A stretch of 42,272 bases of DNA from Candidatus Woesebacteria bacterium GW2011_GWB1_38_8b (GTDB lineage Bacteria; Patescibacteriota; Microgenomatia; UBA8517), in NCBI GenBank assembly GCA_000993115.1, contig LBVN01000011.1, positions 1-42,272 on the forward strand. The letters run 5' to 3'. This document shows positions 1-42,272 of the stretch, in pieces. Within the stretch, counting starts at the first letter, position 1; every line of letters starts with the position of its first letter. The notes beneath the pieces were generated by a model. The model saw only the letters and a program-made list of their open reading frames with translations. It did not search any database and was not told the DNA's origin. Position numbers and translations under genes: made by a program.

Positions 1-171
1 AGGTGGAAAAATGTCCCGGTATTAGTGGCATCAAACTTGAGTCAGAGTGAAGATATAGTAAAAGCAACAAAAATGGGTGCCGATGATTATATTATTAAAT
101 CAGGCCTGTCGATGAAAGATTTGGGTAATAAAATTAAAACGCTACTTCTACCCAAAACAAATACACCCTAA
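1..171 (+). CDS. Response regulator receiver domain, C-terminal part (5' truncated by window edge)
   Basis: Reading frame 1 is open from the first base to TAA at 169-171 and gives 56 residues. They contain the end of a CheY-like receiver: a hydrophobic strand (VPVLVAS), a helix with MGADDYIIK, where the K follows the usual 'GA.DY..K' pattern of the conserved lysine at the end of beta5, and a final amphipathic helix. The phospho-acceptor aspartate lies upstream of the window. Nothing follows the helix, so the protein probably ends with the receiver domain. It lies just upstream of the pilus operon and may regulate motility, which is inference from position only. Confidence 0.75.
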   Translation, partial: RWKNVPVLVASNLSQSEDIVKATKMGADDYIIKSGLSMKDLGNKIKTLLLPKTNTP

Positions 172-252
172 CATATTTGGGATTTATTTTTGAAAATTAT
201 GTCCTTAGGCTCGTTTTTTTTAGATTTTCTGATGGAATTAGGTTCTATTAGT

Positions 253-261
253 TGGTAATAT
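253..261 (+). promoter_or_regulatory. Extended -10 promoter of the pilus operon
   Basis: TGG followed by TAATAT (256-261) forms an extended -10 element, and the pilB ATG begins 9 bases after it. No Shine-Dalgarno sequence lies between them. The predicted transcript starts about at the ATG, so pilB would be leaderless. No good -35 is visible. Confidence 0.5.
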
Positions 262-270
262 TGAAAGTGT

Positions 271-1974
271 ATGATATTTAATTACGAGGAATTTAAAAAA
301 ACACTAAACGAATATGGAATTGCTTCAAACGAAGCGTTTGAGGAATTACAAAAAAAGAGTCAAGAAACGGGAGTCGATTTTAATAAATTGTTAGTTGAAG
401 AAAATTTGATTTCTGAAGACGATCTTGGAAAGATAATTGCGGATCAGTTAGACTGGCCATTTATAATACTTGGTAATTTGACAATAGATGTCAAAATTCT
501 TCAAATAATTCCGGAGATTGTTGCTAAGAATAATAAAGTTGTTGCTTTTAAAAAGGACAAAGAGGGACTACATGTTGCAACCTGCAATTTTGAAAATGAA
601 CAGATAATTAGCTTTATTGAAAAAAAGACAGGCGAGTCGGTAATTGTGCATTATGCAACAGAAAAAGATATTATCGATGCTCTTAATAACTATACTAAAG
701 ACATCACCCTTGCGTACCAGAAAATACTGGATGAAAGTATATCAACTGCTAAAAAAACAGAAAAAAACGAACTCTCGATTATTAAAATAGTGGATATTAC
801 AGTTTCGTACGCATATAAAAATAAATCGTCGGATATTCATATAGAGCCCTATGAGGATAAGTCATTAGTAAGGTTTAGAATTGATGGAATCTTACATGAC
901 ATAGTATCTCTACCTAAAGAAATTCAGGAACAAGTGGTTACCCGTGTAAAAGTCATGGCAAAATTAAGAACCGACGAGCACCAAACCCCACAGGACGGAA
1001 AAATTTCTTACAAACTGGAAGACGGCACGATTGATATCAGAGTATCAATAATTCCCATAACGGCTGGAGAAAAAGTTGTTATGAGGCTTTTGTCTGATAA
1101 GTCCCGCCGGTATTCACTGAGCGATTTAGGTTTATCTGAAAGTGATACGAAGAAATTAGTCGATGCTTATAATAAACCACATGGAATGATTTTAGCCACT
1201 GGTCCGACCGGTTCGGGAAAAACAACAACTTTATATGCAATTCTTAAGATTTTAAATAAAAGAGAAGTTAACATTATGACCATCGAGGATCCGGTTGAAT
1301 ATGAAATAGAAGGGGTCAATCAGGTCCAAGTAAACGAAAAGACAAATCTTACTTTTGCCAATGGACTAAAGTCTTTAGTAAGGCAGGACCCGGATATTAT
1401 GCTGGTAGGGGAAATCAGGGATACAGAAACTGCTGGAATTTCAGTAAACGCAGCCCTGACAGGACATCTTGTATTGTCAACTCTTCATACTAATGACGCG
1501 GCAACATCAATTCCTAGACTTCTTGATTTAGGAGTCGAGCCTTTTTTAATAAGCTCAACTGTAAATGTAATAATTGCTCAAAGGCTGGTCAGAAAAATTT
1601 GTCTAAAATGTAGGTTTTCAAGAGAACTGGATATAGAAAAGGAAAATTTTAGTGATCAGTTATCACAAAATTTGGATTTAAGCACTCTTAAACCACTTTT
1701 TAAACGATACGCTAAAGGCACAAAAACCAGAGTTTATAAAGGAAAAGGATGTGATGTTTGCCACGATACCGGTTATGTAGGTAGAATCGGAATTTTTGAA
1801 GTGTTATTGGTAAATGACGAAATTAAAAAGGCAATAAATGAAAAGAAAAATGCATCAGATATTGCTAAAATTGCCGTTAAAAACGGAATGACGCCAATGT
1901 TTGAGGACGGTGTCAAAAAAATGATTGAAGGAGTTACGACTCTTGAAGAAATTTTGAGAGTCACTAAGCAATAA
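271..1974 (+). CDS. pilB: Type IV pilus assembly ATPase PilB
   Basis: This is the hexameric cytoplasmic ATPase that powers pilus extension. The 567 residues show an N-terminal MshEN-like domain (about 1-130), then the GspE/PilB core. The Walker A motif GPTGSGKTT is at residues 311-319, the Walker B region LVGEIRD at 378-384, and there is a His-box HLVLSTLHTND. A tetracysteine zinc site is formed by C444/C447 and C494/C497, typical of PilB/GspE and absent from PilT. The length is normal. It begins a tight operon in which pilC follows after 2 bases. No pilT, prepilin peptidase or secretin lies in this window, so other pilus genes must be elsewhere or absent. Confidence 0.95.
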   Translation: MIFNYEEFKKTLNEYGIASNEAFEELQKKSQETGVDFNKLLVEENLISEDDLGKIIADQLDWPFIILGNLTIDVKILQIIPEIVAKNNKVVAFKKDKEGLHVATCNFENEQIISFIEKKTGESVIVHYATEKDIIDALNNYTKDITLAYQKILDESISTAKKTEKNELSIIKIVDITVSYAYKNKSSDIHIEPYEDKSLVRFRIDGILHDIVSLPKEIQEQVVTRVKVMAKLRTDEHQTPQDGKISYKLEDGTIDIRVSIIPITAGEKVVMRLLSDKSRRYSLSDLGLSESDTKKLVDAYNKPHGMILATGPTGSGKTTTLYAILKILNKREVNIMTIEDPVEYEIEGVNQVQVNEKTNLTFANGLKSLVRQDPDIMLVGEIRDTETAGISVNAALTGHLVLSTLHTNDAATSIPRLLDLGVEPFLISSTVNVIIAQRLVRKICLKCRFSRELDIEKENFSDQLSQNLDLSTLKPLFKRYAKGTKTRVYKGKGCDVCHDTGYVGRIGIFEVLLVNDEIKKAINEKKNASDIAKIAVKNGMTPMFEDGVKKMIEGVTTLEEILRVTKQ

Positions 1975-1976
1975 TT

Positions 1977-3050
1977 ATGTTTACACCTGCCGTAGGTAAA
2001 AATACCAAAATATCTAACCAGGAAAAAGTTCTTTTTACGAAGCACCTTTCTACAATGTTTAAAGCAGGGATTCCTCTTCCCGAAAGTATTGAAACTTTAA
2101 TCTTGCAGACAAAATCACAATCCTTTAAGTTAGTTTTGAAAAAGGTATTGAGTGAAGTAGACAACGGACAAACACTGTCAAAGTCACTTTCGCATTTCCC
2201 AAAAATATTTGACCAATTTTATATAAGTTTGATTCAAATTTCCGAAGAGTCGGGTACTTTGGAACAGAATCTTGAATTTTTGACGCTTCAGATGACGAAA
2301 GATTATAATCTCCGAAAAAAAGTTAAAGCTGCGCTATTGTATCCGGGGATTATTTTGACCGCAATGCTTGTTCTGGGTGTGTTTTTGAGTATTTTTATAT
2401 TACCGAGACTTGTTGAATTTTTTGAATCGTTTGACATCGAGCTACCGGTGACAACCAAAATATTACTTTGGTTTGCACGGCTTATGCAAAGCCACGGAGT
2501 GATTATATTTGTCCTAATCGGAGTATTAATGGTTTTAGTGAAATTTTTAGTACGGATTGAAAGAATCCGGTTTTATTGGCATATACTGCTTATTAAATTA
2601 CCCGTTGTAGGTATTTTAGTTTCATACTCCCAAAACGCCAGGTTTACCCGTAATCTTGGTACTTTAATTAAAAGCGGAGTGCCAATTGTAAAAAGTATGG
2701 AAATTACCGCTGATACTTTATCCAATGATAAGTTTAAAAAGGATTTATACGAAATTTCTAAAATCCTAAATAAAGGCAGGTCGATAGGATTTGCGATGGA
2801 GAATAAAAAATATTGGGAATACCCAGTGATTGTTTCAAAGATGATTTCTGTCGGTGAAAAATCAGGGAAATTGGATGACGTTTTATTATATTTGGGAGAA
2901 TTTTATGAAGACGAAATTGATGATTTGAGTAAAAATTTGTCAACCGTACTCGAGCCGATACTACTTATAGTTATGGGAATTGCTGTTGGATTTGTAGCTT
3001 TATCGATTATCACTCCGATATATGAGCTGACCGGATCTATCAGAAAATAA
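1977..3050 (+). CDS. pilC: Type IV pilus inner membrane platform protein PilC
   Basis: PilC is the polytopic membrane platform that couples the PilB motor to pilin insertion. The 357 residues contain two T2SF/GspF repeats: residues about 15-140 and 215-340, each with the KAGIPL / KSGVPI type motif followed by a helical bundle. Three membrane segments are visible, near residues 120-145, 165-195 and 320-345. It starts 2 bases after the pilB stop, so translation is probably coupled. The length is slightly short for the family (about 400) because the N-terminal lead is reduced. Confidence 0.94.
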   Translation: MFTPAVGKNTKISNQEKVLFTKHLSTMFKAGIPLPESIETLILQTKSQSFKLVLKKVLSEVDNGQTLSKSLSHFPKIFDQFYISLIQISEESGTLEQNLEFLTLQMTKDYNLRKKVKAALLYPGIILTAMLVLGVFLSIFILPRLVEFFESFDIELPVTTKILLWFARLMQSHGVIIFVLIGVLMVLVKFLVRIERIRFYWHILLIKLPVVGILVSYSQNARFTRNLGTLIKSGVPIVKSMEITADTLSNDKFKKDLYEISKILNKGRSIGFAMENKKYWEYPVIVSKMISVGEKSGKLDDVLLYLGEFYEDEIDDLSKNLSTVLEPILLIVMGIAVGFVALSIITPIYELTGSIRK

Positions 3051-3073
3051 AAAGTTTAGATAATAAAGTATTT

Positions 3074-3550
3074 ATGAATCCAAAGAGACGAGGAATTAAG
3101 GAAGACTTCGCTTGTTTTAATTTACGTTCGGGCTTTACTTTGATCGAGATAATTTTGGTTGTTGCGATAATGACAATAATTTTGACTATTTCAGCACCCT
3201 TTTTATCTCGTTTTTATGCTCAAAATACTTTGGAGGTTTCGTCAAATAAAGTTGTTTCAACTCTTCGAAAAGCGCAATCGTACGCAATGAGCAATAAAGA
3301 CAATTCGGTATGGGGGGTTTGCAAATCAGGCAGCAGCATCAGACTTTTCAGAGGAACTTGTTCTACCCCTGATTATTTTGAGGATTTTGATTTGTCAAAG
3401 GTTTCAGTTACCGGATTAACAGAATTGTCTTTTACTGGAGCTAGCGGTAAACGGGGTGAACCGAGTTCATCAGCAACTATTACGATAACAAACGATATTG
3501 GAACAACTTCTGTCGGCATAAATAATACAGGTGGTATAGATATTAATTAG
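3074..3550 (+). CDS. Minor pseudopilin, GspH/FimT type
   Basis: This is a 158-residue prepilin-like protein. A basic leader ends at G20, and the mature protein starts with F21-TLIEIIL, the canonical G|FTLIE prepilin peptidase site with Glu at position +5, followed by a hydrophobic helix. The KVVSTLRKAQSYAMSN segment after the helix matches the GspH/FimT pattern of a conserved A..A..S helix. Two cysteines (in WGVCKSG and RGTCS) may form a disulfide. The leader is unusually long (20 residues), and in-frame alternatives inside it are not obvious. It is probably part of the priming pseudopilin complex encoded by the next three genes. Confidence 0.85.
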   Translation: MNPKRRGIKEDFACFNLRSGFTLIEIILVVAIMTIILTISAPFLSRFYAQNTLEVSSNKVVSTLRKAQSYAMSNKDNSVWGVCKSGSSIRLFRGTCSTPDYFEDFDLSKVSVTGLTELSFTGASGKRGEPSSSATITITNDIGTTSVGINNTGGIDIN

Positions 3551-3559
3551 TGAAATAGT

Positions 3560-5269
3560 ATGAAAAAAAATACTTCCGGATTCAGTCTAGTCGAAATAAT
3601 ATTGGCGTTAGGCATTTTTGTAATTCTGGCAACTTCAGGTGTGACAACAGTACTTCATAGTTTTTCGGTAAATAAACTAGGGGAGGAGCAGTCAAACGCC
3701 GAACTGTATACTCAAGAAGGTCTGGAAGCAGTCAGATCAATTAAGAATCAGGGGTGGTCAAATTTATCAGCGGGTACATTTGGCCTGACAACATCTGGTG
3801 GTAATTGGGACTTTTCAGGCAGTAGTGACGCAAAAGATAAATATACTCGTCAAATTACAATTTCAGGAGTAAACAGAGATGTCAGCGGAAATATTGTCGA
3901 AAGTGGAGGAAGCGTAGACACCGATACTTTAAAAGTTACATCAAGCGTTTCATGGAATTTTTCAGGACCCCGAAATGACACAATTTCTTTTTCGACTTAT
4001 TTAACAAATTTTAGAAAGGCGATTGTAACCGGCGGTCCGATTATGATGGCTTATTCAAAAACTACCAGCACGCCTTATTATCGCTTGTGGAATGGTTCTG
4101 TTTGGAGTAGTGAGGTTTCTGCACAAGCCGTCGGTGGTAATATAAATTATATAGTTCTAAAAAGTTCCCGCACCAGAAATGAGGCTATTCTCGGAACACT
4201 CGCTGCAAACGGAAATATGTATGCTCAGGTTTGGAACGGATCTACCTGGGGTACACCGACTCTTATGGCAACAGGCCTTGCGGCGTATCGTGGGTTTGAT
4301 ATTGAATATGAAAAAAGCGGTGACAGGGCAGTTTTTGCGTACATTCCCAATACAACTTCCACTGATTTTGCTTATCGGGTTTGGGATGGAAATACCTGGT
4401 CGACTTCCACAACAGTTACAGCCCCTCCGACTACGGGAATAGTTCGCTGGATCGAGTTGGCACAAAACCCTGGTAGTACAAGTAACGAAATTTCAATGAT
4501 AATGCTTGATGCAAACATAGACGTTTATGGTATGGCATGGAACGGTAGCAGTTGGGTAAATATGGGTACATCCACTGTTTGGGATGCATCGGCGGCAATT
4601 GCAACTGAAAAAGTTATAGACGTGGCGTATGAACAGACATCAGGTCGTGCTATGTTTATTTGGGGTGACGCAACCGCCACAGATCAATATTACCGGATTT
4701 GGAACGGTTCTACTTTAACTTCAGCAACTCTTTTAGACATTACCACATCGGGTGGTGTAGCTAATTGGATAGAATTGGTTTCAAGACCTAGTTCAAATGA
4801 AATTATGTACGGAGTGTTAGATGGAGGATCAGATTTAAATACCCGTAAGTGGTCCGGTAGCGCTTGGGATACGGTAACCCAACATCCCGAACACACAGCC
4901 GGGGCAGAAAATAATTCCTCAATGGTGTTTGATTTAATCTGGGAGACACACCCATCAAACCCCGGAAAAGCATGGCTATTATGGGGGAACGGTAGTGCGA
5001 TTTCTTATAAACTTTGGTCGGGGACGGCTTGGGGAAGTGCCACTACATTGACGGGTAGTGACGACACTTCATTTATAAGACTGAAAGCAGATCCCAACTC
5101 GGGAGCAATTTTTGCCGGTATTTATGAAGATCCCGCTTCGTCCACGGATGATATTTGGGAGTCTCACCTAACTGGTGGCGGAGCTACTTGGAGCGGAAAA
5201 AATATTATTTGGGGAGGTGCAACAGCTACATCGCCAGTGTTTTTTCGTATTGATATAGCGACTCCCTAA
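3560..5269 (+). CDS. Large pseudopilin with a C-terminal repeat head, probably a beta-propeller (putative tip adhesin)
   Basis: The 569-residue protein starts with a short leader ending at G7, then F8-SLVEIILALGIF, a class III prepilin helix with Glu at +5. Residues 30-150 look like a GspI/PilV-type pilin body. From about residue 160 to the end a repeat appears with a W-x-G-x-x-W core: W177, W225, W275, W327, W381, W431 and W486, spaced 48-55 residues. Each unit also has a hydrophobic strand pattern. Seven evenly spaced units of about 50 residues are what a seven- or eight-bladed beta-propeller would give. In the operon it replaces an ordinary small minor pilin, so a pilus-tip adhesin or binding head is the best inference. 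No known propeller subfamily could be assigned by eye. Confidence 0.8.
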   Translation: MKKNTSGFSLVEIILALGIFVILATSGVTTVLHSFSVNKLGEEQSNAELYTQEGLEAVRSIKNQGWSNLSAGTFGLTTSGGNWDFSGSSDAKDKYTRQITISGVNRDVSGNIVESGGSVDTDTLKVTSSVSWNFSGPRNDTISFSTYLTNFRKAIVTGGPIMMAYSKTTSTPYYRLWNGSVWSSEVSAQAVGGNINYIVLKSSRTRNEAILGTLAANGNMYAQVWNGSTWGTPTLMATGLAAYRGFDIEYEKSGDRAVFAYIPNTTSTDFAYRVWDGNTWSTSTTVTAPPTTGIVRWIELAQNPGSTSNEISMIMLDANIDVYGMAWNGSSWVNMGTSTVWDASAAIATEKVIDVAYEQTSGRAMFIWGDATATDQYYRIWNGSTLTSATLLDITTSGGVANWIELVSRPSSNEIMYGVLDGGSDLNTRKWSGSAWDTVTQHPEHTAGAENNSSMVFDLIWETHPSNPGKAWLLWGNGSAISYKLWSGTAWGSATTLTGSDDTSFIRLKADPNSGAIFAGIYEDPASSTDDIWESHLTGGGATWSGKNIIWGGATATSPVFFRIDIATP

Positions 5270-5278
5270 CATATACTA

Positions 5279-5824
5279 ATGAAAAAAAATAAACAACCTA
5301 AAAGTTTGCAAAATATGAACAGCGGTTTTACTTTGGTGGAAATGATTCTCTATATTGCCATTGTTGCAATATTTATGACAGGGTTAGTTTATTTTACACT
5401 CGATATAGTTTATGGGAGAGAAAAATCTTATGTACATCAGGAAGTTAATCAAAACACCCGGTTTGCGGCGAAAAGAATTGCCTACGAAATTAAAAACGCA
5501 AAATCTATTATCAGTCCGTTGTCGGGGTCATCAAGTTCGATAAGTCTGGAATACGCCGATGCCAACAGAAACCCTACTGTCATAAATATTAGTGGCGACG
5601 GCCGTATAACAATAGGATACGGAAGTTCCGGAAATTGCCCAACATCAAGCCCCTGTTTTTTGACTGGGAATAAGGTTAACGTAACTGCTATTAATTTTAC
5701 GAATCTTTCTTCAGGCAACTCAACAAATGTTAAGTTTTCTTTGACAATTGAAGGTGTTGGGGACGCAATCGAAAACCAAAAAATTGAGAATTTTGAAACA
5801 TCGGTTGAATTAAGATCCAAATAA
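5279..5824 (+). CDS. Minor pseudopilin, GspJ/PilW type
   Basis: This is a 181-residue prepilin-like protein. The cleavage site is G16|F17-TLVEMILYIAIVAIF with Glu at +5, followed by a 20-residue hydrophobic helix. The segment after it (NQNTRFAAKRIAYEIKNAKSI) is the characteristic GspJ/PilW motif in which an amphipathic helix with R..RI..EI follows the membrane helix. A CPTSSPC segment may make a disulfide loop. It starts 9 bases after the previous gene, in the same operon. It probably contributes to the minor pseudopilin complex that starts pilus assembly. Confidence 0.85.
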   Translation: MKKNKQPKSLQNMNSGFTLVEMILYIAIVAIFMTGLVYFTLDIVYGREKSYVHQEVNQNTRFAAKRIAYEIKNAKSIISPLSGSSSSISLEYADANRNPTVINISGDGRITIGYGSSGNCPTSSPCFLTGNKVNVTAINFTNLSSGNSTNVKFSLTIEGVGDAIENQKIENFETSVELRSK

Positions 5825-5834
5825 AAAATCACTA

Positions 5835-6221
5835 ATGAAAAAAATAAAAAATCAAAAAGGATACATTGCACTTTCGAGTGTGCTGATTGTTTCAGCTTTA
5901 GTTATTTTAATTGGTGTTTCTACATCGCTCTTGTCGGTAAACGATCTTCTCTCTTCATTTTCTAATAAAAAATCAAACGAAGTAGTAGATTTAACAGAAA
6001 GCTGTGTGGAAGATGTGTTATTGAAACTGAACGAAGAGAATGTAATAAATAACGGCACAATCAATTTGCCGGGGCAAGTGTGTAATGTTACGATTAACTC
6101 ACACACAGGGAATGACTGGGATTTTACCGTAGACGCAAATAAAGAAAGTTTTTATCAAAGTGTCAGAGTATCAGCAACTAGAGGATCTACAGTTACAATT
6201 TCCAGTTGGTTAGATAATTAA
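5835..6221 (+). CDS. Minor pseudopilin, GspK/PilX type (no Glu at +5)
   Basis: The 128-residue protein begins MKKIKNQKG followed by a hydrophobic segment (Y10 onward, ALSSVLIVSALVILIGVS). The expected cleavage after G9 leaves no glutamate at +5, a feature typical of the K-type pseudopilin that caps the minor complex. Residues 45-70 carry an acidic helix with one cysteine (ESCVEDVL), and a second cysteine lies at PGQVC, probably a disulfide pair. It is much shorter than proteobacterial GspK (about 300). It lies 10 bases downstream of the GspJ-like gene. Assignment rests on the leader, the missing Glu and gene order. Confidence 0.7.
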   Translation: MKKIKNQKGYIALSSVLIVSALVILIGVSTSLLSVNDLLSSFSNKKSNEVVDLTESCVEDVLLKLNEENVINNGTINLPGQVCNVTINSHTGNDWDFTVDANKESFYQSVRVSATRGSTVTISSWLDN

Positions 6222-6224
6222 AAT

Positions 6225-7370
6225 ATGATTAATCCGAAAAAAGCGATAATATTTATTGATAAACAAAAACTTGTAGGAGTAGTTGTCAACTGCCGTAATT
6301 ACAAATTTTCCAACACCATTGAGGTTGGATGGGATGAGAATACGTTTGAAATATCTCTTGCAAAAATTATTGAAAAGCTAAAATCCAAGAAGGTACGGAT
6401 TCTTTTGAATGATGTATTTTCATATGTGATTCGGCTTAAAGTTCCCGTTGGAATGAATAAAGCTGAAGAGAGGATTTTTGTATCCGGTGAAATATCGGAA
6501 AAAATACCCGAGTTTTTGAACGATCGTGATTGGGATTACAAAGAAATTAATTTTAACATGACGTCAAAAAGCGGAGTTGAAGAAAGCGTTAAAGACGTTT
6601 TGGTTTTTTCTCCTGTAAAATATCTATTGGATTTATTATCTAAGGTTGTAAATAAAACCGGTATTGAAGTAGAGGCGGTAGAACCGGTTGAAATTGCAAT
6701 AACCAGAAATTCAAACCCAATAATTGGACTTGCTTTAAAAGATGACTTGAATAGAGAAGACAAGGAAGAATTAAATATTTATATAACCCGATCGAAAAAA
6801 GAACCGGAGTTAAAAGAAATTATTAAATCTGAAAACAGTGAACTACAGACAGACTCTGTAATTGTACCAAATACCGAATCCAAGCCTGAAGTTGTTCCAA
6901 AGAAAAATCATAATTTAATAATTCTTATTATCTTGGTGGTATTTGCACTTGTTTCTGCTTTAGCCGGAATATATCTTTTTATTTTTAATAATCGAAATAA
7001 ACTAACTGAAACTCAAATTATTCAAACTTCAACGCCGGCTCAAAGTCCAACAAGTAGCCCGACACCCAGTGAAATGCAGGTTGATCTTTCAGTTTATAAA
7101 GTTGAGGTTTTAAACGGAACAGGTGTTTCGGGTGAAGCGGCTTATGTTGCGCAACTGCTTCAGGGAGCTGGTTTCGAGAATGTTAAAACTGCTGACGCAT
7201 CCTCGAAAGGAAACAAGAAAACTCAAATAGAGGTAAAACAGGAAATTCTATCAGGGATCGTCGATGCAATTGTTGGTGCTTTGAGTAGTGAGTTTGATGT
7301 TGCGACCCAAAGTGCGGTTTTGAAAGTTTCAGAATTTGATATAAGGATTATTGTAGGATCGCGCAAATAA
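6225..7370 (+). CDS. Membrane protein: PilM/GspL-like N-terminal region, one TM helix, LytR_C-like C-terminal domain
   Basis: The 381-residue protein starts 3 bases after the GspK-like gene, so it belongs to the pilus operon. Residues 1-190 resemble the actin-like half of PilM/GspL (AIIFIDKQKLVGVVV, then RILLNDVFSYVIRLKVP, then DVLVFSPVKYLLDLL), although no nucleotide-binding motif is convincing. A hydrophilic linker leads to one transmembrane segment at about 229-252. After a Ser/Thr/Pro linker, residues 290-380 match the LytR_C pattern: VEVLNGTGVSGEA, then a helix ending LLQGAGF, then a strand pair ending IRIIVG. This is a plausible fusion of cytoplasmic pilus assembly and envelope-facing domains, replacing separate PilM/N/O. 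Confidence 0.65.
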   Translation: MINPKKAIIFIDKQKLVGVVVNCRNYKFSNTIEVGWDENTFEISLAKIIEKLKSKKVRILLNDVFSYVIRLKVPVGMNKAEERIFVSGEISEKIPEFLNDRDWDYKEINFNMTSKSGVEESVKDVLVFSPVKYLLDLLSKVVNKTGIEVEAVEPVEIAITRNSNPIIGLALKDDLNREDKEELNIYITRSKKEPELKEIIKSENSELQTDSVIVPNTESKPEVVPKKNHNLIILIILVVFALVSALAGIYLFIFNNRNKLTETQIIQTSTPAQSPTSSPTPSEMQVDLSVYKVEVLNGTGVSGEAAYVAQLLQGAGFENVKTADASSKGNKKTQIEVKQEILSGIVDAIVGALSSEFDVATQSAVLKVSEFDIRIIVGSRK

Positions 7371-7393
7371 TTTATTTAATATACCAATGGTTG

Positions 7394-7423
7394 TTGCATT
7401 GCTTTTAGATTTCTGGTTATACT
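7394..7423 (+). promoter_or_regulatory. Promoter of the major pilin gene
   Basis: TTGCAT (7394-7399), an 18-base spacer and TATACT (7418-7423) make a good sigma70-type promoter. A second -10-like TATAAT lies at 7427-7432. The gene has a real Shine-Dalgarno sequence (GGGGGTGA, 7441-7448), unlike most genes here, consistent with high expression of the major subunit. Confidence 0.6.
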
Positions 7424-7455
7424 GAATATAATTTCGGATTGGGGGTGAATATTTG

Positions 7456-7926
7456 ATGAAACTGCCTAATAAAAATAAAGGTTTTACTTTGATTGAAATT
7501 CTTCTTGTCGTCGCAATACTTTCTGTTTTACTCGTTGTTGTTTTTGCATCTCTAAATCCGGCACAAAGGTTAATAGATGCGAGAAATGCAAGAAGGTGGA
7601 ATGATGTGAATCAGGTACTGACAGCAATTCACGAGTGTATTATTGATAATAATTTGGCTACTTGCGGACTTGGTACGACAGTTGCACTTAGTCAAATAGG
7701 TAGCTGTCCATCTGGGCAGGGAGCTGTTCCTTGTACTGGAGCTGCAACGGCTTGTTTGGATTTAGACGCTGACACAGATCTTAATCCTTATATTGCAGGT
7801 TTTCCAACAGACCCAACTGATCCCGGAACCGGGAAAACTGGGTATGCGATACAAGTTGCAAGCGGCATAGTAACTATATCCGCCTGCAGTGCGGAGGACG
7901 CTGAAACAATATCTGTTTCAAGATAA
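7456..7926 (+). CDS. pilA: Major type IV pilin
   Basis: The 156-residue prepilin has a basic leader ending at G9, then F10-TLIEILLVVAIL with Glu at +5. After the helix comes NPAQRLIDARNARRWNDVNQV, a segment typical of pilins from CPR and Gram-positive bacteria. Four cysteines in the globular part suggest two disulfides. I chose ATG at 7456 because the Shine-Dalgarno GGGGGTGA ends 7 bases before it. A TTG one codon upstream (7453) is the alternative. A promoter precedes it and a strong terminator follows it, so it is its own transcription unit at the end of the cluster. The symbol reflects role, not an ortholog search. Confidence 0.85.
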   Translation: MKLPNKNKGFTLIEILLVVAILSVLLVVVFASLNPAQRLIDARNARRWNDVNQVLTAIHECIIDNNLATCGLGTTVALSQIGSCPSGQGAVPCTGAATACLDLDADTDLNPYIAGFPTDPTDPGTGKTGYAIQVASGIVTISACSAEDAETISVSR

Positions 7927-7948
7927 GTTTTTTTGTTTAATGTAGGGT

Positions 7949-7986
7949 AAAGAAAAAATTACCGAATTGACGGTAGTTTTTTCTTT
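7949..7986 (+). terminator. Intrinsic terminator after the pilin gene
   Basis: AAAGAAAAAATTACCG pairs with CGGTAGTTTTTTCTTT across a 6-base loop, with one G-T wobble. The GC-rich top and flanking A and T tracts make it a bidirectional terminator. A second copy of GTAGTTTTTTCTTTG follows at about 7990. Confidence 0.85.
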
Positions 7987-8160
7987 GTGTAGTAGTTTTT
8001 TCTTTGGGATGCTTCATAGACAAGGGATAATAATTTGTGTAACTTTAATTTAGACTGGTAATGCAAAATACTTACAAAGTCACATTAGAAGAAAGTTAAA
8101 AAATCGTGCGTGATATTGAAAAAGTTTTGTAAAGAGTTTAAATTTAATTAATAGGAGGGG

Positions 8161-9390
8161 GTGAGAAAATTGAAAAATAACGAAACCCAAAAAGAGAACT
8201 TAGAAGATCCCAAAAAGACAGCGCTACATTATATGACAACGCTTGTTGAAGTTGCCAGAGAGGCATTCTTAATTATGGATGCTGACCTTCGAGTGATTTC
8301 GGCAAATGATGTTTTCTATCATATATTTCGGGTTGAGCCGTCGCAAACCGAGGGTAAGCTTCTTTATGAATTGGGAAATGGCCAGTGGGATATCCCTGAA
8401 TTTAGGAGATTACTGGAAGAAATATTACCTCTGAAAAAAGTGGTAAAAGATTTTGAGGTTAAGCATATTTTTGAAACAATCGGGAAAAAAACCATAGAGC
8501 TTAATGCAAGACAAATAGATACGGTACAATTGATTATTCTCGCGCTGGAAGACATTACAGAATCAAAAAATATAGCGGAAAAATTTGAAGAATATACAGA
8601 CGGTCAAATGAGCGCGTGGAACACTGTGGAAGAACCAACAATTAAGCGAGCATTAACGAGATGTCTAAAAGACAGGTTTGCGTGGTTGAGAAACAGTGAC
8701 AACAGATTAATCCCGGCGATTACCACAACACTGGGTCCGATGATACCTGACGATTACCGGGTTTTGGATTTAGGAACTGCAACAGGTCATGTCCCGAAGA
8801 TGATGATTGAAATTGGAGTAAAACCTGAAAATATCGTGGGAGTTGATATAAACCATGACATGCTTTCTGTTGCTAGTTTTCCTAATGGAGTAAACAAAGT
8901 TTGTGCAAATGCGACAAAATTAGAAGAGGCTCTAAAAAAACAATTGTCTGGGTTTGGAAATTTTGATTTGGTAATAGTTAATATGATGTTTCACCTCCTA
9001 AGTTATAAGGATTATGTTGCGGTATTAAGACAAATCAGGAAAGTCGTAACAGATCGTGCCGATTTGTACACTATGGTACCTCATCCCGTAAGGGATTACA
9101 TGAATTCAATACCAGGGTATGATAGACGCAGGATGGTGGAAGAGCGAGCTCCGTGGGGAGATACTGTTGAATACAGGGTTAAACCAATTTCAGATTATGC
9201 AAGAGGATTGCATCAAGCAGGATTTCGGGGTTGGGCAATGGGCACGGCAGGATTGGATGTTAGACCGGAGCATAAAATAATACTTGATGATGAAACAGCT
9301 TGGGAGAGGATACATTCTAGTAAGACGAGGTACGACGGGGGAAAACTTCCACGCCATTTTCGTTTGTGGCACTTGGCTTACCCTGCATGA
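8161..9390 (+). CDS. PAS domain fused to a class I SAM-dependent methyltransferase
   Basis: The 409-residue protein has a PAS domain at about residues 25-140 (LVEVAREAFLIMDADLRVISAN opens it, LALEDITESK closes it, both standard PAS strands). A short linker leads to a Rossmann methyltransferase: motif I VLDLGTATGHVPKMM begins at residue 201, the acidic VGVDIN end of strand 2 follows, then DLVIVNMMFHLL as motif IV. A strongly basic C-terminal part follows. The start is uncertain: GTG 8161 is only 2 bases from AGGAGG, while TTG 8170 has better spacing from GGGGGTGA (8157-8164). The substrate is unknown. The PAS domain suggests a ligand- or redox-sensing switch on methylation, which is inference. 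Confidence 0.75.
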   Translation: MRKLKNNETQKENLEDPKKTALHYMTTLVEVAREAFLIMDADLRVISANDVFYHIFRVEPSQTEGKLLYELGNGQWDIPEFRRLLEEILPLKKVVKDFEVKHIFETIGKKTIELNARQIDTVQLIILALEDITESKNIAEKFEEYTDGQMSAWNTVEEPTIKRALTRCLKDRFAWLRNSDNRLIPAITTTLGPMIPDDYRVLDLGTATGHVPKMMIEIGVKPENIVGVDINHDMLSVASFPNGVNKVCANATKLEEALKKQLSGFGNFDLVIVNMMFHLLSYKDYVAVLRQIRKVVTDRADLYTMVPHPVRDYMNSIPGYDRRRMVEERAPWGDTVEYRVKPISDYARGLHQAGFRGWAMGTAGLDVRPEHKIILDDETAWERIHSSKTRYDGGKLPRHFRLWHLAYPA

Positions 9391-9437
9391 AGTATCATCG
9401 AAATAAATGCTAAAATACACCCATAACAGACTAAGTC

Positions 9438-9446
9438 TGATATAAT
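9438..9446 (+). promoter_or_regulatory. Extended -10 promoter of ychF
   Basis: TGATATAAT occupies 9438-9446 and the ychF ATG starts 8 bases later, so the transcript should be leaderless. A small palindrome, CAGACTAAGTCTG (9427-9439), overlaps the upstream part and could be a repressor site. Confidence 0.65.
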
Positions 9447-9454
9447 CTTCGATT

Positions 9455-10558
9455 ATGAGTTTATCTGTTGGAATTGTTGGATTACCAAATGTGGGGAAGT
9501 CGACGCTTTTTAATGCACTTTTGAAGCGTCAGCAAGCGTATGTAGCCAATTTTCCTTTTGCTACGATTGAGCCGAATGTCGGAGCTGTTCCGGTTCCCGA
9601 CAAAAGACTAAAAAAACTTTCAGAAGTAGTAAAAGAATCCGAAAACTTGGATTTTTTACCGCCTGAAATTCCTGCAACTGTTGAGTTTTTAGATATAGCA
9701 GGACTCATTGCGGGAGCACACAAAGGGGAGGGATTGGGAAATAAATTCTTAAGCCATATTCGTGAAACCGATGCCATTTGCCATGTTGTCCGCGCTTTTT
9801 CCGACCCCGACATTATAAAAGAAGGAGTGTCTGATCCGAAAACCGATTTGGAAACAATAGAAACCGAACTTGCACTGGCTGATTTACAAACCCTGGAAAA
9901 GCAGCACGACCCTGGAAATACACCCGACAAAGAACTTCAGAAATGGTGGGCTGTTGTTCTCAAGTTGAAGTCTGCATTATCAGACGGAAAACCAGCGAGA
10001 AGCGTTGATTTAAATGAAGAGGAGACAAAACTTGCAAAACAATTATCGCTTTTGACCGCGAAGCCGATTTTGGTAGTTTTAAATGTTAACGAGGAAGATT
10101 TGCATGACGGTAATAAATTGGAAATTGAATTTGCAAAAGAAGCAAACCTTCAAGCGTCACAAGTAATTGCTATATCTGCAAAAGTCGAATCAGAGCTTTC
10201 GGTTTTGGATGAAGGTGATCAGCAAAATTATCTTGATGATTTAGGAGTTCATGAATCAGGCCTTGAGCGGTTAATTAAAAAAGCATTCTCAACGCTCGGG
10301 CTTATTACATTTTTAACCGCGGGTGAAAAAGAAGTCCGTGCATGGACTATTAAAGATGGATTTCTTGCTCCGGAAGCGGCAGGAGTAATTCATACCGATT
10401 TCGAAAAGAAATTTATAAAAGCAGACGTTGTGGATTTTAATAAATTTATTGAGGCACCAGGTTGGAAAGCGTCAAGGGAAAAAGGGTTTGTCCGAATTGA
10501 AGGAAAAAAATATAAAATGTGCGATGGAGATGTTGTTGAATTTAAAATAGGATCATGA
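9455..10558 (+). CDS. ychF: Ribosome-binding ATPase/GTPase YchF (OBG family)
   Basis: YchF is a universally conserved P-loop NTPase that binds ribosomes and prefers ATP. The 367-residue length is normal. The P-loop GLPNVGKST lies at residues 9-17, switch II DIAGLIAGA near 89-97, and the NxxE-type motif LNVNEED replaces the NKxD of true GTPases, which explains the ATP preference known for the family. A coiled-coil insert and a C-terminal TGS domain (GEKEVRAWTIKDG onward) complete it. It has no Shine-Dalgarno and a -10 just upstream. Its stop codon overlaps the next start (ATGA at 10555). Confidence 0.95.
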   Translation: MSLSVGIVGLPNVGKSTLFNALLKRQQAYVANFPFATIEPNVGAVPVPDKRLKKLSEVVKESENLDFLPPEIPATVEFLDIAGLIAGAHKGEGLGNKFLSHIRETDAICHVVRAFSDPDIIKEGVSDPKTDLETIETELALADLQTLEKQHDPGNTPDKELQKWWAVVLKLKSALSDGKPARSVDLNEEETKLAKQLSLLTAKPILVVLNVNEEDLHDGNKLEIEFAKEANLQASQVIAISAKVESELSVLDEGDQQNYLDDLGVHESGLERLIKKAFSTLGLITFLTAGEKEVRAWTIKDGFLAPEAAGVIHTDFEKKFIKADVVDFNKFIEAPGWKASREKGFVRIEGKKYKMCDGDVVEFKIGS

Positions 10559-11247
10559 AACAGCCACTGGTTTCGTTTGTAATTCGAACAAAAAACGAGC
10601 AGAAATACATCGCAAAGGTAGTCAATCTTTTGTATAGTCAAAGTTATGAAAACATTGAAATTATAGTTGTTGATTCCGGTTCAAAGGATGAAACCATACC
10701 AATAGTTAAAAAACTTCCAGTTAAATTAATCCAGATTAAGCCAGAAGAATTTACTTACGGTCATGCATTGAATGTCGGCATTGATGAGGCGAAAGGGAAA
10801 ACAATTGGAATCGTCAGTGGACACTCAATTCCGATTAATAATGAATGGTTGGAAAATGGTTTAAAGCATTTTGACAACGTAAAAGTTGCCGCAGTTACTG
10901 GTCCCTATTCTGAAAATCCTTTGGGTTATGAAAATCAGACTGCATATAAAAATGACCCGGCATTAGTAGGTAGAATACAACATCGTTATAAATATTTGAC
11001 AAATACTAACTCGCTAATCAGAAAATCATTGTGGAATGATTATAAATTTGATGAGAAGTTGGCAGAGTGTGAAGATTATGATTGGGCAGCCGAAATGCTA
11101 TCAAGAGGGTTTGATGTTGTAAAAGACCCTAAATTTGGGGTTTTCCATTGTCATTCTTTGTTAGGTCGACCCGGATATTGGGAACGAATTAAAGGTTGGG
11201 ATAAAATCACGAAAGAAATTGATTTAAAGAGAAGTAAACTCAAGTAG
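10555..11247 (+). CDS. Family 2 glycosyltransferase (GT-A fold)
   Basis: The 230-residue protein begins with the GT2 strand SFVIRTKNEQKYI, then the nucleotide-binding IEIIVVDSGSKDET. The usual DXD position reads IVSGHSIP, so the metal-binding aspartates are not canonical. ECEDYDWAAEMLSRG near residue 178 matches the catalytic ED region. No membrane segment is present. It overlaps ychF by 4 bases and is translationally coupled to it, a pairing with no clear functional logic. The donor and acceptor sugars cannot be read from the sequence. Confidence 0.8.
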   Translation: MKQPLVSFVIRTKNEQKYIAKVVNLLYSQSYENIEIIVVDSGSKDETIPIVKKLPVKLIQIKPEEFTYGHALNVGIDEAKGKTIGIVSGHSIPINNEWLENGLKHFDNVKVAAVTGPYSENPLGYENQTAYKNDPALVGRIQHRYKYLTNTNSLIRKSLWNDYKFDEKLAECEDYDWAAEMLSRGFDVVKDPKFGVFHCHSLLGRPGYWERIKGWDKITKEIDLKRSKLK

Positions 11248-11276
11248 TAATTTATATTTTTAAATATTTTTCCCCT

Positions 11277-11305
11277 TTGTTAAAAAAGAACTCGTTTGAT
11301 ATAAT
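11277..11305 (+). promoter_or_regulatory. Promoter of the rpsF-ssb unit
   Basis: TTGTTA (11277-11282), a 17-base spacer and TATAAT (11300-11305), extended by TG at 11297-11298. The rpsF ATG lies 9 bases after the -10, so the mRNA should start at or within a few bases of the start codon. Confidence 0.75.
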
Positions 11306-11314
11306 CTTTACCGT

Positions 11315-11602
11315 ATGAACACATATGAATTAACTTTAGTATTACCTCAAAATACTACGGCTGCAAAGAAAAAAGCGGTTGGGGATACAATTGATAAAAT
11401 AGTGAAGATGAACAAAGGTGAAATCAAAAAAACCGAAGATTGGGGAGAAAAAGATTTGGCATATCCGATTGAAAAAAACACCTCTGGCTCATTTTTGCAT
11501 TTCGAACTGGAATTGGAAAATCAGTCCGTTAAAGCATTAAGTGATAAACTACGAATGGAAGATGGTATCATAAGAAATCTTTTGGTAAGAAAAGGAGAAT
11601 AA
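11315..11602 (+). CDS. rpsF: 30S ribosomal protein S6
   Basis: S6 sits on the platform of the small subunit as a heterodimer with S18. The 95-residue protein has the family's opening strand (YELTLVLPQ), the KTEDWGEKDLAYPIEKNTSGSFLHFELE central region and a final RNLLVRKGE. The length is normal for bacteria. The order rpsF-ssb-rpsR is the classical bacterial order. Here a terminator-like hairpin separates rpsF from ssb, and rpsR has its own promoter. Confidence 0.95.
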   Translation: MNTYELTLVLPQNTTAAKKKAVGDTIDKIVKMNKGEIKKTEDWGEKDLAYPIEKNTSGSFLHFELELENQSVKALSDKLRMEDGIIRNLLVRKGE

Positions 11603-11604
11603 AT

Positions 11605-11652
11605 ATGGCAAGAAGTTTAAATAAGCCAAGCTTGTTTAAACCTTTTTATTAA
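11605..11652 (+). CDS. Short ORF that duplicates the ssb start (candidate leader peptide)
   Basis: An ATG with a proper Shine-Dalgarno (AAGGAG at about 11592) encodes 15 residues, MARSLNKPSLFKPFY, then stops. Its first seven codons are the same as those of ssb, which starts exactly 54 bases later. The body of this ORF forms the terminator hairpin 11615-11641. It could be a leader peptide whose translation opens the hairpin, or simply the remnant of a partial duplication. No function is known. Confidence 0.45.
   Translation: MARSLNKPSLFKPFY
11615..11647 (+). terminator. Intrinsic terminator / possible attenuator between rpsF and ssb
   Basis: GTTTAAATAAGC (11615-11626) pairs with GCTTGTTTAAAC (11630-11641) with one G-U wobble and a CAA loop, followed by C and five T. 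This is a typical rho-independent terminator. Its left arm is the duplicated ssb 5' coding sequence. Confidence 0.75.
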
Positions 11653-11658
11653 TAATAT

Positions 11659-12165
11659 ATGGCAAGAAGTTTAAATAAAGCTATTTTAATCGGAAATTTA
11701 ACCCGCGATCCTGAGCTCCGATATACACCATCTGGAGCAGCTGTGTGTACTTTTGGACTTGCGACTAACCGTCAGTGGACAACTGATAGCGGTGAGAAAA
11801 AGGAAGACGCGGAATTTCATAGAATTGTTGCCTGGAATAAATTAGCCGAACTTTGTGCACAGCTTTTGAAAAAAGGTCGAAAAGTCTATCTTGAAGGAAG
11901 ACTTCAAACCAGAAAATGGACAGGTCAGGATAGTGTGGAGCACACGACTACCGAAATTGTAATTTCCGATATGTTGATTTTGGACTCAAGAAGTTCAAGT
12001 GGAGAATCCGATTTTAACGTTCCGGATGATTTGGGCGGCGATTTGCCGGATGGTTTGGGAGAAGCCGAAACGAGCGCTGATGCAAAGGCAGAGAAAGAAC
12101 CCAAAAAGCAGGAAAAATCAAAAAGAGAAGAGAAATCTCAAGAAGACGACGATATCCCTTTTTGA
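11659..12165 (+). CDS. ssb: Single-stranded DNA-binding protein
   Basis: The 168-residue protein has an N-terminal OB fold (ARSLNKAILIGNLTRDPELRYTPSG, then FHRIVAWNKLAELCAQLLKKGRKVYLEGRLQTRKW), an acidic low-complexity tail from about residue 115, and the conserved C-terminal tip DDDIPF that recruits partner proteins. It binds ssDNA during replication and repair. The direct upstream region is AT-rich without a Shine-Dalgarno, because the ribosome-binding site sits on the duplicated copy 54 bases earlier. Confidence 0.95.
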   Translation: MARSLNKAILIGNLTRDPELRYTPSGAAVCTFGLATNRQWTTDSGEKKEDAEFHRIVAWNKLAELCAQLLKKGRKVYLEGRLQTRKWTGQDSVEHTTTEIVISDMLILDSRSSSGESDFNVPDDLGGDLPDGLGEAETSADAKAEKEPKKQEKSKREEKSQEDDDIPF

Positions 12166-12182
12166 GAAATTTATATCATTTT

Positions 12183-12201
12183 TCGCGAATTAGATTCGCG
12201 A
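12183..12201 (+). terminator. Perfect hairpin downstream of ssb
   Basis: TCGCGAAT (12183-12190) and ATTCGCGA (12194-12201) pair perfectly around a TAG loop. Only a weak T-rich stretch (CGTAGTTTTG) follows, so termination is likely but not strong. Confidence 0.5.
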
Positions 12202-12219
12202 CGTAGTTTTGAAACAAAA

Positions 12220-12260
12220 TGATATAATAGGTTCAATTCCTCCGTCAATTAAATAGACGG
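12220..12260 (+). promoter_or_regulatory. Promoter and short leader hairpin of rpsR
   Basis: TGATATAAT (12220-12228) is an extended -10 giving a leader of about 40 bases. The leader contains CCGTC (12242-12246) and GACGG (12256-12260), which form a 5-bp stem. S6/S18 operons are often autoregulated by a leader RNA containing a CCG element. This hairpin is a candidate, but I cannot match the known motif in detail. Confidence 0.5.
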
Positions 12261-12276
12261 TTTCCTTGAAACTATT

Positions 12277-12516
12277 ATGAAAAAAAGAAGAACAATTTTT
12301 ATTCAGGAGAGAGTGCCGGTAAATTGCCCGTTTTGTAAGGAAGGGTATGAACCATCCTATAAAAAATATAATGATCTAAAAAAATACATGACCGAACGCG
12401 CAAAAATTTTAGGGCGGGCAAGAACCGGAATATGCGCGAAACACCAAAGAAGGTTGACTGTAGCAATTAAGCACGCAAGGCATCTTGGTCTTCTTCCTTT
12501 TGTTCCTTCCGTTTGA
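12277..12516 (+). CDS. rpsR: 30S ribosomal protein S18
   Basis: The 79-residue protein is the partner of S6. It carries CPFC (C17, C20) and CAKH (C53, H56), so it is the zinc-binding type of S18. The conserved core [24 protein letters not shown] and [20 protein letters not shown] is complete. It has its own promoter and leader rather than depending on rpsF-ssb transcription. Confidence 0.95.
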
Positions 12517-12573
12517 TTTTTAGGTAGTTCAAAATTGGATGTCGTGTGTGTACAATTATCTCTGCGTATTTAA

Positions 12574-13839
12574 ATGCAAAAAGCTAAATATTCTAAATTT
12601 AAATTAGTGCGGAATTTGCTCCTTTTTTGTCTTTTATTTTCTTTTATTTTTACAGGCGGATATTCTATTGGCCGGAATGGTTTTATTGCCGATTTTAAAA
12701 GTTTTCCGAAAGCCACAATCAGCCGTAACGTTCCTCCCGACAAACAAAACGTTGACTTCGAACTTTTTTGGAAAGTCTGGGATACGTTGGACTTGAGGTA
12801 TTTTGATAAAAGTAAATTAGTACCAGGAAAAATGGTATACGGGGCAATTAGCGGAATGGTGGCTGCAGTCGGAGACCCTTATACCGTATTTTTGCCGCCG
12901 GATGGAAACAAGTTGGTTCAGGAAGATCTTAAAGGGAATTTTGACGGGATAGGAATTCAGATTGGTTATATCGGGACACTACTTGCCGTAATCGCGCCCC
13001 TTCCGGGATCTCCTGCGGAAGAAGCGGGTGTTAAACCTGGTGATTTGATAGCCGTAATTAAAGATGCTGAAAAAGGTATTGAAGTGGGAACCGGAGGCAT
13101 GTCAATTCCTGACGCTGTTGGACTTATTCGCGGGTCTGCTGGCACTAAAGTTGAGCTCACGCTTCTTCGCGAAGGAACAAAGGAGCCAATTAAAGTCGAA
13201 ATCGTGAGAAAAACAATTGATGTGCCGAGCGTAACATTGGAATTTAAGCCCGGTGTTTCGGGAGGAACGGATAAATCGATTGCAGTAATAAGAGTTACAA
13301 AATTTGGAGGAGAGACTCTTTCCGAGTGGAATGAGAAAGTTGCCGAAATTTTAAATGAAGCTGATACAAAGATGATTATTGTGGATGTCAGAAATAATCC
13401 GGGGGGTTATTTGCAGGGAGCAGTTGATTTGGCTAGCGAATTTTTGGAAACCGGAGAAACGGTTGTAATTGAGGAAAACGGTAAGGGGGAACGGGAAGAA
13501 TCTAAAGTTGTGAGGATTGGGAGACTTAGAAATTTCAAAACTGTTGTTTTAATGAATAAAGGCTCCGCTTCAGCTTCGGAAATTTTAGCGGGTGCTCTCC
13601 GCGACCAGAAAAAAATTAAACTTATCGGTGATACCAGTTTTGGTAAAGGTACAATTCAGGAACCGCAGCAAATAAACGGCGGGTCGGGCCTGCATATTAC
13701 AATTGCGAAATGGTTAACTCCAAAAGGAACTTGGGTTCATGAGAAGGGACTGGAACCGGACGTAAAGGTAGAAGACAAAGAAGACACGAAGGAAGACGAT
13801 CAATTGCAAACGGCAATTGATGAAGTTCAGAAACTTTAA
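12574..13839 (+). CDS. C-terminal processing peptidase, S41 family
   Basis: This is a membrane-anchored serine protease of the CtpA/Prc type. The 421 residues show one N-terminal transmembrane segment (about 12-30), the S41 N-terminal helical region, a PDZ domain near 110-205 and the protease core. The catalytic serine is S333 in GSASASEI and the general-base lysine is K358 in FGKGT, exactly 25 residues apart as in E. coli Tsp. A -10 (TACAAT at 12551) lies 17 bases before the ATG, and no Shine-Dalgarno is seen. The htrA-like gene follows, so the two may form an envelope protein quality control pair. Confidence 0.93.
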   Translation: MQKAKYSKFKLVRNLLLFCLLFSFIFTGGYSIGRNGFIADFKSFPKATISRNVPPDKQNVDFELFWKVWDTLDLRYFDKSKLVPGKMVYGAISGMVAAVGDPYTVFLPPDGNKLVQEDLKGNFDGIGIQIGYIGTLLAVIAPLPGSPAEEAGVKPGDLIAVIKDAEKGIEVGTGGMSIPDAVGLIRGSAGTKVELTLLREGTKEPIKVEIVRKTIDVPSVTLEFKPGVSGGTDKSIAVIRVTKFGGETLSEWNEKVAEILNEADTKMIIVDVRNNPGGYLQGAVDLASEFLETGETVVIEENGKGEREESKVVRIGRLRNFKTVVLMNKGSASASEILAGALRDQKKIKLIGDTSFGKGTIQEPQQINGGSGLHITIAKWLTPKGTWVHEKGLEPDVKVEDKEDTKEDDQLQTAIDEVQKL

Positions 13840-13888
13840 GCTTTTTTTAAGTTTTTCATTTCTATACTCATAGGTGTAAATTAGAGAT

Positions 13889-15076
13889 ATGGAACCAACA
13901 AATTCAGGACGCCTTAATAGAATAAAGGGATTCTTAATTGGGATATTTGTTGGGTTTGTTCTTCTTACTGCTGCAATCGGCGGGGCTGTTGCAGACAGAC
14001 TGTTTGTTTTTAAGCCACTCAACTTCTTGGCAGGAAGAGCCGGGAACGAACTCAAACTTGGAGGCCGAACAGAGACATCAAGAGTTGTAAATGAAGAATC
14101 GGCTGTAATTGATGTGACGGATAAAGTAAGCCCCTCTGTTGTGACTGTTTCAATCCAGACCAAGAGCCGACGAGTTTTGGAGTTTGACCCATTTAGCGGT
14201 TTCCGCTCGAGGGTTGATGGCGGAATAAATCAGGATATAGGAAGCGGTTTTATTGTTTCAGCTGACGGACTTGTAGTTACAAATAAACACGTAGTTTCCG
14301 ATACCGAGTCGCAGTACAAAGTAATAACTAAAGACGGGAAAGAATACGAAGTTAAAAAAATAAGTCGCGATCCGTCAAACGATTTGGCAGTTTTAAAAAT
14401 TGACCCTTCGGCAGGCTCAGGGCTAACTCCGGTTGAACTAGGAGATTCAGGAAACTTAAAGGTCGGACAGTTTGTTATTGCAATCGGAACAGCACTCGGG
14501 GAATTTCGACATACCGTTACGACTGGCGTTATTTCAGGACTCGGTCGGGGAATTGATGCAGGTAACCCTTACGAAGGCTATGCAGAGAGGCTTGATGATG
14601 TAATTCAAACCGATGCGGCGATTAATCCCGGGAATTCCGGCGGACCGCTTCTTAATTTTGCTGGACAAGTTGTAGGGGTAAACGTAGCCGTTGCATCGGG
14701 CGCACAAAATATTGGCTTTGCTCTTCCAGTAAATGTCTTAAAAGACGCTCTTGGCACATTTAATCAAACAGGAAGTTTTGCCAGTAAGCCTTTCCTGGGA
14801 GTTGAATATCAAATGATTAGTAAACAAGCCGCACTTTTGAATGAAGTTCCGCAGGGCGCTTTAATATCAACAGTAGTTACAGGATCGCCGGCTGAGAAAG
14901 CAGGAGTAAAAGAGGGAGATATTATAGTAAAAATTGACGGTGAGAGCTTAAATAGCGACAAAGGATTGTCGGATATAATTTCGAAGAAAAAAGCGGGACA
15001 AGAAGTCGAGTTGGAAATTTATCGTGACAATCAAACCCTCAAACTTAAAGCCACACTTTCAAAGACGGAAGAGTAA
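13889..15076 (+). CDS. HtrA/DegP-type trypsin-like serine protease with PDZ domain
   Basis: The 395-residue protein has one N-terminal membrane segment (about 13-37), then a trypsin-like protease with a complete triad: H134 (NKHVV), D165 (SNDLAVLKID) and S250 (NPGNSGGPL). One C-terminal PDZ domain follows (about 300-390, GSPAEKAGVKEGDIIVKIDG). One PDZ domain and the membrane anchor make it DegS-like in layout. It degrades or senses misfolded envelope proteins. It lies 49 bases after the S41 peptidase with a possible promoter (TATACT at 13863) between them. The convergent gene 15131-15958 follows. Confidence 0.94.
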   Translation: MEPTNSGRLNRIKGFLIGIFVGFVLLTAAIGGAVADRLFVFKPLNFLAGRAGNELKLGGRTETSRVVNEESAVIDVTDKVSPSVVTVSIQTKSRRVLEFDPFSGFRSRVDGGINQDIGSGFIVSADGLVVTNKHVVSDTESQYKVITKDGKEYEVKKISRDPSNDLAVLKIDPSAGSGLTPVELGDSGNLKVGQFVIAIGTALGEFRHTVTTGVISGLGRGIDAGNPYEGYAERLDDVIQTDAAINPGNSGGPLLNFAGQVVGVNVAVASGAQNIGFALPVNVLKDALGTFNQTGSFASKPFLGVEYQMISKQAALLNEVPQGALISTVVTGSPAEKAGVKEGDIIVKIDGESLNSDKGLSDIISKKKAGQEVELEIYRDNQTLKLKATLSKTEE

Positions 15077-15130
15077 AATTAAAAAGTTAAGGAGTTTATT
15101 GGATAAGTTTAACCTTTATTAAGTCACCTT

Positions 15131-15958
15131 TTAATTAGCACTTATTTGTCCTCTCAAATTCCATTCAACAAGCGAGTATATAGATTTTTTCAATAGTTGT
15201 TGTGAGGTAGGTAAATCTGAAGATTCTATACTTATAATAGGTAGCTTTTCGTTTCTACTGGGTAACATACTTGCAAGTCTTTCAGGCAGCCGCCGAAAAC
15301 CATGCTCGAGTTGTCTGAGAATTTCTACGGGGGTTTGGCTTCCGTGCTGAACTGCCTCTTCGACTGTGGAATTACAAATAACAACACCTTTAAATAAATG
15401 CAGAAAATGTCTGTGATAGTTTACAAAATCATCGATTAAAATTTTGCGCCTTTTAATAACTTCGGGTATTTGTTTTCCTGTGTCCCAAAATTTGTCTAAC
15501 GCTTCAAGATATGCTAATTGGTCAACAAAACCTCGCTCAAAAACACACACGCTATCTTCATCGTTTTTAAGAAACGATAACAATTTGTATAAACCATTTG
15601 CTGCTAAGCCAAAATTTAAATGAAGCAGGTCGTAATCATCGAGCATGAAGTTATCGGGTTTGCGAGACAAGAATATTTCTTTTTCTACAGTCAATGGAAA
15701 ACCAGTATTAGAAGTTTGGTTTTGTACGGCTTGAAGGGTAGTTGTTTTACCTGTATCTGGCATTCCAGTCACTAAAATTGCAAAACGAGTCGAACGGTCG
15801 AAATCTATAGTATCGGCAGGTTGAATTGTGTAAACGCGTCCGTTACCAACAATTCTTAGGTTTTGGACAACTTGAGCCGGAGAGAGAGTTTCAAAGTTTC
15901 CATGGTCAAATATTCTTTCAAGGCTTTCTGGTTGATTTAGAATACGATCGGGGGACAT
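15131..15958 (-). CDS. P-loop NTPase/kinase-like protein, unknown substrate
   Basis: From ATG at 15958 the protein has 275 residues. A P-loop GMPDTGKTTTL (G65 to K71-T72) sits after about 58 N-terminal residues, and VCVFERGFVDQLAYLEAL may be the DR-like substrate and lid region of AAA_28/deoxynucleoside kinase-like proteins. A longer GTG start (15976) is possible, but the ATG lies 8 bases after an extended -10 (TGTTACAAT, minus strand), the same spacing as at other leaderless genes here. It is divergent from the gene group starting at 16001. With the nearby nucleotidyltransferase-like gene it could act in a nucleotide or cofactor pathway, which is speculation. Confidence 0.6.
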   Translation of the reverse strand: MSPDRILNQPESLERIFDHGNFETLSPAQVVQNLRIVGNGRVYTIQPADTIDFDRSTRFAILVTGMPDTGKTTTLQAVQNQTSNTGFPLTVEKEIFLSRKPDNFMLDDYDLLHLNFGLAANGLYKLLSFLKNDEDSVCVFERGFVDQLAYLEALDKFWDTGKQIPEVIKRRKILIDDFVNYHRHFLHLFKGVVICNSTVEEAVQHGSQTPVEILRQLEHGFRRLPERLASMLPSRNEKLPIISIESSDLPTSQQLLKKSIYSLVEWNLRGQISAN

Positions 15959-15966
15959 TTGCCGCA

Positions 15967-15991
15967 ATTGTAACACAACCAGTGATATAAT
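15967..15991. promoter_or_regulatory. Overlapping divergent extended -10 promoters
   Basis: On the minus strand TGTTACAAT (-10 at 15972-15967) serves the P-loop gene. On the plus strand TGATATAAT (-10 at 15986-15991) serves the small ORF at 16001. The two -10 boxes are only 13 bases apart, so the two polymerases should exclude each other. Confidence 0.55.
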
Positions 15992-16000
15992 CGCCTCACA

Positions 16001-16090
16001 ATGACGGCGGAAAAACCTTCAGAATACTTCACAGTTTTAAATCCTTATACATTGTTTTTTAAAATCTTATGGATTAATATAAATTTATGA
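16001..16090 (+). CDS. Small ORF (29 aa), probable truncated duplicate of the start of the 16455 gene
   Basis: The ORF starts 9 bases after TGATATAAT and its stop (TGA) overlaps the ATG of the coiled-coil gene at 16087. Its first residues, MTAEKPSEYF, resemble MSPENKPEYF at 16455, and the two promoter-start regions align base by base from TGATATAATCG through the ATG. The rest (TVLNPYTLFFKILW...) resembles nothing I know. It is best read as the remnant of a duplication that now acts as the leaderless first cistron for the coiled-coil gene. Confidence 0.45.
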   Translation: MTAEKPSEYFTVLNPYTLFFKILWININL

Positions 16091-16368
16091 AAGTTCAAAA
16101 TGTTACAAAGAGCATGCTTGACGAGGCGGTTGAGGCAATTCTTGAGGGAGTGGGGAAATTAATTGAGCAAGTAAAAAATGAATTGAGGACGGAAATATCA
16201 AGCCTGAGAAGTGAGCTCAAATCCGATATTAGAGATACAAGGTCTGAACTGAAAAGCGAAATTGGTTTTGTTAAGGATGAAATAAATGGTTTAAAAGCTG
16301 AGTTTTCGACTACTCCTTCGAGAAAGGAATTTGAAGAAGTAAAAAGAAAGGTAAACGACCTTAATTAA
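16087..16368 (+). CDS. Small coiled-coil protein
   Basis: The 93-residue protein is almost wholly helical. Heptad-like repeats run from residue 25 to 70 (LRTEISSLRSELKSDI, then SELKSEIGFVKDEI), with a repeated SELKSDI/SELKSEI unit. No membrane segment, signal or catalytic motif is present. Small proteins of this kind are common in CPR genomes and their function is unknown. Its start overlaps the stop of the small ORF (ATGA), which implies coupled translation. Confidence 0.65.
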   Translation: MKVQNVTKSMLDEAVEAILEGVGKLIEQVKNELRTEISSLRSELKSDIRDTRSELKSEIGFVKDEINGLKAEFSTTPSRKEFEEVKRKVNDLN

Positions 16369-16436
16369 TTGACCCGTAATTTCAAAGATTTAATATACCT
16401 TGCGATTTTTTTCTTCAATCCTAGTTTTTGTGCAAG

Positions 16437-16445
16437 TGATATAAT
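16437..16445 (+). promoter_or_regulatory. Extended -10 promoter of the nucleotidyltransferase-like gene
   Basis: TGATATAAT at 16437-16445 with ATG 9 bases later. The surrounding sequence is a near copy of 15981-16005. Confidence 0.6.
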
Positions 16446-16454
16446 CGGCTTCAA

Positions 16455-17446
16455 ATGAGTCCGGAGAACAAGCCAGAATATTTTAATAACTTTGAACCAA
16501 GCAATTTACCGGAAATTTCCTGGCAAGAAATGTTTCAAGAAAAAAAGACTTTTTCTCCGGGGTTAGTTTTGAATGCACTTAGGGAGGCTGAACTTTATTT
16601 AACAACGGCTCCGGGATCAAATTTGGAAAGACGTAAAGTGCTTGCACCCGAGTGGTTCGGTCACTGGAAAGATTTACTTCAAAGAACGGGAATCGATACA
16701 AAAGATGATTTTATAGCCGCAGGAGACAAATTTGTCGAATATATGAATTTAAAAAATTTACTTTGGAATAAATATAGAGGCAAAAAAACCGGTATAACAA
16801 ATGTTGCTGGTGCAGAGGGGCATAAAGGTCATGTTTTTGCAGCAAAATACATGTCTGATGTTGTCCCTGTTGTGATTTGGGCGTTTGAGCAAGAATCGTA
16901 TATGGCTAAAAAGACTCGTGAGGGGTCGTTTTTGAAGTTGCCACTCAGATTGGGAATGTGGTTCTTCGAGAGTTCATTAACTCACCTAACGGTATTGCCG
17001 GAAATTCTGCCGGGTGTTACAGAAAACGATCATTATAACAGTCTGTTTGTTCAAAGCGGAGCCAATTATTTCTTTGTTCACGAAGAAGATCCAAATATTG
17101 AACAAAAATTGCAGAGGGGGGAACAGGATTTGGATCGCACTATTCGCCACCCATTTGCTGATCAAACTACAACCAGTATGGTGGAGCGGTTTATGCCCGA
17201 CCTAAGTATTAGTCAAATTTATGCTATGTATGCCAGAGTAATTTACGCATTATTCCGACGATACCTGTTCCATCAACATCAGATAGAGTAAGTTACCTCC
17301 AAAGGCCATTAGATCCCGAAAATGAATTCGGAATCCAATTTATTACTCCCAACAGACGGAATCTTGAAGAGATATTCTTGGATTATTATTTTCATAATGC
17401 CCAGCAGTCCGGTTTGGAAGATTTAGAAAAGCTTTTTGTAGTTTAA
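16455..17446 (+). pseudogene. Nucleotidyltransferase-like protein, C-terminal part out of frame
   Basis: The ATG at 16455 opens a frame of 278 residues that ends with TAA at 17289-17291. Residues 110-220 resemble a cytidylyltransferase-type Rossmann fold: a HxGH motif, H123-K-G-H126, in the setting GHKGHVFAAKYM, then a strand VVPVVIWAFEQ and later NSLFVQSGANYFFVHEED. The second reading frame (-1) is open from 17213 to TAA at 17444-17446 with no start codon and reads like protein (YLQRPLDPENEFGIQF, NLEEIFLDYYFHNAQQ). So the original protein probably continued about 50 residues further and a single-base frameshift lies between 17213 and 17289. Function unknown. prfA ends only 5 bases downstream on the other strand. 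Confidence 0.55.
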
Positions 17447-17450
17447 TAAT

Positions 17451-18188
17451 TTAAATGTTTGACGTGGCACTAATTATTTTCTCCAAATCTCCACCCACTA
17501 TACTTTCCAAATTTCCCCAGCTTTTTCCAATTCTGTGGTCGGTAACGCGATTTTGGGGGAAATTGTACGTTCTTATCTTTTCTGCTCTCATGCCGCGACC
17601 TATTGAAGATCTGTATCCTGCCATAGTTCTTTCTTTCTCGGCTTCTTCACGTTCCCAAAGTCGCGAGCGAAGAAGTGACATTGCAATTTGGCGGTTGGCT
17701 TCCTGAAAACGTTCTTCAGACGCAGTAACTACAATTCCGGATGGTTTATGAGTAAGTCTTACTGCGGTTGAAACTTTATTAACATTTTGACCGCCATGAC
17801 CTCCCGAGCGGTAAAATTGGATTTCCAAATCTTCCGATCGAACATGGATTTCGGTTTCTTTTATTTCGGGCAATACGACAACTGTTGCGGTTGAAGTGTG
17901 AATCCGGCCTCGTTTTTCCGTTGTCGGAACCCGTTGTACACGATGGACTCCTGTTTCGTTTTTAAGTAAATCAAAAACCCCAACCCCGCTAACCAAAAGT
18001 GTAAGTTCTGATACTTGGCTGACTTTCCAGTTTTTTTTCGCAGCAAAACGCGCGTACATACGAAGTAAATCCGCGCCCCATATTTTTGCTTCATCTCCGC
18101 CGGTTGCTCCACGGACTTCGATGTAAATTTTTTGAGCTATATTTGAATTTGCGTTGTAGCTCTGGTTGAAATTTTGTTGATTGTCCAT
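17451..18188 (-). CDS. prfA: Peptide chain release factor 1, lacking N-terminal domain 1
   Basis: RF1 reads UAA/UAG and triggers peptide release. This protein has only 245 residues from ATG 18188 (about 360 is normal). It begins at the domain 2 sequence [22 protein letters not shown]. The codon-recognition PxT motif is P88-T-T90 in [18 protein letters not shown] (RF2 would have SPF). GGQ is at 132-134 in [11 protein letters not shown]. The C-terminal [15 protein letters not shown] block is complete. The whole N-terminal domain (about 100 residues) and the loop before HRVQRV are missing, and rpmE ends only 27 bases upstream, so there is no room for them. An upstream TTG start (18209) would add 7 residues only. 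Confidence 0.88.
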
Positions 18189-18215
18189 TGAAGTAGTACT
18201 TCTTATCAAAAGACT

Positions 18216-18542
18216 TTACTTCTTTGCTTTTTTAGCCTGTTTTCGGAGTTGTTCAAGAGTATCGGGGCGCTCTAACTCTTTTTGGATTTTCTTTTCGCGC
18301 TTCAAAGCTCTTTTAGCAGTCTTTGATACGACTTTTGTTTGAGCTCTGGATAATTTAGTCTTAAATGCATCGACACGTCCTGCGGTATCAACATATTTCA
18401 TCTGACCTGTATAAAAAGGATGGCAATTATAACAAACCTCAACTTTGATTTCGGGAACGGTTGCTCCCAACACAAAAGCATTCCCGCAAGCACAGGTTAC
18501 TTTTGCTTCCTCAAACCATTTTGGGTGAATTGCAGCTTTCAT
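18216..18542 (-). CDS. rpmE: 50S ribosomal protein L31 with a basic C-terminal extension
   Basis: The first 70 residues are L31 of the zinc-binding type: C17-x-C19 and C37-x-x-C40 (CACGNAF, VCYNCHPFYTGQ). Residues 71-108 form a lysine- and arginine-rich extension (KTAKRALKREKKIQKELE) not present in the usual 70-residue L31. It probably adds rRNA contacts. It is followed by prfA, an order also seen in many bacteria. Confidence 0.92.
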   Translation of the reverse strand: MKAAIHPKWFEEAKVTCACGNAFVLGATVPEIKVEVCYNCHPFYTGQMKYVDTAGRVDAFKTKLSRAQTKVVSKTAKRALKREKKIQKELERPDTLEQLRKQAKKAKK

Positions 18543-18578
18543 AAAAATAGAAATTAAAAATTGGTAACTAGAAATTAA

Positions 18579-18617
18579 GTGACATGTAATTTAATTGTCA
18601 CGACTGGTATTATATCA
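18579..18617 (-). promoter_or_regulatory. Promoter and 5' hairpin of rpmE-prfA
   Basis: On the minus strand TGATATAAT (18617-18609) is an extended -10 placed over the end of the EamA gene. The transcript would begin near 18602. GTGACA and TGTCAC (18601-18596 and 18584-18579) form a 6-bp hairpin at its 5' end, and the leader is about 60 bases. L31 leaders are autoregulatory in several phyla. I cannot match this one to a known class. Confidence 0.5.
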
Positions 18618-19535
18618 ATCCGCCTTGTTAATCGCAACGCTCGGTTTAGTTTCAGCGTAAATTACTCCAATTGCAATAATTGCGGCACCTACCAAAAATA
18701 GAGGAGTAATTTTCTCGTGAAGAAAAAGCACAGCAATGGGTGTTGTGATAATTTGTGTTAAATAGCTAAAAAGTCCGGCTTCTCCGACCTCAACAGTTTT
18801 TTGTCCTTTGTTACGGAAGTAGTACGCAATTGTGCCTGAAAATACCGCCATATAAATTACCCCTAAGTGATACTTTAACGGAAGAGCAAGAACTGTTTTT
18901 ACTATGCTTCCTCCCATAAAAAATATTGTGAAAGGAAGTAGTGTCAAAAATCCGACTGTAAAAGATGTATGAGTTAAAGCCTCAACATCGATATTCTTCT
19001 TAAGAAGTTTTTTCAAAATTATCACTCCGCCTATATCTGAAGCTAAATAAAGTAGAATCAGAATGTTTCCGGTGAGTTCGCCGAAACCGCTACTGCTATT
19101 GAAAAGGGGTTCGAATACAGTAAACAGCGTGCCGATGAGGGCTATAAAAGTTCCAATTTTTTCGCGTTTGGTTAAATGCTCTTTTAGAAAAATTACTCCG
19201 GCGTATTCCGTGACTAGTGGAGCCGCTAAAGTGATTAAAACGAGATTTAAGACTGTTGATTTATCTAAGCCTAGGAATAAAAACCCAAGCGATAATGTTG
19301 TTGCAAGTACGCTATGAATTATTATTTCGAGGCCGCTGTCTGGATTGCCTTTAATTAGTTTTATGATTTTCGGTAAATAAAAACAGGCAATAATGGCCGA
19401 AATAAAAAACCTATAACTTAAAAAAGGAAGGGGATCAATACCGGTTAGTGTGAATTTAATTACAACTCCTGCAATTCCCCAAATTACAGTAGCACCAAAA
19501 AGGTAAATATATGCTTTTGCCCGATATTTACTCAT
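18615..19535 (-). CDS. EamA/DMT-superfamily transporter
   Basis: The 306-residue protein has ten hydrophobic segments in two five-helix EamA repeats. The first starts AYIYLFGATVIWG, with the family's W-G motif and a proline-containing KFTLTGIDPLPFLSYRF loop. The second starts GNILILLYLASDIGG. The substrate cannot be assigned (drug, amino acid or metabolite export). It is not tightly linked to hisS (40 bases downstream of its stop), but transcription from the His operon may run into it. Confidence 0.85.
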   Translation of the reverse strand: MSKYRAKAYIYLFGATVIWGIAGVVIKFTLTGIDPLPFLSYRFFISAIIACFYLPKIIKLIKGNPDSGLEIIIHSVLATTLSLGFLFLGLDKSTVLNLVLITLAAPLVTEYAGVIFLKEHLTKREKIGTFIALIGTLFTVFEPLFNSSSGFGELTGNILILLYLASDIGGVIILKKLLKKNIDVEALTHTSFTVGFLTLLPFTIFFMGGSIVKTVLALPLKYHLGVIYMAVFSGTIAYYFRNKGQKTVEVGEAGLFSYLTQIITTPIAVLFLHEKITPLFLVGAAIIAIGVIYAETKPSVAINKAD

Positions 19536-19575
19536 GTAAATAGTGTAACCTGGTTAGACAGCGGTGAAAAGTGGG

Positions 19576-20820
19576 TTAGCTGATTTTCTCAGGCAAGTCA
19601 CTGAGTTTTTCTTCGGTTTGCTTGCCCGTATTTAAATTTTTAAGCACAACTTTGTTTTTATTAACTTCTTCCGGTCCGACTACAACCAGCCAGGGAATTT
19701 GTTTTTTGTCAGCGTACTTGAGCTGCTTTTCCAGTTTTACCTCATATGATGGAAATATTTCGGTTTCAATTCCGTTTCCGCGTAAGTTTGCCGCGACCAT
19801 TGCCGCTTCATCTGCAAGATCTTTATTGAAAACACTAACCAGAACTTTTGTATAAGTTTTTTCTTTAGGGAACAGCCCAAACATATCCAGGGCTTCAATT
19901 GTTCTGTCAAAGCCAAGTGCGAACCCAACTGCCGGGATATCAACACTGCAAAGCGTATCTATAAGATTGTCATATCTGCCCCCACCCAGGACTGAGCCCG
20001 CAGGATAATCATCGATTTTAACCTCAAAAATCGTGCTGGTGTAATAATCGAGGCCCCGCGCCAGTCTTGGCTCAAAAAACAACCTTTCTTTGTTAACACC
20101 CAAGTTTTGGGACAAGTCCAAAACCTCTTGCAACTTTTGGGTCGGTTTGACCGTTTTTAGGTGCTCGAAAAGGTGCTTTACTGTGTTTGTGTCAATTCCT
20201 TTTGCGATTAATTCCGAGGCAACCTCCTCTTCACTTTTACGGTCCAATTTATCGATTGATGCAATCACGCTAAATTGAAGTTCTGGCGGGATTTTAACAA
20301 ATCCGATTACATCGAACAAAATATTGCGGTCGTTTATGTAAATTTTAAAATCGCGGAAACCCAAATTTTGAAATAATGCATTGGCAAGAGCTACTATTTC
20401 AGCATCGGCTAGAGGAGAAGTTGTGCCGTAGATATCAGCGTCACATTGAAAAAACTCGCGGAAACGCCCGCGCTGTGGTTTTTCTGCACGCCAAACAGGT
20501 TGGATTTGATAACGCTTCCAAGGCATCGGGAGCTGTTGTTTATAGCTTGCGAGAATTCTGGCAGTCGGAACAGTTTGATCGTAACGAAGAGCGACACGGC
20601 GCCCGCCTTCATCCTCAAACCTATAAATTAATTTGTCGGCCTCATCACCGTATTTTCCCAAAAGTAGGCTCTCGTATTCGAGTGCGGGAGTCTCAAGCGG
20701 TTCAAATCCATAAAGCTCGAAAGTGCTTTTGATGTTATCAATTGCAAAACTTCTTTTTTTTGCATCCTCCGGCAAAAAATCCCGAAAACCTTTAAGTGGT
20801 TGTAATAAATTATTGTCCAT
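19576..20820 (-). CDS. hisS: Histidine-tRNA ligase
   Basis: HisRS charges tRNA-His. The 414-residue length is normal. The class II core shows motif 1 near the start, motif 2 RYQIQPVWRAEKPQRGRFRE, the histidine-specific RGLDYYTSTIFEV and GSVLGGGRYDNL, and motif 3 VGFALGFDRTIEAL. A C-terminal anticodon-binding domain follows (TKVLVSVFNKDLADEA onward). It is the last gene of the operon T-box, tRNA-His, two paralogs, hisS, and starts 12 bases after the previous stop without a Shine-Dalgarno. So both the synthetase and its tRNA are controlled by the same histidine-sensing leader. Confidence 0.96.
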   Translation of the reverse strand: MDNNLLQPLKGFRDFLPEDAKKRSFAIDNIKSTFELYGFEPLETPALEYESLLLGKYGDEADKLIYRFEDEGGRRVALRYDQTVPTARILASYKQQLPMPWKRYQIQPVWRAEKPQRGRFREFFQCDADIYGTTSPLADAEIVALANALFQNLGFRDFKIYINDRNILFDVIGFVKIPPELQFSVIASIDKLDRKSEEEVASELIAKGIDTNTVKHLFEHLKTVKPTQKLQEVLDLSQNLGVNKERLFFEPRLARGLDYYTSTIFEVKIDDYPAGSVLGGGRYDNLIDTLCSVDIPAVGFALGFDRTIEALDMFGLFPKEKTYTKVLVSVFNKDLADEAAMVAANLRGNGIETEIFPSYEVKLEKQLKYADKKQIPWLVVVGPEEVNKNKVVLKNLNTGKQTEEKLSDLPEKIS

Positions 20821-20832
20821 AGAATTATTATT

Positions 20833-21699
20833 TCATTGATATCCTGTATTATCAACGCCAAATGGGTAGATAACTGGTAGTCGGTCGGAAAATGTTTTTG
20901 TAATTAATGGCTGGTACATTTTGGTTCTTAGAAGTGATGGTTTTTCATTTTGTAAAAGTATTGAATTTGGGAGAAACAAATAAATAAAAAAACCTTGTAT
21001 CGTGTACTCGGTAAATTTTCTTTTTATCCAGACTTTTAGTACTTTATCGGAAGGCGGTTTTATGCATTTAAAATATTTATCTTTTCCGAATGCCTCTCTG
21101 AGGCGATTTAATTCAATTTTAAAGTCGTTTTTATTAAAATAATTATTAATAATGGGAAGACTTAGGTTAAAAAGTTGACAAAATTCAATACCTTTTTCTG
21201 ACAATATTTGATTTTCAATTTCGTACCAGCTGACTAGATTATAATTTTGAAGATTTTGCGATTTTAGATACGAGTCTAAATTTGTTTTATAAGCTCGCCA
21301 TCTTTGTGCAAATTTACTCCATAACTTTGAGTAGGATAGTTTTTTGTATATTCCGAAATTTTCTGAATATATATAAAAAGGGTCAGTGTTCCCAATAATA
21401 ACGGTTAATTCAGTAGGATAGGCTTTGTTTAATTCGTTGAGTAATAGAATTAGAGTTGGAACATCTGGTTCTAGATTATTACCTTTGGGATTTAAGTTGA
21501 CATATCTCCACGGAGATGTCTGGCTGAACAAGTATTTATCATTAATTGTTGAACAAGTAAAACAGACAAGACGTATGGGTTGATTATTCATTAAGAAAGA
21601 ATTTATGCGACGTTTGATAATTGGAATATCAACATTATTGTCGAATTTGTCGAACACCTTCACAATTTTAGTAATTTTATTTTGTAATAATTGATTCAT
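20833..21699 (-). CDS. Unknown protein B of the His operon, paralog of the upstream gene; possible tRNA-dependent cyclodipeptide synthase-like protein
   Basis: The 288-residue protein lies between its paralog (3 bases upstream) and hisS (12 bases downstream). I do not recognise the family with certainty. Shared with the paralog are: FTCSTIN at 47-53, a strand ending IIGNTD (101-106), VSWYEI (156-161), EYTIQG (231-236), LPNSILLQNEKPSLLRT (243-259) and LPVIYPF (274-280). Positions S50-x-x-N53, followed by YLFS, a 'W-EI' segment, a late tyrosine, and a final strand with a proline recall cyclodipeptide synthases, which have SxxN near the start, a YxxxE motif and a final strand motif. The Glu of YxxxE is replaced by Gly here. 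No membrane segment is present. The context implies use of, or an effect on, histidyl-tRNA. Confidence 0.5.
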   Translation of the reverse strand: MNQLLQNKITKIVKVFDKFDNNVDIPIIKRRINSFLMNNQPIRLVCFTCSTINDKYLFSQTSPWRYVNLNPKGNNLEPDVPTLILLLNELNKAYPTELTVIIGNTDPFYIYSENFGIYKKLSYSKLWSKFAQRWRAYKTNLDSYLKSQNLQNYNLVSWYEIENQILSEKGIEFCQLFNLSLPIINNYFNKNDFKIELNRLREAFGKDKYFKCIKPPSDKVLKVWIKRKFTEYTIQGFFIYLFLPNSILLQNEKPSLLRTKMYQPLITKTFSDRLPVIYPFGVDNTGYQ

Positions 21700-21702
21700 G
21701 AT

Positions 21703-22803
21703 CTAATAAATATTTCTTCTTTCATTAAACGGATAAATGTATGGAATTGTTTCTTGAGCCTCGGCTTTCAAACCCGCGTTAATCATTAATGTTCGCAGTA
21801 ATGCAGGTGATTCATTTTGAATCCCAATTGCGTTCGGAAATAATTTTTTAAGTGTGTTGCCTTGCCGTGTATAAGTTTGCATTTTCAGTCTAGCCATTTG
21901 TATAAGTTGCTGGGGGTTTGGTTCGGGTAATCCGTCGTAATATCCACCTGGCTTAAAAAAATCTTTCATTCTTCTGGACTCGTCGACAATAAAAGACAGG
22001 CTTGGTAATTTATCTAGAACTATCAAGCCAGAATTTGCAATTTCCGACCAGCTAAGAATTTGCAAATTTGTGCCAGGGTAAGTTTTTGCTATTAAACTTT
22101 TAAAACTTTGGAGATACTCCGACCTCCTTTCGGTAAGGCGTTGAACATCAACTCCGAAGTTTCCTAAAACAGGAAATATATAACTTTCTTCATCAAGCTC
22201 GCCAACAACGATGTTCAATCTTGATGAAATATCTAAAGCACCGAGAATTCTTGATAGCTGGTTTATAGGTTTCGGGTCGACAGTTGCAGTATTAACTTTT
22301 GCCTCGGTATTAATAAATGAATCGGGTTCATCTGTATTTAGCCAAAATGCTTTTATTTCAGGGCAAGAAAACATCAGTAGTTCCATTTGTCCACTTTCTC
22401 TTAGCGTATTTGAAATTGAAGTAAATATGATTGTTTTATCGGGGTTTGGGGTTGTAGGTGAAAATTTGTCGATTGATAATATTGCACCTGCACCTAATAG
22501 TGCTGCTTGGTTAGCCTCACAGTATTCGATTCCAATTTCACTTGCAACCTTGGTAGCTAATTCTGTTTTTGCGACTTCTAAATCAGTAACAATTGGCTTT
22601 AATGAATTAATAAGTCGACGTGCTCGATTTACCTCTAAAGCCCTAGGTTTAACTTCTAAATTGTCCCAGCTTATTTTCCAGTTTTCTACTAAGTTTTCTG
22701 CCTGGTTTAGAGCTAAAGGTGGTTTAATACCACTCAAACCCTTCTGATTTAGCCGCCTTTTAGCTTCAGATTCTAAATATATTATTTGTTCAAAGTCTTT
22801 CAT
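21703..22803 (-). CDS. Unknown protein A of the His operon, paralog of the downstream gene
   Basis: I chose ATG 22803 (366 residues), because the frame upstream of it runs through tRNA-His and is not real protein. Residues 1-120 are a helical extension absent from the shorter paralog. The shared core is 124-360: FTSISN at 127-132, IVVGELD (198-204), LSWSEI (250-255), TYTRQG (310-315), FPNAIGIQNESPALLRTLM (322-340) and IPYIYPF (353-359). The start codon is only 3 bases after the tRNA discriminator base, so the mRNA would be leaderless once the tRNA is cut out. The same cyclodipeptide-synthase-like hints apply as for protein B. It is otherwise unassigned. Confidence 0.5.
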   Translation of the reverse strand: MKDFEQIIYLESEAKRRLNQKGLSGIKPPLALNQAENLVENWKISWDNLEVKPRALEVNRARRLINSLKPIVTDLEVAKTELATKVASEIGIEYCEANQAALLGAGAILSIDKFSPTTPNPDKTIIFTSISNTLRESGQMELLMFSCPEIKAFWLNTDEPDSFINTEAKVNTATVDPKPINQLSRILGALDISSRLNIVVGELDEESYIFPVLGNFGVDVQRLTERRSEYLQSFKSLIAKTYPGTNLQILSWSEIANSGLIVLDKLPSLSFIVDESRRMKDFFKPGGYYDGLPEPNPQQLIQMARLKMQTYTRQGNTLKKLFPNAIGIQNESPALLRTLMINAGLKAEAQETIPYIYPFNERRNIY

Positions 22804-22806
22804 ATG

Positions 22807-22878
22807 GGTGGGTGAGGGGAGTCGGACCCCCGTTTCCAGCTCCACAGGCTGGCGTGATACCGTTTCACTACACCCACC
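22807..22878 (-). tRNA. tRNA-His (GTG)
   Basis: On the minus strand the cloverleaf is complete. The acceptor GTGGGTG pairs with CACCCAC, preceded by the extra G-1 and followed by discriminator C73, the pair diagnostic for tRNA-His. The anticodon arm CCAGC-CTGTGGA-GCTGG has anticodon GTG. The T arm contains GGTCCGACTCC, with a C in place of the second T of the usual TTC, and the D arm is short. CCA is not fully encoded (the bases after C73 are CAT). It is the first gene of the operon controlled by the T-box upstream. Confidence 0.95.
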
Positions 22879-22931
22879 AAAAACCTCCCGTTCATTTCCC
22901 GCCAACGATGACGAAAAAGGAACGAGAGGTT
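22879..22931 (-). terminator. Second terminator-like hairpin directly before tRNA-His
   Basis: On the minus strand AACCTCTCGTTC (22931-22920) pairs with GAACGGGAGGTT (22893-22882) with one wobble and a 26-base loop, followed by five T abutting G-1 of the tRNA. It looks like a terminator, yet the tRNA gene needs read-through. It may be a second control point or a processing signal. Confidence 0.55.
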
Positions 22932-22939
22932 AATCCATT

Positions 22940-23124
22940 AAAAAAGGACCTCCCGCGGTCCCATCCTTATTTTCTATAAGACTTATTGATTTGTCTTAAA
23001 GACTCTTGGTCCAACTCCGCTAGGCGACATTGGTTGTTGTATTTTTACGCTTCAACTTGCGGCTGGTATTTGGCCAGCTCCTTTTGGATCGTGACTCCAA
23101 TGCAAACGGATTTATTCAAATGTA
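22940..23124 (-). promoter_or_regulatory. T-box riboswitch, histidine-specific, with intrinsic terminator
   Basis: On the minus strand the element AGGATGGGACCGCG (22967-22954) matches the T-box consensus AGGGUGGNACCGCG at 12 of the 13 fixed bases. Its last part forms the terminator GGACC-GCGGGA-GGTCC (22961-22946) followed by six T. Upstream, the hairpin TTGGA-GTCACGA-TCCAA (23100-23084) presents the triplet CAC (23093-23091), a His codon pairing with the GUG anticodon. The UGGG of the T-box pairs with CCCA, the C73-CCA end found only on tRNA-His. Further hairpins (GCTGG/CCAGC, CCAA/TTGG, TAAGAC/GTCTTA) lie between. Uncharged tRNA-His should stabilise the antiterminator and switch on tRNA-His, both paralogs and hisS. 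The specifier in a hairpin loop resembles the ultrashort stem I class. Confidence 0.82.
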
Positions 23125-23130
23125 TTTAGA

Positions 23131-23158
23131 ATTATATCAAGAAAAAGTTAGGTGTCAA
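23131..23158 (-). promoter_or_regulatory. Consensus sigma70 promoter of the T-box/His operon
   Basis: TTGACA (23158-23153), a 16-base spacer and TATAAT (23136-23131), with TG extension, on the minus strand. It is the best promoter in the window. The -35 overlaps the TGA stop of the preceding gene. The predicted transcript start is about 23124. Confidence 0.85.
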
Positions 23159-23751
23159 ATTTTGAAGATACTACGGAGAGTTAGAATGCTTCCTTCAATT
23201 TCCCCAACGACAACTATTTTGTCACCTTGGGTAAGCTCTTTAATTTCTGGTCCCTGCCATTTTTTTGGAAATTTTAGCTCGTAAGAAACACCTTCGCTTT
23301 CAATTGTGACCTTTTTATTTACAATACTTACAACGCTTCCGCCTACAATTTTTCTTTTAGGAGCTTCAGGGGCGGGGGTAATGAGTACTCTTTTTGCATT
23401 TAAAATATCGTTTCCGTTTTTAAATCCCATTGCGATGATAAAATCTCCGATTGCGACGTCGTCAAATTTTGCCACGACAGTTTTTGTGCCCACTTTTACG
23501 AAAGTTGTAGCGGCCAAATCAATCGAAATTAACTTAATTTCTCCTTTGGCTGTTTTTAACTGGAGAGTGTTTTGTGACTTGTCAGTTATTGTCCCGACAT
23601 ACGCTTTTGGAGAGTTTTTGACATCCTCAATTTTTTCCAGAACCCTGTCTTTTATGGCCTGACCCGAGCTTGTTGCGGATTGGGCAAAAATCTCTCGGGT
23701 TCCAAATGAAATTAGTGTAAAAAATAAGAACAATATAATAGCTTTTCTCAT
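23155..23751 (-). CDS. Exported protein with DUF5666-like OB-type repeats
   Basis: The 198-residue protein has a signal peptide (MRKAIILFLFFTLISFG, with a likely cut after IFAQS). Two similar beta-rich units follow, near residues 50-110 (AYVGTITDKSQNTLQLKTAKG, then AIGDFIIAMG) and 130-195 (GSVVSIVNKKVTIESEG, then TQGDKIVVVGE). This is the DUF5666 pattern of 'G.V...........T..G' followed by 'GD.V...G'. The function is unknown, with secretion to the cell surface likely. It lies 4 bases after the next gene upstream (23756-24196), with which it shares an operon. Confidence 0.65.
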   Translation of the reverse strand: MRKAIILFLFFTLISFGTREIFAQSATSSGQAIKDRVLEKIEDVKNSPKAYVGTITDKSQNTLQLKTAKGEIKLISIDLAATTFVKVGTKTVVAKFDDVAIGDFIIAMGFKNGNDILNAKRVLITPAPEAPKRKIVGGSVVSIVNKKVTIESEGVSYELKFPKKWQGPEIKELTQGDKIVVVGEIEGSILTLRSIFKI

Positions 23752-23755
23752 AAAA

Positions 23756-24196
23756 TTATTTTAATTCCTCCGAATAAACCAGGTTCAATATTTTTGGCTC
23801 TGCTGTGTTTTCGGGATTAGTAATTAGTATCTGATTTAATCCGGGGGACAATTGGACTTCTGCCGTAAAGTCACCTCCAGGTTTTGATGTAACAATATAA
23901 TCTTTTACCTCAGTTGAAATTATTACATTTGTATTGCCTGTAGTAAGGCCGGTAATTACTACCGGATTTTGGGTTAACACGTCATATTCAAGGGGTGCGC
24001 TTACAACCAGATCTTTACTTTCGGTTTGTGTCGGTTCTTGGATTTTGGTGTCGGTTGTTTTTTCGTCGTAGTTTGAAGTCGATTCGGTTGAAATCTGGTC
24101 TTTGTTTATCGCAGAATTGGCTCTCCAGATACCAAATCCGATAATCAGGCCAAATAAAAGCCCGACAACAATTGCTATAAGAAGCTCTTTACGCAT
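23756..24196 (-). CDS. Membrane-anchored protein with an Ig-like domain
   Basis: The 146-residue protein begins with a transmembrane anchor (LLIAIVVGLLFGLIIGFGIW). A Thr/Ser/Glu-rich linker follows, then an 80-residue beta domain: APLEYDVLTQNPVVITGLTTG, then GGDFTAEVQLSPGLNQILI, a pattern typical of bacterial Ig-like/glucodextranase-type domains. It is probably extracytoplasmic. It is the first gene of a two-gene unit with the DUF5666-like protein. Confidence 0.6.
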   Translation of the reverse strand: MRKELLIAIVVGLLFGLIIGFGIWRANSAINKDQISTESTSNYDEKTTDTKIQEPTQTESKDLVVSAPLEYDVLTQNPVVITGLTTGNTNVIISTEVKDYIVTSKPGGDFTAEVQLSPGLNQILITNPENTAEPKILNLVYSEELK

Positions 24197-24250
24197 AATA
24201 CCTGCTAGTTTAGAAAAACCTTCTTCGTAATATATACCGATATTTATTAA

Positions 24251-24274
24251 TATGCAAATTACGCATATGCATAT
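24251..24274. repeat. Overlapping palindromes in a divergent promoter region
   Basis: TATGC (24251-24255) and GCATA (24263-24267) form an inverted repeat, and ATATGCATAT (24265-24274) is a perfect palindrome. They lie between the divergent genes 24196 and 24329 and could be an operator. Confidence 0.4.
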
Positions 24275-24286
24275 TTTACAACAGGG

Positions 24287-24315
24287 TTGTCAAAACAGCA
24301 TATCTTTGGTAGGAT
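24287..24315 (+). promoter_or_regulatory. Promoter of the metallo-beta-lactamase-fold gene
   Basis: TTGTCA (24287-24292), 17-base spacer, TAGGAT (24310-24315). The transcript would begin near 24322, about 7 bases before ATG 24329. This argues against the longer TTG start at 24287, which lies in the -35 itself. Confidence 0.55.
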
Positions 24316-24328
24316 TCTTTTAGGCTGT

Positions 24329-24979
24329 ATGGATATTAGTTATTTTGGTCATTCATCATTTAAGATAAAAGGTAAATCGGGAAGTGTGGTTACTGACCCA
24401 TTTAATCCTCACGAGGTCGGATTTAAGTTTAGCGGAATTTCGGCGGATTTGGTTACAATTTCCCATGATCACGGAGATCACAACCGTGCGGAATTGGTTT
24501 TGGATTCACCTTTCGTAATAAACGGCCCGGGTGAGTACGAGGTTGCGGATATTTCCGTGATCGGATACCAGACTTTTCATGATGATAAAAATGGGAGTGA
24601 GCGGGGGAATAACACAATTTACGTTTATGAAGTTGATGATTTTCGTTTGGCACATTTAGGTGATTTGGGACATAAGTTAAGTGATAAATTGGTCGAGGAC
24701 TTGGGGGATATTGATGTTTTGTTTGTTCCTGTTGGTGGTTATTTTACAATTGATGCCCAGACTGCCGTAACTGTTGTCCAGAGCATTGAGCCTACGCTTA
24801 TTATTCCCATGCATTACAAATATAAAGGAATTAATGAAGAGGCTTTTGGAAAATTGACTGAGGTTGATGTTTTTGTTAAAGCAATGGGACTTCCAAGCGA
24901 AAACTTGCCAAAGCTTTCTATTAAAAAATCAGAACTTGCTGAAGACCAAAAAATTGTAATTTTGGAAATTAGAAGCTAA
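24329..24979 (+). CDS. Metallo-beta-lactamase-fold hydrolase (UlaG-like)
   Basis: From ATG 24329 the protein has 216 residues and starts MDISYFGHSSFKIKG, the standard opening of UlaG-type proteins. The metal-binding motif is SHDHGDHN, followed by GPGEYEV, HLGDLGHKLSDK (with the bridging Asp), and IPMHYKY with the last histidine. It is likely a cytoplasmic metal-dependent hydrolase. UlaG itself opens ascorbate-6-phosphate lactone, but most CPR members are uncharacterised. I chose this start because the homologous sequence begins at MDIS and a promoter sits just before it. Confidence 0.8.
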   Translation: MDISYFGHSSFKIKGKSGSVVTDPFNPHEVGFKFSGISADLVTISHDHGDHNRAELVLDSPFVINGPGEYEVADISVIGYQTFHDDKNGSERGNNTIYVYEVDDFRLAHLGDLGHKLSDKLVEDLGDIDVLFVPVGGYFTIDAQTAVTVVQSIEPTLIIPMHYKYKGINEEAFGKLTEVDVFVKAMGLPSENLPKLSIKKSELAEDQKIVILEIRS

Positions 24980-25001
24980 TTCAAAACCTGGCGGTTTTGA
25001 A
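24980..25001 (+). terminator. Perfect hairpin after the hydrolase gene
   Basis: TTCAAAACC (24980-24988) and GGTTTTGAA (24993-25001) pair perfectly around TGGC, beginning one base after the stop codon. There is no T run, so termination is not certain. Confidence 0.5.
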
Positions 25002-25022
25002 CGCTTAGCGAGCTTGTAGCAT

Positions 25023-25078
25023 CTCAGTTCAAAACTCCTGCCGAATTTGGTACAAATTCTTGCAGATTTTGAAATGAG
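25023..25078. repeat. Long imperfect fold-back upstream of dnaB
   Basis: Four stems stack in order: CTCA/TGAG, TTCAAAA/TTTTGAA, CTGC/GCAG and AATTTG/CAAATT around a GTA loop, with small bulges. The TTCAAAA arm also occurs in the hairpin 24980-25001. It could be a small mobile-element remnant or a structured leader. Confidence 0.5.
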
Positions 25079-25155
25079 CTGTAAATCTTCCTAAATTATT
25101 TTACTTCTTCATTCTTTACAGAAATTGCATAAAATGATAAAACTGCCATACGGGC

Positions 25156-26414
25156 ATGGCGACTCAAAATCTAAGAATTCCTCCACACTCAATCGAAGCA
25201 GAAGAATCAGTACTGGGTGCACTTCTTATTGATAAAGATGCAATTATAGCAATTGCGGAATTTTTAAAGCCCGATGACTTTTACGACGAGCGACACAAAG
25301 ACATTTTTGAAGCCGCGGTTACACTCTACGATGAAAGAATTCCACTGGACGTTCATATTTGGCAAGCCTTGCCAATAAAGTACCTACTGCCGCGCATGTT
25401 GAGCATTACGGAAAAATAGTGAAAGACGCAGCGACAAAACGGGCTTTGATGAAAGCTGCAGCTACTTTAGTTGATTTATCGATGGACGAGGGTATCGGAT
25501 CTGAAGAACTTTTGGATCGTGCTGAATCGGAAGTGTTTTCAATTACACAAAAAAATCTTGCAAAAGTTTTCGTGCCTGTCCGTGAAGCTTTAGCTGATTC
25601 TTTTGACCGCCTCGACGAGCTTCATAAACAGACAGAAGGAATAAGAGGAATCCCGACAGGTTTCTCGGATTTGGATGATACGTTGGCGGGATTTCAGCGG
25701 TCAAACTTAATTATCTTAGCCGCCCGACCTGGAGTCGGAAAAACTTCCCTCGCACTAAACATCGCACAAAATGTTGCGTTTAAATACAAAAGACCGGTCG
25801 GATTTTTCTCACTCGAAATGAGCCGCGAGGAATTAGTTGACCGCCTTCTGGTGGCTCAGGCGGATATTGATGCATGGAGATTAAAAACGGGGAAACTTTC
25901 CGAAGATGATTTTACAAAACTGTCAAACGCAATGGGGGAGCTGGCGGAAGTTCCGATTTTTATTGACGATACTCCCGGGCTTTCTATTTTAGAAATGCGA
26001 ACGAAAGCCAGACGTCTTCAGGTTGAGGCAGGAGTCGACCTTATTGTTGTTGATTATTTGCAGCTTGCAAGGAGCCGTCAGCTGGAAAATCGTGTACAGG
26101 AGGTGTCGGAGATTTCCCAGGGGCTTAAGAATCTGGCTCGTGAGCTTAAGGTGCCGGTTCTGGCGATCTCTCAGCTATCACGGGCGGTTGAGCAAAGAGG
26201 GGATAAAAGACCTCAACTTGCAGATCTCCGTGAATCGGGTTCGATTGAGCAGGATGCAGATGTTGTTATGTTTTTGTGGAGGGAAAATGATGACGATGCA
26301 CAAAACTACCACCTGGAAATTGCAAAACACAGAAACGGTCCGCTTCGACAAATTAACCTATTCTTCAAAGGGGATAGGATAAAGTTCTACGATGCCGAAA
26401 CTAAGAGGAAATAA
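25156..26414 (+). pseudogene. dnaB: Replicative DNA helicase DnaB, broken by an internal deletion and frameshift
   Basis: The first frame (25156-25419) gives the N-terminal domain: LRIPPHSIEAEESVLGALL to DERIPLDV, then nonsense to a stop. The second frame (from 25359) begins LASLANKVPTAAHVEHYG, which is the next conserved DnaB block, and continues normally to 26414 with Walker A ARPGVGKTS and Walker B VDLIVVDYLQL. The normal protein has about 20 residues between DV and YLASLAN (ending GG.AYL). These are missing and the frame changes at about 25345-25360. Everything else is intact. Options are a real disruption, a split helicase, or an assembly deletion. DnaB is essential, so an assembly error or a second copy elsewhere is likely. 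Confidence 0.85.
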
Positions 26415-26427
26415 TTTTGAAATTCTG

Positions 26428-26683
26428 TGCCGAGAGAGGGAGTCGACAATTTAAACGCAAATTGCTTCTTCCCGAACAAGATTTGAGTCTCGTCCTGTTA
26501 GATTATTATTGTGGCCGGGGAGGGAGTCGAACCCACACGATATTCTCATATCACTAGTTTTTGAGACTAGCCTGTCTACCATTTCAGCACCCGGCCGAAT
26601 TTATCTAACGCGACGTAGTTTGCCATTCTCCTCTTTCGTCCCGATCAATCGGGACTTCAGAAGGACGCTGCGCCACCTCGGCA
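26428..26683. repeat. Tryptic tRNA-like arms flanking tRNA-Leu (inverted repeat TGCCGAG/CTCGGCA)
   Basis: TGCCGAG (26428-26434) and CTCGGCA (26677-26683) are inverted repeats 240 bases apart that enclose the tRNA-Leu. On the minus strand the outer 5' part reads GCCGAGGTGGCGCAGCG, like the start of a leucine tRNA, and the outer 3' part reads GTCGACTCCCTCTCTCGGCA, like a T arm plus acceptor. A hairpin GTCCCGA/TCGGGAC lies inside the 5' part. The whole looks like a decayed tRNA gene split by the intact one. Confidence 0.4.
26512..26596 (-). tRNA. tRNA-Leu (CAA)
   Basis: On the minus strand the acceptor GGCCGGG (26596 down) pairs with CCCGGCC and the discriminator is A73 (26512), as expected for Leu. 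The D stem is CTG/CAG with the usual GGTAGA loop. The anticodon arm CTAGT-CTCAAAA-ACTAG gives anticodon CAA, reading UUG. A long variable arm (about 15 bases) marks class II. The T stem has one T-T mismatch. CCA is not encoded. Confidence 0.92.
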
Positions 26684-26707
26684 ATATGTGTATTTTACTA
26701 TACAAGC

Positions 26708-26735
26708 TTGAATATAACAAAAATATTCATATAAT
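26708..26735 (+). promoter_or_regulatory. Promoter of the M29 aminopeptidase gene
   Basis: TTGAAT (26708-26713), 16-base spacer, TATAAT (26730-26735). The ATG at 26742 is 6 bases after the -10, so the transcript is expected to start at the start codon itself. Confidence 0.65.
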
Positions 26736-26741
26736 TGCATA

Positions 26742-27848
26742 ATGAGTTTGATTGATTTCAGGGTTGAGAAAACGGCAGAAATATTGGTAAATCACTCCAC
26801 TTGCTTTAAAAAAGGGGAGAGGGCTTTAATTGTTGCGGATTGGCAAGCTAGGCCGTTGGTTTTGGAATTATATAAAAAGTTAATTCAAAAGGGAGCGTCT
26901 GAAGTATTGGTTCATTTTGACGTTGACGAACAAGTGATATCGCGCAGTTACAATGAATTTGGGGAAATTTATTTAAAAAATGCTTCGGCAGGACAAATTA
27001 AAGATTACCCCAAAATTGCAGACTATATTGTTGCCAATGTCGATTGCTGGTATAGAATTTATGCCCAGTCAAATACGAGAGGTTTTTCAAATCTTGATCC
27101 GAAAATTATATCGCTGCGATCTAAAACTGTTCACCCACTGATTGAAAAGCGGGTCCTCAAAACCCGTTGGGTAATTGCGAATTTTCCGACAGAAGCGGGA
27201 GCTCAGGAAGCAGGAATGAGTCTTTCTGAATACGAGACTCATGTATTTTCTGCAGTCAATGATGTTGACTGGAAAAGAACATTTAAAAGTCAGGAAAAAC
27301 TGCGAAAACTTGTGGATAAAACAAAAAAAGTGAAAGTAGTTGATAAAGATACAGATTTAAGTTTTAGTATTGCGGGTAGAGTGGCTGTGAACTGTGCGGG
27401 AGAATTTAATATGCCAGATGGGGAAGTTTTTACATCTGTAGTTGAGGATTCAACAGAAGGATTTATTACATACTCGTTTCCTGCAATTTATATGGGTAAA
27501 GAATTTCATAATGTACAGCTTGAATTCAAAAAAGGAAAAGTTGTAAAAGCTACTGCAGACAAAGGCGAAAATGATTTAAACAAAATTCTGGATGTAGATT
27601 CGGGTGGGCGGACGATAGGGGAGTTCGGAATCGGAAACAATTATTCTATAAAAATATTTACTAAAGATATTTTGTTCGATGAAAAAATCGGAGGATCTAT
27701 TCATTTAGCCTTGGGTTCAGGATACAAAGAAACAAAAAGCAAAAATGAATCTGCGCTTCATTGGGACATGATAAAAGACCTTCGGAAAAATGGTGAATTG
27801 TACTTTGATGGAAAGCTAGTACAAAAGAACGGAAAGAGGCTGGTTTGA
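26742..27848 (+). CDS. M29-family aminopeptidase (AmpS/PepS-like metallopeptidase)
   Basis: The 368-residue protein has the hallmarks of the thermophilic M29 family: FPTEAGAQEAGMSLSEYE, then GEFNMPDGEVFTSVVEDSTEG, the metal-ligand glutamate and acidic segment, then GEFGIGNNYSI and ILFDEKIGGSIHLALGSGY with H, ending in SALHWDMIKDLR. Together these provide the two-metal site. It is cytoplasmic, with no signal, and removes N-terminal residues from peptides. The length (about 370-410 in the family) is at the short end. It probably helps recycle peptides for a cell with few biosynthetic routes. Confidence 0.9.
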   Translation: MSLIDFRVEKTAEILVNHSTCFKKGERALIVADWQARPLVLELYKKLIQKGASEVLVHFDVDEQVISRSYNEFGEIYLKNASAGQIKDYPKIADYIVANVDCWYRIYAQSNTRGFSNLDPKIISLRSKTVHPLIEKRVLKTRWVIANFPTEAGAQEAGMSLSEYETHVFSAVNDVDWKRTFKSQEKLRKLVDKTKKVKVVDKDTDLSFSIAGRVAVNCAGEFNMPDGEVFTSVVEDSTEGFITYSFPAIYMGKEFHNVQLEFKKGKVVKATADKGENDLNKILDVDSGGRTIGEFGIGNNYSIKIFTKDILFDEKIGGSIHLALGSGYKETKSKNESALHWDMIKDLRKNGELYFDGKLVQKNGKRLV

Positions 27849-27860
27849 TACTCTTCACCT

Positions 27861-27888
27861 GGAGAATTCTCCTTTACGGCAGTATAAT
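27861..27888 (+). promoter_or_regulatory. Palindrome and -10 upstream of efp
   Basis: GGAGAATTCTCC (27861-27872) is a perfect 12-base palindrome at the expected -35 of TATAAT (27883-27888). It may be an operator or a weak terminator for the gene upstream. The efp ATG is at 27915. Confidence 0.4.
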
Positions 27889-27914
27889 ACAGAAGTCTCA
27901 AAAATTTAAAAATT

Positions 27915-28475
27915 ATGATTGCATCAACCAGCCTGCGTGCAGGAGTGACATTTTTGGCAAACGATAAGCCTTACCGGGTTATTAAATATTTATTGGTCAA
28001 ACAGGGTAGAGGTGGGGCTACAGTGCGAGTAACTGTTAGAAACCTTGAAAGCGGTGGAGTTGAAGAAAAAACTTACAGCAGCAATGTCAAGGTCGAGGAT
28101 ATTTCAACCCAAAAGCGTCAGCTTCAATATTTGTACAGTGACGGTTCAAACGTTATGTTTATGGATCCGAGAAGTTATGATCAGGTCGAAGTACCCCTCA
28201 AAACTATTGAGGATGATATCAAATATATTAAAGAAGGGCAAACGGTTTCCGTTTTGTTTTGGGAAGAAAAAGCATTAGGGATTGAAATCCAGCCAAAAAT
28301 AATTTTGGAAATTACAGATACACCACCGGGGGTTAAAGGAAATTCAGCCAGTAATATTTATAAAACTGCAAAACTTGAAAACGGTATAACTACAAAAGTT
28401 CCTCTTTTTATAAATACAGGTGAAAAAATTGTGGTAGATACGAGAACAGGGGAATACGTTGAGAGGGCAAAATAA
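27915..28475 (+). CDS. efp: Elongation factor P with arginine at the tip
   Basis: EF-P rescues ribosomes stalled at proline runs. The 186-residue protein has three beta-barrel domains: KOW-like N-terminal, OB central (LQYLYSDGSNVMFMDPRSYDQVEV) and C-terminal (TPPGVKGNSASNIYKTAKLENG). The modified loop reads LVKQGRGGATVR, so residue 32, which is lysine in most bacteria, is arginine. Arg32-type EF-P is known from proteobacteria that use EarP rhamnosylation. No earP is in this window. It converges on the next gene with 4 bases between the stops. Confidence 0.94.
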   Translation: MIASTSLRAGVTFLANDKPYRVIKYLLVKQGRGGATVRVTVRNLESGGVEEKTYSSNVKVEDISTQKRQLQYLYSDGSNVMFMDPRSYDQVEVPLKTIEDDIKYIKEGQTVSVLFWEEKALGIEIQPKIILEITDTPPGVKGNSASNIYKTAKLENGITTKVPLFINTGEKIVVDTRTGEYVERAK

Positions 28476-28479
28476 AGAA

Positions 28480-28848
28480 TTAGCTTACAATCCACAGAAG
28501 CGCGACTGCTACAACCACAATCTGAGTAACAATTCCGATTACGGGGGTGGTATCCACCTGCAAAGATTTTTTGAACGGAATCCAATACTTTGTAATAAAA
28601 TCGCTTGTAATATTAAGCATATAATAAGGAGCTTCAATTAAATCAGGTAATACTCCCATAAAACACGCAGCCATTACAACTAAAAATCCCCGGTAATCGG
28701 GGATTTGTCTTGAGGCTATTGCCGTCCCAATAATTAGGGATAGAGCCGAATCTGCGATAATTATGTACATAGAATTTTTTGTAATATGGCCGTACTTTTT
28801 TTTCTCAGTGTTGATATGGGGATTCCAATGGGGAATTTTTTCAAACAA
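28480..28848 (-). CDS. Small membrane protein (metal-dependent hydrolase-like or unknown)
   Basis: The 122-residue protein has three hydrophobic segments: IIIADSALSLIIGTAIA, FLVVMAACFMGVLPDLIEA and VIGIVTQIVVVAVALLWIV. The element GVLPDLIEAP recalls the G-x-L-P-D-x-D segment of YdjM-like inner membrane hydrolases. The protein is shorter than those (about 200), and the N-terminal part before residue 25 is not family-like. The stretch 28685-28710 has a strong hairpin inside the gene. Function unknown. Confidence 0.5.
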   Translation of the reverse strand: MFEKIPHWNPHINTEKKKYGHITKNSMYIIIADSALSLIIGTAIASRQIPDYRGFLVVMAACFMGVLPDLIEAPYYMLNITSDFITKYWIPFKKSLQVDTTPVIGIVTQIVVVAVALLWIVS

Positions 28849-28933
28849 AAAATGACTCCCGAATGCGAGTGGGAGAGATAAAAAGACTTTTCATTGGGTT
28901 CACAAAGTACTTTTTCTTTAGTATTATCTTGAT

Positions 28934-29542
28934 GTGAGATTATTAATAAATACACTTATTTCAGTTCCGTTTTTTTTGACTTCACTTTTTATATTATGGA
29001 AAAAATTACGGGACGATTATATCGCAAGTCAGATTTTTAGTTTGGGATTTGGAATATATTTTTCTTTGGTTGCCGGATTTCTGTTGTTTCATTTTTTCAA
29101 ATTTTCTTATTCGGAGTGGTTCATTGTTGCGGCACCCGTTGTGGTTGTTTTATATCTTTCAAACAGGGGCAGAATGAGGCTGAATGAACTCGTGAATGCT
29201 TTGGCACCCTTACTTTATGTTTCAAATATTTACTATTATCTAATGCTTGTTATCCTTAGGAATAATTATTTTGGATTGATAGGTGTGTTTTTGTCGGTCT
29301 TTTTTTTAGTTATTTATTTTTTACTCGAGAAAAATTACAAGAAGCTGCAGTGGTATAAATCCGGGAAGATTGGGTTTTCAGGACTTTTTGTGTTAAGCGT
29401 TTATTTTTTCATGAATTCTGCTTTGGCGATTTTGATTCCCGATATGGTGTTTTTTTCGGGGAAAATTAATGCTATCATATCAATGTTACTTGGTTTGATT
29501 TTTGCTTTTGCACTTACCAGACTTTCAAAAAAAGTTTCATGA
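28934..29542 (+). CDS. Integral membrane protein, six TM helices, unknown family
   Basis: The 202-residue protein has six hydrophobic segments (about 5-22, 35-53, 60-77, 90-135 in two helices, 150-170, 180-198). No signature motif is visible, although the size and topology resemble Lgt-like or CDP-alcohol transferase-like proteins. I choose GTG 28934, which follows TATTAT (28922-28927) by 6 bases, as at other leaderless genes. The stop overlaps the start of the DksA-like gene (ATGA at 29539). Confidence 0.6.
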   Translation: MRLLINTLISVPFFLTSLFILWKKLRDDYIASQIFSLGFGIYFSLVAGFLLFHFFKFSYSEWFIVAAPVVVVLYLSNRGRMRLNELVNALAPLLYVSNIYYYLMLVILRNNYFGLIGVFLSVFFLVIYFLLEKNYKKLQWYKSGKIGFSGLFVLSVYFFMNSALAILIPDMVFFSGKINAIISMLLGLIFAFALTRLSKKVS

Positions 29543-29945
29543 AAAAAACTAAGAAAAAAAATAATTTTTTTGGCTCGATGATGGGAGTCGGCAAGGGGAT
29601 TGTGGCATTCCCTTCGAAATTGGTTGTTCCTATTGGTGATTTCTTACAAGATAAACTTGCGCAGCTTGAGAAACGAAAAAAACAAATTGAAAAAGAGGAT
29701 CCGTTTGAAGATTCGTCCCGGCTAATGGATAATGCTTCCCCTGACGCGGATGCGGAAGAACAATTTGGACATGCAAGATCGGCTGCGATAAAAGAAGAGC
29801 TTGATAGAAAAATTACTTAACCAGAATAAAAATTGGAAAATACGGTATTTGTGAGGATTGCGGTGAAATGATTGATACAGACAGACTTATAATTTACCCG
29901 GAGGCAACGCTTTGTGCTAAGTGTCAGAAAAAGAGGGAAAAGTAA
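29539..29945 (+). pseudogene. DksA/TraR-type zinc-finger protein split by a -1 frameshift
   Basis: Frame 1 (29539-29820) gives 93 residues: a basic start, a helical stretch (QDKLAQLEKRKKQIEKEDPFED) and SRLMDNASPDADAEEQFGHARSAAIKEELD, which matches the DksA/TraR helical region. It stops at TAA 29818. Frame 0, open from 29808 to TAA 29943-29945, supplies the C-terminal zinc finger: GKYGICEDCGEMIDTDRL then TLCAKCQKK, a CxxC...CxxC finger. A shift within AGAAAAATTAC (29806-29816) would join them. DksA-type proteins bind the RNA polymerase secondary channel. It overlaps the gene upstream by 4 bases. Confidence 0.75.
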
Positions 29946-29980
29946 CAGGTGTTTATTCGATTTGTCGTTGTAGAAAATTT

Positions 29981-30006
29981 AACTCGCGGAATTTGCGAGT
30001 TTTTTG
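29981..30006 (+). terminator. Intrinsic terminator after the DksA-like gene
   Basis: AACTCGC (29981-29987) pairs with GCGAGTT (29995-30001) followed by a T run. It separates the DksA-like unit from the pseudouridine synthase gene, and a TTG start at 30004 would lie inside it. Confidence 0.75.
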
Positions 30007-30024
30007 GTGGTAAACTTAAAAAAT

Positions 30025-30729
30025 ATGGAACCTACAATTATTTTTCAGGACAGTGATTTATTGGTAATTGAAAAACCTGCCGGTTGGATTACAAACGAGG
30101 CTGATACTACACGCAATGTTCCGGTTTTACAAAAATGGCTGAAGGAAAATCTTCAATATGAAATCTCAAAAAACAATGAACTTCGAAGCGGAATTGTACA
30201 CAGACTTGATAAAGACACGAGCGGAATTTTATTGGTTGCTAAAAACGAAGAATTTATGAAGTTTCTTCAGGCACAATTTAAGGATAGGAAAGTTGAAAAA
30301 AGCTATACTGCACTTTTGCATGGAAAAGTTGAACCAAATAGCGGAAATATTGATGCTCCGGTTGGAAGACTTCCGTGGAACCGTGAGAGATTCGGAGTTT
30401 TATCGGGTGGAAGAACCGCACAGAGCGGATATGAAGTCCAGGATTATTATCAAAAAGATAAGGATTTATTTTCATTAGTTAGATTTTTCCCAAAAACCGG
30501 TCGAACTCATCAGCTTAGGATTCACGCAAAACACATAGGACATCCAATCGTATCCGATAATTTTTATGCAGGGAGAAAGACTGCAAGAAACGACAAAAAA
30601 TGGTGTCCCAGACTTTTTTTACACGCAGGAAATATTGCGTTTAATAAACCCAATGGTGAAAGAGTGGAGTTTGAAAGTAAATTGCCTAACGATTTGATGT
30701 CGGTTTTGAATGATTTGAAAAAAGTTTAG
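30025..30729 (+). CDS. RluA/RluD-family pseudouridine synthase
   Basis: From ATG 30025 the protein has 234 residues. The catalytic block is GIVHRLDKDTSGILLVAKN with the essential aspartate (R-L-D), and later KTGRTHQLRIHAKHIGHPIVSD is the second conserved block. No S4 RNA-binding domain is present, so it is a minimal RluA-type enzyme. It acts on rRNA or tRNA uridines, with the exact site unknown. The TTG start at 30004 is rejected because it lies in the terminator just upstream. Confidence 0.93.
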   Translation: MEPTIIFQDSDLLVIEKPAGWITNEADTTRNVPVLQKWLKENLQYEISKNNELRSGIVHRLDKDTSGILLVAKNEEFMKFLQAQFKDRKVEKSYTALLHGKVEPNSGNIDAPVGRLPWNRERFGVLSGGRTAQSGYEVQDYYQKDKDLFSLVRFFPKTGRTHQLRIHAKHIGHPIVSDNFYAGRKTARNDKKWCPRLFLHAGNIAFNKPNGERVEFESKLPNDLMSVLNDLKKV

Positions 30730-30754
30730 AAATGAAAAAAGGAGATCCACTGTT

Positions 30755-31039
30755 ATGTCCGAACGAGCCAAAGCACATCCAGCATATACTACTGATTGGG
30801 AAGATGAAATTGTTAATGTTCTTCAAATCAAACCACCAACTGGCTTGACACATACAGATGCAAACATGATGTGTGATTCTTGTGCGTATCACCAATCAAA
30901 CCCCGGCCCCTACTGTGGTGGATTCCAATATGGAAATGGTGGAAATTTGAATTCAGCTGCAATAAGTTCAGAACAACCACTAAGAAAAAAAGAATGGAAA
31001 ATATTACTTACGACAGCGGGTTGCAAAGCGGAAACATAG
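30755..31039 (+). CDS. Small cysteine-containing protein of unknown function
   Basis: The 94-residue protein has a clear Shine-Dalgarno (AAGGAG, 30739-30744), uncommon in this window. It contains M-C-D-S-C-AYH and YCGGF and a final GCKAET, so three or four cysteines could bind metal or form disulfides. There is no signal peptide or membrane segment. It follows the pseudouridine synthase by 25 bases. The family is not recognised. Confidence 0.5.
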   Translation: MSERAKAHPAYTTDWEDEIVNVLQIKPPTGLTHTDANMMCDSCAYHQSNPGPYCGGFQYGNGGNLNSAAISSEQPLRKKEWKILLTTAGCKAET

Positions 31040-31094
31040 AACCTGTTTCAAAACTTGCCTTTCAGACCTGTTTTGATGTCGTCCGACAAGGTTA

Positions 31095-31121
31095 TATGAA
31101 GTGTTTTGAAACCACTTCATA
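31095..31121. repeat. Hairpin between two genes
   Basis: TATGAAGTG (31095-31103) and CACTTCATA (31113-31121) pair perfectly. No T run follows, so its role as a terminator is doubtful. Confidence 0.4.
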
Positions 31122-31175
31122 GGGTGAAAGATTTTCTTTACTTCTAGTGTGATTTACGCTTAAATTAATACACCA

Positions 31176-32861
31176 ATGGATTTTTCACAAATATCAATTC
31201 TTTTCGTTGTAGCAAGCGCTTTTGCCTTAATCGCCAGATATTTTAAGCAACCACTTATAGTCGGATATCTATTTGCGGGGATTTTTTTAAATCTGACAGG
31301 AATAATTAAAGAGCCGGCAACACTGAAAAGCTTTAGTCAGATTGGAGTTGCGCTTCTTCTTTTTCTTCTTGGCCTAGAGGTCAAATTATCTGAGTTTTCG
31401 GCGATTGGGAAACACGCATTGTATGTTGGAGTAGGGCAGATATTTATAACATCATTTATCGGTATATTGTTTTGTTTGGTATTAGGCTTTTCACTTTCAT
31501 CTTCTTTTTTTATCGCAATTGCACTAACGTTTTCCTCAACTATAGTTTTGGTTAAACTTCTTTCCGAAAAAAAAGACTTATCAAGTTTGTACGGACGAAT
31601 GGCAGTTGGAATAATGCTGATACAGGATTTTTTTGCGATTGCGGCACTTATCTTTTTGACCTCGCAAGCCGGCAAAATGACAACACTACAGTATTTTCTT
31701 CTCCCGTTAAAGTTTGTAATTTTAATTTTTGTTGTTTTTTATCTTTCAAAAAAAATAATCCCATTTTTATTCGAAAAAGTTGCACAAAACTCATCCGAGC
31801 TTTTATTTGTTATAAGCATTTCCTGGGCGCTGGGTTTTTCGGCTTTGGTTGCATATCCATTAGGGTTGTCGCTTGAAGTTGGGGGGTTTTTGGCCGGGCT
31901 TGCACTTTCAAACCTTCCCGAAAATATGCAGATTGGCTCCCGTGCCAGGCCATTAAAAGACTTCTTTTTGATATTGTTTTTTTTGAATTTAGGGATGGTA
32001 TTTGCTTTTGATAGGGGAGTATTGGGTGAAATAGCCTTTCCTGCACTCATCCTATCTGTCTTTGTTCTGATTGGCAGTCCGATAATCATCATGAGTCTAA
32101 TGGGTATACTTGGCTATAAAAAACGGACTTCGTTTTTAACCGGAATTTCGATTGCACAAATTTCAGAATTCTCGCTCATTTTAGTTGCAATTGCTCAGGG
32201 AATGGGGAAGCTTAGCGATACTGTTGTGTCGCTTGTTTTATTAGTTGGAATTATTACCATGACTACTTCAACTTACGCTATTATGCACGCAGAAAAATTA
32301 TTTAAGGCAATCTCTTCGTTTTTGAATATTTTTGAGAGAAAAAATGTAAAGGAGCGGGCACTTTTGAAGAAGTCGCTTCTTTCAAAGCATATTATTTTAA
32401 TTGGTTGTCATAGAACAGGGTCGGCTATTGCCCGGTTTTTAATTAAGAAAAGCGTTGAATTTGTTATAGTTGATTTCGACCCTAAGGTATATGCAAAAAT
32501 GTCTGCAGACGGAGTTGCGGTTGTACTAGGTGACGTCTCAGACCCTGAAATATTGGAAGCAGCAAATGCCGAAAATTCAAAGATGATAATTTCAACTATT
32601 TCGAATTTGGAAGATGATATGTATATTTTGGAGTACATTAGGAAACTGGAAGATAAACCTGCAACTATATTTACAGCGACCTCAAAAAGCGATGCTATGA
32701 ATCTTTACCAAAAGGGTGCCACTTTTGTGCTTCTACCCGAAATGCTGGCGGGGGAATATATTAGAAATTTGCTGCGTGGGAATCAGTTTAATAAACAAAA
32801 CTTAATAAAATCGGGAAAGTTTTATTACGAGAGGGTAATAGTCTCAAAACAGTCTATTTAG
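31176..32861 (+). CDS. Kef-type cation/proton antiporter with TrkA-N (RCK) domain
   Basis: The 561-residue protein has about 12 transmembrane helices of the CPA2 family (residues 5-380), with LSSLYGRMAVGIMLIQDFFAI and LSLEVGGFLAGLALSN near the conserved ion path. After a linker, a Rossmann RCK domain starts at about residue 408 (HIILIGCHRTGSAIARFL). The canonical GxGxxG reads GCHRTG, so NAD(H) binding may be altered. VDFDPKVY provides the acidic end of strand 2. It exchanges K+ or Na+ for protons, gated through the RCK domain. Confidence 0.88.
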   Translation: MDFSQISILFVVASAFALIARYFKQPLIVGYLFAGIFLNLTGIIKEPATLKSFSQIGVALLLFLLGLEVKLSEFSAIGKHALYVGVGQIFITSFIGILFCLVLGFSLSSSFFIAIALTFSSTIVLVKLLSEKKDLSSLYGRMAVGIMLIQDFFAIAALIFLTSQAGKMTTLQYFLLPLKFVILIFVVFYLSKKIIPFLFEKVAQNSSELLFVISISWALGFSALVAYPLGLSLEVGGFLAGLALSNLPENMQIGSRARPLKDFFLILFFLNLGMVFAFDRGVLGEIAFPALILSVFVLIGSPIIIMSLMGILGYKKRTSFLTGISIAQISEFSLILVAIAQGMGKLSDTVVSLVLLVGIITMTTSTYAIMHAEKLFKAISSFLNIFERKNVKERALLKKSLLSKHIILIGCHRTGSAIARFLIKKSVEFVIVDFDPKVYAKMSADGVAVVLGDVSDPEILEAANAENSKMIISTISNLEDDMYILEYIRKLEDKPATIFTATSKSDAMNLYQKGATFVLLPEMLAGEYIRNLLRGNQFNKQNLIKSGKFYYERVIVSKQSI

Positions 32862-32888
32862 TAGATTTTATACTAGAACTTAAAAACA

Positions 32889-33809
32889 ATGCTTATCCGT
32901 AAAAAAAGAAAAATAAAAAAGAAGTCAGGTAAAAAAAATATAATTCGGATATCGATTTTTTGGATTATTTTTGTATCGATCTTATTATTTATTTGGATTT
33001 CTTTATTTTCAGGGTCAGTTTGGGAGAAAAAAAGCAAGCTTGTATTAGTCCGGGCGAAAACTACGGACAGTGTGGATCTACTGATTTTTGACCCTTCAAA
33101 TTCAGAAGTCGTAGAGTTTGTTATACCGGAAGGCACTGAAGTCGAGGTGGTCGGGAATCTCGGAATAAGAAAGATAGGAAAACTCTGGGATCTATCAGTT
33201 GATGAAAATAAAGAAGGTTTGTTACTGCGAAACACAATTGAAAAAAATTTCTTGTTGCCGGTTGATGGTTGGATTGGACCCGACACGAATCCAATAAGTG
33301 CAAACTATTTCGATAAAATTAAATTTGTTTTAATCGGAAACAATACAAACCTGAATCTTAGGGATAGATTAAAAATAATTATATTTTTACTTAAAAATCC
33401 CAAATCCGACGTCCGTCAAAATTTTAAAGACTTCTCCTTTTTGAAAGAGGGGATTGGGGAGGACGGTAAACAAAATTATCAGATAAATGGTGAAATAACG
33501 GAAAGAATACGATCCTATTTTTCCGAAAAGTATTTTTTTGAAAATAATTACAAAATAATGATCAAAAGAGGTCCTGAGAATTCTTATTTGTCGGAAAAAG
33601 TAGGCAAGATAATTGAAATTCTGGGAGCTAAACCGGCTTACTCGACATACAATTCTGATTTAGAAATCGAAGGCTGTATTATTTACACGAAGGATTTGTA
33701 TCTGTCGACAAAGTTAACAAATATCTTTAACTGCAAATTGATGGATAAAAAAGAAGGCGTTTTTGATGCTGTGATTTATATAGGTAGTGGTTTAGAGAAA
33801 GAATTTTAA
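32889..33809 (+). CDS. Membrane-anchored protein resembling LytR/CpsA/Psr C-terminal proteins
   Basis: The 306-residue protein has a very basic N-terminus (KKRKIKKKSGKK), one transmembrane helix (about 21-42) and an extracytoplasmic domain. The core (DSVDLLIFDPSNSEVVEFVIP) recalls a degenerate LCP phosphotransferase. The C-terminal part (IMIKRGPENSYLSEKVGKII, then ILGAKPAY) matches the LytR_C pattern. A -10 (TATACT, 32869-32874) lies 14 bases before the ATG. It may handle cell-envelope polymers, as does the PilM-like/LytR_C fusion in the pilus operon. No catalytic residues could be confirmed. Confidence 0.55.
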   Translation: MLIRKKRKIKKKSGKKNIIRISIFWIIFVSILLFIWISLFSGSVWEKKSKLVLVRAKTTDSVDLLIFDPSNSEVVEFVIPEGTEVEVVGNLGIRKIGKLWDLSVDENKEGLLLRNTIEKNFLLPVDGWIGPDTNPISANYFDKIKFVLIGNNTNLNLRDRLKIIIFLLKNPKSDVRQNFKDFSFLKEGIGEDGKQNYQINGEITERIRSYFSEKYFFENNYKIMIKRGPENSYLSEKVGKIIEILGAKPAYSTYNSDLEIEGCIIYTKDLYLSTKLTNIFNCKLMDKKEGVFDAVIYIGSGLEKEF

Positions 33810-33819
33810 AAAATTTAAA

Positions 33820-34533
33820 TTATTCTTCTGAGGGGTTAGAATCTTCGTCAGAAACACCCTCGCCATCACTTTCACTTTCTTTTTTGTGAACCAGTTCGGG
33901 GGGAGTAAAAGAAATATAATCAATTTTTTCGGTACTGAACGATGGTACATCGGAAGAACTTGAAGATCTTTTTAGTTCTCTAATAAAAACTTTAACTTCG
34001 GCTTTATCGACTGACTTAACCCACACTCCGTATTCGTAGCCTCTTGAAATAAGTGTTTTCATCCTTGCCGATATATCATCCGGAAGTCTACCGAGATATT
34101 TTGAGTCTTTCGTACAAATTGAGATTTTATGACCGTGTGCGTTTAGTTTTACATCGTCACCTGCATCCAGCTTGGCTATTAAACCCTTATCCCCAAGATT
34201 GATTAGTCCAACGACCTTTGTTTTTCCTGGCTCTTCTAAGAAAAGCTGAGGTTTAACAGGTTCGGATTTGTAAGCTTCACCGTTTTTCATTGACTTCCAC
34301 TTGTCAAAAGCTTTTAGAGCGATGGTGTTGAAAGGGTCTATAACAAGCACTTTTTTTGCTGTCTTTTTGGCCAACTCAATCTTTCCCAGCTCGGCATATG
34401 CCCGTGCTGTTCTGTTTAAGGCGTCAGTATTGTTCGGATCGCTATCAAGGATCTCTTTGTTTAACTCGAGTGCTTCGTCCCAATTGCCGCTTAGGGCTTT
34501 CTGGATCGCTTGTTGGGCAAGGCTGTTATTCAT
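33820..34533 (-). CDS. TPR protein with a beta-rich C-terminal domain
   Basis: The 237-residue protein starts with two to three tetratricopeptide repeats: IQKALSGNWDEALELNKEILDSDPNN and ALNRTARAYAELGKIELAKKTAKKVLVIDP are the clearest. A beta-rich domain follows (about 107-190, KVVGLINLGDKGLIAKLDAGDDV, then KYLGRLPDDIS), which resembles HIRAN-like folds. The tail is acidic and serine-rich. It has no membrane segment, so it is likely an adaptor of unknown role. TATATT on the minus strand ends 10 bases before the ATG. Confidence 0.55.
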   Translation of the reverse strand: MNNSLAQQAIQKALSGNWDEALELNKEILDSDPNNTDALNRTARAYAELGKIELAKKTAKKVLVIDPFNTIALKAFDKWKSMKNGEAYKSEPVKPQLFLEEPGKTKVVGLINLGDKGLIAKLDAGDDVKLNAHGHKISICTKDSKYLGRLPDDISARMKTLISRGYEYGVWVKSVDKAEVKVFIRELKRSSSSSDVPSFSTEKIDYISFTPPELVHKKESESDGEGVSDEDSNPSEE

Positions 34534-34637
34534 AACTTATAATAATATAGGAAAAATATATCAACTTCATACGAGTATAAAGTTGCAAATTATATTGTCA
34601 ATATATATTTTGGGTGTACGATTAAAATACAGGTTCA

Positions 34638-34646
34638 TGCTATAAT
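34638..34646 (+). promoter_or_regulatory. Extended -10 promoter of yebC
   Basis: TGCTATAAT (34638-34646) precedes the yebC ATG by 20 bases, giving a leader of about 14 bases. No Shine-Dalgarno is present. Confidence 0.6.
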
Positions 34647-34666
34647 CGTTTGTTGAAATTACTACT

Positions 34667-35410
34667 ATGAGCGGACATTCTCATTACGCAACAATTAAAC
34701 GTCAAAAGTCAGCAAACGATGCGGTAAAAGGAAAAGTATTCTCAAAATACGCCCGGGCAATTCAAATCGCTGTTAAAACCGGTGGAAGTCCTGATCCCAA
34801 TAGTAATTACAAGCTGAGGATGACGATTGAAGCAGCACGGGGAGAAAATATGCCGAAAGAAAATATTGAACGGGCAATCAGTCGCGCAGCAGGGGACTCG
34901 GCAAACATCGAAGAGGTAACTTATGAAGGATTTGGTCCTGTTGGGGTATCTGTAATTGTAGAAGTTGCAACGGATAACAGAAACAGAACCGCTCAGGAAA
35001 TGAAGAATTTTTTCGAAAAGGGTGGGGGAAGTCTGGCGGGACCGGGAGCAGTTTCTTACAATTTTGATCAAAAAGGTATTATTTTAACCCAAAAAGGCGA
35101 GAATCCGGAAAAAACAATGTTAACTTTAATTGATGCGGGGGCTGAAGATGTGGAAGAAGTTGACGACGGATTTGAAGTGTATGTGACTCCGACTCAAACA
35201 GCGGCCGTTAAAGAAAAGCTTGAGAGTATGGGCATAAAAGTGACTTCTGCAAAACTGATTATGAAACCTAAAAATATGCAGACAGTCAGCACTAAAGAAG
35301 ATGCCAATAAAGTTTTGAATTGGTTAGAAAAATTAGAGGAGCATGAAGATGTACAAAAAGTGTTCGTAAACTTAGATATTCCTCAGGAGTTGGTCGCAGA
35401 GTTGTCTTAA
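34667..35410 (+). CDS. yebC: YebC/PmpR family transcription or translation factor
   Basis: The 247-residue protein has the full family pattern: MSGHSHYATIKRQKSANDAVKGKVFSKYA at the start, GENMPKENIERAI, VTYEGFGPVGVSVIVEVATDNRNRT and the acidic C-terminal half. Members act as DNA-binding regulators and some relieve ribosome stalling at proline runs. The efp gene lies 6 kb away. It is followed by a membrane protein after 11 bases. Confidence 0.95.
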   Translation: MSGHSHYATIKRQKSANDAVKGKVFSKYARAIQIAVKTGGSPDPNSNYKLRMTIEAARGENMPKENIERAISRAAGDSANIEEVTYEGFGPVGVSVIVEVATDNRNRTAQEMKNFFEKGGGSLAGPGAVSYNFDQKGIILTQKGENPEKTMLTLIDAGAEDVEEVDDGFEVYVTPTQTAAVKEKLESMGIKVTSAKLIMKPKNMQTVSTKEDANKVLNWLEKLEEHEDVQKVFVNLDIPQELVAELS

Positions 35411-35421
35411 CAGTTTATTTC

Positions 35422-36204
35422 ATGCAAATATTTTCAAAGCGTAAAAGATTTGTAATAGCATCTGTACTTCTTTCCATTGGTTTTTTGGGTATACAAGCAC
35501 TACCTGAAGCTTTTAGGTTTATAAGTATAGGTATACTTGGTATATTTACATTGATATTTTTTATATTGAGCCTTTGGGAAGGCTTATCACGGGATTTGAC
35601 ACTTCTGACTTTGATTTTACCTTTTTTCTATACTGTCGCCATTGGGTTTTTTTGGTTTTTGCTTCCGTCAAGTATTTTTGCCAAGTTTCCGGTAATTATT
35701 CTTTATGGTATTGGAATATACGCGCTTAATTTAACAATGAATATATATACAGTTTCTGCGATTCGTACAATTGCACTTCTTCGGGCCGCAAGGGGAGTAG
35801 GATTTGTGTTAACACTTTTTACTCTATTTTTACTTTTCGATAATATTCTGTCAGTACGTCTACCGATATATTTCTCTGCTCCGATTATTGCTCTTTTGTC
35901 TTTTCCGATTTATTTACAAGGGTTTTGGTCGGTTACATTAGATAAGAATTTTACTCAAGAAATAATAAGTACATCTTTTATTTCAAGCTTAATTACGACA
36001 GAGATTGCCGTAAGCTTGTTTTTTTGGCCTGTAACTATCGCAGTCGGATCCTTATTTTTGACATTAACTGCGTATGTGATGCTTGGTTTAGGTCAGTCCA
36101 ATCTCGAAGGTAGGCTCTTTAAAGGAACAGTTAGAGATTATATTCTAGTTGCAGTTATCGTTTTTATTGGAATGTATTTTTTAACAAGTTGGAGTGGTCT
36201 TTAA
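35422..36204 (+). CDS. Multi-pass membrane protein, unknown family
   Basis: The 260-residue protein has seven or eight hydrophobic segments and short basic loops. The only striking conserved-looking stretch is TVSAIRTIALLRAARGVGF. No catalytic motif, signal peptide or domain is recognised. It follows yebC by 11 bases and seems to share its transcript. The next 800 bases hold no gene. Confidence 0.6.
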   Translation: MQIFSKRKRFVIASVLLSIGFLGIQALPEAFRFISIGILGIFTLIFFILSLWEGLSRDLTLLTLILPFFYTVAIGFFWFLLPSSIFAKFPVIILYGIGIYALNLTMNIYTVSAIRTIALLRAARGVGFVLTLFTLFLLFDNILSVRLPIYFSAPIIALLSFPIYLQGFWSVTLDKNFTQEIISTSFISSLITTEIAVSLFFWPVTIAVGSLFLTLTAYVMLGLGQSNLEGRLFKGTVRDYILVAVIVFIGMYFLTSWSGL

Positions 36205-36682
36205 TAAAAGACATCTATTACTGAGGGAGGGGAGGGGTATACCAAAAACAATATTTTATCCTATATTTATTATAGGTCTAGTTTTTCACATTATATTATA
36301 GGTGTTTTCACGAGCGGTACATGAAAATATGTCAACGTAAAATACCCGAAGTATGATAACGTCCTTATCAGCTTCAGATGATATAGTTTGTTATGTTAAA
36401 CAGGCTCGGTAACCCACTTACAAGAGTAGTCTTAACCCTACAGGAGGCTGAATAATATAGTTGCATAGATTTCTTAAAAGGGTAAGCTCTCTTTGTGGAT
36501 AAGTGCTAATAGATAAAATATATGTTAACTATCCGAAAGAGTATAACAAAACATTATTTAAACACTTCTGTGTTGTTTACAATATAAAGATCCTACCTCT
36601 CTCTTGATAATAGATGACTTCTATAAGGGAAGCTAAAATCTAATATGTCGCACAATATAACTTTTGCGACGTTATTTAATAT

Positions 36683-36716
36683 GAGCCAGGGAGGAGGGCT
36701 CTTTATTACTTTTTTC
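36683..36716 (+). terminator. Terminator-like hairpin in the gene-free region
   Basis: GAGCC (36683-36687) pairs with GGCTC (36697-36701) around AGGGAGGAG, followed by a T-rich stretch ending in six T. The stem is short. Confidence 0.45.
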
Positions 36717-36914
36717 TTAAGATTTAATTCTCTTATAACTTAAGTGTTATTTTATATATAATCTTTCTCCTCTTTTCCCGGATGTCTATATAGTTGTTAA
36801 TTCCTTATAAAACCCGAAGGATCTATGACTCCCCCGCACTTTTTTAAAATATGTCTATACCTGCGGAATATATAAAGGAAATACCGAATATACGGGATAA
36901 TATATGAATATGTT

Positions 36915-36939
36915 AGACGACTAAACTAGCCGTCTTTTT
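36915..36939 (+). terminator. Intrinsic terminator at the end of the gene-free region
   Basis: AGACG (36915-36919) and CTA (36921-36923) pair with TAG (36927-36929) and CGTCT (36931-36935) around AAC, with one mismatch, then TTTT. It ends a plus-strand transcript that has no known gene. Confidence 0.7.
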
Positions 36940-37009
36940 ATCCAAACCCACCTTAGAATTGATTTGGTGAAACGCATTTTACGATGTAAGTATATAATTG
37001 GTAAAAAAT

Positions 37010-37525
37010 ATGGAATACGAGCAACTTTCTTATTGGAAAGAGTTTTCAAAAACTACACCTTGGATATTTGAAAATCTATGGTACTGGGCAGAAAGAAATT
37101 TGGATGTTACTCGTGTAGAAGTTGAAGGTTGTCAAACTGGTCATTGGTTTATGTCAGAAAAAGACCAACCCGAAAAGCATGATGTTGGAGTTGTTATTTA
37201 TTGTAAGGATTCGGGATATGGTGTGGACACCTCATTCATCAGCCGATTAAGTCCTGCAGGTTTTATTTCTAAGAGGCAGTTATTAGTTGCTAAAGATCAA
37301 TTAAAAGGTTCATCTTCATGCAGGATGATAAATATTAGGAAAAATTGGAGATTTTTTGAGTTTGAACCTTGGACAAGTTTGACAGAAGATACTGAACATA
37401 TAGACTCTCTTGAATTTGATATTTCGGAGCTCGCATTATCCTTAAATGCATTAGACTCGGTAACAGTTCAAAATTTATCAATTGAAGAAGCTTCATCTAC
37501 ATACAAAAGATGGTTTAAAAAGTAG
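37010..37525 (+). CDS. Protein of unknown function
   Basis: From ATG 37010 it has 171 residues. TATAAT (36993-36998) ends 11 bases before it, so it is near-leaderless. A TTG four codons upstream overlaps the -10. The sequence is rich in Trp and acidic residues (TPWIFENLWYWAERNLD, then NWRFFEFEPWTSLTEDTEHIDS). It has no signal, membrane helix or known motif. One conserved-looking element is HDVGVVIYCKDSGYGVDTS. Confidence 0.55.
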   Translation: MEYEQLSYWKEFSKTTPWIFENLWYWAERNLDVTRVEVEGCQTGHWFMSEKDQPEKHDVGVVIYCKDSGYGVDTSFISRLSPAGFISKRQLLVAKDQLKGSSSCRMINIRKNWRFFEFEPWTSLTEDTEHIDSLEFDISELALSLNALDSVTVQNLSIEEASSTYKRWFKK

Positions 37526-37545
37526 AAGGTTAGTGTCGCACAATG

Positions 37546-37574
37546 TTGACACCTCGTTTTACTCGGTGTAAACT
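37546..37574 (+). promoter_or_regulatory. Promoter of the Xer recombinase gene
   Basis: TTGACA (37546-37551), 17-base spacer, TAAACT (37569-37574). ACACC/GGTGT arms lie within it. The sequence TGTCGCACAAT just upstream (37534-37544) also occurs at 36646. Confidence 0.6.
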
Positions 37575-37658
37575 GAAATTGTTACGGTGGTTTGGTGAAA
37601 AAGATCTTTGGAGTACTAACAAATTAATCACTACCTACTAAACGCCAGTCACTAATTT

Positions 37659-38633
37659 ATGCCTGCTGCCCTACCCAACCGGCAAAGTGTATTAGATAAA
37701 AAAATTGAAGATTATCTTGATTATTTAAATATTGAAAAAGGCTCCTCTTCTTTAACAATAAGAAACTATAGACATTATTTAACCCGCTTTTCACACTGGA
37801 TTATAGGACAGAACATGGACGTAACACCAGAAGATATTACTCCGGAATTGGTAAGACAATTTAGGGTTTATTTATCCAAGCAAACTGACCAGAAAGGAAA
37901 ATTGTTATCAAAAAAAACTCAAAGCTATCATGTAATTGCAATTAGATCTCTTCTTCGCTGGCTTATAAAAAACGACTACAACGTTATGTCTCCCGATAAA
38001 ATAGATTTGCCAAAAATTGAAGAAAGACAGGTAAAATTTTTAAATGGTGAGCAGGTTGACAGACTTCTTAATGCACCAAGTCTTTCAAAAATAAACGGTA
38101 AGCGCGATAAAGCGATTTTGGAGGTACTTTTTTCTGCAGGGCTTCGTGTTTCTGAGTTGGTAAAACTAGATCGGGATAAGGTAGATTTGGATAGACGCGA
38201 GTTCGGAATTGTTGGAAAAGGAGGGCGCGGGAGGGTTGTCTTTTTGTCTCACCGTGCCGCAGAGTGGCTTGGAAAATATGTTAAAGATCGCAAAGACGAG
38301 TTCAGACCTATGTTTGTAAGACACAGAACCGGGAAAGACGGTGAAGAAAAAATTGACTCATACGAAGCAGGTGGCGAAAAAATGCGGCTTTCAGTGCGTT
38401 CTGTGCAGAGAATGATCAAAAAATATGCGCGAAAGATAAACCTTCCGGTTGATGTAACTCCGCATGTAATGCGACATAGTTTTGCAACCGATTTATTAAT
38501 TGCAGGTGCAGACATCCGAAGTGTTCAGGAAATGCTGGGACATAAAAATATTCAGACGACCCAAATTTATACACACGTTACTCACCGTCACTTGAAAGAA
38601 ATCCACGACCAGTTTCATGACAAAAGAAACTGA
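37659..38633 (+). CDS. xerD: Tyrosine recombinase of the XerC/XerD type
   Basis: The 324-residue protein has a SAM-like N-terminal domain (residues 15-105) and the catalytic core. The active-site residues are visible: Arg in SAGLRVSEL, Lys in IVGKGGRGR, HxxR as H-V-M-R-H-S, His in MLGHKNIQTT and Tyr in IYTHV. It probably resolves chromosome dimers at dif, and no second xer gene is in the window. The length (about 300 in E. coli) is slightly long. Symbol xerD is the best guess, since a single Xer recombinase could serve both roles. Confidence 0.9.
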   Translation: MPAALPNRQSVLDKKIEDYLDYLNIEKGSSSLTIRNYRHYLTRFSHWIIGQNMDVTPEDITPELVRQFRVYLSKQTDQKGKLLSKKTQSYHVIAIRSLLRWLIKNDYNVMSPDKIDLPKIEERQVKFLNGEQVDRLLNAPSLSKINGKRDKAILEVLFSAGLRVSELVKLDRDKVDLDRREFGIVGKGGRGRVVFLSHRAAEWLGKYVKDRKDEFRPMFVRHRTGKDGEEKIDSYEAGGEKMRLSVRSVQRMIKKYARKINLPVDVTPHVMRHSFATDLLIAGADIRSVQEMLGHKNIQTTQIYTHVTHRHLKEIHDQFHDKRN

Positions 38634-38867
38634 TTACTTCTGGCGAATCTTGAAAAGCGCCAGCTGGTGAGTTTTACTTTTTATTTTTGAAAGCGCTGTC
38701 CTTTCGATTTGACGAACTCTCGATTCGGTAATTCCAAACTTCTTACCGATTTCTTCTAATGTAGTTCTTCGCAGACGTTTAATTAATACTTCACTTTCTT
38801 TTCCGCTAAGGTCAAAATTGTGCTTTATAAGGGATTTGAAATATCGTGTTGTTTGATTGGAGCGCAT
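38634..38867 (-). CDS. Stand-alone sigma-70 region 4-like protein
   Basis: The 77-residue protein is almost only a sigma region 4.2 helix-turn-helix: RRTTLEEIGKKFGITESRVRQIERTALSKIK. This is the -35-binding helix found at the end of RpoD, but no region 2 or 3 is present. The stop is directly after the xerD stop on the opposite strand. It could act as an anti-sigma-like competitor or as a transcription factor that binds -35 boxes. It is divergent from the hydrolase gene at 38911. Confidence 0.8.
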   Translation of the reverse strand: MRSNQTTRYFKSLIKHNFDLSGKESEVLIKRLRRTTLEEIGKKFGITESRVRQIERTALSKIKSKTHQLALFKIRQK

Positions 38868-38910
38868 TTCACTTTGGATTATACACCACTTAAAAATTGT
38901 ATAATAATCT

Positions 38911-39399
38911 ATGCGTACAATTATTCTGCCTGGGTATTCACTTCATAATAAAGATTGGGCGTATGACGTTAAGTCTAAATTAGAATCTGCGGGGTTTGAA
39001 GCGGAAGTTTACGAATGGAAACATTGGCAAGGTGGGAGAATGAATTTACCAGACGAAGTTAAAAACATTTGCAAAATAATTGGTGACGAAAAAGTTAATT
39101 TCATTGCGAAATCGATCGGAACAAAAGTGTTAATGAAAATATTTTCTAAAGTTGGGAAACAGATCAATAAAGTTATTTTGTGTGGAATTCCAATAGATCC
39201 GGTTACATACATGGGTGGAATAAAAAAGATTGGTGGAAAAAAATTACTTATATTCCAAAATTCCAAAGACCCATTCATGCCTTACAAAGCAATTTCGGTT
39301 TATGTAAAATTAATCGATAAAAACATTAAAGTAGTTGAGAAAGAAGCTAATACTCACGAATATCCGTACTACGATGAGTTTATAAATTTCCTGAAGTAA
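38911..39399 (+). CDS. Small alpha/beta hydrolase (RBBP9/YdeN type)
   Basis: The 162-residue protein starts RTIILPGYSLHNKDWAYDV, the family's opening. The nucleophile elbow reads FIAKSIGTKV (A-x-S-x-G), the acid may be D in NSKDPFMPY, and the histidine is in NTHEYPYYDEF. TATAAT (38900-38905) lies 5 bases before the ATG, so the transcript is leaderless. The substrate is unknown. gyrA converges on it with 17 bases between stops. Confidence 0.75.
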   Translation: MRTIILPGYSLHNKDWAYDVKSKLESAGFEAEVYEWKHWQGGRMNLPDEVKNICKIIGDEKVNFIAKSIGTKVLMKIFSKVGKQINKVILCGIPIDPVTYMGGIKKIGGKKLLIFQNSKDPFMPYKAISVYVKLIDKNIKVVEKEANTHEYPYYDEFINFLK

Positions 39400-39416
39400 T
39401 AAATTTTTAAAACTTA

Positions 39417-42050
39417 TTATTTTGCTGCTTCTTCTGCTTCCTCGACTTCGTCCCCATTTTTAAACATACATGCGGCAGCAGCGACCTTATCTGCTTTATC
39501 AGTGAAGCGCATAATTATAACCCCTTGAGTGGAGCGTCCCATTTGGGGGATGTTTTTCATAGGAAGCTTTATAATTTGGCCATGCTTACTTGTAACAATT
39601 ACCTGATCCATTTCCTGATTAACCAAATATGCTGCAGCCAAGTCACCTGTTTTTGGATTTACAACAGCTGCCTTAACACCTTTCCCCGCCCGCTTTTGAA
39701 CCGGGAAAAGATGAACCGGAGTTCTTTTTCCTAACCCGTTTTGCGAAAGTGTCAGAATATCTCTGAAAATTTTCCGTCTTTTATCATCGCTTTTTGGCTC
39801 TTCGGCGGAAAATACGTCCATTCCGATTACAAGATCTCCAGAATCAATCCTTATTCCCTTCATCCCGCTTGTGGCACGTCCCATTGGGCGGACGTTTCCT
39901 TCAGGAAACCTGATTGCCTTACCCTTTTTGGTTAGTAAAATAATATGATCGTTTCCCGAAGTTTCCTGAACTTTTACAAGAGTATCGTCATTATCCAACC
40001 GGATCGCGATAAGTCCTGAAGTGCGGAGATTTATAAACTCATCGACTTTAGTTTTTTTAACAATTCCTTTGGATGTAGCCATGATAAAGTGAGTACCCTT
40101 TATACTTTGCGGTACGATCGACATTATTTCTTCTCCCTGGTCAATATTTATTAAATTAATAATTGCCTGACCCTTGGCTTGCCTTGAGGTTTCGCCAATG
40201 TCCCAAGCTTTTGTTCCGAAGACCCTGCCTTTATTGGTAAAGAAAAGAATTGTATCGTGAGTAGTGGCCGAAACAAGGTGAACAATTTCATCCTCTTCTT
40301 TTGTTGTCATACCCATAACCCCTTTACCACCGCGACGCTGTGCTTTGTAAGTCGTCGGAGAGAGTCTTTTAACATAGCCGGTTCTGGTAACTGTAATTAA
40401 AGTTTCTTCTTTCGGAATAAGATCCGCTTCCGAAAATTCACCGATTTTTTGCTTGTACATTTTTGTGAGACGATCGTCACCGTGTTTTTCGCGAAGCTCA
40501 ACCTGTTCCTCGGTAATAATTTTTAAAACTTCTCCGGGGTTTTTTAGGATAAAGGTCAATTTGTCAATTAACTTTTTGATTTCTTCATATTCCTTTTCAA
40601 TTTTTTCCCGCTCAAGCGCGGCAAGACGGCGAAGCTGCATATCCAAAATTGCCGTAGCTTGGATTTCCGACAAACCAAATCTGGAAATCAAATTTTTCTT
40701 GGCGTCTTCCTGAGTTCTGCTCTCACGGATGGTCTTAATTACAGCATCAAGGTTATCAAGCGCGATCTTTAATCCTTCCAAAATATGTGCTCTTTTTTTG
40801 GCCTCCGTTAGCTCGAATATGGTCCGCCTTATTATTACTTTTTGACGGTGTTTGACGAACTCCGTGATTATCTGCTTTAGATTTAGCGTATGAGGAGTGC
40901 CGTCAACAAGGGCTACAAAGTTGGCGGGAAAAGTTGTTTGTAAGCGAGTATGTTTATAAAGGTTATTCAAAAGGGATTTTGGTTTCGCGTCTCTTTTAAG
41001 ATCGATTGCGACTCTCATTCCGTCTTTGTCGGATTCATCGCGAAGATCGGCAATCCCAACAAGTTTTTTGTCTTTAACAAGCTCGGCAATTTTTATTACA
41101 AGCTCAGCTTTATTCACCTGGTAGGGAATTTCGGAAATTATAATTTGAGTTTTTCCTTTTGAACCTTCCTTTATTTCAGCAACACCACGAACCACAATTC
41201 TTCCCCTACCTGTCGCATATACCTCCTTAAGAGAAGCCGAGTCGTAAATTGCACCTGCAGTCGGAAAATCAGGTCCGGGAATAATATCACAAAGCTCTTC
41301 AATCGTTATATCTGTTTCAAACCCGATTGTCCTAGGGTCGACGTCTTTTTCCTCCATAGATTTTTTCTCGCCCGATGCGACCAAATTTATTTTTTTCAAA
41401 ACAAATTCGGTTTCTTCGGTTTGCGCAGCACTACTGGTTGTGACTACTCTCCCCTTTTTGACAGCTGCAATTACGGCATCAACTACTTCGCGCAAATTGT
41501 GCGGTGGAATTTTTGTAGCCATACCGACCGCGATTCCTTCCGAGCCCATCAAAAGTAGATTTGGCAGAAGTGCCGGCATAAAAACAGGTTCCTTAAGAGT
41601 TGCGTCAAAATTATCGATAAAATCGTTAGTGTTTTTCTCAATATCGGTAAGCATATATCGCGAAATTGCGGCGAGTTTTACTTCCGTATAACGCATGGCA
41701 GCTGCGGAATCGCCGTCAACGCTTCCGAAGTTTCCCTGACCCTTAATTAAGGGGTATCGGAGGGAAAATTCCTGTGCCATTCGAACGATTGAATCATAAA
41801 CTGCCATATCGCCGTGGGGATGATATTTACCTAAAACTTCTCCGACGACTTTGGCCGATTTGGTGAATGCTGAAGTCGGACCCAATCCCATTTCGTGCAT
41901 GGCGAAAAGAATTCTTCGATGAACCGGCTTAAGGCCATCACGAACGTCTGGAAGCGCGCGGGAAACTATAACGCTCATTGCATAGTCCAGATAGCTTTTC
42001 TGCATTTCATCGACTATCCTTGCGGCCTGAAGTTTTCCAATGTGTGTCAT
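39417..42050 (-). CDS. gyrA: DNA gyrase subunit A
   Basis: The 877-residue protein is a full GyrA. The catalytic tyrosine is Y121 in AAAMRYTEVKL, the region before it is DVRDGLKPVHRRILFAM, and the GyrA box QRRGGKG lies in the C-terminal wrapping domain, which marks gyrase rather than topoisomerase IV. The quinolone-pocket position equivalent to E. coli Ser83 is Met82 (HPHGDMAVYD), while Asp87 is kept. About 55 extra residues (VVTTSSAAQTEET to PRTIGFETD) are inserted before IPGPDFPTAG. The C-terminus is acidic. A promoter and terminator-like leader lie upstream. Confidence 0.97.
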   Translation of the reverse strand: MTHIGKLQAARIVDEMQKSYLDYAMSVIVSRALPDVRDGLKPVHRRILFAMHEMGLGPTSAFTKSAKVVGEVLGKYHPHGDMAVYDSIVRMAQEFSLRYPLIKGQGNFGSVDGDSAAAMRYTEVKLAAISRYMLTDIEKNTNDFIDNFDATLKEPVFMPALLPNLLLMGSEGIAVGMATKIPPHNLREVVDAVIAAVKKGRVVTTSSAAQTEETEFVLKKINLVASGEKKSMEEKDVDPRTIGFETDITIEELCDIIPGPDFPTAGAIYDSASLKEVYATGRGRIVVRGVAEIKEGSKGKTQIIISEIPYQVNKAELVIKIAELVKDKKLVGIADLRDESDKDGMRVAIDLKRDAKPKSLLNNLYKHTRLQTTFPANFVALVDGTPHTLNLKQIITEFVKHRQKVIIRRTIFELTEAKKRAHILEGLKIALDNLDAVIKTIRESRTQEDAKKNLISRFGLSEIQATAILDMQLRRLAALEREKIEKEYEEIKKLIDKLTFILKNPGEVLKIITEEQVELREKHGDDRLTKMYKQKIGEFSEADLIPKEETLITVTRTGYVKRLSPTTYKAQRRGGKGVMGMTTKEEDEIVHLVSATTHDTILFFTNKGRVFGTKAWDIGETSRQAKGQAIINLINIDQGEEIMSIVPQSIKGTHFIMATSKGIVKKTKVDEFINLRTSGLIAIRLDNDDTLVKVQETSGNDHIILLTKKGKAIRFPEGNVRPMGRATSGMKGIRIDSGDLVIGMDVFSAEEPKSDDKRRKIFRDILTLSQNGLGKRTPVHLFPVQKRAGKGVKAAVVNPKTGDLAAAYLVNQEMDQVIVTSKHGQIIKLPMKNIPQMGRSTQGVIIMRFTDKADKVAAAACMFKNGDEVEEAEEAAK

Positions 42051-42074
42051 AAAAAAGTAATTGCGACTCAGAGC

Positions 42075-42116
42075 AAAAAAAACGCCTGACTATTAAAAAA
42101 TAAACTGAGCCAGGCG
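42075..42116 (-). terminator. Terminator-like hairpin in the gyrA leader
   Basis: On the minus strand CGCCTG (42116-42111) pairs with CAGGCG (42088-42083), with two inner base pairs, and eight T follow (42082-42075). It ends 24 bases before the gyrA ATG, downstream of the promoter at 42165-42137, so it may attenuate gyrA. Confidence 0.75.
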
Positions 42117-42136
42117 AGCTCGTTTAGCCTCAAATA

Positions 42137-42165
42137 ATATTACGCTTTTTGGGTGTCTGAAGCAA
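42137..42165 (-). promoter_or_regulatory. Promoter upstream of the gyrA leader terminator
   Basis: TTGCTT (42165-42160), 17-base spacer, TAATAT (42142-42137) on the minus strand, transcript start near 42130. It would give a leader of about 80 bases that contains the terminator. Confidence 0.55.
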
Positions 42166-42180
42166 GGGGTAAAGCCGGTA

Positions 42181-42272
42181 TGTTTCCGTAAATATCCGAC
42201 ACTAGACCCTCTCTAACGGAGGTTTCATGCCCAGGCCTATATGTGGCCTATGGTAGTGATACCTCTCAAGGT
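42181..42272 (-). mobile_element. Right end of an insertion sequence (truncated by window edge)
   Basis: The region from 42181 begins with TGTTTCCGTAAATATCCGAC, which is likely the terminal inverted repeat (it starts with TG as IS3/IS481 repeats do). The transposase gene runs inward from the window edge. The other end is beyond the window, so the repeat pair and target duplication cannot be checked. Confidence 0.55.
42202..42270 (-). CDS. Transposase/integrase C-terminus (rve type), 5' truncated
   Basis: On the minus strand the frame from the window edge to TAG (42204-42202) reads LERYHYHRPHIGLGMKPP and ends ERV. The Y-H-Y-H-R-P-H-x-x-L pattern is the end of the DDE integrase core found in IS3/IS481 transposases (typical form YN..RPH..L....P). 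The catalytic DDE residues lie outside the window. Confidence 0.7.
   Translation of the reverse strand, partial: LERYHYHRPHIGLGMKPPLERV

Follow-up and report, generated by a model that had tools for sequence, protein, structure and literature searches.

Isonitrile synthases, the aminoacyl-tRNA synthetases TyrRS and TrpRS, and the cyclodipeptide synthases (CDPSs) share the class Ic synthetase fold. With T-box leaders, with HisR and with attenuation by His leader peptides alike, expression increases as the level of histidine or of charged tRNA-His drops; HutH and histidine racemase normally use up L-histidine. Among the CDPSs, S37 of AlbC is the nucleophilic Ser, a strictly conserved residue (PMC5935735), and HisR, for which the operator consensus is cacTTTAnnnnnnTAAAgtg, switches genes on when histidine falls (PMC9413887). 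We found no paper on T-boxes in the bacterial group studied here in a literature search, an absence that is not proof that none exists. We have analysed a window of 42 272 nucleotides from Candidatus Woesebacteria bacterium GW2011_GWB1_38_8b and describe in it a histidine operon encoding two proteins, here called A and B, and the relatives of these proteins (together A/B) elsewhere in the phylum.

Results

Organization of the operon

The order on the minus strand is promoter, histidine T-box, tRNA-His, protein A, protein B and hisS. The putative promoter, of sigma-70 type (TTGACA-16 bp-TATAAT; 23131..23158, minus strand), agrees with the consensus at 12/12 positions and is a pattern match only. 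It is followed on the same strand by the T-box leader with its terminators (22879..23115) and by the gene for tRNA-His (GTG; 22806..22878, the match at 22806-22877 scoring 62.9 bits), which encodes G-1 and C73 but no CCA and is present as a single copy in the genome assembly (85.6 % complete). Protein A (366 aa; 21703..22803, minus strand) and protein B (288 aa; 20833..21699, minus strand) are the products of ORFs of no known family, and beyond them lies a complete hisS (19576..20820, minus strand), encoding a histidine--tRNA ligase of 414 aa (TIGR00442, 386 bits, above cutoff). The preliminary description of this DNA had recognized an operon of tRNA-His, A, B and hisS under a T-box and a paralogous relationship between A and B; the former is borne out by gene, tRNA and leader evidence and the latter by 27 % identity over 274 columns (E = 4e-17). 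The intergenic gaps, described there as 3, 3 and 12 bases, are correct for the last two, the first being 2 bases. The T-box (22915-23115) is positioned upstream of the interval 19576-22878 to which that description had assigned the operon.

The leader and its conservation

The Rfam model RF00230 matches the window leader (22915-23115) at 25.8 bits (E = 9.5e-4), below its gathering score of 93 bits, and a search of 17 sibling T-box loci with the same model gave no match. Because the window T-box is weak for Rfam, we tested it by conservation. Both a UGGN-ACC core (AAGGATGGGACCGCGGGAGGTCC; 22946..22968, minus strand) and a competing terminator are present; N is G (UGGG), and its pairing with C73, the discriminator of tRNA-His, is possible. 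A search of 374 same-class genomes with the core pattern AAGGATGGGACCGCGG-AGGTCC gave matches in 20, the reversed control pattern giving 0 among the genomes listed, and 19 of these 20 T-box loci have a hairpin with the loop GTCACGA, in which CAC is shown. The window's own specifier hairpin, TTGGA-GTCACGA-TCCAA (23084..23100, minus strand), likewise displays CAC, a His codon, and folds by itself (z -2.3). Compensatory changes affect the two outer pairs of its stem, in 8 sequences for one and 6 for the other, and neither pair is ever broken. The main intrinsic terminator (stem AACCTCTCGTTC/GAACGGGAGGTT with a T run; 22879..22931, minus strand) ends exactly at tRNA-His and is kept in other leaders, and terminator and core together fold at -41.9 kcal/mol (z -5.9). 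Since the core and the CAC hairpin with its covarying stem are conserved across same-class genomes, the leader is, as judged from its sequence, a His T-box whose specifier stem is unusually short. Rfam matches to RAGATH-21 and Spy779816 that overlap the tRNA or the terminator were taken as chance.

The genes found behind the same T-box in relatives are hisG (with a hisD-like gene after it), hisS, tRNA-His, M20 and M15 peptidases, HutH and CntK-like histidine racemases (with scores below family cutoffs). With hisG, hisS, HutH and tRNA-His downstream, the specifier CAC fits the regulated amino acid.

Distribution and genomic context of A/B

Protein searches, alignment searches and a reading of hisS neighbourhoods revealed relatives of A/B in 12 further genomes of the phylum, making 13 loci with the window. 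The family is sparse (9/380 genomes in the phylum sample), and a genome of the same genus, G115, is without the pair. The searches miss divergent copies, that of G017 having been recognized only via its hisS neighbourhood, and a partial match in G080 (E = 3.7e-4) was left out of the 13-locus count. Searching genome contigs with A alone gave no relative and with B gave L003; phages, plasmids and viral contigs yielded no relatives.

A histidine-sensing control is located directly upstream of A/B in 12 of the 13 loci, and these controls are of three unrelated kinds. Four loci have the T-box: the window and L008 (G150) share the order T-box, tRNA-His, A, B, hisS, interrupted in L008 by a pair of small genes resembling higBA ahead of hisS, while L031 (G764) has T-box, A, B, hisS and L034 (G708) has T-box, a single A-like gene and hisS. 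Six loci have a gene for a YerC/HisR repressor: this YerC/YecD regulator gene precedes A and/or B in L003, L037, L038 and L039, and tRNA-His with one A-like gene in L035 and L036, two loci so closely related that they amount to little more than one independent case. The corresponding TrpR-family model, TIGR02531 (YerC/YecD), scored above cutoff in the five loci scanned, L035 being assigned by likeness to L036. Tandem TTTA-N6-TAAA sites (e.g. CACTTTATTTAAGTAAAGTG) in L037-L039 fit the published HisR operator (PMC9413887); L003 and L036 have other palindromes in place of a consensus operator, and L035 has none that is clear. The remaining two controls are leader peptides with His codons and a terminator, namely MTTSSLNKISFQISHHTHGEYVLRH in L032 (G387), ahead of A and B, and MNIFYSVQNHHSSRV in L092 (G017, of the same family as the window), ahead of tRNA-His, a divergent pair and hisS. 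The thirteenth locus, L033 (G791), has one A-like gene with hisS, HutH and an M20 peptidase within about 5 kb; a leader was looked for upstream and not found.

These counts bear out the idea that A/B belong with histidine, hisS being downstream in 5/13 loci (the window, L008, L031, L034 and L092), tRNA-His adjacent in 5/13 and a histidine control upstream in 12/13. Taken literally, the tie to tRNA-His, hisS or a T-box on which the preliminary description had staked its reading is contradicted by L003, L032 and L037-L039, which have none of the three. However, the link to histidine survives, since each of these loci carries HisR or a His leader peptide; indeed, it is much wider than the window alone could tell.

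It had also been proposed that the tRNA is supplied together with, or for, A/B. This did not hold, as tRNA-His stands behind the His T-box in 10 of 20 same-class loci, among them 8 of the 18 without A/B, where it precedes hisG, hisS or racemase-like genes, and is not adjacent to A/B in 8 of the 13 A/B loci. A tRNA-His specific to A/B was therefore rejected; the tRNA belongs to the T-box operon generally.

In a tree of the family the B proteins are united in a single clade (97/99). The proteins of L033-L036, which are single-copy, fall with A (80/90), and that of L037 lies with the second of the two proteins of L039. The minimal unit of the family seems to be the A type.

Residues and predicted fold

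Neither A nor B matched a family in Pfam, NCBIfam, PADLOC or PHROGs, and sequence and profile searches of the PDB gave no match. In AlphaFold models built from family alignments (mean pLDDT 91.7 for B and 91.0 for A), protein A is predicted to comprise a helical N-terminal domain (residues 1-110) and a domain resembling class Ic aminoacyl-tRNA synthetases, CDPSs and isonitrile synthases, and protein B the same latter domain. The best Foldseek matches of both models in the PDB were the isonitrile synthases PIsnA/PvcA (E 2.2e-5 to 3.3e-4; for PIsnA, 1.7e-4 and 2.2e-5 with the two models), followed by TyrRS/TrpRS and CDPSs (E from 1.6e-3), with probability near 1.0 and modest TM-scores of about 0.3-0.6 (TMt mostly 0.43-0.57). 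In a viral model library the best match was a cyclodileucine synthase (E = 6e-3). PF16715 (CDPS) matched 0/18 members at E<=1 and nothing in the window's own genome, PF05141 (DIT1_PvcA) matched no member, and the synthetase family profiles gave no match; hhalign against small CDPS and PvcA alignments, shallow templates with only two PvcA sequences, likewise gave nothing. As all these profiles fail, A/B constitute a separate family, and it is the fold that carries any homology to CDPSs, isonitrile synthases or synthetases. The modelled domain most probably belongs to this superfamily, and its predicted fold, that of enzymes binding amino acids or aminoacyl-tRNA, lends partial support to the interpretation offered in the preliminary description.

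Among 18 sequences of the family, four residues never vary: a Cys, a Glu, a Tyr and a second Glu (C147, E275, Y311 and E331 in A; C49, E196, Y232 and E252 in B). There is no invariant Ser, and the invariant Cys is found at the corresponding strand end: with the register taken from secondary structure, Cys49 of B would close the first strand, where CDPSs hold their Ser. Against Y178/E182 and Y202 of the CDPSs, A/B have an invariant Tyr with Gly at Y+4, and the position equivalent to Y202 is unsure.

Discussion

Several independent histidine sensors, together with a fold typical of amino acid enzymes, lead us to conclude that A/B are probably an undescribed enzyme with which CPR bacteria (Patescibacteria) cope with histidine shortage, made either as a pair, the members of which would probably be subunits of one complex, or as an A-like protein by itself. 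We regard it as very probable that A/B are part of a histidine-limitation response and as likely that they act directly on histidine or a histidyl group. Since the three controls all turn genes on at low histidine or low His-tRNA, an enzyme that relieves the shortage is favoured over a consumer of His-tRNA. Taken with the fold and the invariant Cys, this speaks for an enzyme that would restore the supply by acting on histidine or on a histidyl group. To this whole explanation, a histidine-controlled CPR enzyme of class Ic fold that handles histidine and restores its supply, we assign a rough probability of 0.45. The direction, supply and not use, is its weakest step; we hold a net effect of histidine supply at a little under even odds, and, as genes for HutH and racemases can also stand behind this T-box, the equation of this regulon with supply is not airtight.

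Our current working model is that, as charged tRNA-His falls, uncharged tRNA-His would pair both with the loop that displays CAC and with the UGGG bulge, and that with tRNA-His bound to the leader the terminator would not form, so that tRNA-His, A, B and hisS would be co-expressed. A/B might then bind histidine or a histidyl group in a synthetase-like pocket, where the invariant Cys, in the place of the CDPS nucleophile, could form a Cys intermediate, and might release or transfer histidine from some conjugate, whereupon supply would recover.

The CDPS-like fold of both models and of the viral library match could instead indicate that A/B use up His-tRNA much as a CDPS would: the invariant Cys would take over the histidyl group and hand it to another amino acid or a small molecule, yielding a product that contains histidine, with the tRNA-His and hisS of the operon replenishing the substrate. 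The position of the Cys, where the first strand ends and CDPSs have their Ser (PMC5935735), agrees with such a route, but consumption of His-tRNA, among the roles envisaged in the preliminary description, is opposed by the regulation, as T-box, HisR and His attenuators all act in the wrong direction in switching A/B on when histidine is scarce. The failure of PF16715 to match any of the 18 members, the Gly four residues after the conserved Tyr, where the CDPSs have a strictly conserved Glu, and the eight of 13 loci without adjacent tRNA-His also count against it, and we consider it unlikely. A role as tRNA-His accessory factors, related to synthetases but lacking ATP motifs, proofreading mischarged tRNA-His, shielding tRNA-His or aiding HisRS in shortage, would suit the class Ic synthetase fold, the linkage to hisS and tRNA-His and an expression precisely when tRNA-His is uncharged. 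It is decidedly unlikely, however, given eight loci without adjacent tRNA-His and several without hisS, a rarity (9/380 genomes) odd for quality control, and A proteins that have no net positive charge.

Low-histidine induction is equally in the wrong direction for enzymes that, like the isonitrile synthases which head the Foldseek matches of both models, would react free histidine, or a closely related compound, at its amino group with a sugar phosphate and so produce a metabolite derived from histidine; PF05141 matches no member and the profile comparison, with only two PvcA sequences, was null, so that we judge this reading quite improbable. Finally, A/B might be passengers, a mobile pair landing behind histidine operons (at the tRNA 3' end or hisS) and having no histidine function, as the patchy distribution, the start of A 1-2 bases past tRNA-His in two genomes and the absence of the pair from G115 could suggest. 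Such a pair would hardly be tied to three unrelated histidine controls, including at loci without nearby tRNA-His and hisS; the HisR and leader-peptide loci disfavour an inserted mobile element, no integrase was noted next to A/B, and the idea is very improbable indeed.

The favoured explanation, that of a histidine-shortage enzyme, provides a concrete, testable role for a family without any annotation in bacteria that are hard to grow, and three unrelated histidine sensors over A/B are strong functional evidence without experiment. As the Rfam model scores this class of leader far below cutoff, CPR His regulons are probably missed in routine annotation.

Comparison with known systems

In common with the T-box riboswitches (RF00230), the window leader has a UGGN bulge, an ACCGCG core, a competing terminator and a specifier codon in a loop, but its specifier hairpin is very short with a 7-base loop, its score is far under the Rfam gathering score, and it governs the gene of the tRNA being sensed. 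The control kinds over A/B are those of the HisR, T-box and his-attenuator regulons and include the published HisR operator consensus (PMC9413887), whereas what they control in CPR bacteria is a pair of enzymes not described before and, at some loci, also the gene for tRNA-His itself.

A/B share the catalytic-domain fold of the class Ic aminoacyl-tRNA synthetases (TyrRS, TrpRS) but have no HIGH or KMSKS on inspection of alignments, have no anticodon-binding domain and are too short. The isonitrile synthases (PF05141; PvcA 3e59, PIsnA 9dh4), their best structural matches, have their elements in a similar order (strand, helix, strand, helix ... long helix, 'FPxAIxL' strand), but A/B lack a profile match, have LLQNExP in place of the RLSIHPQ segment, and are surrounded in the window by no secondary-metabolite cluster. 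As in the CDPSs (PF16715; AlbC, Rv2275, YvmC), a predicted Rossmann domain of the class Ic synthetase type, about 240 residues long, has a nucleophile-like residue ending its first strand and a conserved Tyr in a long C-terminal helix; A/B differ in the want of a profile match, in Cys for Ser, in having no Glu four after the Tyr, in their two tandem paralogs and in their regulation by histidine. If A/B act on histidyl groups, they would form a new branch among the few synthetase-like enzymes outside translation. Tentatively, and with rather more doubt than confidence, we suggest that the synthetase-like fold has, next to the CDPSs and isonitrile synthases, a third branch with a function of its own: a Cys enzyme that may make or break a histidyl bond, possibly on tRNA-His, in the CPR response to histidine starvation, under a T-box that controls the tRNA it senses.

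The 3' end of tRNA-His and the start codon of the next gene are separated by 1-3 bases both in the window (junction at 22803-22806, minus strand) and in the loci L008 (an A/B locus; junction at 10404-10408), L073 and L077 of its relatives, and the genes that start at this distance are not all the same. With so short a spacing, cleavage by RNase Z at the tRNA 3' end would leave an almost leaderless mRNA.

Protein A of L003 (645 aa; 4052-5989) carries an additional N-terminal part of about 280 aa, and the second protein of the pair in L038 of genome G923 (6213-6980) is split in two frames: the gene is a pseudogene, or else the assembly is wrong at this point. In genome G037, two tandem hisS copies flank a tRNA-His gene (L059; contig C1, 14950-17864), the first copy being broken.

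Genes for HutH-type histidine ammonia-lyases lie immediately downstream of a His T-box in L087 (1649-3022) and next to hisS in the A/B locus L033 (3872-5365). This placement is odd, because low histidine would induce a histidine-degrading enzyme; the HutH-type enzyme may run the reverse reaction or have some other role. Proteins resembling the histidine racemase CntK are also encoded within tRNA-His/hisS or His T-box operons, in L081 (491-1312) and L062 (2690-3388), where the family match is below the cutoff, and in L088 (3-545), where the assignment is by likeness.

Upstream of tRNA-His (1381-1453) and hisS (from 1495) in L060 of genome G043 lie a leader peptide, MTSLSLHHHCQNRE, with three consecutive His codons, and then a terminator. 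Because of this upstream arrangement, the operon seems, from its sequence, to be controlled by classical attenuation in place of a T-box.
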